A stretch of 64,000 nucleotides of DNA from an uncultured bacterium (lineage in GTDB: Bacteria > Desulfobacterota > Syntrophorhabdia > Syntrophorhabdales > JANXAF01). The stretch is from assembly GCA_938084905.1 (NCBI GenBank), contig CALKEQ010000008.1, positions 62,001-126,000 of the forward strand, in the 5' to 3' direction. Both the position numbers and the translations under genes were made by a program. Position 1 is the stretch's first letter, and every line of letters begins with the position of its first letter. Under the pieces are notes generated by a model. The model was given only the letters and a program-made list of their open reading frames with translations, was not told the origin of the DNA and did no database searches. This document shows positions 1-64,000 of this stretch, piece after piece.

Positions 1-313
1 CGCACCCGGTGGTAAGTGTTCTTTTTTCGGGAGGTTTAAAATCCGTGTTCTTTATGCGCACATCCACAACCCCTTCCTCCTCGCAAACCCTAAGAACTAG
101 AACGTCTTCGACTCCTTTGATTATGCCCTCCAGATAGAGGAAGCCGAGTACAAGGCAGTTCGTCTTTATAGGCGTACACTGAATGGTGACAAGCTCCTCT
201 CCGTTAACGTAAAGTACAAATGGTACTTCTTTTGGGATCGAGATGGAGCCTTGAGTGAAGGCTCCTCTTTCGTATTTAATGTACGGAACGTCTTTTACGA
301 TCGCCTCTTCCAT
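1..313 (-). CDS. fdhD: Formate dehydrogenase accessory sulfurtransferase FdhD, N-terminal part (truncated by left window edge)
   Basis: Manual reverse-strand translation from ATG at 313: MEEAIVKDVPYIKYERGAFTQGSISIPKEVPFVLYVNGEELVTIQCTPIKTNCLVLGFLYLEGIIKGVEDVLVLRVCEEEGVVDVRIKNTDFKPPEKRTLTTGC; ELVTIQCTP, LGFLYLEGII and TTGC motifs of FdhD. Confidence 0.85.
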   Translation of the reverse strand, partial: MEEAIVKDVPYIKYERGAFTQGSISIPKEVPFVLYVNGEELVTIQCTPIKTNCLVLGFLYLEGIIKGVEDVLVLRVCEEEGVVDVRIKNTDFKPPEKRTLTTGC

Positions 314-417
314 CTCTAGATGCTGGAAAAGTATAGCTGGCAGTAATTGGCTTGTCAAGAAAACGTAGGAATCTTGATATTTTAGCTGCTAAAATGGTAT
401 TCTAATGAGAAAGGGCT

Positions 418-882
418 ATGAAGCTTCCAACCCAAATAAGGTACGGAACCAGGGCCTTATTTTACATTGCCTTTCAAAAGGGAGGGGAATACACCCAAAC
501 AAAGGAGATTTCCCAAAAAGAGGACATCCCTGCCAGATTCCTTGAGCAGATATTCCAGAAACTAAAAAAAGCGGGACTCGTGGGAAGTACGAGAGGTCCA
601 GCAGGAGGTTACTACCTTTTGAGAAGACCTGAGGAGATATCAGTCGGAGATATTGTGCGGGCTATACTTGGAGCAGATTTGCAGCTTGTTCCCTGTACTG
701 AAAGAAGGTCAAAAGGTCCGTGCAAAAGAAGGGATACATGTGTGGCATCTCAAATATGGGCCACCGCTTCTAAGATGGTTATGGACTATTTTAACTCAAT
801 CACCCTCAAGGACATGTGTGATAAAGCGAAAAAACTAGGTTTTGAAAGAGAAATAGAAAAGAGGCTCATCTACCACATCTAG
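418..882 (+). CDS. Rrf2 family transcriptional regulator with three Cys (putative Fe-S sensor)
   Basis: MKLPTQIRYGTRALFYIAF...IPARFLEQIFQKLKKAGLVGSTRGPAGGYYLLRRPEEISVGDIV is the Rrf2 HTH; C-x8-C-x5-C cluster. Confidence 0.9.
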   Translation: MKLPTQIRYGTRALFYIAFQKGGEYTQTKEISQKEDIPARFLEQIFQKLKKAGLVGSTRGPAGGYYLLRRPEEISVGDIVRAILGADLQLVPCTERRSKGPCKRRDTCVASQIWATASKMVMDYFNSITLKDMCDKAKKLGFEREIEKRLIYHI

Positions 883-898
883 AGCCTCTTTCTTTTCC
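858..898 (+). terminator. Rho-independent terminator of rrf2-family gene
   Basis: agaggctc...gagcctct stem with stop codon in loop, followed by ttcttttc. Confidence 0.6.
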
Positions 899-901
899 CC
901 T

Positions 902-1669
902 TTAAAGGACAAAATTTTCCAATATTAACCTTAGGGCCCTTTCTTTCCCCTGCAAAAATTCTTTTAGATAGAATCCTGGGATCCAGCCAGAATTTTTCAA
1001 GATATCCGAAACCACAAGGAAAGCGATCCCATCAACTCCCAAAAAGTTACATACCGCATAAAACGAGGCAACTTCCATGTCCACAACATGAGCCCCTTTT
1101 GATCTGAATTGCTCGATTTTCCCTTTGGTCTCTCTGTAAAGGCCATCTGTGGTCCAGACAAGGCAGGAAGATATCCCCTCTCTTTCAATCAATGGCTTCA
1201 AATTTTCAAACCAGGTCGAAGACACGACTTCTTCTTTTACTCCGTAATGGCGGGAGGTCCCTTCGTCGCAGATGGCTCCTTTTGCAATAACTATGTCTCC
1301 TATTGAAATCCATTCCACGAGAGAGCCGCAGAAGCCAAAGATTAGGATTTCTTTCGTGCCAAATTGGACAACCTCTTCTGTAAGCTGGGCTAGACACGGT
1401 CCTGAAGGAAAGGATCTAACAAAAATAGTTTCCCTTCCATGGATCTCGTATATTTTCCTATACGGGTACCAGTTCGGGTTTAGAGTTGCCCCACTTTTTT
1501 CCTTTAGAAATTCGAGAGATTTCTTGTCAAACGTTATTATTGCCCTTTTTTTTAAAAGAAGCTCCTCTGGGGGTTTTAAAGTTAACGCTCCAACAAGATC
1601 TCTCGGATTGAAAACAGGCTTTTCCAGATCATCTGAGCTTTTCTGAGAATATTTTTCTGAGCTTTTCAT
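902..1669 (-). CDS. Nucleoside phosphorylase family protein (PNP/UDP phosphorylase-like)
   Basis: GTKEILIFGFCGSL...GDIVIAKGAICDEGTSRHYG...VVDMEVASFYAVCNFLGVDGIAFLVVSD pattern. Confidence 0.75.
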   Translation of the reverse strand: MKSSEKYSQKSSDDLEKPVFNPRDLVGALTLKPPEELLLKKRAIITFDKKSLEFLKEKSGATLNPNWYPYRKIYEIHGRETIFVRSFPSGPCLAQLTEEVVQFGTKEILIFGFCGSLVEWISIGDIVIAKGAICDEGTSRHYGVKEEVVSSTWFENLKPLIEREGISSCLVWTTDGLYRETKGKIEQFRSKGAHVVDMEVASFYAVCNFLGVDGIAFLVVSDILKNSGWIPGFYLKEFLQGKERALRLILENFVL

Positions 1670-2117
1670 ATGTTGAGCGGATGTGTTCGGATATGACTTT
1701 AGTTTCCGCTATAACTGGCATAAAATTTGTGTCTCCGAACCATCTTGGTACGACATGCACATGGATGTGGTCCTCAAGACCAGCCCCTGCAGCCCTCCCT
1801 ATATTTAAACCGATATTCAGTCCGTCTGCCCCAAAATTCTCTCTAAAGATGGAGCTGAGCATCTTTACAAGTCTCATCATATCAAGAATCTCTGAATCTT
1901 CTAATTCTTCTATTGAGCCTACGTGTCTTTTTGGAGCAACCATTACATGTCCGCTTGAGTAGGGATAGCGGTTCATTATAACGAAGGCTTTCTCAAGCTT
2001 TGCCACAACAAGGGCACTTTTTTCATCAACGTTATCGATGCAGAGAAAACAGGATGCTTCCACTTTGTATGGCTGGGTTACATACTCAACTCTCCAAGGT
2101 GCCCATATCCTTTCCAC
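1629..2117 (-). CDS. HIT family hydrolase
   Basis: HIT motif DHIHVHVVPRW; N-terminal MERIWAPWRVEYV. Confidence 0.9.
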   Translation of the reverse strand: MERIWAPWRVEYVTQPYKVEASCFLCIDNVDEKSALVVAKLEKAFVIMNRYPYSSGHVMVAPKRHVGSIEELEDSEILDMMRLVKMLSSIFRENFGADGLNIGLNIGRAAGAGLEDHIHVHVVPRWFGDTNFMPVIAETKVISEHIRSTYEKLRKIFSEKLR

Positions 2118-2120
2118 TTT

Positions 2121-2636
2121 TCACTCCTTTACAAAAACGTAGTCCTTCCAGTGTTCTGGGAGGGTCTTTATGCCCGTATGGAGCATTATCATGTAGAAGG
2201 CTGTAGGTCTTGAGGGCCTCTTTTTTAGTGACATTCCCGCCTCCTCTGGCAGTTTGTCCCCCTTTTTTACGTTACACTGGATACAGCAAGTCACAATATT
2301 TGACCACTCTGTAATCCCTCCTCTCGATTTTGGCACGATATGGTCGCATGTGAGGTATTTAGGTTCTAACTTTTTCCCACAGTACTGACATGTGTATCCG
2401 TCCCTGAGGAATATGTTTTTCCTGGAGAATTTTACATTTCTGTGGTTGTTATTTTTTACAAACCTGAGAAGCCTTATAACTGCAGGCTGCTTTATCTCAC
2501 AGGAGACTCCTTTTATTTTTCGGTCGTATTCCTTCAGAACCTCAACCTTTCCCAAATAAAGGAGGGTCACCGCCTTTTTCCAAGAAACTATACTCAGAGG
2601 CTCGTAAGAGGTATTCAGCAGGAGAGTCTTTTCCAT
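2121..2636 (-). CDS. HNH endonuclease family protein
   Basis: MEKTLLLNTSYEPLSIVSWKKA...RDGYTCQYCGKKLEPKYLTCDHIVPKSRGGITEWSNIVTCCIQCNVKKGDK. Confidence 0.85.
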   Translation of the reverse strand: MEKTLLLNTSYEPLSIVSWKKAVTLLYLGKVEVLKEYDRKIKGVSCEIKQPAVIRLLRFVKNNNHRNVKFSRKNIFLRDGYTCQYCGKKLEPKYLTCDHIVPKSRGGITEWSNIVTCCIQCNVKKGDKLPEEAGMSLKKRPSRPTAFYMIMLHTGIKTLPEHWKDYVFVKE

Positions 2637-2796
2637 AGTTTAACCATAAATACCGTTTTTTCTCCGCTTATGTCAAGAGCCTGGCTTCCCATCTGGACTT
2701 TTTCCTTTAAGGCCATATCCTTCCATCCAAATGGCCTACCTCGACGGATGAACTAACTACACCTCAAAAGATTTTTGCCTTTTTAAACCTTAAACT

Positions 2797-2825
2797 ACAA
2801 AAAATGAACCCGGGATTTCCCGGGT
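2797..2825 (-). terminator. Rho-independent terminator of the carboxylase gene
   Basis: Reverse strand ACCCGGGA-AAT-TCCCGGGT-like hairpin followed by TCATTTTTT. Confidence 0.65.
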
Positions 2826-2831
2826 CTTAGG

Positions 2832-4388
2832 TTAAAGGTTTATATTTGAGTACTTCTTATCAGGTCTTTTTGCTCTTTTGTTTTCCAGTACCTCAAGGGC
2901 CCTACAGATGTACTTCCTTGTATACCTCGGCATAATAACGTCGTCCACATAACCACGTTCTGCGGCCTGGTAGGGATTCTCCAATTTAGATCTGTACTCC
3001 TCTATCAGCCTCTTTGCAGTCTCCTTTGGGTTTTCCGACTGCTTTATTTCCTTGGCGTATATTACACTTGCAGCAGTCTCCGCTCCAACTATGTTTATCT
3101 TGGCTGTGGGCCATGCAAAGACAAGATCTGCACCTATGCTTTTGTCTAGCATTGCGTAATGGGCTCCAGCGTACGACTTCCCTATTATTATTGATATGAG
3201 AGGAACCGTAGCCTCAGACCAGGCAAAAAGAGTCTTAGCTCCATGGCGCAAGATTCCTCTCCATTCATGGTACGAACCTATCCAGAACGCGGGACAGTCG
3301 ACGAATGTGACAACCGGGATGTTAAAAAGGTCACAGAAGCGCACGAACCTTGCCAATTTATCGGAAGCGTCACAATCGAGTCCACCCATGAGGACTTTAG
3401 GCTGGTTTGCAACGATTCCAGCGACCCGACCATCGAACCTGGCAAATCCGACTATCAGGTTCTGGGCAAAGTACTTGTGGATTTCGAAGAAGCTACCTTT
3501 ATCAACTACCATCTCGATCAATGGCTTCATGTCGTAAGGTGTCCTCAATGCTGGATCCGGCAGATACTCATCAAGTTCAGGGATCTCCCTTTCTGGATCA
3601 TCGTACCTCTCACCCCTCGGTGGTTTCTCTTTGTTGTTTGAGGGAAGATAGGAGAGGAGCTTTTTGCAAAGCTCTATACATTCATAATCGTCCTCACCAA
3701 CTATATGGGTACTGCCAGCTTTTTTTGCATGAGGTTCCCATCCGCAAAGTTCTTCTAGAGTTATGTCCTCTCCGGTCTGCGTTTTGACAAAGGCAGGTCC
3801 TGCAATGCCTATAAATCCGGTCTTTTTACTCTGAATGAGAAAATCGTTCATAATCGGATGGTAAGCCTGCCCGCCGAGGCACGGTCCAAGTAAAAGGGCG
3901 ATCTGGGGAATAACACCGGATGCGAGAGTCTGAGCCCTGAAGAGCCAGCCATAGGCTTCTAGGCAATCTATTCCCTCCTGAAGCCTGGCTCCTGCGGAGT
4001 CATTTATACCTATGAAGGGCCAACCCTTTTCCATAGCGAACTCTATTGCCCAGACAAACTTCTTTCCATGGTACTCTCCGTAAGTTCCAGCCATTGCCGT
4101 GTAATCTTCGGAGGCAATGACCACGTACCTTCCATTTACCTTACCATAGCCGGTTATCACTCCCTCTGCAGGGATGTATCTGTCTGCCATCCCGAACTTT
4201 GTCTGTCTGTGCGTGACGAAAAGCCCAACCTCGGTAAAAGTTCCAGGGTCACAGAGGAGTTCAATCCTTTCCCTTGCATTGGTCTGACCCTTTTCTTTTC
4301 TCTTTCTCAGTTCCTCTTCCCCGCCCATTGCAAGCGCTCTCTGTCTTCTCTTCATGTACTCATCGTATATCTGATCGAACTTGCCCAT
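2832..4388 (-). CDS. Acyl-CoA carboxylase beta subunit / carboxyltransferase (propionyl- or methylmalonyl-CoA type)
   Basis: ARERIELLCDPGTFTEVGLFV...FIGINDSAGARLQEG...GGAYHYA-type motifs; start moved to 4388 where GGAGG is appropriately spaced. Confidence 0.9.
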   Translation of the reverse strand: MGKFDQIYDEYMKRRQRALAMGGEEELRKRKEKGQTNARERIELLCDPGTFTEVGLFVTHRQTKFGMADRYIPAEGVITGYGKVNGRYVVIASEDYTAMAGTYGEYHGKKFVWAIEFAMEKGWPFIGINDSAGARLQEGIDCLEAYGWLFRAQTLASGVIPQIALLLGPCLGGQAYHPIMNDFLIQSKKTGFIGIAGPAFVKTQTGEDITLEELCGWEPHAKKAGSTHIVGEDDYECIELCKKLLSYLPSNNKEKPPRGERYDDPEREIPELDEYLPDPALRTPYDMKPLIEMVVDKGSFFEIHKYFAQNLIVGFARFDGRVAGIVANQPKVLMGGLDCDASDKLARFVRFCDLFNIPVVTFVDCPAFWIGSYHEWRGILRHGAKTLFAWSEATVPLISIIIGKSYAGAHYAMLDKSIGADLVFAWPTAKINIVGAETAASVIYAKEIKQSENPKETAKRLIEEYRSKLENPYQAAERGYVDDVIMPRYTRKYICRALEVLENKRAKRPDKKYSNINL

Positions 4389-4575
4389 CATCTCCTCCCA
4401 GGTTATGTTATTTTTTTCACATTTTGTATTATATTTTCTCCTTTCCCCATTGTCAATAAAATTGATTGACATACGCTTAACTTTTCATGCTTGGAAGCAC
4501 GCCTTTTTTGAAAAATTCGAGTTGACACCTTTGACTTCGAAATTGTAAAAAAACAAAAAACTTTAGGAGCCCCTT

Positions 4576-5940
4576 ATGGAGCCTTATGAGAAGAGCAAAC
4601 TCTCCGAGTGGGACAAGGAGTACGTCTGGCACCCTTTTACCCAGATGAAAGAGTACGTAGAAGGGGAACCACTTATAATTGAGAGAGGAGAGGGTTTCTA
4701 CTTAATAGACACTGAGGGAAGAAGATACATCGACGGTACCTCATCCATATGGGTAAACGTCTTTGGTTACACCAAAGAAGAACTAAAAAGAGCAATAATA
4801 GAACAAACCGAAAGACTCCCACATTCAACTTTGTTGGGGCTTGCGAACGTACCTTCAATAATTCTTGCAAAAAAACTGGTTGAGATAGTACCTCGGGGGC
4901 TGAAGAAGGTTTTCTACTCTGATAACGGTTCTACAGCCGTAGAGATTGCTCTTAAAATGACTTACCATTTTTGGCAGCTAAAAGGGGAGAAGAAGAGAAA
5001 GTATTTCGTATCGTTCAGAAACGGATATCACGGTGATACTTTAGGAGCGGTTAGTGTTGGAGGAATAGATCTTTTTCACAAGGTTTATAGACCCCTCCTA
5101 TTCAAATCTTACAAGGCACCCTCTCCTTACTGTTACAGATGTCCACTCAAGCTATCGAGAAATAAGTGTACGATGGAATGTGTTTCCATATTTGAGCATA
5201 TGGTCTTGGAGCATAAAGATGAGTTGTGCGGGGTAATAATCGAACCTTACGTTCAGGGAGCAGGAGGCATAATAGTCCAGCCTGAGGGTTTTATTTCGAA
5301 AATCTGGAGGATAACAAAGGAAAACAAATTAATCTTTATTGCCGATGAGGTAGCCACAGGTTTTGGAAGAACGGGCACGCTCTTTGCGTGCGAAAAGGAG
5401 AACATAATTCCAGATATAATCTGTCTCTCAAAAAGCATGACTGGCGGCTACCTTCCCCTTGCTGCCACCATAACAACTGAAGAGATATACAACGCCTTTC
5501 TTGGAAGATATGAGGAGTTCAAAACCTTCTTCCACGGTCATACTTACACTGGAAACCCGATTGCGTGTAATCTAGCGCTTGCCAATCTGGAACTTTTTGA
5601 GAAGGAGAACCTCTTGGCGAAGATAAGAGAAAGGATAGAGTTTGCAAAAAAAGAGCTCGTAAGATTCAATGATCTTTCGCATGTTGGTGATGTCCGGCAG
5701 GGAGGGCTGATGATAGGGATTGAACTCGTTCAAAACAAGAAAGACAAAAAAGCTTATCCTCCAGAAAAAAAGATGGGTCAGAGGGTCATACTTAAAGCAA
5801 GGGAGAAGGGTTTGATTTTAAGGCCCTTAGGCGATGTAATAGTTATTATGCCACCCCTTGCAATAGACGAAAAGACGCTAAAGAGAATTCTGGACATAAC
5901 ATTTGAAAGCATATACGAGGTCACGGAAAAGGAGACGTGA
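4576..5940 (+). CDS. bioA: Adenosylmethionine-8-amino-7-oxononanoate aminotransferase
   Basis: VWHPFTQMKEY...DGTSSIWVNVFGY...FIADEVATGFGRTGTLFACEKENIIPDIICLSKSMTGGYLPLAATI. Confidence 0.92.
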   Translation: MEPYEKSKLSEWDKEYVWHPFTQMKEYVEGEPLIIERGEGFYLIDTEGRRYIDGTSSIWVNVFGYTKEELKRAIIEQTERLPHSTLLGLANVPSIILAKKLVEIVPRGLKKVFYSDNGSTAVEIALKMTYHFWQLKGEKKRKYFVSFRNGYHGDTLGAVSVGGIDLFHKVYRPLLFKSYKAPSPYCYRCPLKLSRNKCTMECVSIFEHMVLEHKDELCGVIIEPYVQGAGGIIVQPEGFISKIWRITKENKLIFIADEVATGFGRTGTLFACEKENIIPDIICLSKSMTGGYLPLAATITTEEIYNAFLGRYEEFKTFFHGHTYTGNPIACNLALANLELFEKENLLAKIRERIEFAKKELVRFNDLSHVGDVRQGGLMIGIELVQNKKDKKAYPPEKKMGQRVILKAREKGLILRPLGDVIVIMPPLAIDEKTLKRILDITFESIYEVTEKET

Positions 5941-5981
5941 TAAAGATTGACAATTGCCTTTTTAGGTGATAGAAGATAGGC

Positions 5982-6302
5982 ATGAAGTTTTTGGCTCTGA
6001 TTTCCATTTTGTTTCTCATTTTTCCAGTTTCTCAGATTGAGGCGAAAGATGATCTTTCTTCAAAGGAGATCCCTTCGGGGGAATCGATGCTCTTTGACCT
6101 TTTGGTTCTCAGACCCCTTGGCATTGGCGCATGTGCTTTAGGAATCGCAGTATCCATTGTGAGCATCCCCTTTAACTTGGCTAATCCAAACCCTGAATAC
6201 GTAACAAAAAAATTCATAACCGAACCTTTTGAATACACTTTTCTCAGACCCCTGGGCAAAAAAGGACCGGTGGCTGAGAGAAAAGACTTCCATACAGAAT
6301 AA
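5982..6302 (+). CDS. Small exported/membrane protein, unknown function
   Basis: Signal peptide-like N-terminus; repeated LRPLG segment; no family recognised. Confidence 0.6.
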   Translation: MKFLALISILFLIFPVSQIEAKDDLSSKEIPSGESMLFDLLVLRPLGIGACALGIAVSIVSIPFNLANPNPEYVTKKFITEPFEYTFLRPLGKKGPVAERKDFHTE

Positions 6303-6313
6303 AGGAGGGTATT

Positions 6314-7321
6314 ATGAGAAGGCTTTTTCTAGTTACACTTCTTTTTTTCCTTGGGCTTACGCTCATCGGATCTTACTCTCAGGCGAAAACTGTCGTTCAG
6401 TACGGACACGTTGGGCCACCAGTTCACCCACAACACCACGGTGCGATGGCATTTGCCAAGTACGTGAATGAGAAGACTCAAGGTGCAATAGAGGTACAGG
6501 TCTTCCCGATGGGGCAACTGGGTGGAGAAAGGTCTATGACAGAACAGGTTCAGGCGGGAACTCTCCATATGACGGCTGTGACGGCGGGAGTACTCTCAAA
6601 TTTCGTTCCAGAGGTCATCGTTATTGAGCTTCCCTTTATCTTTCCAAGTAGGGAAGTGGCGTATAAGGTACTGGACGACAAAGAGGTAAAAGAGAGAATA
6701 GCAAAATACTGTGAGCAGAAAGGTTTCGTTTTTATCGGATATACTGAAAATGAGTTTAGGGATATAACAAACTCTAAGAGACCAATAAGAACTCCATCTG
6801 ACCTGAAAGGGCTTAAGATAAGGGTTATAGAGAGCCCCCTTCACATAGACACCTTTAAAGCCCTAGGTGCAAACCCGACTCCCATGCCATTCCCCGAAGT
6901 TTATAACGCTTTACAGCAGAAAATAATTGATGGACAGGATAACCCGCTTTACACCTCAATCCTTATGAAATTCACTGAGGTTAACAAGTACGCCACAATA
7001 ACTAACCACATACTTACCGAATGTCCAACAGTTGTGAACAAAGCTTTCTGGAACACACTCACTCCAGATGAGCAAAAAATTTTCAGAGAGGCAGCGGAGA
7101 TCCAAATAAAGGTGAATAGGGAACTGAACGCGAAGAATAGAGCAGAGGCATTGGAAAAGGCGAAGGCCCAGAAAGTTGAGGTTTACGTACTTTCAGATCA
7201 GGAAAAGGAGGCCTTTAAAAAGGCCGTAAAACCTGTTCACGAGAAGTACAGAAAAATAGTCGGGCCCGAGTGGTACGACTTTTTCGTGAAAAAAATAGAG
7301 TACTACTCAAAGAAGAAGTAA
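6314..7321 (+). CDS. dctP: TRAP transporter substrate-binding protein, DctP type
   Basis: Signal peptide, AFAKYVNEKTQGAIEVQVFPMGQLGGERSMTEQVQAG, GLKIRVIESPLHIDTFKALGANPTPMPFPEVYNALQQKIIDGQDNP. Confidence 0.93.
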   Translation: MRRLFLVTLLFFLGLTLIGSYSQAKTVVQYGHVGPPVHPQHHGAMAFAKYVNEKTQGAIEVQVFPMGQLGGERSMTEQVQAGTLHMTAVTAGVLSNFVPEVIVIELPFIFPSREVAYKVLDDKEVKERIAKYCEQKGFVFIGYTENEFRDITNSKRPIRTPSDLKGLKIRVIESPLHIDTFKALGANPTPMPFPEVYNALQQKIIDGQDNPLYTSILMKFTEVNKYATITNHILTECPTVVNKAFWNTLTPDEQKIFREAAEIQIKVNRELNAKNRAEALEKAKAQKVEVYVLSDQEKEAFKKAVKPVHEKYRKIVGPEWYDFFVKKIEYYSKKK

Positions 7322-7337
7322 GGGGGTTACCCCCCCT
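7321..7337 (+). promoter_or_regulatory. Intercistronic hairpin between dctP and dctQ
   Basis: aggggg-tta-cccccct immediately after dctP stop. Confidence 0.6.
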
Positions 7338-7348
7338 TTCTCCTCTAA

Positions 7349-7858
7349 ATGGGGAACCTGAAGGAAAAGCTTAAGAAGGTTGAGGAGTACTCAGCCGGTC
7401 TTACTCTGATTTTTCTGGCAATTGTTACATTCTGCGAAACCGTGCTTAGGTACACAGTCTCAGTAACTTTCATGTGGTTTAATGAATTTGCCAATTACAC
7501 TCTCATCTTTATGACCTTTCTTGGTGCTTCGATTGGCGTCAAATACGGCACACATTTTTCGATGGAAGCTTTGACGGAGAGTCTACCTGGAAGAAAGAGC
7601 CACTTTCTGAAGTCTATAGCTTACTTTTTGTCATTTCTCATATGCACGGTTTTTGTCTTCTACGGAACTCTCCACCTTGTCCACCTTAAAAATTTTGGGG
7701 TGAAAAGCTCAGCAATGCAAATCCCCATGTACATCCCCTACTTATCGATACCCTTTTTCTCATTGGTTATGGGGCTCAGATTTCTCTTTTTGTCTTATTC
7801 ACACATAGTAAGCTTCCTTAAAAAGGAACCTTATAGGAAGATAACGAAGAGTTACTGA
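7349..7858 (+). CDS. dctQ: TRAP transporter small permease DctQ
   Basis: 169 aa, four hydrophobic segments, MWFNEFANYTLIFMTFLGASIGVKYGTHFSME, position between dctP and dctM. Confidence 0.88.
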   Translation: MGNLKEKLKKVEEYSAGLTLIFLAIVTFCETVLRYTVSVTFMWFNEFANYTLIFMTFLGASIGVKYGTHFSMEALTESLPGRKSHFLKSIAYFLSFLICTVFVFYGTLHLVHLKNFGVKSSAMQIPMYIPYLSIPFFSLVMGLRFLFLSYSHIVSFLKKEPYRKITKSY

Positions 7859-7859
7859 A

Positions 7860-9143
7860 ATGAACCTTACGCTTATGTTCATTTGCTTTTTCTCTTTCCT
7901 TGTACTCAGTGTACCAATAGCACTCGTCCTTGCTTCTACAACTGCCATTTACCTCCATTTTGTTACAAAAACTTCACTTTCTTCCCTTATCCAGCAGCTT
8001 TTCAACGGCCTCGATAACTTTGTCCTCATAGCTGTTCCCCTCTTCATATTAGCTGGGAACATAATGGGGGAAGGGAAAATAGCCGATAGACTCGTAGCGA
8101 TTATGAACCTTTTGGCAGGAAGGGTAACAGGGGGATTGGCAATAGCATCTGTCCTTTCCTGTGTCTTTTTCGCCGCCATTTCTGGCTCCTCTCCAGCCAC
8201 GGTAATAGCCATAGGGAGCATAATGATGCCAGCCTTGATAAAGCATGGCTATGGAGAAAAATTTTCAATTGGGCTTCTCACCTCTGCGGGTTCTTTGGGT
8301 ATACTCATACCGCCGAGCATTCCGATGATACTTTACGCCCTTGTAATGAATGTGTCTGTGGCGGAAATATTTTTAGCCGGTTTTCTTCCCGGTTTCTTTA
8401 TTGGTGGATGTCTCATTCTTTATTCTTACCTTGTCTCACGAGCCAACGGATGGAGGTTCGATTTTGCTTACACTCCCGGATCTGCAAAAAAGATCATAAA
8501 AGAAGGGGTATGGGCCCTTTTCCTCCCATTTCTGGTTCTCGGAGGCATCTACGGAGGGGTATTCACACCAACTGAGGCAGCAGCCGTCTCTGTGATTTAT
8601 GCAATACTAGTTGAGAGGTTCATTTACAAAGAGTTAACATTCTCGAGAATTCTAGAAATTGCAAAAAATTCGGCTGTCCTTTCCGGCTGTCTCCTCTTTA
8701 TTCTCTCATGTGCAATGACCTTCGTTTGGCTCCTAACTATTGAGCAGATCCCTCAGAAACTTGCAACATTTATAATTTCCCATGTGAGGGAAAGGTGGCT
8801 CTTCCTTCTTGCAGTTAACATCCTCTTCCTGATCATAGGTTGCCTTATGGACATTGTTACTGCTGTCATAGTCATTTCTCCGATTCTTGTTGAAACACTG
8901 AGAATTTTCAACATAGATCCTGTCCATTTTGGGATCGTAATGATAATAAACATAGAATGTGGGTTTTTAACCCCTCCATTTGGCCTAAACCTTTTTGTCT
9001 CCATGGCAATTATGAAGAAGTCGCTTGTTGAGATTTCAAGGATGGTTATGCCGTTTTTGATCCTTTTCATATTGTGCCTTCTCGTTCTTACCTACATCCC
9101 GAAAATCTCTTTACTTCTTCCGGAGATTCTTATGAGAAAGTAA
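7860..9143 (+). CDS. dctM: TRAP transporter large permease DctM
   Basis: [84 protein letters not shown]. Confidence 0.95.
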   Translation: MNLTLMFICFFSFLVLSVPIALVLASTTAIYLHFVTKTSLSSLIQQLFNGLDNFVLIAVPLFILAGNIMGEGKIADRLVAIMNLLAGRVTGGLAIASVLSCVFFAAISGSSPATVIAIGSIMMPALIKHGYGEKFSIGLLTSAGSLGILIPPSIPMILYALVMNVSVAEIFLAGFLPGFFIGGCLILYSYLVSRANGWRFDFAYTPGSAKKIIKEGVWALFLPFLVLGGIYGGVFTPTEAAAVSVIYAILVERFIYKELTFSRILEIAKNSAVLSGCLLFILSCAMTFVWLLTIEQIPQKLATFIISHVRERWLFLLAVNILFLIIGCLMDIVTAVIVISPILVETLRIFNIDPVHFGIVMIINIECGFLTPPFGLNLFVSMAIMKKSLVEISRMVMPFLILFILCLLVLTYIPKISLLLPEILMRK

Positions 9144-10637
9144 ATTCCAAGAGAAAAGGGCAACAATGATAAAAACGAGAACTAGGATAAACCAGTCTCC
9201 ATGTTTCACGTAAAAAGTCTGCTCATTTTTCAGAAAAACCTCTCCGTAAAGTGTCTCTTCAGTAAATAGGGAACTTTTTTCTACGATTCTTCCCCTTGGA
9301 TCTACAATTGCACTTATTCCAGTATTCGCGCACCTCAGTACGTACATTCCCGTTTCAACTGCCCTGAAAATGTAAAAAGCAAAATGTTGAAAAGGCGCAG
9401 AACTTTTGTCGTACCAGGCGTCATTTGTGAGATTTATAAGGACGTTTGCCCCATTGTTCACAGTTTCCCTTGATATTCCCGGAAATATTCCCTCATAACA
9501 TATGAGGATTCCAAGCTTGCCAAAATCTTGAAGGTCAAGGGGTTTGTGGGTTCTACCAGGTGTGAAATCCTCTCCCGAAACGCTTATCCTCGAAAGGAAG
9601 GGAAAGTATTTTACAAGTGGGGTATACTCCCCGAAGGGAACAAGATGCACCTTTCTGTATATGCCTTTTATCTCCCCATCTTGGTCAAACAGGAAAGCAG
9701 CATTGTAGAGCCTTTTATTTTCATCCCTCGATAAGGCACCTGCTAGAATGGAGATCTTACGTTCTTTTGCAAGTCTTGAGATACCTTTCAGTATTTCTGG
9801 GTTCTCCTCGAGAACAAAGGGTAGCGCAGTTTCCGGCCATAAGATCAGATCGACTTTCCCTTTTATTTGGTTCGTTTTTTCAAAGTATTTAAGGATCGTT
9901 TTTATTTTGTACTCTTCTGTCCATTTCACGTCCTGCGGTATGGATGCCTGAATTATGGCTACGCTTATCTTTTTTCCTTTATCGGAATCTCTATTTAGAC
10001 TCAAAAGGCCGTAAAAAAGAGTTGTGAAGAATAAAAAGGCGGTAAAAAAAGAGAAGAGGTAAACCATTTTAGACCTTCTTTCCTTCTTGAGAAGGGTGAA
10101 GATGGAAGTATTCACTGACACAATTAAGAAGGAGATGTAGTAAGGGCCTAATAAGCTACATATCTGAATCATAGGAATGAAAGAATGTTGGGAGTAGGCA
10201 AGAAGTCCCCAAGGGAAACCGGAAAGCAGGTAGGTTCTCAAATATTCTAGGAAGGTCCAGAAGGTGGGAGAAATAATGAAAAATGGAACGTAAGATCGTG
10301 ATTCCAAAAATGAGATCATGAATGAAAAAAGACCTGTGTAAAGTGCGAGGTATAAAGAGAGAAGGAGAGTACAGACCGCACTCGATAGAATGTCTATTCC
10401 ACCGTACTTGTTCATGGCTATAAAAACCCAGTATACGAGTCCCGTGTATGCGAAAAAACCCATCTTCAGTCCAGAAAGGAAATCAGACCTCGTCCCCTTC
10501 CAATCAAGACAAAAAAAAAGGGGAATGAGGCAGAAATATGAAAGGAAGAAGAAAGGAAAAGGAGGCTGGGATAAAACTATTAAAATTCCAGAAAGAAAGG
10601 GGAAGAGAAGCTCACGGGTCAATTTTCTTTTGGTCAA
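9111..10637 (-). CDS. lnt: Apolipoprotein N-acyltransferase
   Basis: Nitrilase-type motifs LILWPETALPF, YRKVHLVPFGEYTP, LICYEGIFP after N-terminal membrane region. Confidence 0.92.
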   Translation of the reverse strand: MTKRKLTRELLFPFLSGILIVLSQPPFPFFFLSYFCLIPLFFCLDWKGTRSDFLSGLKMGFFAYTGLVYWVFIAMNKYGGIDILSSAVCTLLLSLYLALYTGLFSFMISFLESRSYVPFFIISPTFWTFLEYLRTYLLSGFPWGLLAYSQHSFIPMIQICSLLGPYYISFLIVSVNTSIFTLLKKERRSKMVYLFSFFTAFLFFTTLFYGLLSLNRDSDKGKKISVAIIQASIPQDVKWTEEYKIKTILKYFEKTNQIKGKVDLILWPETALPFVLEENPEILKGISRLAKERKISILAGALSRDENKRLYNAAFLFDQDGEIKGIYRKVHLVPFGEYTPLVKYFPFLSRISVSGEDFTPGRTHKPLDLQDFGKLGILICYEGIFPGISRETVNNGANVLINLTNDAWYDKSSAPFQHFAFYIFRAVETGMYVLRCANTGISAIVDPRGRIVEKSSLFTEETLYGEVFLKNEQTFYVKHGDWFILVLVFIIVALFSWNLLSHKNLRKK

Positions 10638-11103
10638 ATTCTAAAAGTCCTCCGTAAGAGGGTAGGGACCTAAGAAAATCTTCGAGTTTTTTCTCCATTG
10701 ACCTCATTCTTCTTTTCTCCTTCTCACCCTTTTCGTGATCATAACCGAGGATGTGGACTATACCATGTATCACAAGCTGAAATAGCCTCTCATAGAAGGA
10801 ACAGCCAATCTTTCTCGCCTCCGCAGAAGCCCTCTCCACAGATATAACGATATCTCCGATAGTTTCTTCTGGAAATTTGATGGATTGGCCTTCCTCAAAG
10901 TAAGAAAAGGAAATAACGTTCGTGGGACGATCCTTGTTCAGGAACCTTAAATTTATTTCCCTTATACCCTCGTCGTCTGTGAAGAGGATGTTCAGGGTTT
11001 TACCCTTAATTCCTAAAAAGCCTAATAATTCTTCCGTGATTTTTCTTATTACTTTTTTCTTCTCCCGCAGCTTTTTTGTGTTGTCTATTATTTGGACTTG
11101 CAT
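10612..11103 (-). CDS. ybeY: Endoribonuclease YbeY
   Basis: VIHGIVHILGYDHE metal-binding motif; TNVISFSYFE. Confidence 0.93.
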   Translation of the reverse strand: MQVQIIDNTKKLREKKKVIRKITEELLGFLGIKGKTLNILFTDDEGIREINLRFLNKDRPTNVISFSYFEEGQSIKFPEETIGDIVISVERASAEARKIGCSFYERLFQLVIHGIVHILGYDHEKGEKEKRRMRSMEKKLEDFLRSLPSYGGLLEFDQKKIDP

Positions 11104-12709
11104 GTTCCTTCCTTTCTGGATATTCGACCCTGTGATGGAACATGGCTGTTAAAATATTAGTGAAACTTCTCTGTATTGCCTGAAGGTCCTTCAAGGTCAG
11201 TTCGCACTCATCGAGCTGACCATCTAGGAATATGCTCTCGATTATGTTCTGAACATGTGACTCTATCCTTTTTGGGGTTGGGTCTTCAAGGACTCGGGAT
11301 GAAGCTTCAACCTGGTCTGCAAGCATAACTATCCCTGCCTCTTTGGTTTGAGGTTTTGGACCGGGATAGCGAAAATCATTTTCGTCTATAACGTAGATGG
11401 CAGGATTCTCCTGTTCTTTTGCCCTATTGTAAAAGTAAGCACAGAGGCTTTTACCGTGGTGCTGCTGAATTATGTCCTTTATCTTTTTTCCAAGCTTGTA
11501 CTTTTCCGCAAGTTCAACACCTTCTTTCACATGCGAAAGGATGATTAAGGCGCTCATGCTTGGGGTGAGATTCTTATGCGCATCCTCAAAACCCTTTCTG
11601 TTTTCTACGTAATAATGGGGCATTTTTAACTTTCCTATATCGTGGTAGTAAGCTCCGACTCTTGCAAGAAGGGGGTGGGCTCCAATACTCTCCGCTGCCG
11701 CTTTAGACAGATTTCCGACTATTATGCTGTGGTGGTAAGTGCCAGGGGCGTTAAGCATCATCTGTTCAAGGAGAGGATGCTCCAGATTTGCAAGTTCAAG
11801 AAGTTTTATATCTGTGGTGTAGCCAAAAAGATTCTCTATAAGAGGTAAAAGACCAAGAGTCAAAAAGCTACTTGAAATTCCACTCAGAAAGACGAACCCT
11901 CCCCTCATAAGCAAATTCTTATCCAGGGACTCGCTCATCCCAGAGAGCAAAAGGACGATGAAGTTGCCAATTAGGGATGAATAAACTCCAGCCTTTATGA
12001 CAGTATTTCTGTTTTCGCAGTGTCTTGCGAAGTATGCGGCAAGTAGTGAGGACAGAAAAAGGTAAACTGCGAACTTTTGATCCTCCAAAAAGATATAGGC
12101 GCAGATTGCGAGTATGGATGAGAATGTGAGAGCTGCTTCTGAATGTAGGACAATTCTCAAAAGCATCCCGTATAGGAAGACGGGAGCAAGGTAGATCAGA
12201 TCGTCCTGCACTTCCGAAGGGAAGAAGTGGCGGAGAATTGACAGAAGCTTAAGAGAAAAGAGGATAAAAAGAGTGCAAAGGAGAGCGAAAAGGAGATCCT
12301 TTTCTGAGAGATTGTACTTTTTAATGTTCCTTTCCGCAAATTCGTTGATTATGGCTGTCAGGAAAAAGAGAAAAAGGACAAGGAGGGCGAACCTTGACAG
12401 GGTTGTGAAGCTTTCCTTTTCTTTGGATCTTAGTGCCCTTAATTTTTTTACATGCTCCTCTTTTACCCTCTCCCCCTCTCTTATTACCATTTCATCCTTT
12501 TTGAGGGTTACCCCTATATCTGGAACATAGGTTTCCTCTTTTGCCTTTATGTTTTTTAGGGCAATATCTCCAACCTTGTAATCGGGTATTGGTCTGGGTA
12601 AGTCAGCCACAAAAAGCCCAGAAGAAATTACGGAAAAGATTAGAAATATGAGCAACTTTTTGAGGAAGACGGACGAAGGAGGCTTATCGCTTCCGTTCGG
12701 AGTGTTCAT
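11006..12709 (-). CDS. 7TM receptor-type HD domain phosphohydrolase (PgpH/YqfF-like)
   Basis: N-terminal extracellular region, multiple TM helices, NAPGTYHHSIIVGNL...GAYYHDIGKLKMPHYYVEN HD motif. Confidence 0.9.
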   Translation of the reverse strand: MNTPNGSDKPPSSVFLKKLLIFLIFSVISSGLFVADLPRPIPDYKVGDIALKNIKAKEETYVPDIGVTLKKDEMVIREGERVKEEHVKKLRALRSKEKESFTTLSRFALLVLFLFFLTAIINEFAERNIKKYNLSEKDLLFALLCTLFILFSLKLLSILRHFFPSEVQDDLIYLAPVFLYGMLLRIVLHSEAALTFSSILAICAYIFLEDQKFAVYLFLSSLLAAYFARHCENRNTVIKAGVYSSLIGNFIVLLLSGMSESLDKNLLMRGGFVFLSGISSSFLTLGLLPLIENLFGYTTDIKLLELANLEHPLLEQMMLNAPGTYHHSIIVGNLSKAAAESIGAHPLLARVGAYYHDIGKLKMPHYYVENRKGFEDAHKNLTPSMSALIILSHVKEGVELAEKYKLGKKIKDIIQQHHGKSLCAYFYNRAKEQENPAIYVIDENDFRYPGPKPQTKEAGIVMLADQVEASSRVLEDPTPKRIESHVQNIIESIFLDGQLDECELTLKDLQAIQRSFTNILTAMFHHRVEYPERKEHASPNNRQHKKAAGEEKSNKKNHGRIIRLFRN

Positions 12710-13721
12710 GTTCTTGTTTGACCTTTTTCGTTTCGTAAGCCTTTATTATTTTTTTTACAAGTGGATGTCTAACAACGTCCCTTTCACTGAAATAGACAAA
12801 TTTTATTCCCCTTATGCCTTTGAGAATTTTTTGAATCTCAACGAGTCCACTGAGTCTTTTATCTGAGAGATCTATCTGTGTTACGTCTCCTGTGATGACA
12901 GTCTTTGACGAGAAGCCAAGCCTTGTAAGAAACATTTTCATTTGATCGGAAAGGGTGTTCTGGGCTTCATCCAGGATTATAAAAGCATCGTTTAAAGTTC
13001 TTCCCCTCATGAACGCGAGGGGTGCTATCTCTATCACTCCCCTTTCTATTAACTTAGAAGCCTTGTCGAATTCAACCATGTCGTATAGGGCATCGTAGAG
13101 GGGTCTAAGGTAAGGGTTTACCTTTTCGTACATACTTCCTGGGAGAAAACCCAATTTTTCACCTGCCTCTATTGCAGGCCTCGTCAATACGATTCTTGAA
13201 ACCTCCCTCGTATAATAGAAGTTTAGTGCCATTGCCATGGCGAGATAGGTTTTTCCTGTGCCAGCAGGCCCTATGGCTACAACTATGTCATGTTTTTTTA
13301 TTGCCTCTATATATTCCTCCTGATTTTTCGATCTTGGGGTGATGATTTTCCTGGTTGGCGGAATCAGTATCTGACCAAAAGATACTTCCTGTTTCTTATT
13401 TGTAATTGCAAAAATTACCTGGTCGATATCGTCAGGTGCCACGCTGTGACCTTTTTTTATTCTTTCCTGTAGCTCCCTAATGACCATGTTCGTTTTTTCA
13501 ACATCCTTCTTGTCTCCGGTAATGGTGAGGTTATTTCCGCGGACAGAAGCGCGGATGTTGAAGTGCTTTCGAAGGTACTTTATATTTTCTTCCCGGGGAC
13601 CGAATAAGGTTCGGGCAGTGTTTATATCATCAAAGGAAATTCTTAAGAACCCTTCGTCGAGAGTGCCTTCCAAAAAGTCGCCTTCCTCCTTACTCCCTAA
13701 ATATAATACCACAAACCTCAA
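12684..13721 (-). CDS. ybeZ: PhoH-like ATPase (PhoH/YbeZ)
   Basis: VVAIGPAGTGKTYLAMAMAL, FIILDEAQNTLSDQMKMFLTRLGFSSKTVITGDVTQIDL. Confidence 0.93.
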   Translation of the reverse strand: MRFVVLYLGSKEEGDFLEGTLDEGFLRISFDDINTARTLFGPREENIKYLRKHFNIRASVRGNNLTITGDKKDVEKTNMVIRELQERIKKGHSVAPDDIDQVIFAITNKKQEVSFGQILIPPTRKIITPRSKNQEEYIEAIKKHDIVVAIGPAGTGKTYLAMAMALNFYYTREVSRIVLTRPAIEAGEKLGFLPGSMYEKVNPYLRPLYDALYDMVEFDKASKLIERGVIEIAPLAFMRGRTLNDAFIILDEAQNTLSDQMKMFLTRLGFSSKTVITGDVTQIDLSDKRLSGLVEIQKILKGIRGIKFVYFSERDVVRHPLVKKIIKAYETKKVKQEHEHSERKR

Positions 13722-13783
13722 AAAAAGTGGTAGTCAAGGAAGAGTGTACAAAAATCTCCTTTTTCTATAAAATATCTTTGCCT

Positions 13784-15031
13784 ATGCGGAAGATACTTCT
13801 CATCGACGACGAAAAGGAAATTTTAGACAGTCTTTCCCCCCTTTTGGAGGATGAAGGTTTCCAAGTTATAAAGGCAGAGGACGGGAAAAAAGGTGTTTTG
13901 GCATACGAAAGGGAGAATCCGGACCTTGTCATTCTCGACCTTTGGATGCCGGAGATGGATGGGATCGAGGTATTAAAAAGAATAAGGAGGATAAACGGAA
14001 ACGCAAAAGTCATAGTTATCTCAGGGCACGGTAACATTTCAACGGCAGTGGAGGCAGTAAAAAAAGGAGCTGTCGATTTTATTGAGAAACCCCTTTCAAT
14101 TGAAAAAGTTCTGGAGGTAATAGGAAGGTGCTTTGAAGATAAGAAAGAGCCAACCTTAAAGGAGACACCTTTCAGGCTTAAACCCCTTGTTTGTGGAGAA
14201 AAAACCTTCAGGCAAAGAACGATAGGCAAAAGCATCGTTCTTTACGGACATGGTCTTCACACTGGTATAAAAACTGGAATGATCCTTTTCCCCATGCCGG
14301 AGAATACTGGAATAATCTTCGAAAATGTCCCTCATGGGGAGCGAATACCGGCTTTCGTTGATTACGTTTACTCAATAGGCTACGCTTCCTCCCTTAAAGG
14401 GAAAAATTGCGTTGTAAGGACAGTTGAGCATCTGCTTGCGAGCTGTCACATGTTTGGGATAACGAATCTCCTTGTAAAGGTAAGTGAAGAAGTCCCAATC
14501 CTCGATGGTTCTGCAAGCCAGATCTGCGAGAAATTCAAAGAAGCCGGAATCATCGAACAGAATGAAAGTGTAGATCCTCTCCTTGTAAGGGAGAAGATCA
14601 TCTTGAAAGACGAGCCGAACGGAAAGTACCTTTCCATCGAGCCAGCGGAAAGACTGATAATCGATTTCAAGATTGGTAGTCGTCCACCAATAAACGATCA
14701 GGGCTACGTATTTAATGGTGGTCTTGAGGAGTTTATCAAGGAAATCGCGCCTTCCCGGACTTACGGTTTCCTAAGTGATTTTGAGATGCTTGCGAGCATG
14801 GGCCTAGGTGAGGGTGGAAGGATAAACAACGTGATTCTTCTCGATGGGGAAAAGGTTGTAAACACGAAACTGAGATATGAAAATGAGTTCGTGCGGCACA
14901 AGATCCTCGATCTCCTAGGAGACCTCTACCTTCTTAACAGGCCAATAATCGGAAAAATCGTGGCAAGAAATACCGGTCATCTTGACAACATTGGGCTTGT
15001 CAGGGAACTGAAGAGAATCTACGGATTATAA
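13784..15031 (+). CDS. lpxC: Response-regulator receiver domain fused to UDP-3-O-acyl-N-acetylglucosamine deacetylase (REC-LpxC)
   Basis: REC: LLIDDEKE, VILDLWMPEMDG, VIVISGHG, DFIEKPLS; LpxC: RTVEHLLAS, ILDGSASQ, PSRTYGFLSDFEML, EFVRHKILDLLGDLYLL, NTGHLDN. Start moved to ATG 13784. Confidence 0.92.
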   Translation: MRKILLIDDEKEILDSLSPLLEDEGFQVIKAEDGKKGVLAYERENPDLVILDLWMPEMDGIEVLKRIRRINGNAKVIVISGHGNISTAVEAVKKGAVDFIEKPLSIEKVLEVIGRCFEDKKEPTLKETPFRLKPLVCGEKTFRQRTIGKSIVLYGHGLHTGIKTGMILFPMPENTGIIFENVPHGERIPAFVDYVYSIGYASSLKGKNCVVRTVEHLLASCHMFGITNLLVKVSEEVPILDGSASQICEKFKEAGIIEQNESVDPLLVREKIILKDEPNGKYLSIEPAERLIIDFKIGSRPPINDQGYVFNGGLEEFIKEIAPSRTYGFLSDFEMLASMGLGEGGRINNVILLDGEKVVNTKLRYENEFVRHKILDLLGDLYLLNRPIIGKIVARNTGHLDNIGLVRELKRIYGL

Positions 15032-15494
15032 ACTCTAAAACTTCCTCTGGGTTTTTGGGATCAAAGATTGGAAGCTCACTTATGACCGGTTTTTCGCTTA
15101 TTAGGGCAACGATGTTCGGATCTTTTTTGAAAAGTGGTTCTCCCCTTTCAGAGTAGACCTCTATTTTTGGCCATCTAGACTTTTTAAATCCTTCCGCAAA
15201 AACAATATCTGCATCAATTGCGAGATCTTCGAGGATTTTTTCAATTTCAAAATCGTCGCCTATTTTTTTTGTAAGAATAAAAAGGTCCTTTGAAACAAGG
15301 AGAACCGGATCTGCCCCTGCCTCCCTAAGTCTTGCTGTGTCCTTTTTTCCTTCTTCGATTTTGTGATGAGTATGTTTTACTGCCACTACCCTCATCTTTC
15401 TTTTTTTTGCTGCCTGAATCAATCTCTCCAGAAAGCTCGTTTTTCCGCTCTTTGACCATCCTACAACTGACACTACTGGCACTTTCTTTTTAAC
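15000..15494 (-). CDS. mobB: Molybdopterin-guanine dinucleotide biosynthesis adaptor MobB
   Basis: VVSVVGWSKSGKTSFLERLIQAAKKRKMRVVAVKHTHH Walker A; start moved to MVKKKVPVVS. Confidence 0.88.
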   Translation of the reverse strand, partial: VKKKVPVVSVVGWSKSGKTSFLERLIQAAKKRKMRVVAVKHTHHKIEEGKKDTARLREAGADPVLLVSKDLFILTKKIGDDFEIEKILEDLAIDADIVFAEGFKKSRWPKIEVYSERGEPLFKKDPNIVALISEKPVISELPIFDPKNPEEVLEFIIRRFSSVP

Positions 15495-16035
15495 CATGGA
15501 GGGGATATCGGAGGAAGTAAAAGCAAAACGCAGAAATGACAAGGGCGTGATTTATCGTTCCATTTTTTATCAGTTTAGGTATCTCTTCCAATGGGGCAAG
15601 AACAACCTCTATGTCCTCGGCAGGATCAAGGCTTATCTCTGCAGTCTTTTTTACGTTCCTTATTAGGAAGGAGTGACACAGATTGTCGAAAAGGGCAGGG
15701 TTAGGGTTGACAGAGCCCAGATATTCCACACTATCTCCAGAGTAGCCCGTCTCCTCAAGGAGTTCTCTTTTTGCAGCCGAAAGGGGGGTTTCGTTATCCA
15801 CCATTCCGCCTGGAATTTCAAGACAAAAAGTTCTAGAGCCGTGTCTATATTGCCTTACCATTACAACACGATTGTCCTCAGTTAAGGGAATAACGTTCAC
15901 CCATTGAGATGCGTGAATAGTGTAAAATTTGGAGGTTTCCCCAGTTCTCGGACAGATTGCCCTTTGAGTTCCAACCTTGAAGATCCTGCACTCAAAACTT
16001 ATAACCGAGTCTAAAATCACCCACTCTTTAAGCAT
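15490..16035 (-). CDS. NUDIX hydrolase (ADP-ribose pyrophosphatase-like)
   Basis: GGMVDNETPLSAAKRELLEETGY Nudix box. Confidence 0.92.
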   Translation of the reverse strand: MLKEWVILDSVISFECRIFKVGTQRAICPRTGETSKFYTIHASQWVNVIPLTEDNRVVMVRQYRHGSRTFCLEIPGGMVDNETPLSAAKRELLEETGYSGDSVEYLGSVNPNPALFDNLCHSFLIRNVKKTAEISLDPAEDIEVVLAPLEEIPKLIKNGTINHALVISAFCFYFLRYPLHG

Positions 16036-16059
16036 GAGCCTCTAAATGAAAAAATTTAG

Positions 16060-16147
16060 TGCCTGGGACGAGACTCGAACTCGTACAGAGCATTGAAGCT
16101 CCGAGGGATTTTAAGTCCCTTGCGTCTACCAGTTCCGCCACCCAGGC
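16060..16147 (-). tRNA. tRNA-Leu, anticodon TAA
   Basis: Reverse strand GCCTGGGTGGCGGAACTGGTAGACGC AAGGGA CTTAAAA TCCCT ... GAGTTCGAGTCTCGTCCCAGGCA; long variable arm. Confidence 0.95.
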
Positions 16148-16158
16148 ACTTGCAGATA

Positions 16159-16186
16159 TTTATAACAAATCACCGCTAGGTGTCAA
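16159..16186 (-). promoter_or_regulatory. sigma70-type promoter for tRNA-Leu(TAA)
   Basis: Reverse strand TTGACA (16186-16181), 16 bp spacer, TATAAA (16164-16159). Confidence 0.65.
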
Positions 16187-16206
16187 ATTGTGTTAAAAGG
16201 TGATTC

Positions 16207-16267
16207 TGATTCCAGAAAAGACAGGAATCAAAAAAAGATTGACAGAGATTTGCATATGTGCTAAAAA
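16207..16267 (+). promoter_or_regulatory. Promoter of hdr-flx operon with adjacent inverted repeat
   Basis: TTGACA 16239-16244, 17 bp spacer, TAAAAA 16262-16267; TGATTCC-N10-GGAATCA inverted repeat at 16207-16230. Confidence 0.55.
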
Positions 16268-16278
16268 ACGGCCGTTAG

Positions 16279-16845
16279 ATGAAAGTGATAAATATCACAA
16301 AGGAGTTTGACTCCAAATTTATCGAGCAGGTTGCAAAGGAAAGCGGTGAGAATCCCTACCTTTGTTACCAGTGTGGGAATTGTACGGCAGGTTGTCCCTT
16401 CACAGAGTTCTTCGACTATCCTGTGAGCCAGATAATGAGACTTTTGCAACAGGGACAGAAGGAAACCATACTCCGTTCGAAGGCAATATGGCTTTGCGCA
16501 ACGTGCGAAACATGTACAACAAGATGTCCCTGTCAGATAGATGTAGCCCAGATAATGGATACACTCAGAGTGATAGCAAGAAGGGAAAACTACGTTTCCG
16601 AAAAGGAGATCAAACTGTTTTTTGACACTTTTCTCGAATCCCTCAAAAAACACGGAAGGGTATTCGAACTTGGAATTTTACTCGCCTATAATTTAAAGTC
16701 AGGCAAGATTTTTACTGATGTGGATCTTGGGCCAAAGGTCCTTCTCAAAGGAAAGATCCATTTACTTCCCACAAAAATAAAGGGGCAGGAGAAGGTTGAA
16801 AGTATATTCAGAAAATTGGCTGAAAGGGTATCTGGAAATGAATAA
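16279..16845 (+). CDS. hdrC: HdrC-like 4Fe-4S protein
   Basis: CYQCGNCTAGCPF and CATCETCTTRCPCQIDV clusters. Confidence 0.88.
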   Translation: MKVINITKEFDSKFIEQVAKESGENPYLCYQCGNCTAGCPFTEFFDYPVSQIMRLLQQGQKETILRSKAIWLCATCETCTTRCPCQIDVAQIMDTLRVIARRENYVSEKEIKLFFDTFLESLKKHGRVFELGILLAYNLKSGKIFTDVDLGPKVLLKGKIHLLPTKIKGQEKVESIFRKLAERVSGNE

Positions 16846-17767
16846 CAGAAGGTACGCCTATTATTCTGGTTGTTCTTTAGAGAGCACTGCACGTGAGTAC
16901 AATGAGTCGTTAAAGGAGGTTTTCCGATTACTTAATATAGAGATAAAGGAGCCTGAGGATTGGAGCTGCTGCGGATCTAGCCCGGCCCACACAGTTGACC
17001 CTCTTCTTGCCTGTGCACTTGGAGCAAGGAATCTGGCACTCGTAGAGAAAATGGGTTTGGATGTGGTAATAGCTCCTTGTCCATCCTGCTTCACCGTTTT
17101 GAAAAGGGCCCACTTGAAGATGAAGAAGGATCCAGAGGTAAGAAAGAAGGTGAATGAAGTTATAGATGAACCTTACAATCTGAAAGTATCGCCTAAATCT
17201 GCTTTGCAGATCCTTTACGAAGATGTTCCACCTGAGAAGATATCAGAGATGGTCGTTTACGAAATCCCTGAACTTAAGGTTGCTCCATACTACGGCTGCA
17301 TTGTCACAAGACCCCCTGAAGTTGCGGAATTCGATGATGCGGAGAACCCTATTTCTATGGACAGAATTCTAGAGAGCGCGGGTATAGAGGTATGTGATTT
17401 TCCATTCAAGACCGAATGTTGTGGGGCAGCTTTCGGCATCGCAAAAAAGGAGATTGTGAATAGGCTTTCCTACAAGGTTATACAGATGGCGAAGGATTCA
17501 GGTGCGAACTGTATTGCAGTCTGCTGTCCCCTTTGCCAGCAAAATCTCGACCTAAGACAAGGTCAAATAAATAGGCTAATGGGAACAAATTTTCAGATCC
17601 CTGTCCTCTACTTTTCCCAGCTGCTAGGTCTGGTTTTCGGCATATCTCCGAAGAGACTGGGGATCGACAAACTGGTTGTGGATGCAAGCTGGATTACAAG
17701 ATCTATGAGGAAAGCTGAAAAAAAAGTTGGAAATAAAGAGAAAGAGCCAGAGGCGGAGGAAGAATGA
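16838..17767 (+). CDS. hdrB: HdrB-like heterodisulfide reductase subunit (two CCG domains)
   Basis: YYSGCSLESTAREYNES; WSCCGSSPAH...CPSCFTVL; TECCGAAFG...CCPLCQQNLD. Start moved to MNNRRYAYY. Confidence 0.9.
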   Translation: MNNRRYAYYSGCSLESTAREYNESLKEVFRLLNIEIKEPEDWSCCGSSPAHTVDPLLACALGARNLALVEKMGLDVVIAPCPSCFTVLKRAHLKMKKDPEVRKKVNEVIDEPYNLKVSPKSALQILYEDVPPEKISEMVVYEIPELKVAPYYGCIVTRPPEVAEFDDAENPISMDRILESAGIEVCDFPFKTECCGAAFGIAKKEIVNRLSYKVIQMAKDSGANCIAVCCPLCQQNLDLRQGQINRLMGTNFQIPVLYFSQLLGLVFGISPKRLGIDKLVVDASWITRSMRKAEKKVGNKEKEPEAEEE

Positions 17768-19728
17768 GGGTAGGCGTATTCATCTGCCATTGTGGAAATA
17801 ACATTGCCGGTACCGTAGACGTACAGAAGGTTGCGGAAGAGATGAGAAAAATACCTGGTGTGGCGTACTCGACAACTTACGTGTACACATGCTCAGAGCC
17901 AGGCCAAAATGAAATAATAGAGGCCATAAAAAAATACAAGTTGGACAGGGTTGTTGTGGCGGCCTGCTCTCCAAGGATGCACGAGCTGACTTTCAGAAAG
18001 GCAGTTGAAAAGGCCTCTCTTAACAGATACTTTTTGGAGATGGCAAATATTAGAGAGCATATCTCCTGGGTAGGAGACGATAAAGAGCTTAATACCCAAA
18101 AAGCGATAGATGTTGTCAGAATGGCCGTTGCAAAGGTTATGAACAACAAGCCTCTCTTCTCCTCCTCTTTCAAACTGACAAAAAGGGTGCTAGTAATAGG
18201 TGGAGGGGTTGCGGGCATGCAGGCGGCACTCGACTGTGCGGACGGAGGACTCGACGTTGTGCTCGTTGAAAAAAGTCCAAGCATCGGTGGGATGATGGCA
18301 AGACTGGACAAGACATTTCCAACAATAGACTGTTCTATATGTATTCTTGGGCCAAAAATGGTTGATGTGGCACAAAATGAGAGGATAAAGCTTTACGCCT
18401 ACTCGGAGATTGAGGACGTGAAAGGTTACATAGGGAATTATGAGGTAACCATTAGAAAGAAGGCCACATACGTGGACTGGAATAAATGTACAGGATGCGG
18501 TCTTTGCATGGAGAAGTGTCCCTCTAAGAATGCTTATGATTACTTCAACTTCGGAATCGCTCCCACAAGGGCGATAAACATACCATTTCCGCAGGCCATA
18601 CCTAAGAAGGCTAAAATCGATCCCAACTACTGTCGTTACTTTTTAAAAGGGAAGTGCGGTGTCTGCGCGAAAATCTGCCCAACCAAGGCAATAGATTATG
18701 ATATGAAGGACGAGCTTGTAAAAGAAGATGTGGGTGCCATAATAGTGGCAACGGGCTACAGCCTAATGGGGGTTGAGAATTTTCCGGAATATGGGGGCGG
18801 CAAGTATAAGGATGTTATAACTGGCATCCAGTATGAAAGGATACTCAACGCATCTGGCCCGACTGGAGGTCACATAAAGAGACCTTCTGACGGAAAGGAA
18901 CCTGAAACTGTTGTCTTCATATCCTGTTGTGGCTCAAGGGACAAATCAGTTGGAATCCCTTACTGTTCAAATTTCTGCTGTATGTACATTGCCAAGCAGG
19001 CCATACTGACCAAAGATCACCTTCCCAAATCTCAGTCCTACGTCTTCTACATGGATATAAGAGCCCCAGGAAAAGGTTATGACGAGTTCACAAGGAGAGC
19101 TCAGGAAGAATATGGGGTAAGGTACATAAGGGGAAGGGTTTCTAAAATATATCCCAGGGGGGAAAAGCTTATCGTAAGAGGGGCTGACACACTTTTGGGA
19201 ATACAGGTAGAGGTGGAGGCTGATCTTGTTGTCCTTGCAAACGCCGTCATTTCCAATCCGGACGCTGCAAAACTTGCCGAGAAGCTGCGAATCTCGTACG
19301 ATACCTTCGGTTTTTATGTTGAATCTCACCCAAAACTTCGCCCTGTTGAGACGAACACTTCCGGAGTCTTTCTCGCGGGTGCTTGCCAGGGACCGAAAGA
19401 TATACCTGCCTCTGTTAGCCAAGGTAGCGCAGCTGCCTCAAAGGTGCTTGCCTTATTTTCAAAGGACGTTTTGGAGTCTGACCCTCAGGTCTCCTACGTT
19501 AATCCAAATGTGTGTGTCGGATGCATGAAATGCGTGAAAACTTGTCCATTCGGTGCAATAAAGGAGGAGGAACTTAGGGACGGAAGAAAGGTGGCTAAAG
19601 TTATAGAGACCGTCTGTGCTGGATGCGGAATCTGTACCTCTACTTGCCCTTGCGGAGCAATTCAGTTACAGCACTTCACTGATAACCAAATACTTGCGGA
19701 GGTTTACGCCTTTGCCTCAGGAAAGTAA
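17764..19728 (+). CDS. hdrA: HdrA-like FAD/4Fe-4S protein
   Basis: MRVGVFICHCGNNIAGTVDV, VLVIGGGVAGMQAALDCADGGLDVVLVEKSPSIGGMMARLDKTFPT, multiple CxxCxxCxxxCP. Confidence 0.93.
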   Translation: MRVGVFICHCGNNIAGTVDVQKVAEEMRKIPGVAYSTTYVYTCSEPGQNEIIEAIKKYKLDRVVVAACSPRMHELTFRKAVEKASLNRYFLEMANIREHISWVGDDKELNTQKAIDVVRMAVAKVMNNKPLFSSSFKLTKRVLVIGGGVAGMQAALDCADGGLDVVLVEKSPSIGGMMARLDKTFPTIDCSICILGPKMVDVAQNERIKLYAYSEIEDVKGYIGNYEVTIRKKATYVDWNKCTGCGLCMEKCPSKNAYDYFNFGIAPTRAINIPFPQAIPKKAKIDPNYCRYFLKGKCGVCAKICPTKAIDYDMKDELVKEDVGAIIVATGYSLMGVENFPEYGGGKYKDVITGIQYERILNASGPTGGHIKRPSDGKEPETVVFISCCGSRDKSVGIPYCSNFCCMYIAKQAILTKDHLPKSQSYVFYMDIRAPGKGYDEFTRRAQEEYGVRYIRGRVSKIYPRGEKLIVRGADTLLGIQVEVEADLVVLANAVISNPDAAKLAEKLRISYDTFGFYVESHPKLRPVETNTSGVFLAGACQGPKDIPASVSQGSAAASKVLALFSKDVLESDPQVSYVNPNVCVGCMKCVKTCPFGAIKEEELRDGRKVAKVIETVCAGCGICTSTCPCGAIQLQHFTDNQILAEVYAFASGK

Positions 19729-20146
19729 AAAGGAGCTAAGAATTATAGGCTTCCTCTGTAACTGGTGTTCTTACGGTGGTGCAGATACAGCAGGTGTGAG
19801 CAGATTCAAACAACCTACAGATCTGAGAATAGTCAGGGTTCCCTGCTCAGGAAGGGTAGACCCTCTTTTCGTTGTCCGGGCTTTCCTTTCAGGTGCTGAT
19901 GGGGTTTTGGTTTCCGGATGTCATCCTAGGGATTGTCATTACTCTGATGGGAACTATTACGCGAGAAGAAGGCTAGAGATGCTCAAGAGACTTTTGCCTT
20001 TCTTTGGAATAGACGATAGAAGGTTCCACTATACATGGGTTTCCGCATCAGAGGGAGAGAGGTGGCAAAGGGTCGTTACAGAATTCACAAAAGTAATTCA
20101 TGGACTCGGTCCATTAAAGATAGAAGAGGGAGAGGAAATTGGTTGA
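19712..20146 (+). CDS. flxD: MvhD/FlxD-like delta subunit
   Basis: RIIGFLCNWCSYGGADTAGVSRFKQPTDLRIVRVPCSGRVDPLFVVRAFLSGADGVLVSGCHPRDCHY; probable TTG start at 19712, overlapping hdrA 3' end. Confidence 0.85.
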   Translation: MPQESKKELRIIGFLCNWCSYGGADTAGVSRFKQPTDLRIVRVPCSGRVDPLFVVRAFLSGADGVLVSGCHPRDCHYSDGNYYARRRLEMLKRLLPFFGIDDRRFHYTWVSASEGERWQRVVTEFTKVIHGLGPLKIEEGEEIG

Positions 20147-21083
20147 ACTGAAAGAGAAAATTTCAGAGGTTTTTAGGGATACTAACCTCGTAATATGCTG
20201 GAGGGAAGGTTTCGATCCCATACACGCAACACCTCATTTTGTACGGGAGGAAAGTCAAATAGAAGACTCCATTTTTAACCTTTTCTGCGTTCACAACCTT
20301 TGCGTGTATCTGCCTTTTTTAAAAGAAAAAGCGGGCATCCTTGTCAAAGGTTGTGATTCGCGAACCTTAATCCAGTTTTTACAGGAAGGCTTAATAAGGA
20401 GAGAGGATGTAGTTATCATAGGGATCAGTTGTCGGGGAATAATTGACGTGGGAAAGTTAATGAGGGAAGTTCTATATGAGGCTGTAACTGGAGTCTCAAT
20501 AGATGGGGATTCTATAAAGGTAAAAACTGTGAGTCGTGAAAGGGAGTTCCAACTGACTTCCCTTTTGGCAGACAAGTGTAAAATATGCAGGTACCCAAAT
20601 CCTCTCATATACGATCATCTTATCGGAGAACCTGTCGAATCGAAGGTATCGTGGGATATGGCGTACGAGGACATAAGGGAATTTGAGAAAAAACCCTTAG
20701 AGGATAGGCTCTCTTTTTGGACTAAGGAAATCGGAAAATGTATAAGATGCTACGCGTGCAGGAACGCATGTCCTTTGTGTATCTGCAGAGATAGGTGTAT
20801 TGCCGAGACGAGGGATCCTCACTTTACAAGCCAATCCGTTGAGCTCAAAGAAAAGTTCATGTTCCACTTTATCCACGCGGTCCACCTGGCGGGAAGATGC
20901 GTCGAGTGTGGTGAGTGTGAGAGAGCATGCCCTGTTGGGATTCCGGTTAAGATGATGAAAAAGAAGATAAATCTGGAAATGAAGGAGCTTTTTGACTATG
21001 AAACAGGAATAAACGTGGATGACAAGCCTCCAATGTACACCTTTAAAGCGGAGGAGGAGAAAATTAAGGAGCACGAACTTTAA
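20139..21083 (+). CDS. flxC: 4Fe-4S protein, FlxC-like
   Basis: KCIRCYACRNACPLCICRDRC and RCVECGECERACPVGIP; position in hdr-flx cluster. Confidence 0.7.
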   Translation: MVELKEKISEVFRDTNLVICWREGFDPIHATPHFVREESQIEDSIFNLFCVHNLCVYLPFLKEKAGILVKGCDSRTLIQFLQEGLIRREDVVIIGISCRGIIDVGKLMREVLYEAVTGVSIDGDSIKVKTVSREREFQLTSLLADKCKICRYPNPLIYDHLIGEPVESKVSWDMAYEDIREFEKKPLEDRLSFWTKEIGKCIRCYACRNACPLCICRDRCIAETRDPHFTSQSVELKEKFMFHFIHAVHLAGRCVECGECERACPVGIPVKMMKKKINLEMKELFDYETGINVDDKPPMYTFKAEEEKIKEHEL

Positions 21084-22135
21084 TGGAAAGGATAGGTTTT
21101 TTAAAAAAGGAAAAAATTGAAGAATACCTCCAATCCCTCTCCAAAAAAGGTGAGCTCTACGTTCCCGTGGATGTAGGTAGGGCTGTAAAATTTGAAAAAT
21201 ACCTCACCGGATCTTCCATATGTCTTGATAGACCACCAACCTTGCCACCCAAGTCTGTAATCTACCCCCAGAGTGAAAGGCTGTTTAAGTTCAAGTTCAA
21301 AAAGGATGAGGGGAATGTGGATCTTATTGAGATAGAGGAGGTTGAGGATACAAAAAAAAGGATCATATTTGGAGCTAGACCCTGTGATTCAGCGGGTTTT
21401 TCTGTTATAGACAATGTCTTTATTCAGACGGATACGCCTGACGTTTACTACGAAAGAAGGAGAATGAACTCCTTTATTGCTGCAAAAGCCTGTGACAAAC
21501 CATCTGCTGGATGCTTCTGCATTGCAGTTGGCGGGGGGCCATTCGATGATTCCGGTTCAGACGCCCTAATCACCGAGCTTGAGGAGGGCTACTTAATAGA
21601 GGCTAAAACCGAAAAGGGAAGTCTTTTTCTTGACTGGGAATTGATTGAGCCTGGTGATGACCACCTTGAAAAAAAGTTGAAGAAGAAGGAAGAATCTGAA
21701 AGACTCCTCAGCGAGTATTTAGGGGAATTGAAAAAGATAGAGCCCCTTGATCCAAAAACGGAAAGCTTTAACGATGAGAATTTCTGGAAGAGACACCTAT
21801 CCAAGTGCATAAGCTGCGGTCTCTGCACCTACCTTTGTCCTACATGCTACTGCTTCAATATAACCGACGAAAAGAAGATATTTGAAGGAGAGAGGATCAG
21901 GAGCTGGGATTCCTGCATGTTCTTCCATTTCACCCTTGAAGCAAGCGGACATAACCCTAGGCCTGATAAATTCAAAAGGTTTAGAAACAGAGTTGGCCAT
22001 AAGTTCATGTTCTATCCTGAGAAGTACTCTCAACTGATAGCTTGCTGTGGATGTGGAAGATGTATAAGGTTCTGCCCCGTTTCCGTAGACATAAGGGAAG
22101 TTGTTTTTGAGTTGCAAAAACCAAGAAGGGTGTAA
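21083..22135 (+). CDS. flxB: 4Fe-4S dicluster protein, FlxB-like (sulfite reductase subunit A type)
   Basis: KCISCGLCTYLCPTCYCFNITDE...CCGCGRCIRFCPVSVDIREV. Confidence 0.8.
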   Translation: MERIGFLKKEKIEEYLQSLSKKGELYVPVDVGRAVKFEKYLTGSSICLDRPPTLPPKSVIYPQSERLFKFKFKKDEGNVDLIEIEEVEDTKKRIIFGARPCDSAGFSVIDNVFIQTDTPDVYYERRRMNSFIAAKACDKPSAGCFCIAVGGGPFDDSGSDALITELEEGYLIEAKTEKGSLFLDWELIEPGDDHLEKKLKKKEESERLLSEYLGELKKIEPLDPKTESFNDENFWKRHLSKCISCGLCTYLCPTCYCFNITDEKKIFEGERIRSWDSCMFFHFTLEASGHNPRPDKFKRFRNRVGHKFMFYPEKYSQLIACCGCGRCIRFCPVSVDIREVVFELQKPRRV

Positions 22136-22979
22136 AGGAATGGGACCAAAAAAGAATCCCTACCTCCCTGAAATTGTGACAGTAGTAAGAATAATTGAGG
22201 AAACCCCAACTATAAAATCCCTTCAGGTCGTCTTTGACGATCCTGAAAGGATGAAAAATTTCAAATTTGAACCTGGACAGGTTGGTCAACTTTCAGTTTT
22301 CGGAGTTGGGGAGGCAACCTTTGTAATAAACTCACCACCCACAAGGAAGGAATATCTCCAGTTCAGTGTGATGAAGGTGGGTGAGGTTACATCTGCCATA
22401 CACGAACTCCATGAGGGAGATAAACTTGGGCTTCGCGCACCCCTTGGAAATTGGTTTCCTTATGAAAGTATGAAGGGAAGAAATATTCTGTTCATCGGAG
22501 GGGGTATAGGGCTTGCTCCTCTTAGAACCCTGATTCTTTTTATGCTCGACAACAGAAAGGATTACGGCAGAATTACGATCCTTTACGGAGCAAGAACACC
22601 TATAGATTTATGTTATAAGGAGGATTTAAAGGATTGGGGATCTAGGGATGATGTGGATTTAGTCCTTACAGTTGATAATGAATATCCAGGATGGGACAAA
22701 AAAGTTGGTCTTGTTCCAAACGTTCTTTTAGAGATGGCCCCAAAGCCTGACAACACAGTTGCAATAACTTGTGGTCCACCTATAATGATAAAGTACACAC
22801 TTATTGCGTTGAGCAAACTCGGTTTTAAGGACGAGGACATAATTACCACTTTGGAGAGGCGGATGAAGTGCGGCATTGGACTTTGCGGCAGGTGTAACAT
22901 AGGTTCTAAGTACGTCTGTAAGGATGGTCCTGTTTTTTCCCTCGCCCAGTTAAAGTCTCTCCCTCAAGAAGAGTACTAG
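22101..22979 (+). CDS. flxA: FAD/NAD(P)-binding oxidoreductase, FlxA-like (true start probably near 22140)
   Basis: FEPGQVGQLSVFGVGEATFVINSPP, ILFIGGGIGLAPLRTLILFML, ERRMKCGIGLCGRCNIGSKYVCKDGPVFS. Confidence 0.88.
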   Translation: MFLSCKNQEGCKGMGPKKNPYLPEIVTVVRIIEETPTIKSLQVVFDDPERMKNFKFEPGQVGQLSVFGVGEATFVINSPPTRKEYLQFSVMKVGEVTSAIHELHEGDKLGLRAPLGNWFPYESMKGRNILFIGGGIGLAPLRTLILFMLDNRKDYGRITILYGARTPIDLCYKEDLKDWGSRDDVDLVLTVDNEYPGWDKKVGLVPNVLLEMAPKPDNTVAITCGPPIMIKYTLIALSKLGFKDEDIITTLERRMKCGIGLCGRCNIGSKYVCKDGPVFSLAQLKSLPQEEY

Positions 22980-22995
22980 ATTTGCTTTTTCCTGA

Positions 22996-24312
<1,317 letters not shown>

Positions 24313-24394
24313 CAACTTCGAAGTCGATTTGACTTTTAAGTTGACAACGGAAGTTCAGTTTGTTAACAATTTCAAAAAAAGGAAGGGGGATAAA

Positions 24395-25600
24395 ATGAGA
24401 GAGAAAGGCTTGTTAGCTTTAATTTTTGTTTTCTTTTTTGTCCTTTTTAGCCCGGCCTTTGCGCAGAAAACGATAAAGGTTGGGATTGTTGATACGTACA
24501 CTGGACCTGCAACCACATTCACCTTTGACGTAAGAGATGCCTTTGATCTCGTAGTAAAAGACGTAAACAAGAAGGGTGGGGTTCTAGGAAGAAAGATCGA
24601 GTACACAACAAGGGATGAGAAGTTCAAGCCAGATGTAGGGCTTGCAATGGCAAAGGAGCTTCTTCTAAAAGAGCGAGTGGATATACTGATGGGTACTATA
24701 AACAGTGCTACCGCTTTGGCAATCTCTGATTTGGCCAAAAAGGAGAAAGTTCCCTTCTTCGTCACATTTGCAAAAAGCGACAAAATAACGGGAGAAAAGG
24801 GTCACAGGTACGTTTTCGGAATGAATGAGAATACTGAGATGGCAGGTAGGGCCGCTGCCTATGCTCTCTCAAAGATGCCGTACACAAAGTACTGGATTGC
24901 TGGCGATGATTACGAGTACGGACACGCAATTGCCTCTGCTGTTTGGAGACACCTAAAGAGGTTAAAGCCGGAGGTTGAAAAAATCGGGGAGACCTGGTGG
25001 AAAGTGGGAGAGGCAGATTTTACCCCTTACATAACTCAGATACTTGCTGCAAAGCCTGACTTTATAATAGTTGCTACTGGTGGCGCTGGTATGGTTAATT
25101 TCCAGAGAGCTGCAAAGGCGACTGGTCTAGCCTCTAAAATTCCGTTTTACCAGCACACCGCAATTGAGCATTCCGTTCTTTCACCACAGGGACTTAACGC
25201 ACCTGAAGGAGTGTGGGGTACCTGTAACTACCTCTTCTACTATCCTGACACAAAAGAGAACAGGGAATTTGTTGAGGAATTCAGAAAGGCGTACAACAGG
25301 TATCCAAAGGTCGGTGCACTTTACGGTTATGTGACAGCCAAGTTCATTGTGGAAGGTTTTAAAAAAGCGAAAACCATTGACAAGGAGAAATTCATAGATG
25401 CCATTGAAGGGATGAGTGTAGATAGCCCTGTTGGGAAACTTGAGCTTAGAAAATGTGATCATCAACTCGTTCTTCCAATGTACTTTGGAAGAACCAAAAA
25501 GGTTGGGGGATGGGATTTTCTCATAGCTGGAGATTTGCAAACAATCCCTGGAAAGGACTACATGCCACCATGTGAGGAGGTTCTGAAGCTGAGGAAATAA
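24395..25600 (+). CDS. Branched-chain-amino-acid-type ABC transporter substrate-binding protein
   Basis: Signal peptide then KTIKVGIVDTYTGPATTFTFDVRDAFDLVVKDVNKKGGVLGRKIEYTTRDEKFKPDVG; ATG at 24395 preceded by AAGGAAGGGGG. Confidence 0.92.
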   Translation: MREKGLLALIFVFFFVLFSPAFAQKTIKVGIVDTYTGPATTFTFDVRDAFDLVVKDVNKKGGVLGRKIEYTTRDEKFKPDVGLAMAKELLLKERVDILMGTINSATALAISDLAKKEKVPFFVTFAKSDKITGEKGHRYVFGMNENTEMAGRAAAYALSKMPYTKYWIAGDDYEYGHAIASAVWRHLKRLKPEVEKIGETWWKVGEADFTPYITQILAAKPDFIIVATGGAGMVNFQRAAKATGLASKIPFYQHTAIEHSVLSPQGLNAPEGVWGTCNYLFYYPDTKENREFVEEFRKAYNRYPKVGALYGYVTAKFIVEGFKKAKTIDKEKFIDAIEGMSVDSPVGKLELRKCDHQLVLPMYFGRTKKVGGWDFLIAGDLQTIPGKDYMPPCEEVLKLRK

Positions 25601-25603
25601 AAG

Positions 25604-26485
25604 TTGGATCTATATGCCGTTCTCTCGCAGATCCTTGTTGGATTAAGCAGGACTGTAATTCTCTTCATAGTTTCCTCAGGTTTGAGTCTCATATTGGGGG
25701 TCCTAAGGATCCCCAATGTGGCCCATGGTTCCCTGTACATGATAGGGGCCTATGCGGCATATACAATTTCCAAATACTTTGGAGGTCAGGACACTGGATT
25801 CTGGGTAGCCCTTTTTGGTGCCCCCCTTTTTGTTGCTTTTTTGAGCTTTATCGTTGAAAGAAGTGTCTTCCAGTTCCTTTATGAACGTGAGCATCTTATG
25901 CTCGTACTTTTAACTTTCGGTTTTTCCCTTATTTTCGGCGATCTTGTAAAGCTTGTATGGGGAGGAGAGTACAAGACTGTTCCGGTTCCAAGAATTTTTC
26001 AAGGTTACATTCTTCTCTTTGAGCATCTCCATCTTCCCATATACAATGCATTTTTGATCATCATCGGACCGGTTGTTGCTTTACTTTTGTGGCTTTTTGT
26101 GAACAAAACGAAGATGGGGAAAATTTCGAGAGCAGCTGCTGTTGACAGGGAGATGGTGGGAGCGGTAGGCATAAACGTTAGCTGGGTCTTTGGCGTGACA
26201 TTTGTAATAGGCTGCTTCCTTGCAGGACTCGGAGGAATGCTTGTGGCTCCAACAATAAGCGTAACACTTGGAATGGACCATAGTCTCATTATGGAGTCTT
26301 TCCTTATAGTGATAATAGGAGGTCTGGGGAACATCTGGGGTGCGCTACTTGGAGCGCTTATCTTTGGGCTTACACAATCCCTTGGTATCCTTTTGTGGCC
26401 TCAGTTTGGAATCGTCTTTCCCTATGCTGCTGTAGTCCTCGTTTTGGTTTTTAAACCGAAGGGTCTACTTAAGTCGACGTGGTGA
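25604..26485 (+). CDS. livH: LivH-type ABC permease
   Basis: SGLSLILGVLRIPNVAHGSLYMIGAYAAY; GLGNIWGALLGALIFG. Confidence 0.92.
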   Translation: MDLYAVLSQILVGLSRTVILFIVSSGLSLILGVLRIPNVAHGSLYMIGAYAAYTISKYFGGQDTGFWVALFGAPLFVAFLSFIVERSVFQFLYEREHLMLVLLTFGFSLIFGDLVKLVWGGEYKTVPVPRIFQGYILLFEHLHLPIYNAFLIIIGPVVALLLWLFVNKTKMGKISRAAAVDREMVGAVGINVSWVFGVTFVIGCFLAGLGGMLVAPTISVTLGMDHSLIMESFLIVIIGGLGNIWGALLGALIFGLTQSLGILLWPQFGIVFPYAAVVLVLVFKPKGLLKSTW

Positions 26486-27402
26486 AATTTATGGGGAAAA
26501 AGGGACTTATACCAATTGCGTTCCTTCTCCTTTTGCTTTTCCCCTTTTTTCTACCGAGGTTCTATGTTTACCTCTCTTCTCTCATACTCATACACGGGCT
26601 TTTAGCAACGAGTCTGAATTTTGTTCTAGGTTTCGGTGGTATGTATCAGTTTCACCACTGTGTATTTTACGGTGTAGGAGGGTATACGACAGCCCTTCTT
26701 TTAACAAAAACGTCTCTTTCACCTTTTCTTGCTTTTCTCGCGGCACCATTTGCTTCTGCGATCTTGAGTATCCTAATGGGAGTCATATGCGTTAGGCTTT
26801 CCAAACTGTACTTTGGTATGCTTCAGATTTCCCTTGGTTCCCTTGTGTGGGCAATAGTTTACAGATGGTACTCATTTACAGGGGGTGATGATGGTATACA
26901 CGGAATACCTATCCCCCACTTGCTTGCATCCACAAATTCTGCCTACTACTTCACATTGGTAATCACTGCCCTTTCCATGTTTGCCATGTACAGGATGCTA
27001 GTCTCTCCCTTTGGGAAAACACTTCAGGGGATAAGGGACAATCCGGTCAGATGTGAGATGATAGGTGTAAATGTTAAGCTTCACCAGCTTTTGGCCTTGA
27101 TTATTGCCGGTTTTTTTGCAGGAGTTGCGGGAATGCTTTTCGTGATAGTTGACACAACGGTATTCCCTGAGATGCTATTTTGGACTCTCTCCCTAGAAGT
27201 TCTTATCATGTGTCTCGTCGGAGGCTGGTTCACTTTTTTTGGTCCCCTTCTCGGTGCGGCCATATTGATCATCCTAAGGACGATAATAAGCACGTACACT
27301 GTCTACTGGGCTTTGGTCCTCGGGGTGATCATGACTCTAATCATATTCTTTTTGCCAAACGGCATCTTAGGTTACATAGAGGAGAAATTGAAGAGAGGTT
27401 AG
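26479..27402 (+). CDS. livM: LivM-type ABC permease
   Basis: LLATSLNFVLGFGGMYQFHHCVFYGVGGYTTA; GIRDNPVRCEMIGVNV. Confidence 0.92.
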   Translation: MVKFMGKKGLIPIAFLLLLLFPFFLPRFYVYLSSLILIHGLLATSLNFVLGFGGMYQFHHCVFYGVGGYTTALLLTKTSLSPFLAFLAAPFASAILSILMGVICVRLSKLYFGMLQISLGSLVWAIVYRWYSFTGGDDGIHGIPIPHLLASTNSAYYFTLVITALSMFAMYRMLVSPFGKTLQGIRDNPVRCEMIGVNVKLHQLLALIIAGFFAGVAGMLFVIVDTTVFPEMLFWTLSLEVLIMCLVGGWFTFFGPLLGAAILIILRTIISTYTVYWALVLGVIMTLIIFFLPNGILGYIEEKLKRG

Positions 27403-27406
27403 CTCT

Positions 27407-28150
27407 TTGATGTTAGAAGTAAAAGGAGTTTCAAAGTCCTTTGACGGTTTCATGGCTGTTTCCAGGGCAAATCTAACGGTAAATAAGGGTGAGATGGTTG
27501 CGGTCATAGGACCGAACGGAGCTGGAAAAACGACCCTCTTTAACCTTATAAGTGGAATATTGAAACCTGACTCAGGAAGGATCATTTATAAGGGAGAGGA
27601 CATAACTTTTTTAAGCCCTTACGAGATATTTCGGAAGGGTATATGCCGATCCTTTCAGATCGTTAATGTTTTCCAGAGGCTCACAGTTTTTGAGAACGTG
27701 CAGTTATCTGTCCTGTCAAGGGAGAAAAAAACGTGGAATCTTTTGATGCCTGCAAAAAAATTCTACGTGGATGAGACAGAAAGGATCCTCGAACAGGTTG
27801 GGCTCAAAGAGAAGAGGGATACTGTAGCCGGTTTTCTTTCCCATGGAGAACAGAAGATTCTAGAGATAGCTATTGCCCTTGGAGGAAAGCCAGAGTTCGT
27901 AATACTTGATGAACCAACTGCTGGAATGTCTCCAGAAGAGACAGTTATGTGCATGGAGTTAATAAAAAAGCTTAGACATGAGATGGATCTCACCATCCTC
28001 TTTTGCGAGCATGACATGGACGTAGTCTTCGGATATGCGGACAGGATCATGGTCATGGTTAGGGGGGAGACTGTGATTGAGGGTACGTGTGACGAGGTGA
28101 GATGTGATACTTTAGTTCAGGAGGCTTATTTGGGTGTGAGCGATGAATGA
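27407..28150 (+). CDS. livG: LivG-type ABC ATP-binding protein
   Basis: Walker A GPNGAGKTT, LSHGEQKILEIAIAL, VILDEPTAGM. Confidence 0.95.
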   Translation: MMLEVKGVSKSFDGFMAVSRANLTVNKGEMVAVIGPNGAGKTTLFNLISGILKPDSGRIIYKGEDITFLSPYEIFRKGICRSFQIVNVFQRLTVFENVQLSVLSREKKTWNLLMPAKKFYVDETERILEQVGLKEKRDTVAGFLSHGEQKILEIAIALGGKPEFVILDEPTAGMSPEETVMCMELIKKLRHEMDLTILFCEHDMDVVFGYADRIMVMVRGETVIEGTCDEVRCDTLVQEAYLGVSDE

Positions 28151-28847
28151 AGAATGCCTTCTTGAAGTGAATCGCGTAAACACCTTTTACGGCCTAAGCC
28201 ACATACTTTTTGACGTGTCCCTTAAGGTTTACAAGGGAGAGATAGTTGGACTTCTCGGTAGGAATGGAGCAGGCAAAAGTACAACAATGAAAACTATAAT
28301 GGGTATAACCCCTCCAAAAAGTGGAGAAGTGATCTACAAGGGAGAAGCTATCACAGGGAAACCACCTTATTTACTCTTCAGAATGGGGATAGGTTATGTT
28401 CCCGATGACAGGAGAGTTTTTTCTGACCTAACCGTTGAGGATAACCTGGAAATTGTTTATAGAAGGACAAACCAGTGGAGTAAGCACAGAGTTTACGAAC
28501 TTTTCCCTCATCTGAAAGATATAAGGTCGAGAAAAGCAGGACACCTTTCAGGCGGCGAGCAGCAAATGTTGACCATTGCAAGAGCACTTATGGGAAGTCC
28601 CGAGCTTTTGCTTCTAGATGAACCTACAGAAGGACTTGCTCCGATAATCGTTAAGTCCCTTGAGGACCAGATACGGAAGTTGAAAGAAGCGGGCATAAGT
28701 ATTCTTCTGGCAGAGCAAAATGTAAGGTCTGCGTTAAAGCTAGTAGATAGAGTTTACGTGATAGATAACGGGGTCATAAAATTCGAAGGCACAAAAAAGG
28801 CCTTAGAGGAAAATGAGGAAATAAAAAGGAGATACCTCCTAATATAA
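28143..28847 (+). CDS. livF: LivF-type ABC ATP-binding protein
   Basis: GRNGAGKSTTMKTIMG, LSGGEQQMLTIARALM, LLLDEPTEGLAPIIV. Confidence 0.95.
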   Translation: MNEECLLEVNRVNTFYGLSHILFDVSLKVYKGEIVGLLGRNGAGKSTTMKTIMGITPPKSGEVIYKGEAITGKPPYLLFRMGIGYVPDDRRVFSDLTVEDNLEIVYRRTNQWSKHRVYELFPHLKDIRSRKAGHLSGGEQQMLTIARALMGSPELLLLDEPTEGLAPIIVKSLEDQIRKLKEAGISILLAEQNVRSALKLVDRVYVIDNGVIKFEGTKKALEENEEIKRRYLLI

Positions 28848-28935
28848 GAGGCGGGACAAATGAGAATGACGGCGAAAGCTTTTCCTAAAACATGCCCACT
28901 CTTTAAGAGAGCGGTCCTTACGTTTCGATTTTTTA

Positions 28936-29940
28936 TCACAGTTCTACACCAAGCGCAGATCCGCAAGAAATCACAAGCTCTTTAAGTTTTTCCATCCTTT
29001 CGTTTTTGAGTAAGTAATAGAGGTTCTTCAATGCCTGAGGAACGTACTCCATGTACTCTTTAAGACCTCTTTTTTTCCAAAGGAATCCGAAAGCACCGAG
29101 GGCCTGCATGATTCTCTGGATAGAAGCTCTATAGACAGCCTCCTTTGCCTCCGAAAGAGAATTTTTCCAATTTGATGTCTCACAGTAAAAGCGGATCAGT
29201 TCCTCCCTTTCTTTTTCGAGTAGGGAGACGTACGGATCAAATACAAGAGACCCAAGGTCATAAAAGGGGTTCCCCTTTCTCATTCCTTGAAAGTCTATAA
29301 AATACACGGATCCTTCCTTAACCATAACATTCTTGGACTGGCAATCTCTATGGATCAGACAGGAAGGCAGACTCATAAGGTCAGATGTTAGTTTTTCAAA
29401 CTCCCTTTTTAATTCCACAAAAAATAGAGGATCGATCTCGATACCAGTAACACCCCGAACGAAATTTTCGATGAAGTATTCCCTTTCCCAAGCGTAAAGG
29501 AGGGCATCGAATCCCTCTGCGATTCTCACTTCAGTACTTGGAAAATTCTCAAGAGGATACCTATGTAGTCTACTAAGGGAAAGGATTGTCTTCTCATAGA
29601 GAGGTTTTCTCATTTCCCAGTCTAGGTCTTTAAAAGAGAACAGATCCAGATCTCCCAAATCCTCAACAACCAAAATGTTTTCCTCTTTTGCCTCGTAAAC
29701 GATCGAAGGAACGGGGATTCCAATGCCTTTTAAAAAACGGGCGATCCCCGCGTAATAGGTGTTTTCAACCCTCTCTGGATCGTAGATTATAACTATAAAA
29801 GTCCTTCCATCCTTTAGTTTCAACCGAAAAAAATCCCTCTGCGATCCTCTCTTTGAAAGAGGACTAAGTTCCAACGGATCTCCTGAGAAGAATTTGCTCA
29901 AGAATTCTCTTATGTGAAGGATAGATTCCTCAGAGATCAT
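28936..29940 (-). CDS. Aminoglycoside phosphotransferase-fold sugar kinase (AmgK-like)
   Basis: CLIHRDCQSKNVMVKEGSVYFIDFQGMRKGNPFYDLGSLVFDPYV; adjacent MurU-like gene. Confidence 0.75.
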   Translation of the reverse strand: MISEESILHIREFLSKFFSGDPLELSPLSKRGSQRDFFRLKLKDGRTFIVIIYDPERVENTYYAGIARFLKGIGIPVPSIVYEAKEENILVVEDLGDLDLFSFKDLDWEMRKPLYEKTILSLSRLHRYPLENFPSTEVRIAEGFDALLYAWEREYFIENFVRGVTGIEIDPLFFVELKREFEKLTSDLMSLPSCLIHRDCQSKNVMVKEGSVYFIDFQGMRKGNPFYDLGSLVFDPYVSLLEKEREELIRFYCETSNWKNSLSEAKEAVYRASIQRIMQALGAFGFLWKKRGLKEYMEYVPQALKNLYYLLKNERMEKLKELVISCGSALGVEL

Positions 29941-30662
29941 CTAAATATGAGGTGAGGATCCATTTTTTTTATCCTCTCGTAGGATTCAACCGTTCCGATT
30001 TCGAACCATTCCCCCTCATCAACTACAATGCCCCTTACTTTTTCCGGGTCTTTCTCCACAAAATAGAGAAGAATATCTACTAGTGAAAAGGGCTTTGATG
30101 TCTCTACGTATGAAAGACACTCAGTCTCTAAAGCGTAAACTCCTGCGAATTGAAAATTTGATCCGGTCGATTTTCCCACAATCCCCCTTATATCCGTGAC
30201 ATAACCTTCCTTGTCAATTGTGATCTGTTTCTGCGGACCATCGGTTCTAAGCGCAAGAGTGAAGTATGGCCTTCTTGAGTTATGAAATCCCATTATCCTT
30301 TCTAAGGGCATGGTTGTAAGGATATCGCCATTATGGCAGAGTATGGCTTCGTCTTCCAAAAGGAGATCCTCTATATTTTTCAGTCCTCCACCAGTATCGA
30401 GGAGAGAAGGCTCATACCTAAATACTATTGGCTTTCCCCTCCACTTGGAGTCCGGAAAGAATCTGGTATACGCCTCATGGGCGTGATGGGTATTTATTAT
30501 GAACCTTTCAAACCCGTACATTATAAGTCGATCGAGGATGTAAAAGAGGAGGGGTTTTCCCCAAAGAGGGACGAGAGGTTTGGGCATTGAATCTGTGTAA
30601 GGTCTTAGCCTCTTGCCCATCCCTGCTCCGAGGATGAAAGCTGTCTTAAATCTCCTTTTCAT
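29937..30662 (-). CDS. Sugar-1-phosphate nucleotidyltransferase (MurU-like)
   Basis: AFILGAGMGKRLRPYTDSMPKPLVPLWGKPLLFYILDRL; LLDTGGGLKNIEDLL; HNGDILTTM. Confidence 0.85.
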   Translation of the reverse strand: MKRRFKTAFILGAGMGKRLRPYTDSMPKPLVPLWGKPLLFYILDRLIMYGFERFIINTHHAHEAYTRFFPDSKWRGKPIVFRYEPSLLDTGGGLKNIEDLLLEDEAILCHNGDILTTMPLERIMGFHNSRRPYFTLALRTDGPQKQITIDKEGYVTDIRGIVGKSTGSNFQFAGVYALETECLSYVETSKPFSLVDILLYFVEKDPEKVRGIVVDEGEWFEIGTVESYERIKKMDPHLIFR

Positions 30663-31965
30663 ATATGTTTAGGAGACTCGTTCCCCTAAAGTAATGCTTG
30701 AGGATCCTATCATAAGTCCAACCCATAAGAGCCATCTTTGCTGCTCCTATTTGGCACATACCCACACCATGACCCCAGCCAGCTCCAAGAAGAGTGATCG
30801 ATTTAAGTCTATTTCTTTTATCCCTTTCTTCCTTAATTAAAAATGCGCTGCTTAAAAGGTGAGATTTGGATAGGATTCTCCTTATTTCTAGTTCTTTTCC
30901 GACAACTAGCGTACTCTTTTCCCCCTCAATGAGAAGCTTTTTAATTCTCCCAGATGGTCCTCTTGATAGAGCTCTCATTCCTTTGATATTCCCCAGATCG
31001 AACCCCGTCTTTTCCTTCACCAGCTCCCCTAATTCATCTCCCTTTAGAAGGACCTTCCAGCGAAAAAAATCCAAAGTGGCGAGATCGGTCTCAGCTAATA
31101 TCTCTGGGAGGATTATTTTCCTCCCTGGATTGCAGAAGACCCTAGGTCTCGTAGTTACCCAGCGTGCTAGCCTTGCTTCGCTAATTATTGGAGGCAAATT
31201 CTCTGTACAATCGGGAACACTCGCAAGGTAAGGAACATCCCTATCTTCCCAGGCTGTTGAATACTCATCCGTTCTTCCACCACAGCACTTTGAGTATCTA
31301 GTGTCACATATCTCTGAACCGTATACAAGGACAAGGCCCCGTGTCTCATTCACCGCATCCTCTACCTGGCTTGAGAGAACCTTGGTGATCCCGTGGTACC
31401 TCTGACAATGGTCATCAGCGCAGATGTGGAAAAGCTCATGATCACAGTCTCCGTAAATCCTAAGAATCTCTCCATTTCCCTCCTTTTGAATAGGCCTCTC
31501 TTTTTCTTTTCGCAAGATTCTAAAAAAAAGCCAGCTTCTCGAGACTATAGCCTGGGCCTTAAGAAACTCAAAGGGCGCAAAAGGGCTCATCTCAGAAGAT
31601 ACGACACTTTTTATGTATTCCTCAACGTCGACCAAATTTATAGCAATGAGAGAATCACCCTCTGTGAGCTTAAGCACGAGATCTCCTCTGAAGGTCTGCT
31701 TTTCCCTTTTTTCCCAATGAAAGTTTTGTCCCACGACAACATTCTCAAGACTGAAAGTTGAGTTCTTAAGAGCGGTCAAAGTCAATTCTCCTTCTGAGAC
31801 AAATACGCTCTCTCCCAAAATAAGCTCAAGTCTTCCATCCACAACTTTAGCTGAAAAAGAACCTGAGACAGACTTTGTCTTTTGCAGGAGATACTCCCCT
31901 TCCAGATGACCACTTAGGCTCTTTGCACCTTGAACTATTCCAACGGAAACGGTTTGGGATTCCAA
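30646..31965 (-). CDS. SpoIID/LytB domain protein
   Basis: DVEEYIKSVVSSEMSPFAPFEFLKAQAIVSRSW; TRGLVL; WGHGVGMCQIGAAKMA. Confidence 0.88.
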   Translation of the reverse strand: MESQTVSVGIVQGAKSLSGHLEGEYLLQKTKSVSGSFSAKVVDGRLELILGESVFVSEGELTLTALKNSTFSLENVVVGQNFHWEKREKQTFRGDLVLKLTEGDSLIAINLVDVEEYIKSVVSSEMSPFAPFEFLKAQAIVSRSWLFFRILRKEKERPIQKEGNGEILRIYGDCDHELFHICADDHCQRYHGITKVLSSQVEDAVNETRGLVLVYGSEICDTRYSKCCGGRTDEYSTAWEDRDVPYLASVPDCTENLPPIISEARLARWVTTRPRVFCNPGRKIILPEILAETDLATLDFFRWKVLLKGDELGELVKEKTGFDLGNIKGMRALSRGPSGRIKKLLIEGEKSTLVVGKELEIRRILSKSHLLSSAFLIKEERDKRNRLKSITLLGAGWGHGVGMCQIGAAKMALMGWTYDRILKHYFRGTSLLNIYEKEI

Positions 31966-32004
31966 AGAATTATCCCCCGGAAAAGTTAAATACTATACCA
32001 CATC

Positions 32005-32032
32005 TTGACAAAATACGTGAAGGAATTAAATT
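32005..32032 (+). promoter_or_regulatory. Candidate sigma70-type promoter for hsp20 gene
   Basis: TTGACA 32005-32010, 16 bp, TAAATT 32027-32032. Confidence 0.4.
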
Positions 32033-32077
32033 GTACTCGAGAAAGAAAGAAACTAAGTTAGAAAGGAGGGATCAAAT

Positions 32078-32524
32078 ATGGCATGGGAAATAACACCATG
32101 GAGACCTTTTAAGGAGCTTGAAAGGATAAGAAAGGAAATGGATGAACTCTGGGAGTCCTTCTTTGAACGGAGGCCATTCAGAGGAGAACTGTCCGAATGG
32201 CTTCCATCTGTGGACTTCTCAGAGACGAAAACTAGCTATGTTGTAAAGGCGGAACTTCCTGGAATTGATCCGAAGAACGTTGATATCTCCCTTAGCGAAA
32301 ACGTTCTCACCATAAAAGGTGAGAAGAAGCAGGAGAAGGAAGAGGAGGGTGAAAACTATCACTTCGTTGAACGTTCTTACGGAAGCTTTGTAAGGTCCAT
32401 AAGGCTTCCCGGAGAAGTGCAGAGTGATAAGATCAGCGCTACGTACAAGAACGGGGTTCTGAAAGTCGTTCTGCCGAAGACAGAGGAAGCGAAAAAGAAG
32501 GAGATAAAGATAAAGGTAGAGTAA
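32078..32524 (+). CDS. Hsp20/alpha-crystallin family small heat shock protein
   Basis: VDFSETKTSYVVKAELPGIDPKNVDISLSENVLTIKGEKK...FVRSIRLPGEVQSDKISATYKNGVLKVVLPK. Confidence 0.96.
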   Translation: MAWEITPWRPFKELERIRKEMDELWESFFERRPFRGELSEWLPSVDFSETKTSYVVKAELPGIDPKNVDISLSENVLTIKGEKKQEKEEEGENYHFVERSYGSFVRSIRLPGEVQSDKISATYKNGVLKVVLPKTEEAKKKEIKIKVE

Positions 32525-32532
32525 TCTTCAGT

Positions 32533-32558
32533 AGGGGTGGGATTCCACCCCTCCTTTT
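32533..32558 (+). terminator. Rho-independent terminator of hsp20 gene
   Basis: aggggtgg-gatt-ccacccct followed by ccttttg. Confidence 0.7.
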
Positions 32559-32791
32559 GAAAAGCAAGGGCAAAAGCTAGTACAAACGAGAGTTTAGCTT
32601 TTGGATCTTGTTTCAATTTCTCCTCAACGATAAATTCCCCGTTCCTTGGATAGTACTTTCCAAAAAAACCTAGAAAAAGCAAAATCCTAAGCTTAAGGAG
32701 ATTGGTTCTGAGTGTTCACTTGACAGCAAGTTTGTAATATTGCAAAAAAGATCTGCCGAAGAATTTCGGTACAATTGATAAGGACTGACTT

Positions 32792-33841
32792 ATGATCCAA
32801 AACGTAAGGGTAAAAGGGATCGTATCAGCTGGAATTGGAAGGGGAGAAAGTTTTTTTAGAATGGATTGGGTTTCATCCGGAATCAAGGAACTTCTCGGTT
32901 TCGATCCTTATCCTGGGACTTTGAACCTAAAGATAGATGAGAAAGATTTTGCGATGCTCAATGAACTTCTCCAAGAAGGACTTACCCTTAAATCCCCATC
33001 CTCAGAGTTTTGTACTGCCATCCTACTTAGAGCTACCATAAAGGGGGTTCAATGTGCGGCAATTTTTCCTGAAAAAAGTGTCTGGGTTCACAGAAACACC
33101 CTTGAGATAATCGCGCCCTTTAGGCTTAAGGGAAAGTTGAGCATAGAAGAGGGAAGTGAAATTGAGGTTGATATAAAAAGAAGATTTGTGCCTCAAGCCG
33201 TAATATTCGATATGGACGGTACTTTGGTGGACTCATTTCCCCTTTTTTCCAGGTTAGTTGAGAAATTCCTTAAAGAGCGGTCAATCCCCTGTACCTCATC
33301 TTCCCTTCGGGAGGCCATAAACGAAAACGAAAACTTTTGGGAGGTTCTTTTACCTGAAGAAGAGGGGGTAAAGGAGAAGGTAATAAAAGAGGCAGAAGAG
33401 TTTTTTAGGTTCCATCTTCATTCATGTGATGTATTCCCTCAGGCGAAAGATGTTATTCAAAAGATAAGGGAGAGGGGGATAAAGACGGCTCTTATAGGAA
33501 CTGACTGGGATCTGAAAACAACTACATCTCTTTTTAAAAAAGCTGGAATTGAAATAGGATCATTCTTCGATTACACGTTTACGGACCTCCCTTACCATGA
33601 AAGGAGGAAGTCCCTTAAGGAATCGCTAATAGGTGCTTTTTCGGCCCTATCCGCTTCCCCGTACAGAACCGTATACGTGGGTGATCGTGTTCTGGATATT
33701 CGTACTGGAAAGGAACTAGGACTTGTAACAGTTGGGGTATTGACAGGCGTAGGTGAGAGAGAGGAACTCTACGAGGCTGGAGCCGATCATGTAATAGGCG
33801 ACCTGGAAGAATTGGTTGAGAGGATCGATGAGACCTGCTAA
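32792..33841 (+). CDS. Archaeal-type CTP-dependent riboflavin kinase-like domain (DUF120) fused to HAD phosphatase
   Basis: N-term GIVSAGIGRGESFF, LGFDPYPGTLNLKID, HRNTLEIIAPFRLKGKLSIEEGSEIEV; C-term VIFDMDGTLVDSF, VYVGDRVLDIRTGKELGLVTVGVLTG. Confidence 0.85.
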   Translation: MIQNVRVKGIVSAGIGRGESFFRMDWVSSGIKELLGFDPYPGTLNLKIDEKDFAMLNELLQEGLTLKSPSSEFCTAILLRATIKGVQCAAIFPEKSVWVHRNTLEIIAPFRLKGKLSIEEGSEIEVDIKRRFVPQAVIFDMDGTLVDSFPLFSRLVEKFLKERSIPCTSSSLREAINENENFWEVLLPEEEGVKEKVIKEAEEFFRFHLHSCDVFPQAKDVIQKIRERGIKTALIGTDWDLKTTTSLFKKAGIEIGSFFDYTFTDLPYHERRKSLKESLIGAFSALSASPYRTVYVGDRVLDIRTGKELGLVTVGVLTGVGEREELYEAGADHVIGDLEELVERIDETC

Positions 33842-33898
33842 GAGAGTTACAATTGAAGTAATGGTCCGATTCCATTATATTAAGAACCTGTAAGAAGG

Positions 33899-35290
33899 AT
33901 GGTCAGGACAAGATTTGCACCAAGCCCGACAGGCTATCTTCACATTGGAGGAGCACGAACAGCCCTTTTTAACTATCTCTTCACACGTCACGAAAAAGGG
34001 AGAATGATCCTTAGGATCGAGGATACGGATATTGAAAGATCAAAGGAGGAGTACACAAATGACATAATCGAAGGGCTAAGGTGGCTTGGAATAGATTGGG
34101 ATGAGGGACCATTCTTCCAGAGGGAACGGATCGAAGAGTACAGAAAGTTTGCCTATACTCTTCTAGAGAAGGGTTATGCGTACAGATGTTACTGCGCTCC
34201 TCAAGTTCTTGAGGAGAAAAGAGAAAGAGCCATAAAGGAAGGAAGAAAGCCATCCTACGATAGGACATGCAGGGACAAGAATCTAAACTACACAGATAGA
34301 CCTTTTGTCATAAGGTTCAAAACACCTCTTACGGGGAATGTGAGTTTTGACGATCTGATTCGGGGAAGGATCACCTTTCAATGTGAGGAGCTGGACGACC
34401 TTGTAATTTTAAGAAGTGATGGTACGCCTACGTACAATTTCACGGTTGTGATCGATGATGCCCTTATGGGTATAACGCACGTGATAAGAGGTGACGACCA
34501 CATAAACAACACTCCAAGGCAAATCCTCATATATGAGGCACTAGGGTATAAGGTCCCATACTTTGCCCACGTTGCCATGATTCTCGGGAAGGATAGAACA
34601 AAGCTGAGTAAGAGGCACGGAGCTGTCTCCATACTGGAGTACAGAAGGGAAGGTTTTTTACCAGAGGCTCTGGTAAATTACATTGCCAGGCTCGGTTGGT
34701 CGTACGGAGATCAGGAGATCTTTTCAAAGGAGGAGCTTATAGAGAAGTTCGAGCTTAGAGATGTAGGTAAATCTCCGTCAATTTTTGACATGGAGAAACT
34801 TCTCTGGATGAATAGCCACTACATAAAAACGCTTCCAATTGAGGTAATAGGAGAACGTGTGAGGACCTTTCTACTGGAGCTCGGGATCGATGTCGAAAAT
34901 AACGGCTATCTTTACAAGGTTATAAACACTTTAAGACCGAGGGCAAAGACTCTTAAAGAGATGGCACAGATGGCCTACTTTTACTACAGGGAAGACTATC
35001 AGTTTGAAAATAGTGCGAAAGAGAGGTTCTTTACAAAAAAAGGGAAGGATGTACTTTTGGCCTTTCTTGAAAAATTTGAAAAAATTGAGGAGATAAATGA
35101 GGGGACGTTGAGAACAGTTTTTGAGAGTGTATCAAGGGAATTAGAAATAAAACTAGTTGATGCTGTCCAGATAGTACGGCTTGCCATATCCGGGAGGCTT
35201 GCAACTCCAGGAATTTTCGAGGTGATTGAGATCCTCGGGAAGGAGAGTACAAAAAGGAGAATAAGAAGAGCAATAGGAGAGATCACATAA
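33899..35290 (+). CDS. gltX: Glutamyl-tRNA synthetase
   Basis: RFAPSPTGYLHIGGARTALFNYL; KLSKRHGAVSI. Confidence 0.97.
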   Translation: MVRTRFAPSPTGYLHIGGARTALFNYLFTRHEKGRMILRIEDTDIERSKEEYTNDIIEGLRWLGIDWDEGPFFQRERIEEYRKFAYTLLEKGYAYRCYCAPQVLEEKRERAIKEGRKPSYDRTCRDKNLNYTDRPFVIRFKTPLTGNVSFDDLIRGRITFQCEELDDLVILRSDGTPTYNFTVVIDDALMGITHVIRGDDHINNTPRQILIYEALGYKVPYFAHVAMILGKDRTKLSKRHGAVSILEYRREGFLPEALVNYIARLGWSYGDQEIFSKEELIEKFELRDVGKSPSIFDMEKLLWMNSHYIKTLPIEVIGERVRTFLLELGIDVENNGYLYKVINTLRPRAKTLKEMAQMAYFYYREDYQFENSAKERFFTKKGKDVLLAFLEKFEKIEEINEGTLRTVFESVSRELEIKLVDAVQIVRLAISGRLATPGIFEVIEILGKESTKRRIRRAIGEIT

Positions 35291-38200
35291 GTGAAGCTTA
35301 AAAAAATCGAGTTGCTTGGATTCAAATCCTTCTGCGAGAGAACCGTCTTTCATTTTGATAAGGGGATAACATCGATTGTTGGTCCAAATGGATGTGGGAA
35401 GAGCAATATCGTAGACGCTGTGATCTGGACCTTGGGGGAGAGGGGAGTGAAGGCTTTAAGAGTGAAAGAGATGGAGGATGTCATATTTCACGGTAGTGAT
35501 GGAAGGCGGCCAGTGAACATGGCTGAGGTGACTCTTTTCTTTCAGGATGAAAACAACGAGTATTCGGTGAGAAGAAGAATCTTCCGTGATGGGACAAACG
35601 AGTATTTCTTGAATGGTAAGGCGGTCCGTCTGAAGGATATCCAGGATTTTTTCCTCGGAACGGGAATAGGATTGAATACCTACGCGATAGTGGAACAAGG
35701 TCGAATCGAGAGTTTTGTTCAGATGAAACCGCATGAAAGGAAGATACTTATCGAAGAGGCAGGTGGAATAACCAGGTTTAAGGAAAAGAAAGGGGAGGCA
35801 GCTGCCAGGCTTGAGGAAGTAAAATCGAATTTAGAAAGGATTGAAGATATATACAGGGAAGTTCAGAACTCATATCTGAAGGCGCAAAAGGAATGGGAAA
35901 GGTGGAAGAGGTACATGGAGCTCGTTGAAAAGAAAAGGGTTCTGGAGCGGGACATTCTTCTGGAAGGACTAAGAAGGCTAAAAAGAGATCTGGAGAGGAC
36001 GGATGAGAAGCAAAAAAAATTGAAAAGGGAGATTGAGATCAAAGAGGAAGAGGAGAAATCCTTAGAGGAGATGATCGCTTTAAAGGAGGAGGAAATATCC
36101 CTCAATGAAAGAGCAGCTAACGAATTGGAGCTTAATCTGCGCACAAGGGAGAAAGATGCTGAGGCAATCATTCGCCAAATTGACCTAAAAAAAAGTAACG
36201 TTCATCTATTGTCAAAGAGACTTAAGGAGAAAGAGGAGAAGCTTGAAAAAACGAGAGAAAGGATTAGGGTTTTAACCCAGGAAATAGACAAACTCTCTCT
36301 CAGAGAAAGGGAGCTATCCGAAGAGGAGCGAATGAAATCTTTAGAGCTTGAGGGTATAGACGAGAAGATTAAAAAGCTAAAAGGAGAAGTGGATGAAGCT
36401 GAGATGCAGCTTGAGGCGAAAAGGAAAGAACTCTTCGTAAAAGTAGGGGAACTTCTAGATGTGAATAACATGATAGTAGAATTGGAGCGGAAACGAAGGG
36501 AAAGGAACGAGAGAGAAAGGAGATTAAAAGAGGAGAAAGAAAACCTTGAGAAAAGGATTTCTTCCCTTTCTTCTGAAGTTTTATCCCTTTCTCAAAAGCT
36601 TCTATCTAAAAAGAAGGAACTTGCGCTGAACGAGGAGAAAGAGGCCGAGACTAATAGAGAACTGGAGAGGGTGAAAAATGAGATGGAAAAAAAGAGAGGT
36701 GCGCTCCATTTGCTTGAGGCGGAGAGGAAGGCAAAGGAAGAGTATTTGGGCAAACTTGGTCTAAAAGAGGAGGAGGAAGGGGAAACCCACGATCTAAAAA
36801 AACTGATTGAATTATTCAGGCCAGAGAAGAACGAAGAACACATTTTGGAGAAGTACTTTGCGAGAGAACTTGAATCTTACGTAATAGAGGGGCAAGATCC
36901 AGATGAACTAGTAAGGGACTTAAAGAGAAAAGGGAACTACATCTTTTTTCCCTATAAGGGGATATTCACCAAAACGGAAAATGGGGTGAATATCCGCTTC
37001 ACTGAGGTTTACGACCTGAAAGAGGCAATAGGCAGAGTTTTTAAAGGGGAAGAGGGGATCTTCGTCACTAGTGATGCCGTTGTTGATTCGAGAGGCATAA
37101 TTTTTATGGAATCGGAAAAAGGGGAAGTCCGGATTAAGGCAGAGAGAGAAAGAAGGAGGATCAAAAGGGAGTTAGAGGATCTAAAGGAAAGGATGGAAGC
37201 CCACTCGAGAGACCTTCTAAAATTGGAGGAAATCTGGAGAAGATTGAAAAGGGAGGCAGACACGCAAAAAGGAAAAATCGGCTCCTTACGTAAGGAGATT
37301 GAGGATATAGAGAAAAGGATATGGGTATGTAAAACAGTGGAAAAAGAAGCGGATGAAAGACTAAAAAAAATACGGGAATTGGAAGGGATGGAAATGGAGG
37401 AGACTTTCGACAGCGAAATGTACTTTTCGCTCCTCGAAAAAAAGGATTTTCTTGCGAGGAAAAAGATGGAGGTTGAGTCTGAGATAGAGAGATTAAAGTC
37501 CGTTCTTTTGGAAAAAAAGGGTTCTCTGGAGCTACTTACGGAAAGATCAAAAAAGGAGGAGATTGAAAGGGAAAAAAGGATAGGTCTAATCTCTCTCGTT
37601 AAATCTGAAAGGGAGAACAAAAAAAGGTACTTGGACGAATTGAAAGAGAGCGAAGGAGCACTTCTTTTAGAGATCGAAGAATCTGAGAAAAAACTTTCAG
37701 TGGACAATGGTTCGATTGAGTCCCTCGAAAAAAGCCTTGAAAAGGTCGAAAGGGAATGTGCTGCACAGAGAAAGAGACTTGAGGAATTGAAAAATCGTCT
37801 CGGTTCTCTCCATCTGGAGAGAGAACAACTTCTAACTCAAATCAAGGAAAAGAGAAAGGAGTTAGAGAGGGTAAAATGGAGACTTGAAGCAGTTGAAAAG
37901 GATTTTTTGCTGCTTTCAGAGAAAGTGAATCAGATAGAAAGCGTACTTAGAACCACTTACGAAATTGACCCACAAGGATTCGAGATAGAGGAGAGATCGC
38001 CACACGAAATGGAAGAAGAAAAGGCAACTATAGAGAGGGAGATTGAATCGCTTGGAGAAATAAACTTTAGAGCTGAAAAGGAGTATTACGAGCTTAAGGA
38101 AAGAACCGAATTCCTTCAAAGGCAAAAGGAAGACCTGAAAAAAGCGATGGAGTCGCTCAAGATGACGATATCAAAAATAGAAACGGTCTCAAGAGATATC

Positions 38201-38638
38201 TTTTTTGAGACTCTTGAGAAAGTTAACTCTTACTACAAGGACTTTGTTGCTAAACTATTCTTGGGAGGAGAAGGGTATTTGAAGTACAACGCTGAAACAG
38301 ACGGTGTGGACATGTTTGCCAGACCAAGGGGCAAAAAGATAACGAGGATGGAGATGCTGTCAGGAGGGGAGAAGGCACTTGCATCAGTTGCGCTTCTTTT
38401 GGCTTTGATTGAAGTTACTCCACCACCTTTCAGTATAATGGATGAAATAGACGCGCCCTTAGATGACGCTAATCTCACCTACCTCCTCGATATAATAAAG
38501 GACCTTAGCAAAAAAACCCAAATTGTCCTCATCACACACAATAGACTGACAATGCAGGTATCAGAGACCATATATGGGATCACCATGGAGGATGAAGGTA
38601 TCTCTAAGGTTGTCTCAGTCAGACTTGCGGAGAACTAA
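35291..38638 (+). CDS. smc: Chromosome segregation protein SMC
   Basis: Walker A GPNGCGKSNIVDAV, coiled coils, LSGGEKALASVALLLAL, DEIDAPLDDAN; GTG start. Confidence 0.96.
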   Translation: MKLKKIELLGFKSFCERTVFHFDKGITSIVGPNGCGKSNIVDAVIWTLGERGVKALRVKEMEDVIFHGSDGRRPVNMAEVTLFFQDENNEYSVRRRIFRDGTNEYFLNGKAVRLKDIQDFFLGTGIGLNTYAIVEQGRIESFVQMKPHERKILIEEAGGITRFKEKKGEAAARLEEVKSNLERIEDIYREVQNSYLKAQKEWERWKRYMELVEKKRVLERDILLEGLRRLKRDLERTDEKQKKLKREIEIKEEEEKSLEEMIALKEEEISLNERAANELELNLRTREKDAEAIIRQIDLKKSNVHLLSKRLKEKEEKLEKTRERIRVLTQEIDKLSLRERELSEEERMKSLELEGIDEKIKKLKGEVDEAEMQLEAKRKELFVKVGELLDVNNMIVELERKRRERNERERRLKEEKENLEKRISSLSSEVLSLSQKLLSKKKELALNEEKEAETNRELERVKNEMEKKRGALHLLEAERKAKEEYLGKLGLKEEEEGETHDLKKLIELFRPEKNEEHILEKYFARELESYVIEGQDPDELVRDLKRKGNYIFFPYKGIFTKTENGVNIRFTEVYDLKEAIGRVFKGEEGIFVTSDAVVDSRGIIFMESEKGEVRIKAERERRRIKRELEDLKERMEAHSRDLLKLEEIWRRLKREADTQKGKIGSLRKEIEDIEKRIWVCKTVEKEADERLKKIRELEGMEMEETFDSEMYFSLLEKKDFLARKKMEVESEIERLKSVLLEKKGSLELLTERSKKEEIEREKRIGLISLVKSERENKKRYLDELKESEGALLLEIEESEKKLSVDNGSIESLEKSLEKVERECAAQRKRLEELKNRLGSLHLEREQLLTQIKEKRKELERVKWRLEAVEKDFLLLSEKVNQIESVLRTTYEIDPQGFEIEERSPHEMEEEKATIEREIESLGEINFRAEKEYYELKERTEFLQRQKEDLKKAMESLKMTISKIETVSRDIFFETLEKVNSYYKDFVAKLFLGGEGYLKYNAETDGVDMFARPRGKKITRMEMLSGGEKALASVALLLALIEVTPPPFSIMDEIDAPLDDANLTYLLDIIKDLSKKTQIVLITHNRLTMQVSETIYGITMEDEGISKVVSVRLAEN

Positions 38639-38696
38639 TTATTTTTTTGAAAAAAAAGGCCCCGTGTGATAATTAGTTTGAAAAAAGGAGGAGACT

Positions 38697-39353
38697 ATGC
38701 TTGTAAGAGACGTGATGACTACTAATGTAATAACTGTTCCCAGTTCAACCCCGCTTATCGATGCGGAGAGGATCATGCAGTTTCACAGGATAGAAAGGCT
38801 TCCCATAGTCGATAAGGGCAAGCTTGTCGGTATAATCACAAAGAACGACGTTCTCAAGGCTTCTCCTTCTTCAGCAACTTCCCTTAGTAGATCTGAGCTA
38901 CTTTATCTTCTTGCCAAACTCACAGTAAAAGAGATTATGAAAAAGAACGTTGTCACAGTCCCTCCCGATATGCCCATAGAGCAAGCCGTAGCACTCGCCC
39001 AGGCAAAAAGGGTTGGTGCCCTTGTGGTTGTGGAGAATGAAAGGGTTGTTGGAATAGTGACAACCAACGATATATTTTACAAGGTCGTCAATCCACTCTT
39101 TGGAATAGGTGAAAAAGGCAAGAGGATAATAGTTTACGGAGGGGGAGTACCGGGACAGATATGCAAGATTATGGATTTTGTGTGCAGGGAAAATATTCCA
39201 CTCAAAACCATATGGGCACTTAGACTTCCAGATTCTGAAAGAACGGAACTTGTCCTTCACATTGACATGGAGGATGTGAGTGGTGTTCTTGAAGCTTTGA
39301 GAAACATGGGGTTTGAGGCTGAATTACGGGCCCATGAACCAGAAATTGCTTGA
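38697..39353 (+). CDS. Tandem CBS-domain protein
   Basis: MLVRDVMTTNVITVPSSTPLIDAERIM...VKEIMKKNVVTVPPDMPIEQAVALA. Confidence 0.92.
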   Translation: MLVRDVMTTNVITVPSSTPLIDAERIMQFHRIERLPIVDKGKLVGIITKNDVLKASPSSATSLSRSELLYLLAKLTVKEIMKKNVVTVPPDMPIEQAVALAQAKRVGALVVVENERVVGIVTTNDIFYKVVNPLFGIGEKGKRIIVYGGGVPGQICKIMDFVCRENIPLKTIWALRLPDSERTELVLHIDMEDVSGVLEALRNMGFEAELRAHEPEIA

Positions 39354-39428
39354 CAAGGGGGTGAAAGTTGAATTAAAGTTAAAAGCTAGAATGTGAGTTC
39401 AAAAAAAATCTAAGAAAAAGGAGGGGTT

Positions 39429-40622
39429 ATGAAAAAATCAGTCTTTCTAACACTTCTTTGCTTTATCCTTTTGTCCTCGTGGTCATACGGCCAGGTGAAA
39501 ATAGGTGCTGTCATTAATCTCACGGGTCCTGCATCTTCATGGGGTATATACCATGCAAAAGGGCACCAGGATTACATTAGGTATGTGAATGAGGTAAAAG
39601 GAGGGATTGGAGGGAAGAAGATAGATCTCACAGTTGTGGACCATGCTTACAAGATTCCAGAGGGTTTAAAACACGTAAAGAAGTTCTGTGAGGAAAGGGT
39701 TAGCATGCTCGCCACATGGGATACTGGTCTTGGAATTCAGGCAAAGCCGATTATCCAAGAGTACAAGATCCCGACCATAAATTACTCAGTTGGCCAGGAT
39801 ATTCTTAAACCTCCGATAGACTACATGTATTTGCCCTTTGGCACATACATCCTCGATTCTTACGCTGTTTTAGAGTACATAAAAGCGATTCACAAGGGAA
39901 AGGAGCCGCCGAAAGTTGGCCTTCTGACCTATAACAACCCCTACGGTAAGACTATACATGAACCAAGCAAGGAGTACGCTGCGAAACACGGTATAAAGAT
40001 TGTGGGAATAGAGGAATTTCCTCCAGCCACTGTCGATCTCTCAACCCAGCTTTTGAAACTAAAAGAGGCAGGAGCTGAGTACATTTTCATGCAGATCCTT
40101 CCTGCATCAATAATAACAGCCCTAAAAGCGGCAGATCAGCTAAACTACAAAGTTCCCTTCTTTGGAACTTGGACTTCAACGGACCCTGACTTCTTTAAAC
40201 TCGGTAAAGGTATCATAGGAAGATATAACTTATTCATGCAGTTCTGTGGAGCCCTTCCTCAGGATGACACTCCTGGAATCAAACTTTACAACGAACTCGT
40301 CAAAAGGTACAAATCGGTCACCGGGTTCGATACTTCTTACTGGGAAGGTGTTGTAATTGCCATGATCATGGAGAGAGCTTTGGAGAAATCCTATAAGATG
40401 TTTGGCAACTTCGACCCTGTAAACGTGAATAAGGCTCTTGAAACCTTCAGAAATGAGGACTTTGGTGGCCTAATTCCCCCTGTAACTTACACGAAGGACA
40501 ATCACGAAGGCTCATTCGTGGCAAGGATAGTTCAGATACATGAGGATGCGACTTACACGCCTATGACAAACTTCTTTACACCAGGGAAAGGTCAAATCAA
40601 AGTTCTAAGGGCCCCCAAATGA
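39429..40622 (+). CDS. ABC transporter substrate-binding protein (Liv-type)
   Basis: Signal peptide then VKIGAVINLTGPASSWGIYHAKGHQDYIRYVNEVKGGIGGKKI. Confidence 0.92.
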   Translation: MKKSVFLTLLCFILLSSWSYGQVKIGAVINLTGPASSWGIYHAKGHQDYIRYVNEVKGGIGGKKIDLTVVDHAYKIPEGLKHVKKFCEERVSMLATWDTGLGIQAKPIIQEYKIPTINYSVGQDILKPPIDYMYLPFGTYILDSYAVLEYIKAIHKGKEPPKVGLLTYNNPYGKTIHEPSKEYAAKHGIKIVGIEEFPPATVDLSTQLLKLKEAGAEYIFMQILPASIITALKAADQLNYKVPFFGTWTSTDPDFFKLGKGIIGRYNLFMQFCGALPQDDTPGIKLYNELVKRYKSVTGFDTSYWEGVVIAMIMERALEKSYKMFGNFDPVNVNKALETFRNEDFGGLIPPVTYTKDNHEGSFVARIVQIHEDATYTPMTNFFTPGKGQIKVLRAPK

Positions 40623-41440
40623 GAGCGTTCAGGAGTGAGCCTTCAATCTACAGTAACGCTCAGCCTGCCAAGAGGCAGGCTGAGCTAAAAATTGAAGGTT
40701 TAACCTTAAGTTTTGGCGGACTTATGGCCCTCCATGAAGTGGATTTGGAGGTAAAGAACGGAGAATTTTTAAGCATAATAGGACCGAATGGAGCAGGTAA
40801 AACAAGTCTTTTGAACTGTATTACAGGGTTCTACCGTCCCCAAAAGGGAAGAATCATCTTCAATGGGGAGGATATAACAGGGCTTCCTCCTTATGAAGTT
40901 ACAAAAAGAGGGATAGGCCGGACCTTCCAAAATATAGAACTTTTTCCAGGTATGACCGTTCTCTCAAACATATTCCTTGCACGCCACCTCTACTGCGATT
41001 ATAGCTTTGCTAAGGCATCTCTTTTTACACGTTCTGTTCAAAATGAGGAGGTAAGGCATAGGAGGATCGTTGAGGAAATTATAGATTTCCTGGAGATGCA
41101 AGCTATCAGAAAAAAACTGGTTGGCTCCTTGCCATATGGACTGAGAAAGAGGGTTGAGCTTGGAAGGGCTTTGGCTCTTGAACCAAAATTGCTCATATTG
41201 GATGAGCCCTTCGCCGGGATGACCCTTGAGGAAAAGGAGGATATGGTTCGGTTCTTAAGGGAGATAAATCGAAGGTGGAATCAGACAATCATCCTTGTTG
41301 AGCATGATATGGCTGTGGTTATGAGTATTTCGGAGAGGATCGTTGTTCTAAACTTTGGAGAAAAAATCGCCGAAGGCCCACCTGATGTGATAAAGAATCA
41401 CCCTGAGGTAATAAAGGCCTATCTCGGGGTAGAGGCGTAA
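40619..41440 (+). CDS. livG: LivG-type ABC ATP-binding protein
   Basis: GPNGAGKTSLLNCITGFYRP; LPYGLRKRVELGRALALEPKLLILDEPFAGM; ATGA overlap with upstream gene. Confidence 0.94.
   Translation: MRAFRSEPSIYSNAQPAKRQAELKIEGLTLSFGGLMALHEVDLEVKNGEFLSIIGPNGAGKTSLLNCITGFYRPQKGRIIFNGEDITGLPPYEVTKRGIGRTFQNIELFPGMTVLSNIFLARHLYCDYSFAKASLFTRSVQNEEVRHRRIVEEIIDFLEMQAIRKKLVGSLPYGLRKRVELGRALALEPKLLILDEPFAGMTLEEKEDMVRFLREINRRWNQTIILVEHDMAVVMSISERIVVLNFGEKIAEGPPDVIKNHPEVIKAYLGVEA
40640..40698 (+). promoter_or_regulatory. Long two-part RNA hairpin at substrate-binding protein / livG junction, inside livG 5' coding region
   Basis: ccttcaat(40640-40647)/attgaagg(40691-40698) and gctcagcctgcc(40658-40669)-aaga-ggcaggctgagc(40674-40685). 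Confidence 0.7.
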
Positions 41441-41454
41441 AAAGGAGAAAAGAG

Positions 41455-43389
41455 ATGAGGATAGATAGAGAGTACCTTTCCCAGCTACAAATGTATACAA
41501 TTCCTCAGATCCTCTTCAAACAGGCGGAGCTACTAAAAGACAAAGTGGCAATAAGGAAGAAATCTTTGGGTATATGGGAGACGATAACGTGGCAGGAGTA
41601 CCTCCAATTTGTGAAACATGTGGCCTTAGGATTACTCTCCCTTGGAATAAAAAGAGGCGATCATGTGGCCATTATAATGGATAATCAGCCTGAGTGGCTC
41701 TTTTCTGAGCTTGGCTCACAGGCGATAGGTGCGATCACCCTTAATCTTTTTACCTCCTCCATAGCAAAAGAGTTTTCCGTCTTATTGAACAGGTTTGAAG
41801 CCAAGATTGTATTTGCGCAGGATCAGGAGCAGGTTGACAAGCTTCTAGAGATAAGGGAAGAGATTAAAAATGTTACTAAGGTCATCTACGTTGATCCCAC
41901 GGGCATGAGTTTTTATGATGATCCTTGGCTTATAAGTTTCAAGGAGCTTCTTGAGCTGGGAAAAAAGCTGGAAGAAAAGGAGCCAGATCTTTTCGAAAAA
42001 GAACTATGGAAAGGTAAAAAAGAGGATATAAACCTCATGATCATGACATCAGGGACCACGGGGATTCCAAAACTTGCCATGTTAAAGCATGAGAACTTTG
42101 TGGACATGGCAATGAAGTGGATAGAAACGGCTCCGATAAATGTTGGAGATAACTGGATATCTATCACCCCACCCGCTTGGATAGTGGACCAGATGTGGGG
42201 GATAGGTGTGGCTATAATGTCTGGAATGGTCATGAATTTTCCAGAAATGCCGGAGACCTTATCAGAGGACTACAGGGAAATTGGTCCAACTATAACCATA
42301 ACATCTTCAAGATTTTGGGAAGATTTGGCTTCAAAGATAAGGGTAAAAATAGACGATAGCGGTTTCATAAAAAGGAAATGCTACGAGTGGGGTTTAAAAA
42401 TTGGAGGAAAGGTAACGGATCTGGAATCTGAAAAAAAACCTGTGCCCTTACACTTAAGGCTCTTAAGAGCTATCTTTAAGTACATCGTTTACAGACCTTT
42501 GCTAGACAGAGTTGGTTGTCTCCATATAAAGGCTGCAATAACTGGTGGTCACCCTATAAGTCCCGATGTGATCAGGTTTTTCAGATCCATGGGTCTGAAT
42601 TTAAAACACGCCTACGGTCTGACTGAGGGTTGTGGAGTCTTTCAGGTACAACCGGACGATGAGGTCAAGCCAGAAACAGTTGGAAAGCCCCTTCCAAGAA
42701 CAGAGATAAAGATTTCGGAAGATAATGAGATCCTCGTCAAAAGTCCTTCCCTTTTTGTAGGCTATTACAAGGACGAAGAAGCCACAAAGAAGGCGCTTCA
42801 GGACGGGTACCTTCGTACTGGCGATGCTGGCTACCTGGACGAGGACGGCCATCTAATTGTGATAGGCCGTAAAGAGGAAATAATGAGACTTAAAGGGGGT
42901 GAAGCATTCTCCCCTGATTTCATTGAAACGAGACTCAAATTCAGCCCCTATATAAAGGAGGCAGTTGTATTCGGCGAAGGCAGAGATTACGTTACAGGTT
43001 TTATCTGCATAGACTTCGGAAACGTTGGTAGCTGGGCAGAGGCGAGAATGATCCCATACACAACTTACACTGATCTTTCCCAGCAGAAGGAAGTAGAAGA
43101 GCTTATCCTTTCAGAGGTTAGGAGAATCAACAACGAGTTGCCAAAGCCCATGAGGCTTAAAAAAATCCTCTTACTTTACAAAATGTTAGATCCTGATGAT
43201 GAAGAACTCACAAGGACTGGAAAAGTTCGAAGAAAATTCGTTTATGAGAGGTATTTGGATCTAGTTGAGGCTATGTACGAAGGGAAGAAGGAGATAGAGG
43301 TGACAGGTAAGGTTCAGTACAGAGATGGCCACGTTGGAACAATTACTACCAAGGTGAGAATTCTCGACGTAGAAAGTATAGGAAATTAG
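41455..43389 (+). CDS. AMP-dependent acyl-CoA synthetase (long-chain fatty-acid ligase-like)
   Basis: LMIMTSGTTGIPKLAMLKH; AYGLTEGCG; YLRTGDAGYLDEDGHLIVIGRKEEIMRLKGGEAFSP. Confidence 0.92.
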   Translation: MRIDREYLSQLQMYTIPQILFKQAELLKDKVAIRKKSLGIWETITWQEYLQFVKHVALGLLSLGIKRGDHVAIIMDNQPEWLFSELGSQAIGAITLNLFTSSIAKEFSVLLNRFEAKIVFAQDQEQVDKLLEIREEIKNVTKVIYVDPTGMSFYDDPWLISFKELLELGKKLEEKEPDLFEKELWKGKKEDINLMIMTSGTTGIPKLAMLKHENFVDMAMKWIETAPINVGDNWISITPPAWIVDQMWGIGVAIMSGMVMNFPEMPETLSEDYREIGPTITITSSRFWEDLASKIRVKIDDSGFIKRKCYEWGLKIGGKVTDLESEKKPVPLHLRLLRAIFKYIVYRPLLDRVGCLHIKAAITGGHPISPDVIRFFRSMGLNLKHAYGLTEGCGVFQVQPDDEVKPETVGKPLPRTEIKISEDNEILVKSPSLFVGYYKDEEATKKALQDGYLRTGDAGYLDEDGHLIVIGRKEEIMRLKGGEAFSPDFIETRLKFSPYIKEAVVFGEGRDYVTGFICIDFGNVGSWAEARMIPYTTYTDLSQQKEVEELILSEVRRINNELPKPMRLKKILLLYKMLDPDDEELTRTGKVRRKFVYERYLDLVEAMYEGKKEIEVTGKVQYRDGHVGTITTKVRILDVESIGN

Positions 43390-43399
43390 GAGGTTTTAA

Positions 43400-44278
43400 A
43401 TGGACTTCTTTCTGCAGCTTTTAATTCAGGGCTTATCAATAGGTTGCCTTTACGCAATTGCAGCACTAGGTTTTGTTATGATTTTCAAGTCCTCGAGTAT
43501 TCTGAACTTTGCCCACGGAGAACTTTTGGCTATAGGAGCTTACATATTTCTGGTAATCTCAGTATGGCTAAATCTACCTATATATTTGGCATTCATCGTG
43601 ACATTCGTGGGAAGTTTCTTTTTGGGCTTTGTAATAGAGAGACTCTTCTTAAGGCCAATGATAGGAGAGGCTCTCATAGAAGTGATCATGCTCACAGTCG
43701 GACTTGCTGCAATGTTCAAGGGCCTTCTTCTTTTCATATTTTCCGGAAACACTTACGTTTACCCGAATTTTCTTCCTGCCGGTCTAACCATTAAAATCGG
43801 AAATATCACCGTATCTTCGGTTTACACTGCAACCTTTCTCGCGACCATAATATTCCTCATCGTCTTCGGATTGTTCTTTAAATACTCGTCGCAGGGTATA
43901 TACATGAGATCTGTTGCAGATAGCCAGACAGCGGCCCTTTCCCTTGGAGTAAATGTGAGGCGGGTTTTTGCGCTTTCCTGGGCAATTGCATCTCTCGTAT
44001 GCGCGATGAGCGGTATAGTGCTCGGAATTCTAAACGGCATAAACGTTCATGACCTTTCAAAAATGGGACTTAAGGTCTTTCCTGTGGTTATTCTTGGAGG
44101 ACTGGAAAGCATCCTGGGAGCGATAATTGGTGGACTAATAATAGGTGTTATCGAAACTCTCGTTAGCGGTTACTTCTCAACCTCCCTCCGGGATGTTGTA
44201 GCTTATGTGATTCTCGTTATCATTCTGATGATAAAGCCTTATGGACTCTTTGGACTCGTAGAAATAGAGAGGGTGTGA
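43400..44278 (+). CDS. livH: LivH-type ABC permease
   Basis: GCLYAIAALGFVMIFKSSSILNFAHGELLAIGAYIF; GLESILGAIIGGLIIG. Confidence 0.93.
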   Translation: MDFFLQLLIQGLSIGCLYAIAALGFVMIFKSSSILNFAHGELLAIGAYIFLVISVWLNLPIYLAFIVTFVGSFFLGFVIERLFLRPMIGEALIEVIMLTVGLAAMFKGLLLFIFSGNTYVYPNFLPAGLTIKIGNITVSSVYTATFLATIIFLIVFGLFFKYSSQGIYMRSVADSQTAALSLGVNVRRVFALSWAIASLVCAMSGIVLGILNGINVHDLSKMGLKVFPVVILGGLESILGAIIGGLIIGVIETLVSGYFSTSLRDVVAYVILVIILMIKPYGLFGLVEIERV

Positions 44279-45348
44279 TTATGAAGCTCAGACTTAGACC
44301 ATGTGGGAATTATAAGGAAAAGTACATAGAGGAACTGGCCATTTTCGAGACTGATTTTGGTAGATTGTGGACCTTGATTGGTCTTATAATCCTTTTTTTG
44401 GTTATCCCTTTTGTAGTCGGTTCTTACGGAATCTACATTCTAAATCATGTTGGTATTTACGCTATCGCAGCTGTCGGTCTCAACATACTGATCGGATTCA
44501 CTGGACAGATCTCCCTTGGTCACGGAGCTTTTTTTGGAGTTGGAGCCTACACAGCGGCAATCCTTATGTCGAAAGTAGGTTTTCCCTTCATTCCTGCAGT
44601 TATTGCAGGAGGGGTAGTTACCGCTTTCGTTGGTCTTATCTTTGGAATACCTTCCTCCAGACTTAAACACCTTTATTTAACCATCTCGACGCTTGCGGGC
44701 CAGTTCATTCTCGAATACATCTTTGTCCACTGGAAATCTCTGACCGGTGGAACTGAGGGAATAATACTTCCAAAATCGACAATATTCGGCTATACTTTAA
44801 AAAGTGATAGGGCCTTCTTTTACGTAATATTCGTCTGCTTCGTTCTATTCCTCTGGATAGCGAAAAATATAATAAGGACAAGATACGGACGCGCATTTAT
44901 CGCAATAAGAGATAACGACCAGGCTGCAGAGGGGATGGGTATTCCGATATTCAAGTACAAGCTACTCTCATTTGGAATAAGTTCCTTCTACGCAGGTTTT
45001 GCTGGAGCCCTTTGGGCCGCGTATATGGGAAGCATAACTCCTGAGCCTTTCACATTTATTCTCTCACTTGAGTTCATCGCAATGATCATAATCGGCGGAC
45101 TTGGGAGCATAACCGGAAGTGTTTTTGGAGCTACATTCATAACTCTCATAAATGAAATGCTCTCTCAGCTTGCGGCCTATCTTATGAATTTGAAAGGGCT
45201 TGCGGGTGTGGCAATGACAATCGCTCCTCTCAGGGAGTTCTTCTTCGGTCTGATCATCGTTCTATTCCTCATTTTTGAACCGAGGGGGCTTGCGGAGGTC
45301 TGGAGAATTGTAAAAAGTAGTTTTAAACTCTGGCCATTCTCATATTAA
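44275..45348 (+). CDS. livM: LivM-type ABC permease
   Basis: AVGLNILIGFTGQISLGHGAFFGVGAYTAAIL; AIRDNDQAAEGMGI. Confidence 0.94.
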   Translation: MIMKLRLRPCGNYKEKYIEELAIFETDFGRLWTLIGLIILFLVIPFVVGSYGIYILNHVGIYAIAAVGLNILIGFTGQISLGHGAFFGVGAYTAAILMSKVGFPFIPAVIAGGVVTAFVGLIFGIPSSRLKHLYLTISTLAGQFILEYIFVHWKSLTGGTEGIILPKSTIFGYTLKSDRAFFYVIFVCFVLFLWIAKNIIRTRYGRAFIAIRDNDQAAEGMGIPIFKYKLLSFGISSFYAGFAGALWAAYMGSITPEPFTFILSLEFIAMIIIGGLGSITGSVFGATFITLINEMLSQLAAYLMNLKGLAGVAMTIAPLREFFFGLIIVLFLIFEPRGLAEVWRIVKSSFKLWPFSY

Positions 45349-45359
45349 AGGGGGAAAAA

Positions 45360-46163
45360 ATGGAAGATAAGGTTGCACTTCTCGTCAACAATATAAGTGT
45401 GGTTTACCATGACGTAATACAGGTACTAAAAGGCGTGTCACTTGAGGTAAAAAAAGGAGAGATTGTTTCACTCCTCGGTAGTAACGGCGCAGGGAAAACG
45501 ACTACGCTTAGAGCGATTTCAGGTCTTCTCAAACCCGAAAACGGAAGGGTGACGGAAGGGTCTATAACTTTCGATGGAAAACAGATACATAATGAGCCAC
45601 CAGAGGTTATAACCAGACTTGGAATAATTCAAGTGCTTGAGGGTAGAGTCCCATTCAAGTACTTAACAGTAGAGGAAAATTTAAGGGTAGGGACGGCTAC
45701 AAGGTGGGGTAAGCCCTATAAGGAGGATCTTGAGCTTGTTTACCATTATTTTCCAAGGCTCAAAGAACTGAGGAACAGACTGGCCGGGTATTTAAGTGGA
45801 GGAGAGCTCCAGATGCTCGTAATAGGAAGAGCACTTATGGCTCATCCAAAACTTCTCCTTCTTGATGAGCCTTCTCTTGGGCTTGCACCTTTTCTCGTCA
45901 AAGAGATCTTCGATATTGTGAAAAAGATAAACGAGGAACAGGGGACCACCATAGTTCTTGTTGAGCAAAACGCTAACATGGCCCTTAACATAGCAACTTA
46001 CGGATACGTCATGGAGAATGGAAAGATAGTCATGGAGGGAAAGGCGAAGGACCTTAAAGAGAACCCTGATGTGAAAGAGTTCTATCTCGGAACTACCGCA
46101 AAGGGAACGATAAAGAGCTATAAAGACGTTAAGGCTTATAAGAGAAGAAAGAGGTGGTTGTAA
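45360..46163 (+). CDS. livF: LivF-type ABC ATP-binding protein
   Basis: GSNGAGKTTTLRAISG; LSGGELQMLVIGRALM; LLLDEPSLGLAP. Confidence 0.94.
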   Translation: MEDKVALLVNNISVVYHDVIQVLKGVSLEVKKGEIVSLLGSNGAGKTTTLRAISGLLKPENGRVTEGSITFDGKQIHNEPPEVITRLGIIQVLEGRVPFKYLTVEENLRVGTATRWGKPYKEDLELVYHYFPRLKELRNRLAGYLSGGELQMLVIGRALMAHPKLLLLDEPSLGLAPFLVKEIFDIVKKINEEQGTTIVLVEQNANMALNIATYGYVMENGKIVMEGKAKDLKENPDVKEFYLGTTAKGTIKSYKDVKAYKRRKRWL

Positions 46164-46173
46164 GGAGGGCGAA

Positions 46174-47445
46174 ATGGGTGAAAGGAATTTTTTTGACGAT
46201 CTCGAAGGGATGGATAGGAAAGAGAGGGAGGCCTATCAGCTGGAAAAACTGAAAGAACAGATAAAGAGGGCTTATGAAAACTCTCCTGCCATAAGGGATA
46301 TATTCGATGGAAAAGGAATAAAACCAGAAGATGTGAGGGGGTTCGAAGACTTAGAAAAGGTTCCAATAATAAGAAAAACGGATGTAATTGAGCTCCAAAA
46401 GAAGTATCCGCCGTACGGAGGGCTTCTCACTGTGCCTGAGGAGGAGATTCAAAGGGTCTTTATAACTCCAGGCCCCATATATCTACCCCACCAGGTTGAA
46501 GAGATTTCATGGTTCGGGAAAAGCTTCTTTGCCGCCGGATTTACAAAAGGAGATGTGGTGATAAACACTCCCACCTATCACATGTCACCTGCAGGACTCC
46601 TTTTCCATGAGGGGGTACGTGCTGTTGGAGCGACGGTCGTACCGACAGGTGTTGGAAACACAGATGCTCAGATAAAAACGATGCTTGATCTTAAAGTTAC
46701 CGCATATGCAGGCATGCCAAGCTTCCTTATGACTATAATTAAAAGGGCTGAGGAGCTTGGTTACAACTTCAGAAGGGATTTTAAATTGAGGAAAGCTTGG
46801 TTTACAGGAGAGATGCTACCTTCATCAATGAGAAAGGTTTTTGAGGAAGAATACGGAATAGATACCTACCAGTGCTACTCAGTAACAGAACTTGGAGGCT
46901 GTGTTGCATACGAATGCAAGGAAAAAAAGGGGATGCATTTCATGGATGACTACGTTATAGAAGTTGTGGACCCAGAAACTGGAAAAAGGTTGAAAGAAGG
47001 TGAAATTGGAGAACTTGTTGCGACCCCGATCCACAACCCTTGCTGGGGTCTTGTCCGTTTTGGAACAGGAGATTTGACTTCCTACATCACCGAACCCTGC
47101 CCGTGTGGAAGAACCTCATACCGCATAACAGGGATAGTTGGAAGAAGCACGGAGGCGGTGAAAGTCAGGGGCATGTTCGTTGTAAAAAAACAGATGGAAG
47201 CTTTCTTTGCAGGGATCGAGGAGATTTCAAAATATCAGGTGATTGTGGAGAGGAAGGAACAGAGGGATGAACTTTACCTTAAAGCCGAATTAAAAGATGA
47301 GTCGGTTGATAAGGAGAATCTTAGGCGGCGATTAGAAGAGGAGTTCCCTAAGAACTTGAGAGTAAGGCTTGATAGAATAGAGTTCTGCGAAAAGGGGACT
47401 TTGAAAGAGGAAGATACTCTCATTGACAGAAGGAAGTGGGATTAG
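46174..47445 (+). CDS. Phenylacetate-CoA ligase family protein (PaaK-like)
   Basis: Fold-specific YQLEKLKEQIKRAYENSPAIRDIF; CYSVTELGGCVAYEC; FGTGDLTSYITEPCPCGRTSYRITGIVGRSTEAVKVRGMFV. Confidence 0.9.
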   Translation: MGERNFFDDLEGMDRKEREAYQLEKLKEQIKRAYENSPAIRDIFDGKGIKPEDVRGFEDLEKVPIIRKTDVIELQKKYPPYGGLLTVPEEEIQRVFITPGPIYLPHQVEEISWFGKSFFAAGFTKGDVVINTPTYHMSPAGLLFHEGVRAVGATVVPTGVGNTDAQIKTMLDLKVTAYAGMPSFLMTIIKRAEELGYNFRRDFKLRKAWFTGEMLPSSMRKVFEEEYGIDTYQCYSVTELGGCVAYECKEKKGMHFMDDYVIEVVDPETGKRLKEGEIGELVATPIHNPCWGLVRFGTGDLTSYITEPCPCGRTSYRITGIVGRSTEAVKVRGMFVVKKQMEAFFAGIEEISKYQVIVERKEQRDELYLKAELKDESVDKENLRRRLEEEFPKNLRVRLDRIEFCEKGTLKEEDTLIDRRKWD

Positions 47446-47672
47446 TTGGTTTTATTCCTTAAATAGGGCCAGATTCCTCCATAAAAAAGGATCACTGATA
47501 CTGCTAAAAAAAACCTGTATGGAAGATCTATCTCCGAGCCAAAAAGCGAGAGTTTGACGCTCAGTTTTAAGATGTTCTTAAAAAAACCTAGGTCTTCCCT
47601 CCAGCCAGATACAAAAAGGGCAGGAATGAAAGAAAAAAGAAAGGAGAGTGAAAAGAGAATTATTGATCTCAT
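47442..47672 (-). CDS. Small membrane protein, unknown function
   Basis: 76 aa, two hydrophobic segments, 3'-abuts paaK-like gene, overlaps transporter stop. Confidence 0.5.
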   Translation of the reverse strand: MRSIILFSLSFLFSFIPALFVSGWREDLGFFKNILKLSVKLSLFGSEIDLPYRFFLAVSVILFYGGIWPYLRNKTN

Positions 47673-48400
47673 TGCCCTATGAGAAGAGGGTTGAACTTTG
47701 TCTCATAATCAAAAACGTCTAGGCCTTCTTTTCTTTTCAGGAAATTAGTTACAGCGTAAGTGAAAGGAGTGAAAAGGGCCTCATAAATGGTCTTTGTAAG
47801 CCACTGATTGATTATAGTAAAGAAAAGAGCAGTCTGCGGAATAGTACCGTAAAAAGCAAGAGTTATAAAGAGTGCAGAGTCTATACCCTGGCCCACGATA
47901 GTAGAACCTATGGTTCTCATCCATAGGAATCTGCCCTTCGTTTTTATCTTTAGCTTTGCGAGAACAAAGGAATTTGAAAACTCTCCAAAAAGGTAACCGA
48001 CAAAGGAGGCAAAAAGAAGCCTTGGTGTGAATCCAAGAATCGTCTCGTATGCTTCTTGGCCGTTCCAAAAGGATGCGGGTGGAAGGATTTTTGCAACATG
48101 GCAGAAAAGTACAAAAATAAGGTTACATAGGAAGCCAAGCCATATAACCTTTCTTGCAGAGCTGTACCCATAGACCTCAGTCAGTATGTCTCCGAATATG
48201 TAGCTTATGGGGAAGATTATGATAGCGGCAGGCAAGATGATGCCAAAGAAATCGACTAGTTTCACAGCAATTACATTCGAAGTAATGAGGCAGGTTATAA
48301 ATATTGAACTGCTTAAGAAGAACCAGAAGGAGTAACTGTCCTTTTTACCTCTTTCCACAACTAATCGCTTTTTATTACCAGAGATGGAAGGCAAATTCAA
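47669..48400 (-). CDS. Queuosine precursor transporter (YhhQ family)
   Basis: ITSNVIAVKLVDFFGIILPAAIIIFPISYIFGDILTEVYGYSSARKVIWLGF; TTG start. Confidence 0.9.
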   Translation of the reverse strand: MNLPSISGNKKRLVVERGKKDSYSFWFFLSSSIFITCLITSNVIAVKLVDFFGIILPAAIIIFPISYIFGDILTEVYGYSSARKVIWLGFLCNLIFVLFCHVAKILPPASFWNGQEAYETILGFTPRLLFASFVGYLFGEFSNSFVLAKLKIKTKGRFLWMRTIGSTIVGQGIDSALFITLAFYGTIPQTALFFTIINQWLTKTIYEALFTPFTYAVTNFLKRKEGLDVFDYETKFNPLLIGQ

Positions 48401-48436
48401 CCCTTTTGCGAACCTGAATTTAGGTTCTTGAGCTCC

Positions 48437-48465
48437 TTGTGTTAACTAAATCCGGCGAGTATAAT
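48437..48465 (+). promoter_or_regulatory. sigma70-type promoter for sfsA-DUF123 gene
   Basis: TTGTGT 48437-48442, 17 bp, TATAAT 48460-48465. Confidence 0.55.
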
Positions 48466-48471
48466 CTTTAG

Positions 48472-49617
48472 GTGTTCATTTTGGAAGGACTAATTGAAGG
48501 TACGTTTTTCTCCAGGCTGAACAGGTTTGTCTGCGAATGTGAAATAGATGGGAAAAAGGTTCTCGCTCATCTTCCCAACTCTGGAAGGCTTCTGGGCCTC
48601 CTTTCTCATGGAAGAAAAGTATACGCAAGAAGAACCGTAAGGGAAGGGAACCTTCCCTACAGGCTTATCTTCGTTGAATGGAAAGATTTTAAAGTTCTCG
48701 TGGATACAAGTCTTACTAATGACTTGGTATCAACACTTATTGAAAAAGGGATGATTCCCCAGTTTGTCGGTTACACTGTCAAAAAAAAGGAAGTCTATTT
48801 TGGTGGAAGAAGGTTTGACCTTCTTCTCGAAAATGAAGGCAAAGGAATGGTTTTAGAGGTTAAAAACTGCACCCTTTTCTTTGATAGTCTGTCCATGTTT
48901 CCCGATTGTGAAACAGCGAGGGGAAGGGCCCACTTACACGGGCTCATAAGAATTAGGGAGGATGGACTTAATTCTGCTGTTATATTTATCGTAAGTTCTC
49001 CGAGAGTAAAGTACTTCCTACCCGATTTTCACAACGATTTTTCTTTTTCAAAAAGACTGATTCAAGCGAAGGACACAATCCAGGTATTGGCGTATTCTGT
49101 AAGATTTGGAGATGACTTTTCTATTGAAGGGGTTGACGAACTTCTCATTCCCTGGGAAGAGCTAGAGAAAGTGGAAGAGAATTCGGGGCTATATATGATA
49201 GTTATGGATGTGGACAAAGAGACTACTTTATCTCTTCAGGGACTAGGCAAGATAAATTTGAAAAAGGGGTACTACATCTACGTAGGCTCGGCTTCCAAAA
49301 ACCTAAAAGAAAGAATTGAAAGGCACAGAAGAAGAAGAAAAAAAACCTTTTGGCACGTAGATCATCTCACATCGTTGTTCCCTCCTTCCTTTTATTTTCC
49401 CATAAGAATAGAAAGGAGTTACGAATGCGAGATTGCAAAGAAGCTTCTTGAAATATCTGATTGGGTTGTTCCGGGATTCGGTTCTTCTGACTGTAGGTGC
49501 GTTGCTCATCTGGCAGGTTTTAAGGAGAATCCTTTGAATCAGGAGAGGTTCGTCGATCTTCTTTTCTATTTCAGAATCGGAACCATAGCTGAAAGACTTA
49601 AAAAGATTGAGATCTAG
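48472..49617 (+). CDS. sfsA: SfsA nuclease-like domain fused to DUF123 (GIY-YIG-like) domain
   Basis: SfsA: SRLNRFVCECEIDGKKVLAHLPNSGRL, GMVLEVKNCTL, FPDCETARGRAHL; DUF123: GLYMIVMDVDKETTLSLQGLGKINLKKGYYIYVGSA...RIERHRRRRKKTFWHVDHL. Confidence 0.9.
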   Translation: MFILEGLIEGTFFSRLNRFVCECEIDGKKVLAHLPNSGRLLGLLSHGRKVYARRTVREGNLPYRLIFVEWKDFKVLVDTSLTNDLVSTLIEKGMIPQFVGYTVKKKEVYFGGRRFDLLLENEGKGMVLEVKNCTLFFDSLSMFPDCETARGRAHLHGLIRIREDGLNSAVIFIVSSPRVKYFLPDFHNDFSFSKRLIQAKDTIQVLAYSVRFGDDFSIEGVDELLIPWEELEKVEENSGLYMIVMDVDKETTLSLQGLGKINLKKGYYIYVGSASKNLKERIERHRRRRKKTFWHVDHLTSLFPPSFYFPIRIERSYECEIAKKLLEISDWVVPGFGSSDCRCVAHLAGFKENPLNQERFVDLLFYFRIGTIAERLKKIEI

Positions 49618-49655
49618 AGCCCTCATGTGATAAAAAAAGTGCGGGGATCGAGAAA

Positions 49656-50216
49656 ATGGATGTTATGAAGGTTATTCACGAGAGGCAGAGCATAAGGAAA
49701 TACAAGGAGAAAGACATACCTGAAGAGATCCTTATGGAAATTATTGAGGCTGCAAGAAGGTCTCCTTCCTGGGCAAATACTCAGACTTGGAGGTTCATAA
49801 TAGTTAAGGACAAAGGCGTAAAGGAAGAACTGTCCAGAACATTGACTGAGAACAATCCTGCAAGGGAGGCTATAATAAAGGCGCCCGTTTTGCTTTGTCT
49901 CGTCTCTCAGAAAGGTGTTGCAGGTTACAGGAAGGGAGTTCCTCGCACCTCAAAGGGTGATTATTACATGTACGATGCAGGTATAGCTATGGAGCACGTT
50001 GTTCTCGCTGCTTGGAATTTCGGGCTTGGCACCTGTCACGTAGGTGCTTTCAATCATGAGGAGGCGGAAAGGATACTTGGTGTTCCAGATGGATATACGA
50101 TAGTTGCGATGACTCCAATCGGTTACTTTGACGAAAGGCCAAATTACACTCCAAGGAAGCCGTTATCTGAGATTCTCTTTCTTGACAGGTTCGGAGTACC
50201 CTACATTAAGAAGTGA
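49656..50216 (+). CDS. Nitroreductase family protein
   Basis: VIHERQSIRKYKEKDIPEEILMEIIEAARRSPSWANTQTWRFIIV. Confidence 0.92.
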   Translation: MDVMKVIHERQSIRKYKEKDIPEEILMEIIEAARRSPSWANTQTWRFIIVKDKGVKEELSRTLTENNPAREAIIKAPVLLCLVSQKGVAGYRKGVPRTSKGDYYMYDAGIAMEHVVLAAWNFGLGTCHVGAFNHEEAERILGVPDGYTIVAMTPIGYFDERPNYTPRKPLSEILFLDRFGVPYIKK

Positions 50217-51322
50217 TGAAAATACCCCTTGTAAATCTTAAGCTCCAGTACAAGAAAGTGGAAAAAGAGATCTTAAAAGGGATAAAGGAGATCCTAAGGG
50301 AACAGAACCTCATTCTCGGTAAATATTGCGCTCTTCTGGAGGAGAAAATAGCGAGCTACACAGGGGTTCCTTACGCTGTATCATGCGCTAATGGGACAGA
50401 TGCACTGATCCTTTCCCTTATGGCCTTAGGGATTGGTAATGGAGACGAGGTTCTGACGACCCCTTATACGTTCTTTTCAACAGCCAGTTCAATAACACTC
50501 GTTGGTGCAAGACCTGTCTTTGTAGACATTGAGGCAGAGTCCATGAACATAGATCCAGATAAAATAGAGGAGAAAATCACGGAAAAAACGCGTGCCTTAA
50601 TCGTTGTTCACCTTTTCGGAAAACTGTGCAACATGGATAAAATAATGGCCATTGCAGAAAAATATGGAATTTATGTGATTGAGGACATGGCCCAGTCGAT
50701 AGGGGCGAGAAAAAATGGGAAAATGGCCGGGTCCTTCGGACATGTTGCAACCTTAAGTTTTTATCCCACCAAGAATCTGGGAGGAATAGGTGAAGGGGGA
50801 ATGGTACTCACGAAAGATTCAGAGCTGGCGAATAGATTGAGAAAGCTTAGGGTTCACGGGATGGACAAAGTACCTTATAGGCACGAGTTGATTGGGATAA
50901 ACAGTAGGCTAGACGAAATAAAGGCTTACGCTCTTTACACGAAATTCAAGTATTTGGAAGATTGGAATAGGAAAAGGATAGAAAATGCAAAATTCTACTC
51001 ATCAGAACTTAAGGATCTGCCACTTCTGCTTCCGAGTGCTGAGGATGACGGATCTCACGTTTTTCACCAATACGTGATAAGGCTTGAAGAGAGGGACAAC
51101 TTAAGGGAATTTTTAGGAAGGAGAGGTATACAGACGGCAGTATACTATCCCTTGCCTCTTCACCTTCAGGAATGTTTTCGATATCTGGGGTATAAAAAGG
51201 GAGATTTCCCTCACGCTGAGGAAGCCTCAATGAAAAGTTTAGCGATCCCCGTATACCCCGAACTAAAAGAGAGGGAGAAAAGATACATTGTCAAATGTAT
51301 AAGGGATTTTTTCAAGAAATAG
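50216..51322 (+). CDS. DegT/DnrJ/EryC1/StrS family PLP aminotransferase
   Basis: PLVNLKLQYKKV; SCANGTDALILSLMALGIGNGDEVLTTPYTFFSTA; SFYPTKNLGGIGEGGMV. Confidence 0.93.
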   Translation: MKIPLVNLKLQYKKVEKEILKGIKEILREQNLILGKYCALLEEKIASYTGVPYAVSCANGTDALILSLMALGIGNGDEVLTTPYTFFSTASSITLVGARPVFVDIEAESMNIDPDKIEEKITEKTRALIVVHLFGKLCNMDKIMAIAEKYGIYVIEDMAQSIGARKNGKMAGSFGHVATLSFYPTKNLGGIGEGGMVLTKDSELANRLRKLRVHGMDKVPYRHELIGINSRLDEIKAYALYTKFKYLEDWNRKRIENAKFYSSELKDLPLLLPSAEDDGSHVFHQYVIRLEERDNLREFLGRRGIQTAVYYPLPLHLQECFRYLGYKKGDFPHAEEASMKSLAIPVYPELKEREKRYIVKCIRDFFKK

Positions 51323-52316
51323 TACAGTAAGGTTCCTCATCCATGAAATCCCCATATTCCTCGTAGGCCCTCGCTCTACATCCTCCGCAGATATCGAGAT
51401 AAGTGCAATTTCCACATCTGCCCTTGTAACTCGAATAATCCCTCAGCTTCAAAAAAACTGGTGAGTTCCGCCAGACGAACTCAACTCCATCCTTTTTTAC
51501 ATCTCCTGATTTTACCTCAAGGTAGCCACAGGGCTGGGCTACACCTGTATGGGATATGAACATGAAGCTTTTTCCTGCAAGGCAGCCAGAGGTTTTTACA
51601 CTTTCTCCCCTTTCCTTAAGTATTCGGTAGTACTGGGGTGCACAGGTGACCTTTATCTCCATCTCTTTTTTCCTTTCTAATAGGTAGAGGTGTTGCAAAG
51701 TCTCTTCGTACTCCTCCGCTTTTAACTGTCTGTCCCTTAGATTTCTGCCTCTCCCGACTGGGACTAGTAAAAAAAGGTGCCATGCAATTGCCCCAAGAGA
51801 CTTTGCAAGTTCGTATATGGAATCGATCTCATAGAAATTTAAAGAGGTAATGGTTGTATTTATCTGGAAGGGAAATCTCTCTTCCCTCAGTATTTTTGCT
51901 GCGCTAACTACTGAATCGAATGATCCATCAACACCCCTCAGACCATCGTGGGATCTTTTGTCCTTACCATCTAGACTCATGCTTATCCTTTTTATGTTCA
52001 GTCCTTTTAACGTCCTTACAACGTCCTTTGAAAGAAGGGTTCCATTTGTTGCAATTACCATATTGAGCCCTTTTTTGTTGCCATAATCGATTATTTCAAA
52101 AATGTCGTCCCTCATCAAAGGTTCACCCCCCGTAATTATAATTACGGGAGAGGAGAAGGAAGAGATGGAGTCTATTATGGACTTGCATTCCTCTGTTTCT
52201 AAGTCCCTTTCCTCTTGCCTTTTTTGCGCAGAGGCACGACAGTGAATACAACTCAGGTTACAGATACGGGTCAGTTCCCATGCTACCATTCTCAGAGGGA
52301 ACCTTCTTTCATCCAT
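51312..52316 (-). CDS. ahbD: Radical SAM/SPASM Fe-coproporphyrin III decarboxylase-like (AhbD)
   Basis: [95 protein letters not shown]. Confidence 0.85.
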
Positions 52317-53296
52317 TTGGCTAAATCCTTTGCAAAGTAAGTGATAAGGATGTCAGCACCGGCCCTTTTTATGGAAGTTGTAAGTTCGATAACGGTTTTT
52401 TTGTAGTCTATGTAACCTGCCCTTGAAGCTTCTTTTACCATAAGGTATTCACCACTTACCGAATAGGCAGCAATTGGGACAGTGAACCTTTCCCTTGCCG
52501 CACTTATCACATCCAGATAAAAAATGGCAGGTTTGACCATAACAATGTCCGCTCCTTCATTTATGTCAAGTTCTATCTCAGTTAGGGCTTCCCTCTTATT
52601 GTGAAAATCCATCTGATAAGAGCTTCTGTCGCCAAATTGGGGTTTAGATTCTGCTGCAACCCTGAAAGGCCCGTAGAGGGATGATGCGTATTTAGCAGCG
52701 TAACTCATGATTGGAATGTGATTATACCCGTTTTTGTCAAGCTCATCTCTTATAGCCCTTACCCTCCCATCCATCATGTCAGAAGGGGCAACCATATCTG
52801 ATCCAGCTTCCACATGTGAGAGGGCGACCCTGGATAGGACTTTCAAGGTTTCATCGTTATCTACTGTTTCACCCTTTACTATTCCACAGTGTCCATGGCT
52901 CGTGTACTCACATAGACAGACATCGGTTATTACGAGAAGTTCATCACCGAAAAGTTTTTTTATTCTCCTTACTGCCTTTTGTATGACCCCGTTTTCATCG
53001 AACGCAGAAGATCCGTATTCATCCTTCTTATCTGGTATTCCAAAAAGGAGGATAGCAGGTATTGAAAGATCTACTATTTCCTCGATCTCCCTAAGTACAC
53101 CTTCTAAAGAAAACTGGTATATGCCCGGCATGGAGGGGATCTCCGCCTTTTTTTCATCCATCTCCTTCACAAAAACAGGGCAGACTATGTGATTGATTGT
53201 AAGTTCAGTTTCTTTTACAAGGCTCCTTATTATTCCGTTTTTTCGCAATCGCCTAAGTCTTGTGTAAGGGTATTCCATACTAAGAGATCTCCTCAT
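52292..53296 (-). CDS. hemB: Porphobilinogen synthase (delta-aminolevulinic acid dehydratase)
   Basis: [63 protein letters not shown]. Confidence 0.96.
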
Positions 53297-54428
53297 CCGT
53301 TAGATAGCATTGTGGGTCTTCCGCCCAGATGTCCTTCGTTTTAGCATAAGCCCTAGCCCTAAAATTACCTCCGCACACATTTAGGAACCTACATTTTGCA
53401 CATCTTCCCTTTACGTAATTCTTTTTGTTTTTCAAAAGATTAAACAGGAGGTGACTCTCGTCTGTCCATATTTGGCTGAAAGGCCTTTCTAAAACATTAC
53501 CAATGGAAAAATCTCTCAAGAACTGGTCAGGATGGACGTAACCCTCCTCGTCTATTGAGGCGATTCCAACGCCTGACAGGTTTCCCTCGTTTTTCAAAAG
53601 GAGCTTGTACACCTCTTTTGCCCTTTCAGGATCCTCTTTCAAAAGCTTTAAATAGAGGTAGGGGCCATCTGCGTGATTGTCAACAGTCAAAACCTCAATG
53701 TTTCTGTTTCTTTTGAAAATTTCCCCTGTCCTTCGAATTATGTAATCCAGAACCCCTCTTCTCTCTTCTGGGGTTAGATCAAGGTCCATGAGATTCTTCC
53801 CCCTACCGGAATATACGAGGTGGTAGAAACATATCCTGTCGACCCCTTCCTTTTCAGTAAGGTCGAATATCTCAGGGATTGAGTGGAAATTCTCACGATT
53901 TATGGTGAACCTTATACCAACCTTCAATTTCACCTTCTTTAAGTTTCTTATCCCCTCTAATGCCATCTGGAAAGCACCTTTTTTCCCCCTGAATGAGTCG
54001 TTAACCTCGGAAGTTCCGTCCACACTTATACCAACATAAGAGACACCATTCTCTTTTAACTTCTTTGCCACATCATAGTCGATAAGGGTGCCATTCGTGG
54101 ATAGGACGGTTCTGAGACCCTTTTTTGACGCGTATCCTAAAAGGTGGAATATGTCTTCCCTTAAAAGGGGCTCACCCCCTGAAAAAAGAAGAACAGGAAC
54201 CCCAAAAGAGGAGAGATCGTCTATAATCTCCTGCCCCTTCTCCGTTGTTATAGGTTCTACAACGTCTTTATCAGTCTTTGCGAGAGCGTAGCAGTGTCTA
54301 CATGAGAGGTTACATTTTGCCGTTAAATTCCATACCACTACTGGCTTTCTATCCTTTGCGTCTGTTCCGTAACGGAGCTCGTCAAAGTTTTCTTTTGCCC
54401 CAAAGTAGAGCTTTGTAATGCTAACCAA
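53280..54428 (-). CDS. ahbC: Radical SAM/SPASM 12,18-didecarboxysiroheme deacetylase-like (AhbC)
   Basis: [47 protein letters not shown]-term [41 protein letters not shown]. Confidence 0.85.
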
Positions 54429-54436
54429 ACTACCTC

Positions 54437-54754
54437 CTATTTTTTGACGATTTTTTTCGCATAAAGGTCAGTCGTTCTCTCGTATGTGATAGTTACCCTG
54501 TCTCCAACCTTTAAACACTTTACGCAGGCCTTTTTTCCACCAATCTCTACAACGGTTTCTGGTGTTACTATGACTCCTACCACCATCTCAGATTTGCCAA
54601 CTCTTTCTGAGACCACAATAGCCTTTCCGTCAGGATCGATTGCCGTTACCTTTCCCGTAAAGGTTCTTAAAGAGTTTGAAGAGGAAGCGGAATTGACTAC
54701 TGCGAAAAGGAGCAAAAAAATTAAAAGAAGACCGACTTTTCTCATCCCTCCCAC
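54437..54754 (-). CDS. Small exported protein with CxxC, unknown function
   Basis: Signal peptide; FTGKVTAIDPDGKAIVVSERV...KKACVKCLKVGDRVTITYE; upstream of and co-directional with ahbC. Confidence 0.65.
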   Translation of the reverse strand: MGGMRKVGLLLIFLLLFAVVNSASSSNSLRTFTGKVTAIDPDGKAIVVSERVGKSEMVVGVIVTPETVVEIGGKKACVKCLKVGDRVTITYERTTDLYAKKIVKK

Positions 54755-54817
54755 CTCCTCAGCTCATTTTCTCTTTTTAATTATAACACATGGCAGTATA
54801 ATTATATAGTTGAAGGA

Positions 54818-55660
54818 ATGATTACGGCCGAAGAAGAATCGAGAATAATAGAACTTGCCTATGTACCAGAGCATATAGTTCCCCTCATGAGCACGATCTC
54901 TGGCGGCGAGCCCTTTTTCGAGGATGGTCTTCTTTACTTTAAAGGCAACAACTGGGTCATCATAGTCGGTTATCCACTTCTTGGAGATTACTCGGATGAG
55001 AGAATTTTAAGAGCCTTTAGGTTCGCTCGTGAGAAATTTGACTTCCATTACCTGTGGCTTGTAGGACCTAGCATTCCAGATGCCGTAAAGAGGGGAGCCT
55101 CGTTATTTTTGAGTGATCGTTACTACACTTTAGACTTAAATAATTTTGAGCCATGTAAGAGAGTAATTGGTCAAATAAGAAAGGCCTCAGAAAAGCTTTC
55201 GATTAAAGTCTCAAATTTTTATACACCAAGGCACGAGGCGCTCTCAGAAGCATTTTTGAGGGAGAAGAACCCAGATCCCTTTGTAAAGGGCCTTTTTAGC
55301 TTAATAGGGAATTACCTAAATCGATCCAGCTCGGCCTTACTCATAGATGCTTACGATTCAGAAGAAGACCTTGTGGCTTTCTACGTTGTTGATGGGTGTG
55401 CGAGGGACTTTCTTACGTACTTAATTGGATGCAGAAAGATGGACTCGAAAATTTCTCATGCATCGGATCTCATTTTTTTTAAAATGGTTGAAATTGCAAG
55501 GGAAATGGGGAAAAAGTACATTCATCTGGGTCTTGGGGTTAACGAAGGCATAAGAAAATTTAAGGAGAAATGGGGAGGCCTACCTACCGTGCCGTATCAG
55601 TTCGTTGAACTGAGAAAAGGTCTCTTTCAAATGTTAAGAGGCCTCGAAGGTGTCCTTTAG
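54818..55660 (+). CDS. Acyltransferase-like protein (GNAT/FemAB-type fold, inferred), paralog 1
   Basis: AYVPEHIVPLMSTISGGEPFFEDG; IHLGLGVNEGIRKFKEKWGG; paralogous to 56454-57284. Confidence 0.6.
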   Translation: MITAEEESRIIELAYVPEHIVPLMSTISGGEPFFEDGLLYFKGNNWVIIVGYPLLGDYSDERILRAFRFAREKFDFHYLWLVGPSIPDAVKRGASLFLSDRYYTLDLNNFEPCKRVIGQIRKASEKLSIKVSNFYTPRHEALSEAFLREKNPDPFVKGLFSLIGNYLNRSSSALLIDAYDSEEDLVAFYVVDGCARDFLTYLIGCRKMDSKISHASDLIFFKMVEIAREMGKKYIHLGLGVNEGIRKFKEKWGGLPTVPYQFVELRKGLFQMLRGLEGVL

Positions 55661-56453
55661 GATCGGGTCAAAAGAATTTAAAATGGTATTCAAGGTTGAG
55701 AAGACTTCAAAGGTTAACTATCTTTTAGGAACTGCCCACTTTTTCCCTTACAGTTTCAAAAGCTCGCTAAGAAAGATCATTTCAAAGGTGAAAAGGGTGC
55801 TGTTTGAGGGGCCACTGAATGAGAGCGATATGGAGACAATCAGAACGTACGGTCAAACTGGAAAACAAGATAATCCTTTGATAGGTATGATAACCAAAGA
55901 GGCTCGTGCAATCCTTAACGAGGAGGAAGATTCGGAGGTGTATAGGTACATTGGGTACTTCAGAAAGAAGAATGCGCTTGAACTGGAGACGGAAAATCTC
56001 ACTCCTTGGTTTGCCTTTTTTAAGATATGGAGTCTTTACCTTAGAAAAAGGGGATGGATCTACTCAGTTGATATGGAGGCTCATAACGTGGCAAAAGAGC
56101 AAAGAAAGGAGATCCATTATCTTGAGACGATAGAGGAACAGATACGTGCCCTTGAGAACATCCCCCTTGAACGGATAGTCAATTTCCTCAATCAATGTTC
56201 AATGTGGGAAGAATTTGCCAAAAGGTATGCGGATTTTTATCTCAAGGGAGATCTTGATTCCCTTCTTGCAAGCACCATCTCCTTTCCCACAAGATGCCCT
56301 TCCATATTGGATGAGCGAGACCCGGTTCTCTTTTTAAGGATCCTCCCATTCTTTGAAGACGGAGATGCTTCAGCCTTTCTTGGAGTAACTCATGTGAAAG
56401 GGATCTTAGATATGTTCAAAAAGGAAGGATACTCAGTCTCTCAAGGTTTGTAG
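55650..56453 (+). CDS. TraB/GumN-like protein
   Basis: VNYLLGTAHFFPYSFKSSLRKIISKVKRVLFEGPL and C-terminal DGDASAFLGVTHVKGILDMFKKEGYSV match the TraB/GumN G-x-x-H layout. Confidence 0.65.
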   Translation: MSFRIGSKEFKMVFKVEKTSKVNYLLGTAHFFPYSFKSSLRKIISKVKRVLFEGPLNESDMETIRTYGQTGKQDNPLIGMITKEARAILNEEEDSEVYRYIGYFRKKNALELETENLTPWFAFFKIWSLYLRKRGWIYSVDMEAHNVAKEQRKEIHYLETIEEQIRALENIPLERIVNFLNQCSMWEEFAKRYADFYLKGDLDSLLASTISFPTRCPSILDERDPVLFLRILPFFEDGDASAFLGVTHVKGILDMFKKEGYSVSQGL

Positions 56454-57284
56454 ATGCTAAGTAGAGAAGAGGAATGTTTAATCAGCAGAAATGCTTATAT
56501 TCCAGAGCACATCTACCCATATGTCCTTCTAATTTCGGGACTCGAACCCTTCTACTACGACCCATTCCTCTTTTATGAAAAAGATGACCAGGTGGTCCTA
56601 ATTGGTTACCCCTTGGAAGGCGAGTTTGATCCGGAGCTCTTTCTTAAGCTCATTGGAAAATTGAAAAAAGAGAAAGGGTTTAAAAAAGTGTCAGCCATTT
56701 CTCCAAGTAAAATCGATGAACTCGATCCAATAGATTCTGACTTTTACTATCTTCTCGATCTGAAAGAAGTAAAGGTAAGTCAAAAGACTAAAAACATGCT
56801 AAAGAGGGCAAAAAAAGAGGTGAAAATTGAAGTGGAAAAAAAGCTGACCTCAGAACACCTAAGACTCCTTGAAGAGTTTCTTTCTGAAAGGAATCTTGGA
56901 GAAAAGACCTCCTCTATTTTTAGGAGGATGCCAGCATACGTGGATTCTTCCCCTTATGCGCATGTTATAAGTGCCAGAAACGGAAAGGGGGATCTTCTTG
57001 CGTTTAACATTTTCGATACTTTTTCCTCTTCCTTCTCCTTTTACATGTTTAACGTGAGATCTAGGAGGAATTACATTCCAGGAACATCTGACCTTCTTTT
57101 TGAGGAGATGATAAGAATGGCCTTTGAAAACGGAAAGAATTTTATCAATCTTGGCCTTGGAATAAATGAAGGGGTGAGATTTTTCAAGGAAAAATGGGGT
57201 GGAAAGCGATTTTTGGCCTACTACTATTATGAATGGGTACCTAAGAGGAAACTTACCGATCTTATCTTTCAGGGGTTTCTCTAA
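56454..57284 (+). CDS. Acyltransferase-like protein (GNAT/FemAB-type fold, inferred), paralog 2
   Basis: NAYIPEHIYPYVLLISGLEPFYYDP; INLGLGINEGVRFFKEKWGG; paralogous to 54818-55660. Confidence 0.6.
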   Translation: MLSREEECLISRNAYIPEHIYPYVLLISGLEPFYYDPFLFYEKDDQVVLIGYPLEGEFDPELFLKLIGKLKKEKGFKKVSAISPSKIDELDPIDSDFYYLLDLKEVKVSQKTKNMLKRAKKEVKIEVEKKLTSEHLRLLEEFLSERNLGEKTSSIFRRMPAYVDSSPYAHVISARNGKGDLLAFNIFDTFSSSFSFYMFNVRSRRNYIPGTSDLLFEEMIRMAFENGKNFINLGLGINEGVRFFKEKWGGKRFLAYYYYEWVPKRKLTDLIFQGFL

Positions 57285-57286
57285 TT

Positions 57287-58360
57287 ATGAGCCCTTTTTT
57301 TGGATCAGGAGGGAAAAGGTTCTCCACATGGCAGATAGAGATCACAACCAGATGTCCTCTTTTGTGCAAAATGTGCATCAAATCCGTATTCAAAGACTAT
57401 GAGAGGAAGGATATGAGCATAGAGGATTTTAAAAGGCTCTCTCCCTATTTTAGATTGGTGGGGAGTGTTGTTCTTGAGGGGTGGGGTGAATCACTACTTC
57501 ATCCTCAGCTTCTTAATTTCATTCGCATAGTAAAAGAAGAGGGTTCTTTGGCTGGCTTTGTAACGAGTGGGTACGGTTTGACGGAGGATTACATAAAGGA
57601 GCTACTTAAGGTTGGGGTCGACTTTCTTGGCTTTTCCTTTTCAGGAGCGAAAGCCTCGACTCACCAAGCTATAAGGGTAAATTCGGATTTCGAAAAGATG
57701 GTATGGTCTATAAGATACTTTCGCGAATTGTCAAAAAGCCTGAACATAAGATGTCCCAAGATCCATATCGTCTACCTCCTCCTTAAGGAGAATGTGGAGG
57801 AATCTCCCATGATAATAGATTTGGCAAAATCTCTCGGAATAAAAGAGGTTGTTTTTCTCAACATAATTCAGATTTCCAGCAAAGAACAGGATGAAATGAA
57901 AGTTTTCGTTTACGAGGGTGAAAGTCCATATGAGGATATTTTGTTAGAGTCAAAAAGGAAAGCATCCTCCTATGGGATAAAGTTATTTATGCCTTCTCTT
58001 ATTTCGAGGGAGGTTAGTACCTGTCCGGAAAATCCTCTAAGATCCCTCTACATTTCTGTTAACGGCGATGTATCCCCATGCGTCTATCTCAATCCGCCTG
58101 TTGAGTCTCAATTTGTGAGGATTTTCAAGGGTGAGGCAAATAAGATGGAGAAGGTGGTTTTTGGGAACCTCTTTTGTGAATCTTTAAACGCAGTTTGGTC
58201 AAGAGAACAGTTCAGAGTTTTTAGAGAAGCCCACAAAGAGAGGGAAGAGGCAAAAAAAAGACTCTTTGAGAGTCTCATGAATTTCAAGCTCAGTAGTGAG
58301 TGTAGACTTCCACCCCTACCCCTTGTCTGTCAAAATTGCCACAAGATATACGGCCTCTAG
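57287..58360 (+). CDS. Radical SAM protein with SPASM-like C-terminal Cys
   Basis: WQIEITTRCPLLCKMC (CxxxCxxC); CPENPLRSLYISVNGDVSPCVYLNPP; LPLVCQNCHKIYG. Confidence 0.88.
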   Translation: MSPFFGSGGKRFSTWQIEITTRCPLLCKMCIKSVFKDYERKDMSIEDFKRLSPYFRLVGSVVLEGWGESLLHPQLLNFIRIVKEEGSLAGFVTSGYGLTEDYIKELLKVGVDFLGFSFSGAKASTHQAIRVNSDFEKMVWSIRYFRELSKSLNIRCPKIHIVYLLLKENVEESPMIIDLAKSLGIKEVVFLNIIQISSKEQDEMKVFVYEGESPYEDILLESKRKASSYGIKLFMPSLISREVSTCPENPLRSLYISVNGDVSPCVYLNPPVESQFVRIFKGEANKMEKVVFGNLFCESLNAVWSREQFRVFREAHKEREEAKKRLFESLMNFKLSSECRLPPLPLVCQNCHKIYGL

Positions 58361-58362
58361 GC

Positions 58363-58384
58363 GAGGGGCAAAACGGAGCCCCTC
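58363..58384. terminator. Hairpin between convergent radical SAM gene and tusA
   Basis: gaggggc-aaaacgga-gcccctc; no clear U tract. Confidence 0.4.
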
Positions 58385-58601
58385 AACCCTTCTCTATGAC
58401 TATTTTATAGCCCGCTCCTCCGGGTTCAATAGATTTTACCTCCCAGCCCCTTGAAGCTGCTAATCTACAGACATTTTCCTTTGAAGTATCCGTGTCAACG
58501 AGAATGACAATTTCACCTTTTTGGATTCTTTCCATTTCCTTTAAAACTAACATGACTGGCTGCGGGCAGGAAAGCCCTCTTGCGTCAACTATCGAACCCA
58601 T
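58383..58601 (-). CDS. tusA: TusA-like sulfurtransferase
   Basis: VDARGLSCPQPVMLVLKEMERIQKGEIVILVDTDTSKENVCRLAASRGWEV. Confidence 0.92.
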   Translation of the reverse strand: MGSIVDARGLSCPQPVMLVLKEMERIQKGEIVILVDTDTSKENVCRLAASRGWEVKSIEPGGAGYKIVIEKG

Positions 58602-58616
58602 AATAGCCCTCCTTTT

Positions 58617-59708
58617 TCACTTTTCTCTCATTGTGAGGCCTATGATAGAACAGACGGCAAGACCTGTAATAAGAGCAGGTACGGTGTAGGGACCAATCCC
58701 CTGGGGGGAGCTGGCTATGCCAAAATTGTGCGATATAGCTGCCCCAACTATCATTCCTAGAACGAAGATTGCCGCATCTCCGTCACCTTCTCCTGATAAG
58801 AAGAGCTGTCTTCCGGGACAGCCTCCTGCGAGTGTATATGCAAGGCCCGCAAGAACCATTCCTAGAAAGTTCCATAATGACATGCTATGTGCAATCGGTT
58901 GATTTTCGAAACCAGGTCTAAATTGGCCCAAAATCAGATTTGAGACAAAAGCGGCCAATGCTAAAGCAACAATCCCAAAGAGCAAATGGGTTTGTCTAAA
59001 AAGGATAAGATCCCTTATACCTCCAACTGTGCAGAATCTGCTGCGCTGAGCAATGAAACCTATTATCAAGCCAAAAATAAGTGAAACTGCCAATAGGGCG
59101 TGCATCGAACCAGGACCCTTTACGCTGTAGAAAAGAACACCGCTTTTTTCCTGACCGGGAATTTGTGGAAAAACAAGCATGAGAACTAAAAAGGAAGCCA
59201 TAATTCCCGGCATAATCCAGCCGGCGGTCTTTTGGGTGGACTGTGACCTACCTAAGTTGTACCCATGCTCAAAAAAAAGGGTTCCAATCCAGATTCCAAC
59301 AACAAGGCCCGCAATTCCGAAAATGGCGTTTCCGTCACCTCCCGCAAGTCTGAGTAAGGCTCTCCACGGACATCCAAGAAAGATGAGGGCTCCTGTCATG
59401 GCGAAAAAGCCTAGTATAAAACGGACAACAGGAGATGAACCTCCCCTAGGCCTGAATTCCCCGTAAAAGAGAGAGGCGAGACATGATCCAAGAACGATTC
59501 CTATTATCTCGGGCCGCATGTACTGAACCACCTCAGTTCTGTGGAGTCCTAAGGCGCCGGCTATGTCTCTTTCAAAGCATGCCACACATACACCCATATT
59601 TGGTGGGTTACCAAATTTTTGCAGAACCGTGGCAAGAACGCCTATCACGGCTCCGGATACGATTATTCCCTTTCGGGTCGAAAAAAAGGTAAACCTTCTC
59701 TGTCCCAT
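58617..59708 (-). CDS. yedE: YedE/YeeE family transporter (selenium-metabolism YedE-like)
   Basis: Repeated YeeE/YedE signatures FLGCPWRALLRLAGGDGNAIFGIAG and LAGGCPGRQLFLSGEGDGDAAIFVLG; next to tusA. Confidence 0.85.
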   Translation of the reverse strand: MGQRRFTFFSTRKGIIVSGAVIGVLATVLQKFGNPPNMGVCVACFERDIAGALGLHRTEVVQYMRPEIIGIVLGSCLASLFYGEFRPRGGSSPVVRFILGFFAMTGALIFLGCPWRALLRLAGGDGNAIFGIAGLVVGIWIGTLFFEHGYNLGRSQSTQKTAGWIMPGIMASFLVLMLVFPQIPGQEKSGVLFYSVKGPGSMHALLAVSLIFGLIIGFIAQRSRFCTVGGIRDLILFRQTHLLFGIVALALAAFVSNLILGQFRPGFENQPIAHSMSLWNFLGMVLAGLAYTLAGGCPGRQLFLSGEGDGDAAIFVLGMIVGAAISHNFGIASSPQGIGPYTVPALITGLAVCSIIGLTMREK

Positions 59709-59910
59709 TTTTTTCCTCCCTTTAATTTTTTTGGCTTAAAGGGACTTAAGAGAGGGCTACCCTTTGGGGAATAGAAAAGGTGAAAAGATCGGGTTCTGCC
59801 CTATCCGCCGTCCCCTTCAAATCTCCTCTTGAACCCAACCTGGGTCCAAACTCTATTCAGATAAGGGATAACGGGTGAAGGGGCCTACCCATCTTTTCAC
59901 CTCGCTTTCT
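59709..59910 (-). promoter_or_regulatory. Structured 5' leader of yedE-tusA, candidate riboswitch of unknown class
   Basis: 12-bp closing stem (59778-59789/59891-59902), internal 8-bp stem CCCCTTCA/TGAAGGGG, and SD-sequestering 9-bp hairpin (59717-59725/59736-59744). Confidence 0.55.
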
Positions 59911-59989
59911 GGGCTAATGATTACTACAGTAAGCTTCTTGAAGTCAATATGCTCGATTTCTCAGAGTAATTTGAGGGGCAAGAATTAAG

Positions 59990-60074
59990 TGCCGGAGGCG
60001 GGGATCGAACCCGCACGGAGTAAACCTCCACCGGATTTTGAGTCCGGCGCGTCTTCCAGTTCCACCACTCCGGC
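59990..60074 (-). tRNA. tRNA-Leu, anticodon CAA
   Basis: Reverse strand GCCGGAGTGGTGGAACTGGAAGACGC GCCGGA CTCAAAA TCCGGT ... GCGGGTTCGATCCCCGCCTCCGGCA. Confidence 0.95.
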
Positions 60075-60084
60075 AGGCTCAACT

Positions 60085-60113
60085 ATCTTACTATAGAGAT
60101 TTTAAGCTTGCAA
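60085..60113 (-). promoter_or_regulatory. sigma70-type promoter for tRNA-Leu(CAA)
   Basis: Reverse strand TTGCAA (60113-60108), 17 bp, TAAGAT (60090-60085). Confidence 0.5.
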
Positions 60114-60177
60114 GCTCTATTTTGAAATCCTCCACTGCAGACTCCGCAGAGAAAAATCTTACGGGGAATTTTACCTC

Positions 60178-60455
60178 TCACTCGAGGATTCTTCTTAATA
60201 AATCCCATTTAGTTGTCAGCTCTTCCCATGCTATACTAAGAGAGGGATGTGGTTTAGCCTCAAAACCTTTTTCACGGGTTGTTTGCCGTTCTCCTGTTTT
60301 TGCGTAGAAAGGTCCTTTAGGTCACATCTTCTTTTTTCAACTGAAGTAACATTTTGAAAGAGTGCGTCAACTTCCTAGTTTTCCTCTATTGCTTTTCTTG
60401 CGAGAATAAAAAATTTAAGACAAGTTGGGCCTTCTACGTTCACGAGTGGGATAAT
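60178..60455 (-). pseudogene. Decayed protein remnant, possibly P27-family phage terminase small subunit
   Basis: Reverse-strand fragments in two frames: IIPLVNVEGPTCLKFFILARKAIEEN*EVDALFQNVTSVEK, then PKGPFYAKTGERQTTREKGFEAKPHPSLSIAWEELTTKWDLLRRILE*. Confidence 0.35.
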
Positions 60456-60492
60456 TTCTCCTCATGATGGCTACAAAACCTATTTTTCCTCC

Positions 60493-61170
60493 TTAGGAAA
60501 GTTCGCAGTTAACTTTTTCTATTGCCTCTAGTAGGTCGGTTGATTCTAGCAATGGTCTTCCCATAACTATATAGTCTGCCTCGGAACGGACCGCTTCTTT
60601 TATGGAAGAGACGGCAATTTGGTCATTCCTTTGGGGAAACCAGTGTGGCCTTATTCCTGTACAAATTTTCTTGAGTGGATAGTCCCTTATGGAATTTAAA
60701 CTTTTCGCTGACAAAACGATGTACCAATATCCGTTCATAAGGGCTATATCTGCGAAGTTTTTGGTCATCTCTTCCCTTGTTTTATCGTAGATCCATTTGA
60801 CTTGAAGATCTGTAAAAGAGGTAAGAACAGTAAAACCTGCAATGTGCTTAAGAAGCTTTTCGTTTTTTGGCCGAAAATTAGCGGAACAGTGGACTGAAAC
60901 GATATCTGCACCTTGCGCAACGAGCCTTGTCAGACAGTTTTCCATTGTGGTAGGAATGTCGTGAAGTTTGGTATCGGCAAAAACTGAGAGTCCGTAGTCC
61001 TCTTTCAGTGATCTTATTATCTCTGGACAGGACCCTGAAAAGAGCATGTCATTTATCTTTACTCCCCACACCATTTTTCTCTCTTTCGCAATCTTAAGCT
61101 TTTCAAAGATTTTTTTCGATTTAGCCTCCTCAAAGGAAAGTCCATCCACAGCCACAATCAGTTCGGTCAT
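60493..61170 (-). CDS. pyrF: Orotidine 5'-phosphate decarboxylase
   Basis: FADTKLHDIPTTMEN (DxKxxDI) and CTGIRPHWFPQRNDQ. Confidence 0.85.
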   Translation of the reverse strand: MTELIVAVDGLSFEEAKSKKIFEKLKIAKERKMVWGVKINDMLFSGSCPEIIRSLKEDYGLSVFADTKLHDIPTTMENCLTRLVAQGADIVSVHCSANFRPKNEKLLKHIAGFTVLTSFTDLQVKWIYDKTREEMTKNFADIALMNGYWYIVLSAKSLNSIRDYPLKKICTGIRPHWFPQRNDQIAVSSIKEAVRSEADYIVMGRPLLESTDLLEAIEKVNCELS

Positions 61171-61252
61171 AGGTCCACCTCCGTACCAATATGATTATCG
61201 GCAAATGGGAGGATTTATTAAAAAACTAATTTCTTGACCTAGCTTCTTTGGC

Positions 61253-63196
61253 GTGTTATTTAAAGGCGTGTCTAGGTATCCGAACCTTTTTTCTCCCGCC
61301 CGGATAGGAAATCTTTTGGCAAAAAATAGGATTAAGTACGCTGCAACTGAGACGAACTTCCCTTACGGTGACGGATACGTAAGTGAAAGGGAGATTGCTT
61401 ACATGGAGGCCCAGGCAAAAGGTGGGGCAGCAATTGTAACTACTCAAGGAGCTTACCCTGACAAAAAAGGAGAGGGCAAGGGTTTTAAAGGGATGCTAGC
61501 CATATACGATGATAAATTTATACCTAGTTTATCAAAACTGGCAGAAGCGATAAAGAGAAATGGTGCCCTTGCCTGTCTACAGATCATGCACTGTGGAAGG
61601 GAAGGTGGCATCGATTTGGACTACTGTGTTATGCCATCTTACGTTCCGCAGAGATTGGCCTACTTTAAAGAACCGAAGGTGATGACACGAGAGGATATAA
61701 AAAAAGCTGTAGAGGATCATATTTCCGCTGCAAAGAGAGCTTATCTTGCCGGGTTCGATATGATAGAGATCTCTGGTATAGTCGGTTACCTGATCTCCAC
61801 TTTTATTTCAAAGTACACGAACAAAAGACAAGATGAATACGGCGGTGATATATACGGAAGGTGCAAACTTATGGTTGAGATTATAAGTGGGATCAAATCT
61901 GAGCTTGGAGATAAGGTACCAGTTGGAATAAGGCTTTGTGGACTCGAACTTCTCGATGACCGCGGCGGTAATACGTTTGAGGAAAGTCTGGAGACTTTCA
62001 AAATTGCTGAGAAAGCCGGTGCTGATTATGTAAGTGTTACAGTTGGGTGGCATGAGTCATCCGTACCTGTTATCACAAGGGATGTTCCAATGGGAAGCTG
62101 GCTTTTTGTAGCGAAAGAGGTCAAAAAGAGGGTGAATATACCTGTTATGATGGCATTCAGACAGTTTCTTCCTCACATTCCAGAAAAGGCCATAGCGGAC
62201 GGGATAATTGACTTCTGGGAAGTCTGTAGACCCATGATTGCGGATCCTGAATTACCAAGGAAAGCTAAAGAAGGAAGAGAAAGTGAGATAATACCTTGCA
62301 TTGCATGCAACCTCTGTTTTTCAAGACTCTATTACCATCAACCTATCATGTGCACTGTGAGGCCATCACTGGGACATGAAGCGGAGAAAGAGTGGGGATA
62401 CTCGGGATTTGAAAAAGCGGAGAGAAAAAAGAAGATTCTCGTAGTTGGTGGTGGACCATCGGGTCTTCAATTTTCTGAAGTAGCCTCAAGGAGGGGCCAT
62501 GAGGTCATCCTCTATGAGAGGCGGGAAGATCTCGGTGGAAGTCTACTTTTTGCCTCGATGGTATCACCAGGAGATGAGGAACTCTTAAGATTTATCGATT
62601 ATCTTCGTCATATGTGCGAGAAATACGGTGTAAAGATAGTAAAAGGTGAGACTATAATACCCGAAAGGATCTCCAAGGATCAATTTGACGCAATAGTTTA
62701 TGCAGGAGGAGCAAAGGCGAAGGAGATCCTATTTGATGAAGGAGAGATCCTGACTCCAGAAGACATATTCGAGAAGAAATTAAGACCTTCAGGAAAGGTT
62801 GTTATCCTTGGTGGCAGAGGAATCGCCCTATCAGTTGCTCTCTTCCTCTTAAGGCAGGAAAGATGCGATATAACAATTGTGGCGAATGAAACTCGTCTTG
62901 GAAAGGATGTTAACCCCTTTTATCTTTGGAAGATGATTAAGACGCTAAAAGAAAATAACGTAAAAGTCTTCACAAACTCGGACATAATAAATTGGCGAAA
63001 AGGAAGAGTCCTCATTACGGATGAGAAGGAGATAGAATGTGACACTCTTATAAACACCTTAAGAGAAGATGCAACTTCCCTAATTGAACCGTTTTTTGGG
63101 TGCGCAAAGGAGCTCTACGTAATAGGTGATGCAAAAAAGCCGAGAAGGCTCCACAATGCAGTTCATGATGGGTATAAACTTGGGATGAAAATATAA
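61253..63196 (+). CDS. OYE-family NADH:flavin oxidoreductase / 2,4-dienoyl-CoA reductase-like (FMN, 4Fe-4S, FAD)
   Basis: LFSPARIGNLLAKNRIKYAAT; GYLISTFISKYTNKRQDEYGGDIYGR; CIACNLCFSRL...MCTVRPSLGHE; ILVVGGGPSGLQFSEVASRRGHEVILYERREDLGG. Confidence 0.92.
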   Translation: MLFKGVSRYPNLFSPARIGNLLAKNRIKYAATETNFPYGDGYVSEREIAYMEAQAKGGAAIVTTQGAYPDKKGEGKGFKGMLAIYDDKFIPSLSKLAEAIKRNGALACLQIMHCGREGGIDLDYCVMPSYVPQRLAYFKEPKVMTREDIKKAVEDHISAAKRAYLAGFDMIEISGIVGYLISTFISKYTNKRQDEYGGDIYGRCKLMVEIISGIKSELGDKVPVGIRLCGLELLDDRGGNTFEESLETFKIAEKAGADYVSVTVGWHESSVPVITRDVPMGSWLFVAKEVKKRVNIPVMMAFRQFLPHIPEKAIADGIIDFWEVCRPMIADPELPRKAKEGRESEIIPCIACNLCFSRLYYHQPIMCTVRPSLGHEAEKEWGYSGFEKAERKKKILVVGGGPSGLQFSEVASRRGHEVILYERREDLGGSLLFASMVSPGDEELLRFIDYLRHMCEKYGVKIVKGETIIPERISKDQFDAIVYAGGAKAKEILFDEGEILTPEDIFEKKLRPSGKVVILGGRGIALSVALFLLRQERCDITIVANETRLGKDVNPFYLWKMIKTLKENNVKVFTNSDIINWRKGRVLITDEKEIECDTLINTLREDATSLIEPFFGCAKELYVIGDAKKPRRLHNAVHDGYKLGMKI

Positions 63197-63396
63197 TGGT
63201 ACCTAGGGTAAATAGAGAACTCTGTGTAGGGTGCGGAAAGTGCTTGGAGGTTTGCCCTTCAGACGCGATCGATACTTCTCAAGGATACGCAAGGATAAAT
63301 GAAGAGTTCTGCGAGGAGTGCGGAGTATGTTCTGCTTTTTGCACTTATCGGGCAATTGAAATAGAATTTCCACTTAGGGGAAACCATCTGGACTGA
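63196..63396 (+). CDS. 2[4Fe-4S] ferredoxin
   Basis: CVGCGKCLEVCPSDAI and CEECGVCSAFCTYRAI. Confidence 0.93.
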   Translation: MVPRVNRELCVGCGKCLEVCPSDAIDTSQGYARINEEFCEECGVCSAFCTYRAIEIEFPLRGNHLD

Positions 63397-63419
63397 AAGG
63401 ACGTTACCTTAAACCTTTT

Positions 63420-64000
63420 TCACTTTTCTATTCTACCGTAGTCGTCTTCAAGTCTTTCTATGTCATCTTCACCAAAATACTCTCCCGACTGTATTTCAAT
63501 GAATATGAGATTTCCCTCTCCTTCGTTCTTTATCCTGTGCCAGGTACCAGAAGCTATATCTATATGGTCCCCCTTTTTTAAGACGAAGTCAGCTCCGTCC
63601 AATGTGACGCGTGCCTTTCCTTCAAGAATAAACCAGTGCTCGTTCCTTCTTCTATGCCGCTGATAGCTGAGTCTATGGCCTGGATAGACAGTTATCCTTT
63701 TCACCTTGTGGTCCTCTTTGTCACTTAGAACCTCGTAAAATCCCCATGGTCTTACATCTTCTCTTTTCTCCTTTTCAAGAATTCTTCTATAAACGTCTAT
63801 GTACTCATCAGCCATCCTCGCGACTGTGAACCGCTTCTCAACCCAGGCCCTACATTTTCTCCGGTCTAGTTCCTTTACAGATTTTATTCTTTCTATGAAT
63901 TCCTCCTTCTCATTCACCAGAAAACCAGTTTCTCCATCTTTTACAATCTCTGGCATACTTCCCCTTCTTATTGCGATAACGGGGGTTCCGCATGCCATTG
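63420..64000 (-). CDS. GT4 glycosyltransferase C-terminus fused to mannose-6-phosphate isomerase type II cupin (truncated at right edge)
   Basis: (A)MACGTPVIAIRRGSMPEIVKDGETGFLV (GT4) followed by RPWGFYEVLSDKEDHKVKRITVYPGHRLSYQRHRRRNEHWFILEGKARVTLDG...GEYFGEDDIERLEDDYGR (PMI). Confidence 0.85.
   Translation of the reverse strand, partial: MACGTPVIAIRRGSMPEIVKDGETGFLVNEKEEFIERIKSVKELDRRKCRAWVEKRFTVARMADEYIDVYRRILEKEKREDVRPWGFYEVLSDKEDHKVKRITVYPGHRLSYQRHRRRNEHWFILEGKARVTLDGADFVLKKGDHIDIASGTWHRIKNEGEGNLIFIEIQSGEYFGEDDIERLEDDYGRIEK

Follow-up and report, generated by a model that had tools for sequence, protein, structure and literature searches.

A conserved four-gene module of FemX/MprF-like transferases, a TraB-type protein and a radical SAM enzyme, nearly confined to genomes encoding dissimilatory sulfite reductase

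Which task is shared by two paralogous transferases, a TraB/GumN-like protein and a radical SAM enzyme that are encoded side by side in an uncultured bacterium of the Syntrophorhabdales (Desulfobacterota; JANXAF01; GenBank assembly GCA_938084905.1)? The genes reside in a window of 64,000 nucleotides, the whole stretch of DNA that was analyzed (contig CALKEQ010000008.1, positions 62,001 to 126,000 of the forward strand). A first-pass annotation from sequence had described four packed plus-strand reading frames, and all positions were borne out, with an 11-nt overlap of ORF1 and ORF2 and gaps of 0 and 2 nt at the ORF2/3 and ORF3/4 junctions (Table 1). Conservation of the divergently transcribed heme-synthesis genes beside the module does not extend beyond the same family (G024, G343), and no second copy of the module was found in the organism's own genome.

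Table 1. The four-gene module, its putative functional motifs and its neighbors (positions count from the first letter of the window)
Feature	Position	Strand	Description
Whole module	54818-58360	+	ORF1 to ORF4
ORF1 (GNAT1)	54818..55660	+	280 aa, ATG start; FemX/MprF-like (dupli-GNAT) transferase
ORF1 Phe248-Lys249	55559..55564	+	FK pair within the motif FKEKWGG, putatively catalytic; both residues invariant among 80/80 members
ORF2	55650..56453	+	267 aa, GTG start; TraB/PrgY/GumN (Tiki-type) putative metallohydrolase
ORF3 (GNAT3)	56454..57284	+	276 aa, ATG start; second FemX/MprF-like transferase
ORF3 Phe244-Lys245	57183..57188	+	putative catalytic FK pair; conserved 80/80
ORF4	57287..58360	+	357 aa, ATG start; radical SAM enzyme, one-cluster Twitch/SPASM C-terminus
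ORF4 CxxxCxxC motif	57353..57376	+	Cys23, 27, 30; conserved 27/27
TusA/YedF-like protein	58383-58601	-	convergent neighbor; context, outside module
YedE family protein	58617-59708	-	convergent neighbor, putative selenium/sulfur transporter; context, outside module
AhbD-like, HemB, AhbC-like	51312..54428	-	divergent neighbors (siroheme-dependent heme route); context

ORF1 and ORF3 are indeed paralogs (35% identity over 264 aa, E=1e-49). Their original designation as acyltransferase-like stands as far as a transferase of the FemX/MprF fold is concerned, but this fold is better read as that of aminoacyl-tRNA-dependent transferases. The AF2 model of ORF3 (pLDDT 94.7) is a compact double-GNAT structure with FemX, L-PGS, A-PGS, MprF and Sba18/Sbb17 as best Foldseek matches, FemX (E 9e-12, TM 0.70) scoring above MprF; for ORF1, the same fold follows from its identity to ORF3. 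Pfam searches gave a match above cut-off but marginal for ORF3 (PF09924, LPG_synthase_C, DUF2156) and no significant match for ORF1. A sequence search of solved structures with ORF1/3 and TraB profiles yielded nothing useful. The invariant Phe-Lys pair of both proteins resembles the catalytic lysine motif of FemX (Lys305) and DhpH-C (Phe328-Lys329) (PMC12945691) and is a putative catalytic pair. ORF1 and ORF3 are somewhat more probably dependent on aminoacyl-tRNA than not, and the dupli-GNAT fold is also compatible with the use of acyl-CoA.

The assignment of ORF2 to the TraB/GumN proteins is confirmed by a full-length match to Pfam TraB_PrgY_gumN (PF01963; 101.6 bits, gathering score 26.8), and residues G27, H30, E53, R223, D224, G245 and H248 are invariant in 44 of 44 sequences. 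When the TraB model was compared with the PDB, only weak matches were obtained, to a Tetrahymena complex IV subunit (TM ~0.45). ORF4 is a radical SAM enzyme as proposed (PF04055, 52 bits, above cut-off). The SPASM-type cysteines ascribed to its C-terminus find support in a match to PF13186 (SPASM, 43 bits, also above cut-off); yet C246, C265, C348 and C351 are the only auxiliary cysteines kept in 27/27 relatives, which argues for a one-cluster 'Twitch'-like arrangement instead of the full seven-cysteine SPASM domain with two auxiliary clusters. TIGR04317 and TIGR04311 are the top-scoring named radical SAM families for all 27 relatives; the scores of ORF4 itself, 159.8 and 145.6 bits, lie below the respective cut-offs of 380 and 400.

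Dozens of genomes show the identical order of the four genes, which is therefore not a matter of chance. The module is present in Desulfobacterota, Nitrospirota, Nitrospinota, Chloroflexi, Spirochaetes and others, and natural fusions join ORF1 with ORF2 (several genomes) and ORF3 with ORF4. On comparison of the sequences, the module is thus a conserved unit that consists of two halves, ORF1-ORF2 and ORF3-ORF4, either of which also occurs as a gene fusion. The first-pass annotation had taken the genes for a genuine co-operating cassette and had set this against the case that their homologs never co-occur elsewhere; linkage kept across phyla and by gene fusion speaks decisively for the former. 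The lineages of ORF1 and ORF3 (75 and 66 sequences, respectively) are separated by a clean, ancient split with none misplaced. ORF4 occurs without ORF1/3 in three genomes (G125, G201, G266). An initial impression that the radical SAM gene is missing in Chloroflexi had to be revised, as an ORF4-like protein was found in most of them, with clear matches in G397, G399 and G456, weaker ones in G398 and G400 and a weak, unlinked one in G396. Full-text literature searches for this gene composition retrieved no description, the comparative papers on dsr that were searched (PMC10504309, PMC11406059, PMC10591310, PMC12948486) do not mention the module, and it is apparently undescribed so far.

The distribution of the module is closely tied to that of dissimilatory sulfite reductase. 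In Desulfobacterota, dsrA occurs in 27/27 genomes that carry the module and in 13/29 that do not (Fisher p=2e-6) and, within the same order alone, in 6/6 versus 3/11 (p=0.009). For 30 module loci picked mostly from outside Desulfobacterota, the genomes contain a DsrA-like match of at least 226 bits in 28 cases, 24 of which exceed the cut-off; the exceptions are G412, which shows no dsrA, and G411 with a dsrB-like match alone. Among 100 Anaerolineae drawn, four carry dsrA and three the module, and all three are among the four (p=6e-4, centre genome left out). Shared ancestry and a common anaerobic lifestyle are confounders of such co-occurrence, and most of the genomes are MAGs. The reverse does not hold: dsrAB genomes without the module are common, as the 13 module-free Desulfobacterota illustrate, and classical sulfate reducers (G001, G040, G076) lack ORF4 too. 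The module is thus not needed for DsrAB as such. Neither is it matched to one DsrAB type, since the ORF1 tree does not significantly follow the DsrA tree once the species background (rplB) is removed (partial Mantel r=0.10, p=0.12). The aprA gene is found in 15/45 module-bearing genomes versus 10/14 genomes with dsrA but no module (p=0.015), and the window organism itself possesses dsrABNCMK and lacks aprA.

Physical linkage points in the same direction. Module genes are placed within the dsr locus in many genomes, exemplified by the order ORF1-2-3-4-dsrA-dsrB-dsrN in a Syntrophus MAG; with its continuation, this order reads GNAT1-TraB-GNAT3-rSAM-dsrA-dsrB-dsrN-dsrC..dsrMK in G423. The four Chloroflexi genomes G398, G399, G400 and G456 carry the ORF4-like gene inside the dsr locus, in an rSAM-dsrM arrangement in G399 and G456 and as rSAM-YeiH-dsrA-dsrB-dsrC in G400. 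A GNAT3-rSAM-YeiH-NifU-NifS-dsrA cluster is found in G097 and G152, and module and dsr genes are at most 10 kb apart in G081 and G319; in the window organism they reside on different contigs. The commonest extra neighbor, adjoining the module in 22 loci, is a YeiH-family transporter, and YeiH confers sulfite resistance in Salmonella (PMC12880088). Sequence comparison thus presents the module as nearly confined to dsrAB genomes, with G411 and G412 as small exceptions, and as often situated in the dsr locus beside YeiH, the confinement and linkage expected of dsr accessory genes. This link to dissimilatory sulfite reduction, the main point here, had been absent from the first-pass annotation.

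A module found almost only in carriers of dissimilatory sulfite reductase probably produces, or modifies, something that life on sulfite requires. We regard it as highly probable that it is linked to DSR as an accessory to dissimilatory sulfite metabolism; the best overall explanation, which joins this role to a proposed mechanism, is tentative and falls just short of an even chance. ORF1 and ORF3 would act as a non-redundant FemX-like pair, transferring amino acids from aminoacyl-tRNA to an acceptor encoded elsewhere, conceivably a protein of the Dsr pathway, a small scaffold or a cofactor. By SAM radical chemistry and with the help of a single auxiliary Fe-S cluster, ORF4 would oxidize or cross-link the acceptor, and ORF2, as partner of ORF1, would trim or release it. 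The product would aid sulfite reduction or handling, especially in users of sulfite or sulfonate rather than sulfate. We infer chemistry and target, and this full scheme of conjugation, modification and trimming is at present possible rather than likely. The same reserve applies to the idea that the two transferases, drawing on aminoacyl-tRNA, together with the radical SAM enzyme and the TraB hydrolase provide a cofactor or post-translational modification of a new kind, one that is peculiar to dissimilatory sulfite (sulfonate) respiration and common to several bacterial phyla and perhaps an archaeon. Among small ORFs within 2.5 kb of the module at about 80 loci, no acceptor or precursor for the ORF1/3/4 chemistry turned up.

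Among other explanations, the module might, by analogy with the radical SAM families closest to ORF4, be a DSR maturase, with ORF4 and its partners modifying a residue of DsrAB, DsrC or DsrMK or else the siroheme-[4Fe-4S] cofactor. The affinity of the ORF4 family to TIGR04317 (tungsten oxidoreductase maturase) and TIGR04311 (putative metalloenzyme maturase), the position of the radical SAM gene next to dsrA or dsrM and the presence of dsrN, a CobB/CfbB-type amidase gene, in the same loci would fit. Such a role is rather unlikely, given scores far under the cut-offs, the many DsrAB-bearing sulfate reducers without the module and a gene tree that is not congruent with DsrA. Less probable still is a cryptic pathway for a modified peptide or aminoacylated metabolite that follows a 3-thiaglutamate/PEARL-like logic, with a scaffold gene elsewhere and a low-molecular-weight sulfur or redox metabolite as product. 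It would account for the combination of transferase, radical SAM enzyme and hydrolase and for the fold that ORF3 shares with the aminoacyl-tRNA-dependent peptide synthases Sba18/Sbb17. However, the four-cysteine Twitch of ORF4 is of the BtrN type and not that of classical peptide SPASM enzymes, and a search for conserved small ORFs within 2.5 kb of the module at about 80 loci returned only lineage-local ferredoxins and chance ORFs, so that no precursor peptide gene of the kind that defines a RiPP cluster was found in these flanks, in agreement with the original reading. An envelope response to sulfite stress, with ORF1/3 aminoacylating a lipid in an MprF-like manner and TraB removing the group, would suit the LPG_synthase_C match, the MprF structural matches and YeiH as neighbor, but is improbable for compact double-GNAT proteins devoid of a membrane domain that FemX matches better than MprF does, and it leaves the radical SAM enzyme unexplained. 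A role in maturing tungsten aldehyde oxidoreductases (AOR), the link to DSR being a by-product of shared anaerobic lineages, was considered and is disfavored as very improbable, since the TIGR04317 similarity, four AOR genes in G000 and AOR-like genes, read from sequence, adjoining the module at L042, L047, L050 and L064 are set against AOR neighbors in one family only, dsr/YeiH neighbors in several phyla and a near-exclusive co-occurrence with dsrA even among Anaerolineae, few of which carry dsrA.

We return to the module as an accessory to dissimilatory sulfite metabolism. Dissimilatory sulfite reduction powers the anaerobic sulfur cycle and sulfide production in the gut, and the dsr gene set is widely regarded as catalogued. 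A facultative, conserved set of four genes that resides in dsr loci and is enriched in genomes without aprA points to a missing step, which might concern a cofactor, the modification of a protein or a metabolite for handling sulfite. The module could act as a genomic marker that tells sulfite/sulfonate reducers from sulfate reducers, and the FemX-TraB pairing would gain its first functional setting.

Among known systems, the dsr accessory genes dsrD, dsrN, dsrC, dsrMK and dsrEFH share loci and genomes with the module, which differs from them in being facultative and absent from the comparative dsr studies searched. The YeiE-YeiH sulfite stress system has the YeiH-family transporter in common with the module neighborhood, but as described contains no module genes, and the YeiH-like proteins at module loci are larger and score below the TIGR00698 cut-off. 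ORF3 shares the double-GNAT fold with FemX, the MprF C-domain and Sba18-type aminoacyl-tRNA-dependent transferases; unlike these, ORF1 and ORF3 always come as an ancient paralog pair accompanied by TraB and a radical SAM enzyme, and the peptidoglycan or lipid context of FemX and MprF is lacking. ORF2 possesses the invariant GTxH, Glu, Arg-Asp and GxxH residues of the TraB/PrgY/GumN (Tiki) family but is soluble, fused to or coupled with a FemX-like transferase and devoid of a pheromone or Wnt context. The best-scoring named families for ORF4, W_rSAM_matur (TIGR04317) and rSAM_Geo_metal (TIGR04311), are maturases of metalloenzymes, putatively so in the case of TIGR04311, whereas ORF4 is accompanied by GNATs, TraB and dsr instead of AOR; in its four-cysteine Twitch arrangement it resembles BtrN-type enzymes and differs from classical peptide SPASM enzymes.

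The four-gene module ORF1-ORF2-ORF3-ORF4 is conserved, includes two half-modules that occur as fusions, and is tied to genomes and loci with genes for dissimilatory sulfite reductase (DSR). In the window, the coordinates, overlap and gaps of the tightly packed ORFs matched those of the first-pass annotation. The paralogy it had claimed for ORF1 and ORF3 is borne out by 35% identity over 264 residues (E=1e-49), its assignment of ORF2 to TraB/GumN agrees with a full-length match to PF01963 (101.6 bits, cut-off 26.8), and Pfam profiles confirm ORF4 as a radical SAM (rSAM) enzyme with a SPASM-type C-terminus. ORF3 is barely above the cut-off of PF09924, the phosphatidylglycerol lysyltransferase C-terminal domain, and ORF1 gave no match in the Pfam profile search. 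In the 1.54-Mb genome of the window organism (98% complete), no module gene has a second copy.

Features of the module and its surroundings (window coordinates unless a locus is named)
Feature	Position	Strand	Remark
ORF1	54818-55660	+	overlaps ORF2 by 11 nt
ORF2	55650-56453	+	gap to ORF3 0 nt
ORF3	56454-57284	+	gap to ORF4 2 nt
ORF4	57287-58360	+	last module gene
AhbD-like, HemB, AhbC-like	51312-54428	-	siroheme-dependent heme route
105-aa protein, signal-like N-terminus	54437-54754	-	between AhbC and module
TusA/YedF-like, YedE family putative selenium transporter	58383-59708	-	YedE: TIGR04112, 490 bits
OYE/FadH family flavoenzyme	61253-63196	+	resembles mycofactocin OYE_2 and BaiCD models, under cut-offs
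Split-Soret cytochrome c-like (C_GCAxxG)	L071:12483-13334; L161:7584-8504
NF038143 (HYxxLL) proteins	L159:7132-8365, others

Relatives of ORF1/ORF3 occur in 30 of the 396 phylum genomes searched, mostly as pairs about 0.9 kb apart. A named-genome scan yielded 122 relatives, in Desulfobacterota from Syntrophales, Syntrophorhabdaceae, Desulfomonile, Desulfobacterales and Desulfovibrionaceae including Bilophila, and beyond them from Nitrospirota, Nitrospinota, Chloroflexi, Spirochaetes and MAGs of Tectomicrobia, Betaproteobacteria and an archaeon. Among the neighbourhoods compared, the complete gene order recurs in many genomes of several families; ORF1 and ORF2 are fused (about 570-675 aa) in L056-L060, L062, L063, L110, L116, L133, L142-L144 and L149, and ORF3 and ORF4 form a single protein in L054 and L142. 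ORF1 and ORF3 separate cleanly into lineages of 75 and 66 sequences, with none on the wrong side (split-node support low at 0.23, labels from profiles built on subsets), suggesting that the duplication is probably old and both copies were retained.

Two recurrent neighbours in module loci are a YeiH-family transporter (22 loci) and DsrA/DsrB (five loci). In Salmonella, resistance to sulfite depends chiefly on YeiH (PMC12880088). A Syntrophus MAG (G423; L075/L276) features an ORF1-ORF2-ORF3-ORF4-dsrA-dsrB-dsrN-dsrC arrangement with dsrMK farther along, and L126 starts likewise with ORF1-4-dsrA-dsrB. G097 and G152 exhibit ORF3-ORF4-YeiH-NifU-NifS-dsrA with ORF1-ORF2 at another place, and dsrA lies within 10 kb of the module in G081 and G319. 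In Chloroflexi, ORF4 does not adjoin ORF1-3 and an ORF4-like rSAM gene is found in the dsr locus instead: it adjoins dsrM in G399 and G456, and weak matches lie beside YeiH-dsrA-dsrB-dsrC in G400 and, in G398, at a distance of about 15 kb from dsrAB. That of G397 is on a short contig, and the sole, weak match of G396 is away from dsr. In the window organism, dsrABNCMK reside on a different contig (L156) from the module. In several Desulfobacterota, tandem genes for NF038143 proteins of about 200 aa, possibly another sulfite-related component, separate YeiH from the module. In Syntrophales and a Chloroflexi MAG, YeiH and dsrAB have a gene for a split-Soret cytochrome c-like protein next to them.

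Since YeiH and DsrA/DsrB were repeated neighbours, co-occurrence with dsrA was tested, mostly on MAGs with names and binning as deposited. In comparisons that do not remove shared ancestry, dsrA was present in all 27 module-bearing phylum genomes checked (of 30; G094, G150 and G363 left out) versus 13 of 29 module-free ones (Fisher p=2e-6), and within the same order in 6/6 versus 3/11 (p=0.009). All 27 exceeded the curated cut-off except G235, with fragments at contig ends. In phyla with few dsrA genomes, the link is also seen independently. Among 100 genomes drawn from Anaerolineae, four have dsrA and three the module, all three belonging to those four (p=6e-4, centre genome excluded). Of 30 genomes behind loci picked mainly outside Desulfobacterota, 24 had dsrA above cut-off and four more DsrA-like or fragmentary matches (226-345 bits); G411 had a dsrB-like match only and G412 no dsrA match. 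Many dsrAB organisms, classical sulfate reducers included, are without the module, and the ORF1 tree showed no agreement with DsrA beyond the species background. Taken together, we consider the link between module and DSR very likely. Three same-order dsrA genomes (G125, G266 and G201; L255, L256 and L259) keep ORF4 with ORF1/ORF3 undetected; in G125 and G266 it adjoins a YeiH-like gene.

A search of the window organism's genome found no aprA. Among dsrA genomes, aprA occurs in 15 of 45 with and 10 of 14 without the module (p=0.015), so the module leans to sulfite/sulfonate rather than sulfate reducers.

Directly after the module, and convergent with it, follow the TusA/YedF-like and YedE-type genes, a possible sulfur-supply link. 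The Ahb-like genes are divergent from it, with NCBIfam scores high yet under equivalog cut-offs (426/500, 543/650). The 105-aa protein keeps its place in G024 and G343 and matched no NCBIfam model. AOR-like genes (tungsten aldehyde oxidoreductase) adjoin the module in L042, L047, L050 and L064; the window's genome has four of this type (PF01314; C1, C3, C7, C10).

Every module enzyme is a member of a known superfamily; what appears to be new is the way the genes are combined and their association with sulfite respiration. Full-text searches, whose reach ended at subscription literature, found no account of the module, and radical SAM, TraB and GNAT genes in dsr context are absent from the comparative dsr papers PMC10504309, PMC11406059, PMC10591310 and PMC12948486.

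Modelled by AlphaFold from an alignment of 80 sequences, ORF3 (pLDDT 94.7, pTM 0.89) matches FemX (E=9e-12, TM 0.70) and also L-PGS/A-PGS/MprF. A Phe-Lys pair in the C-terminal motif is invariant in 80/80 sequences, ORF1 and ORF3 alike, and may be equivalent to the catalytic Lys305 of FemX and Phe328-Lys329 of DhpH-C (PMC12945691). ORF2 relatives keep GTxH, Glu, Arg-Asp and GxxH residues (44/44). The CxxxCxxC motif is kept in 27/27 ORF4 relatives, as are four auxiliary cysteines, which would fit a single auxiliary [4Fe-4S] cluster. We somewhat favor aminoacyl-tRNA chemistry for ORF1 and ORF3, with aminoacyl-tRNA as the putative substrate of both. More tentative is the entire scheme, in which ORF1 would contact ORF2 and ORF3 would contact ORF4 directly, and an acceptor encoded outside the module would be oxidized or cross-linked by ORF4 and trimmed by ORF2.

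Among known systems, the aminoacyl-tRNA-dependent peptide synthases Sba18/Sbb17 are structural matches to the ORF3 model. The top solved relative of ORF4 by sequence, level with PqqE, is BtrN, a one-cluster enzyme, and the NCBIfam metalloenzyme-maturase families TIGR04317/TIGR04311 are nearest to all ORF4 relatives, with scores far under cut-offs.
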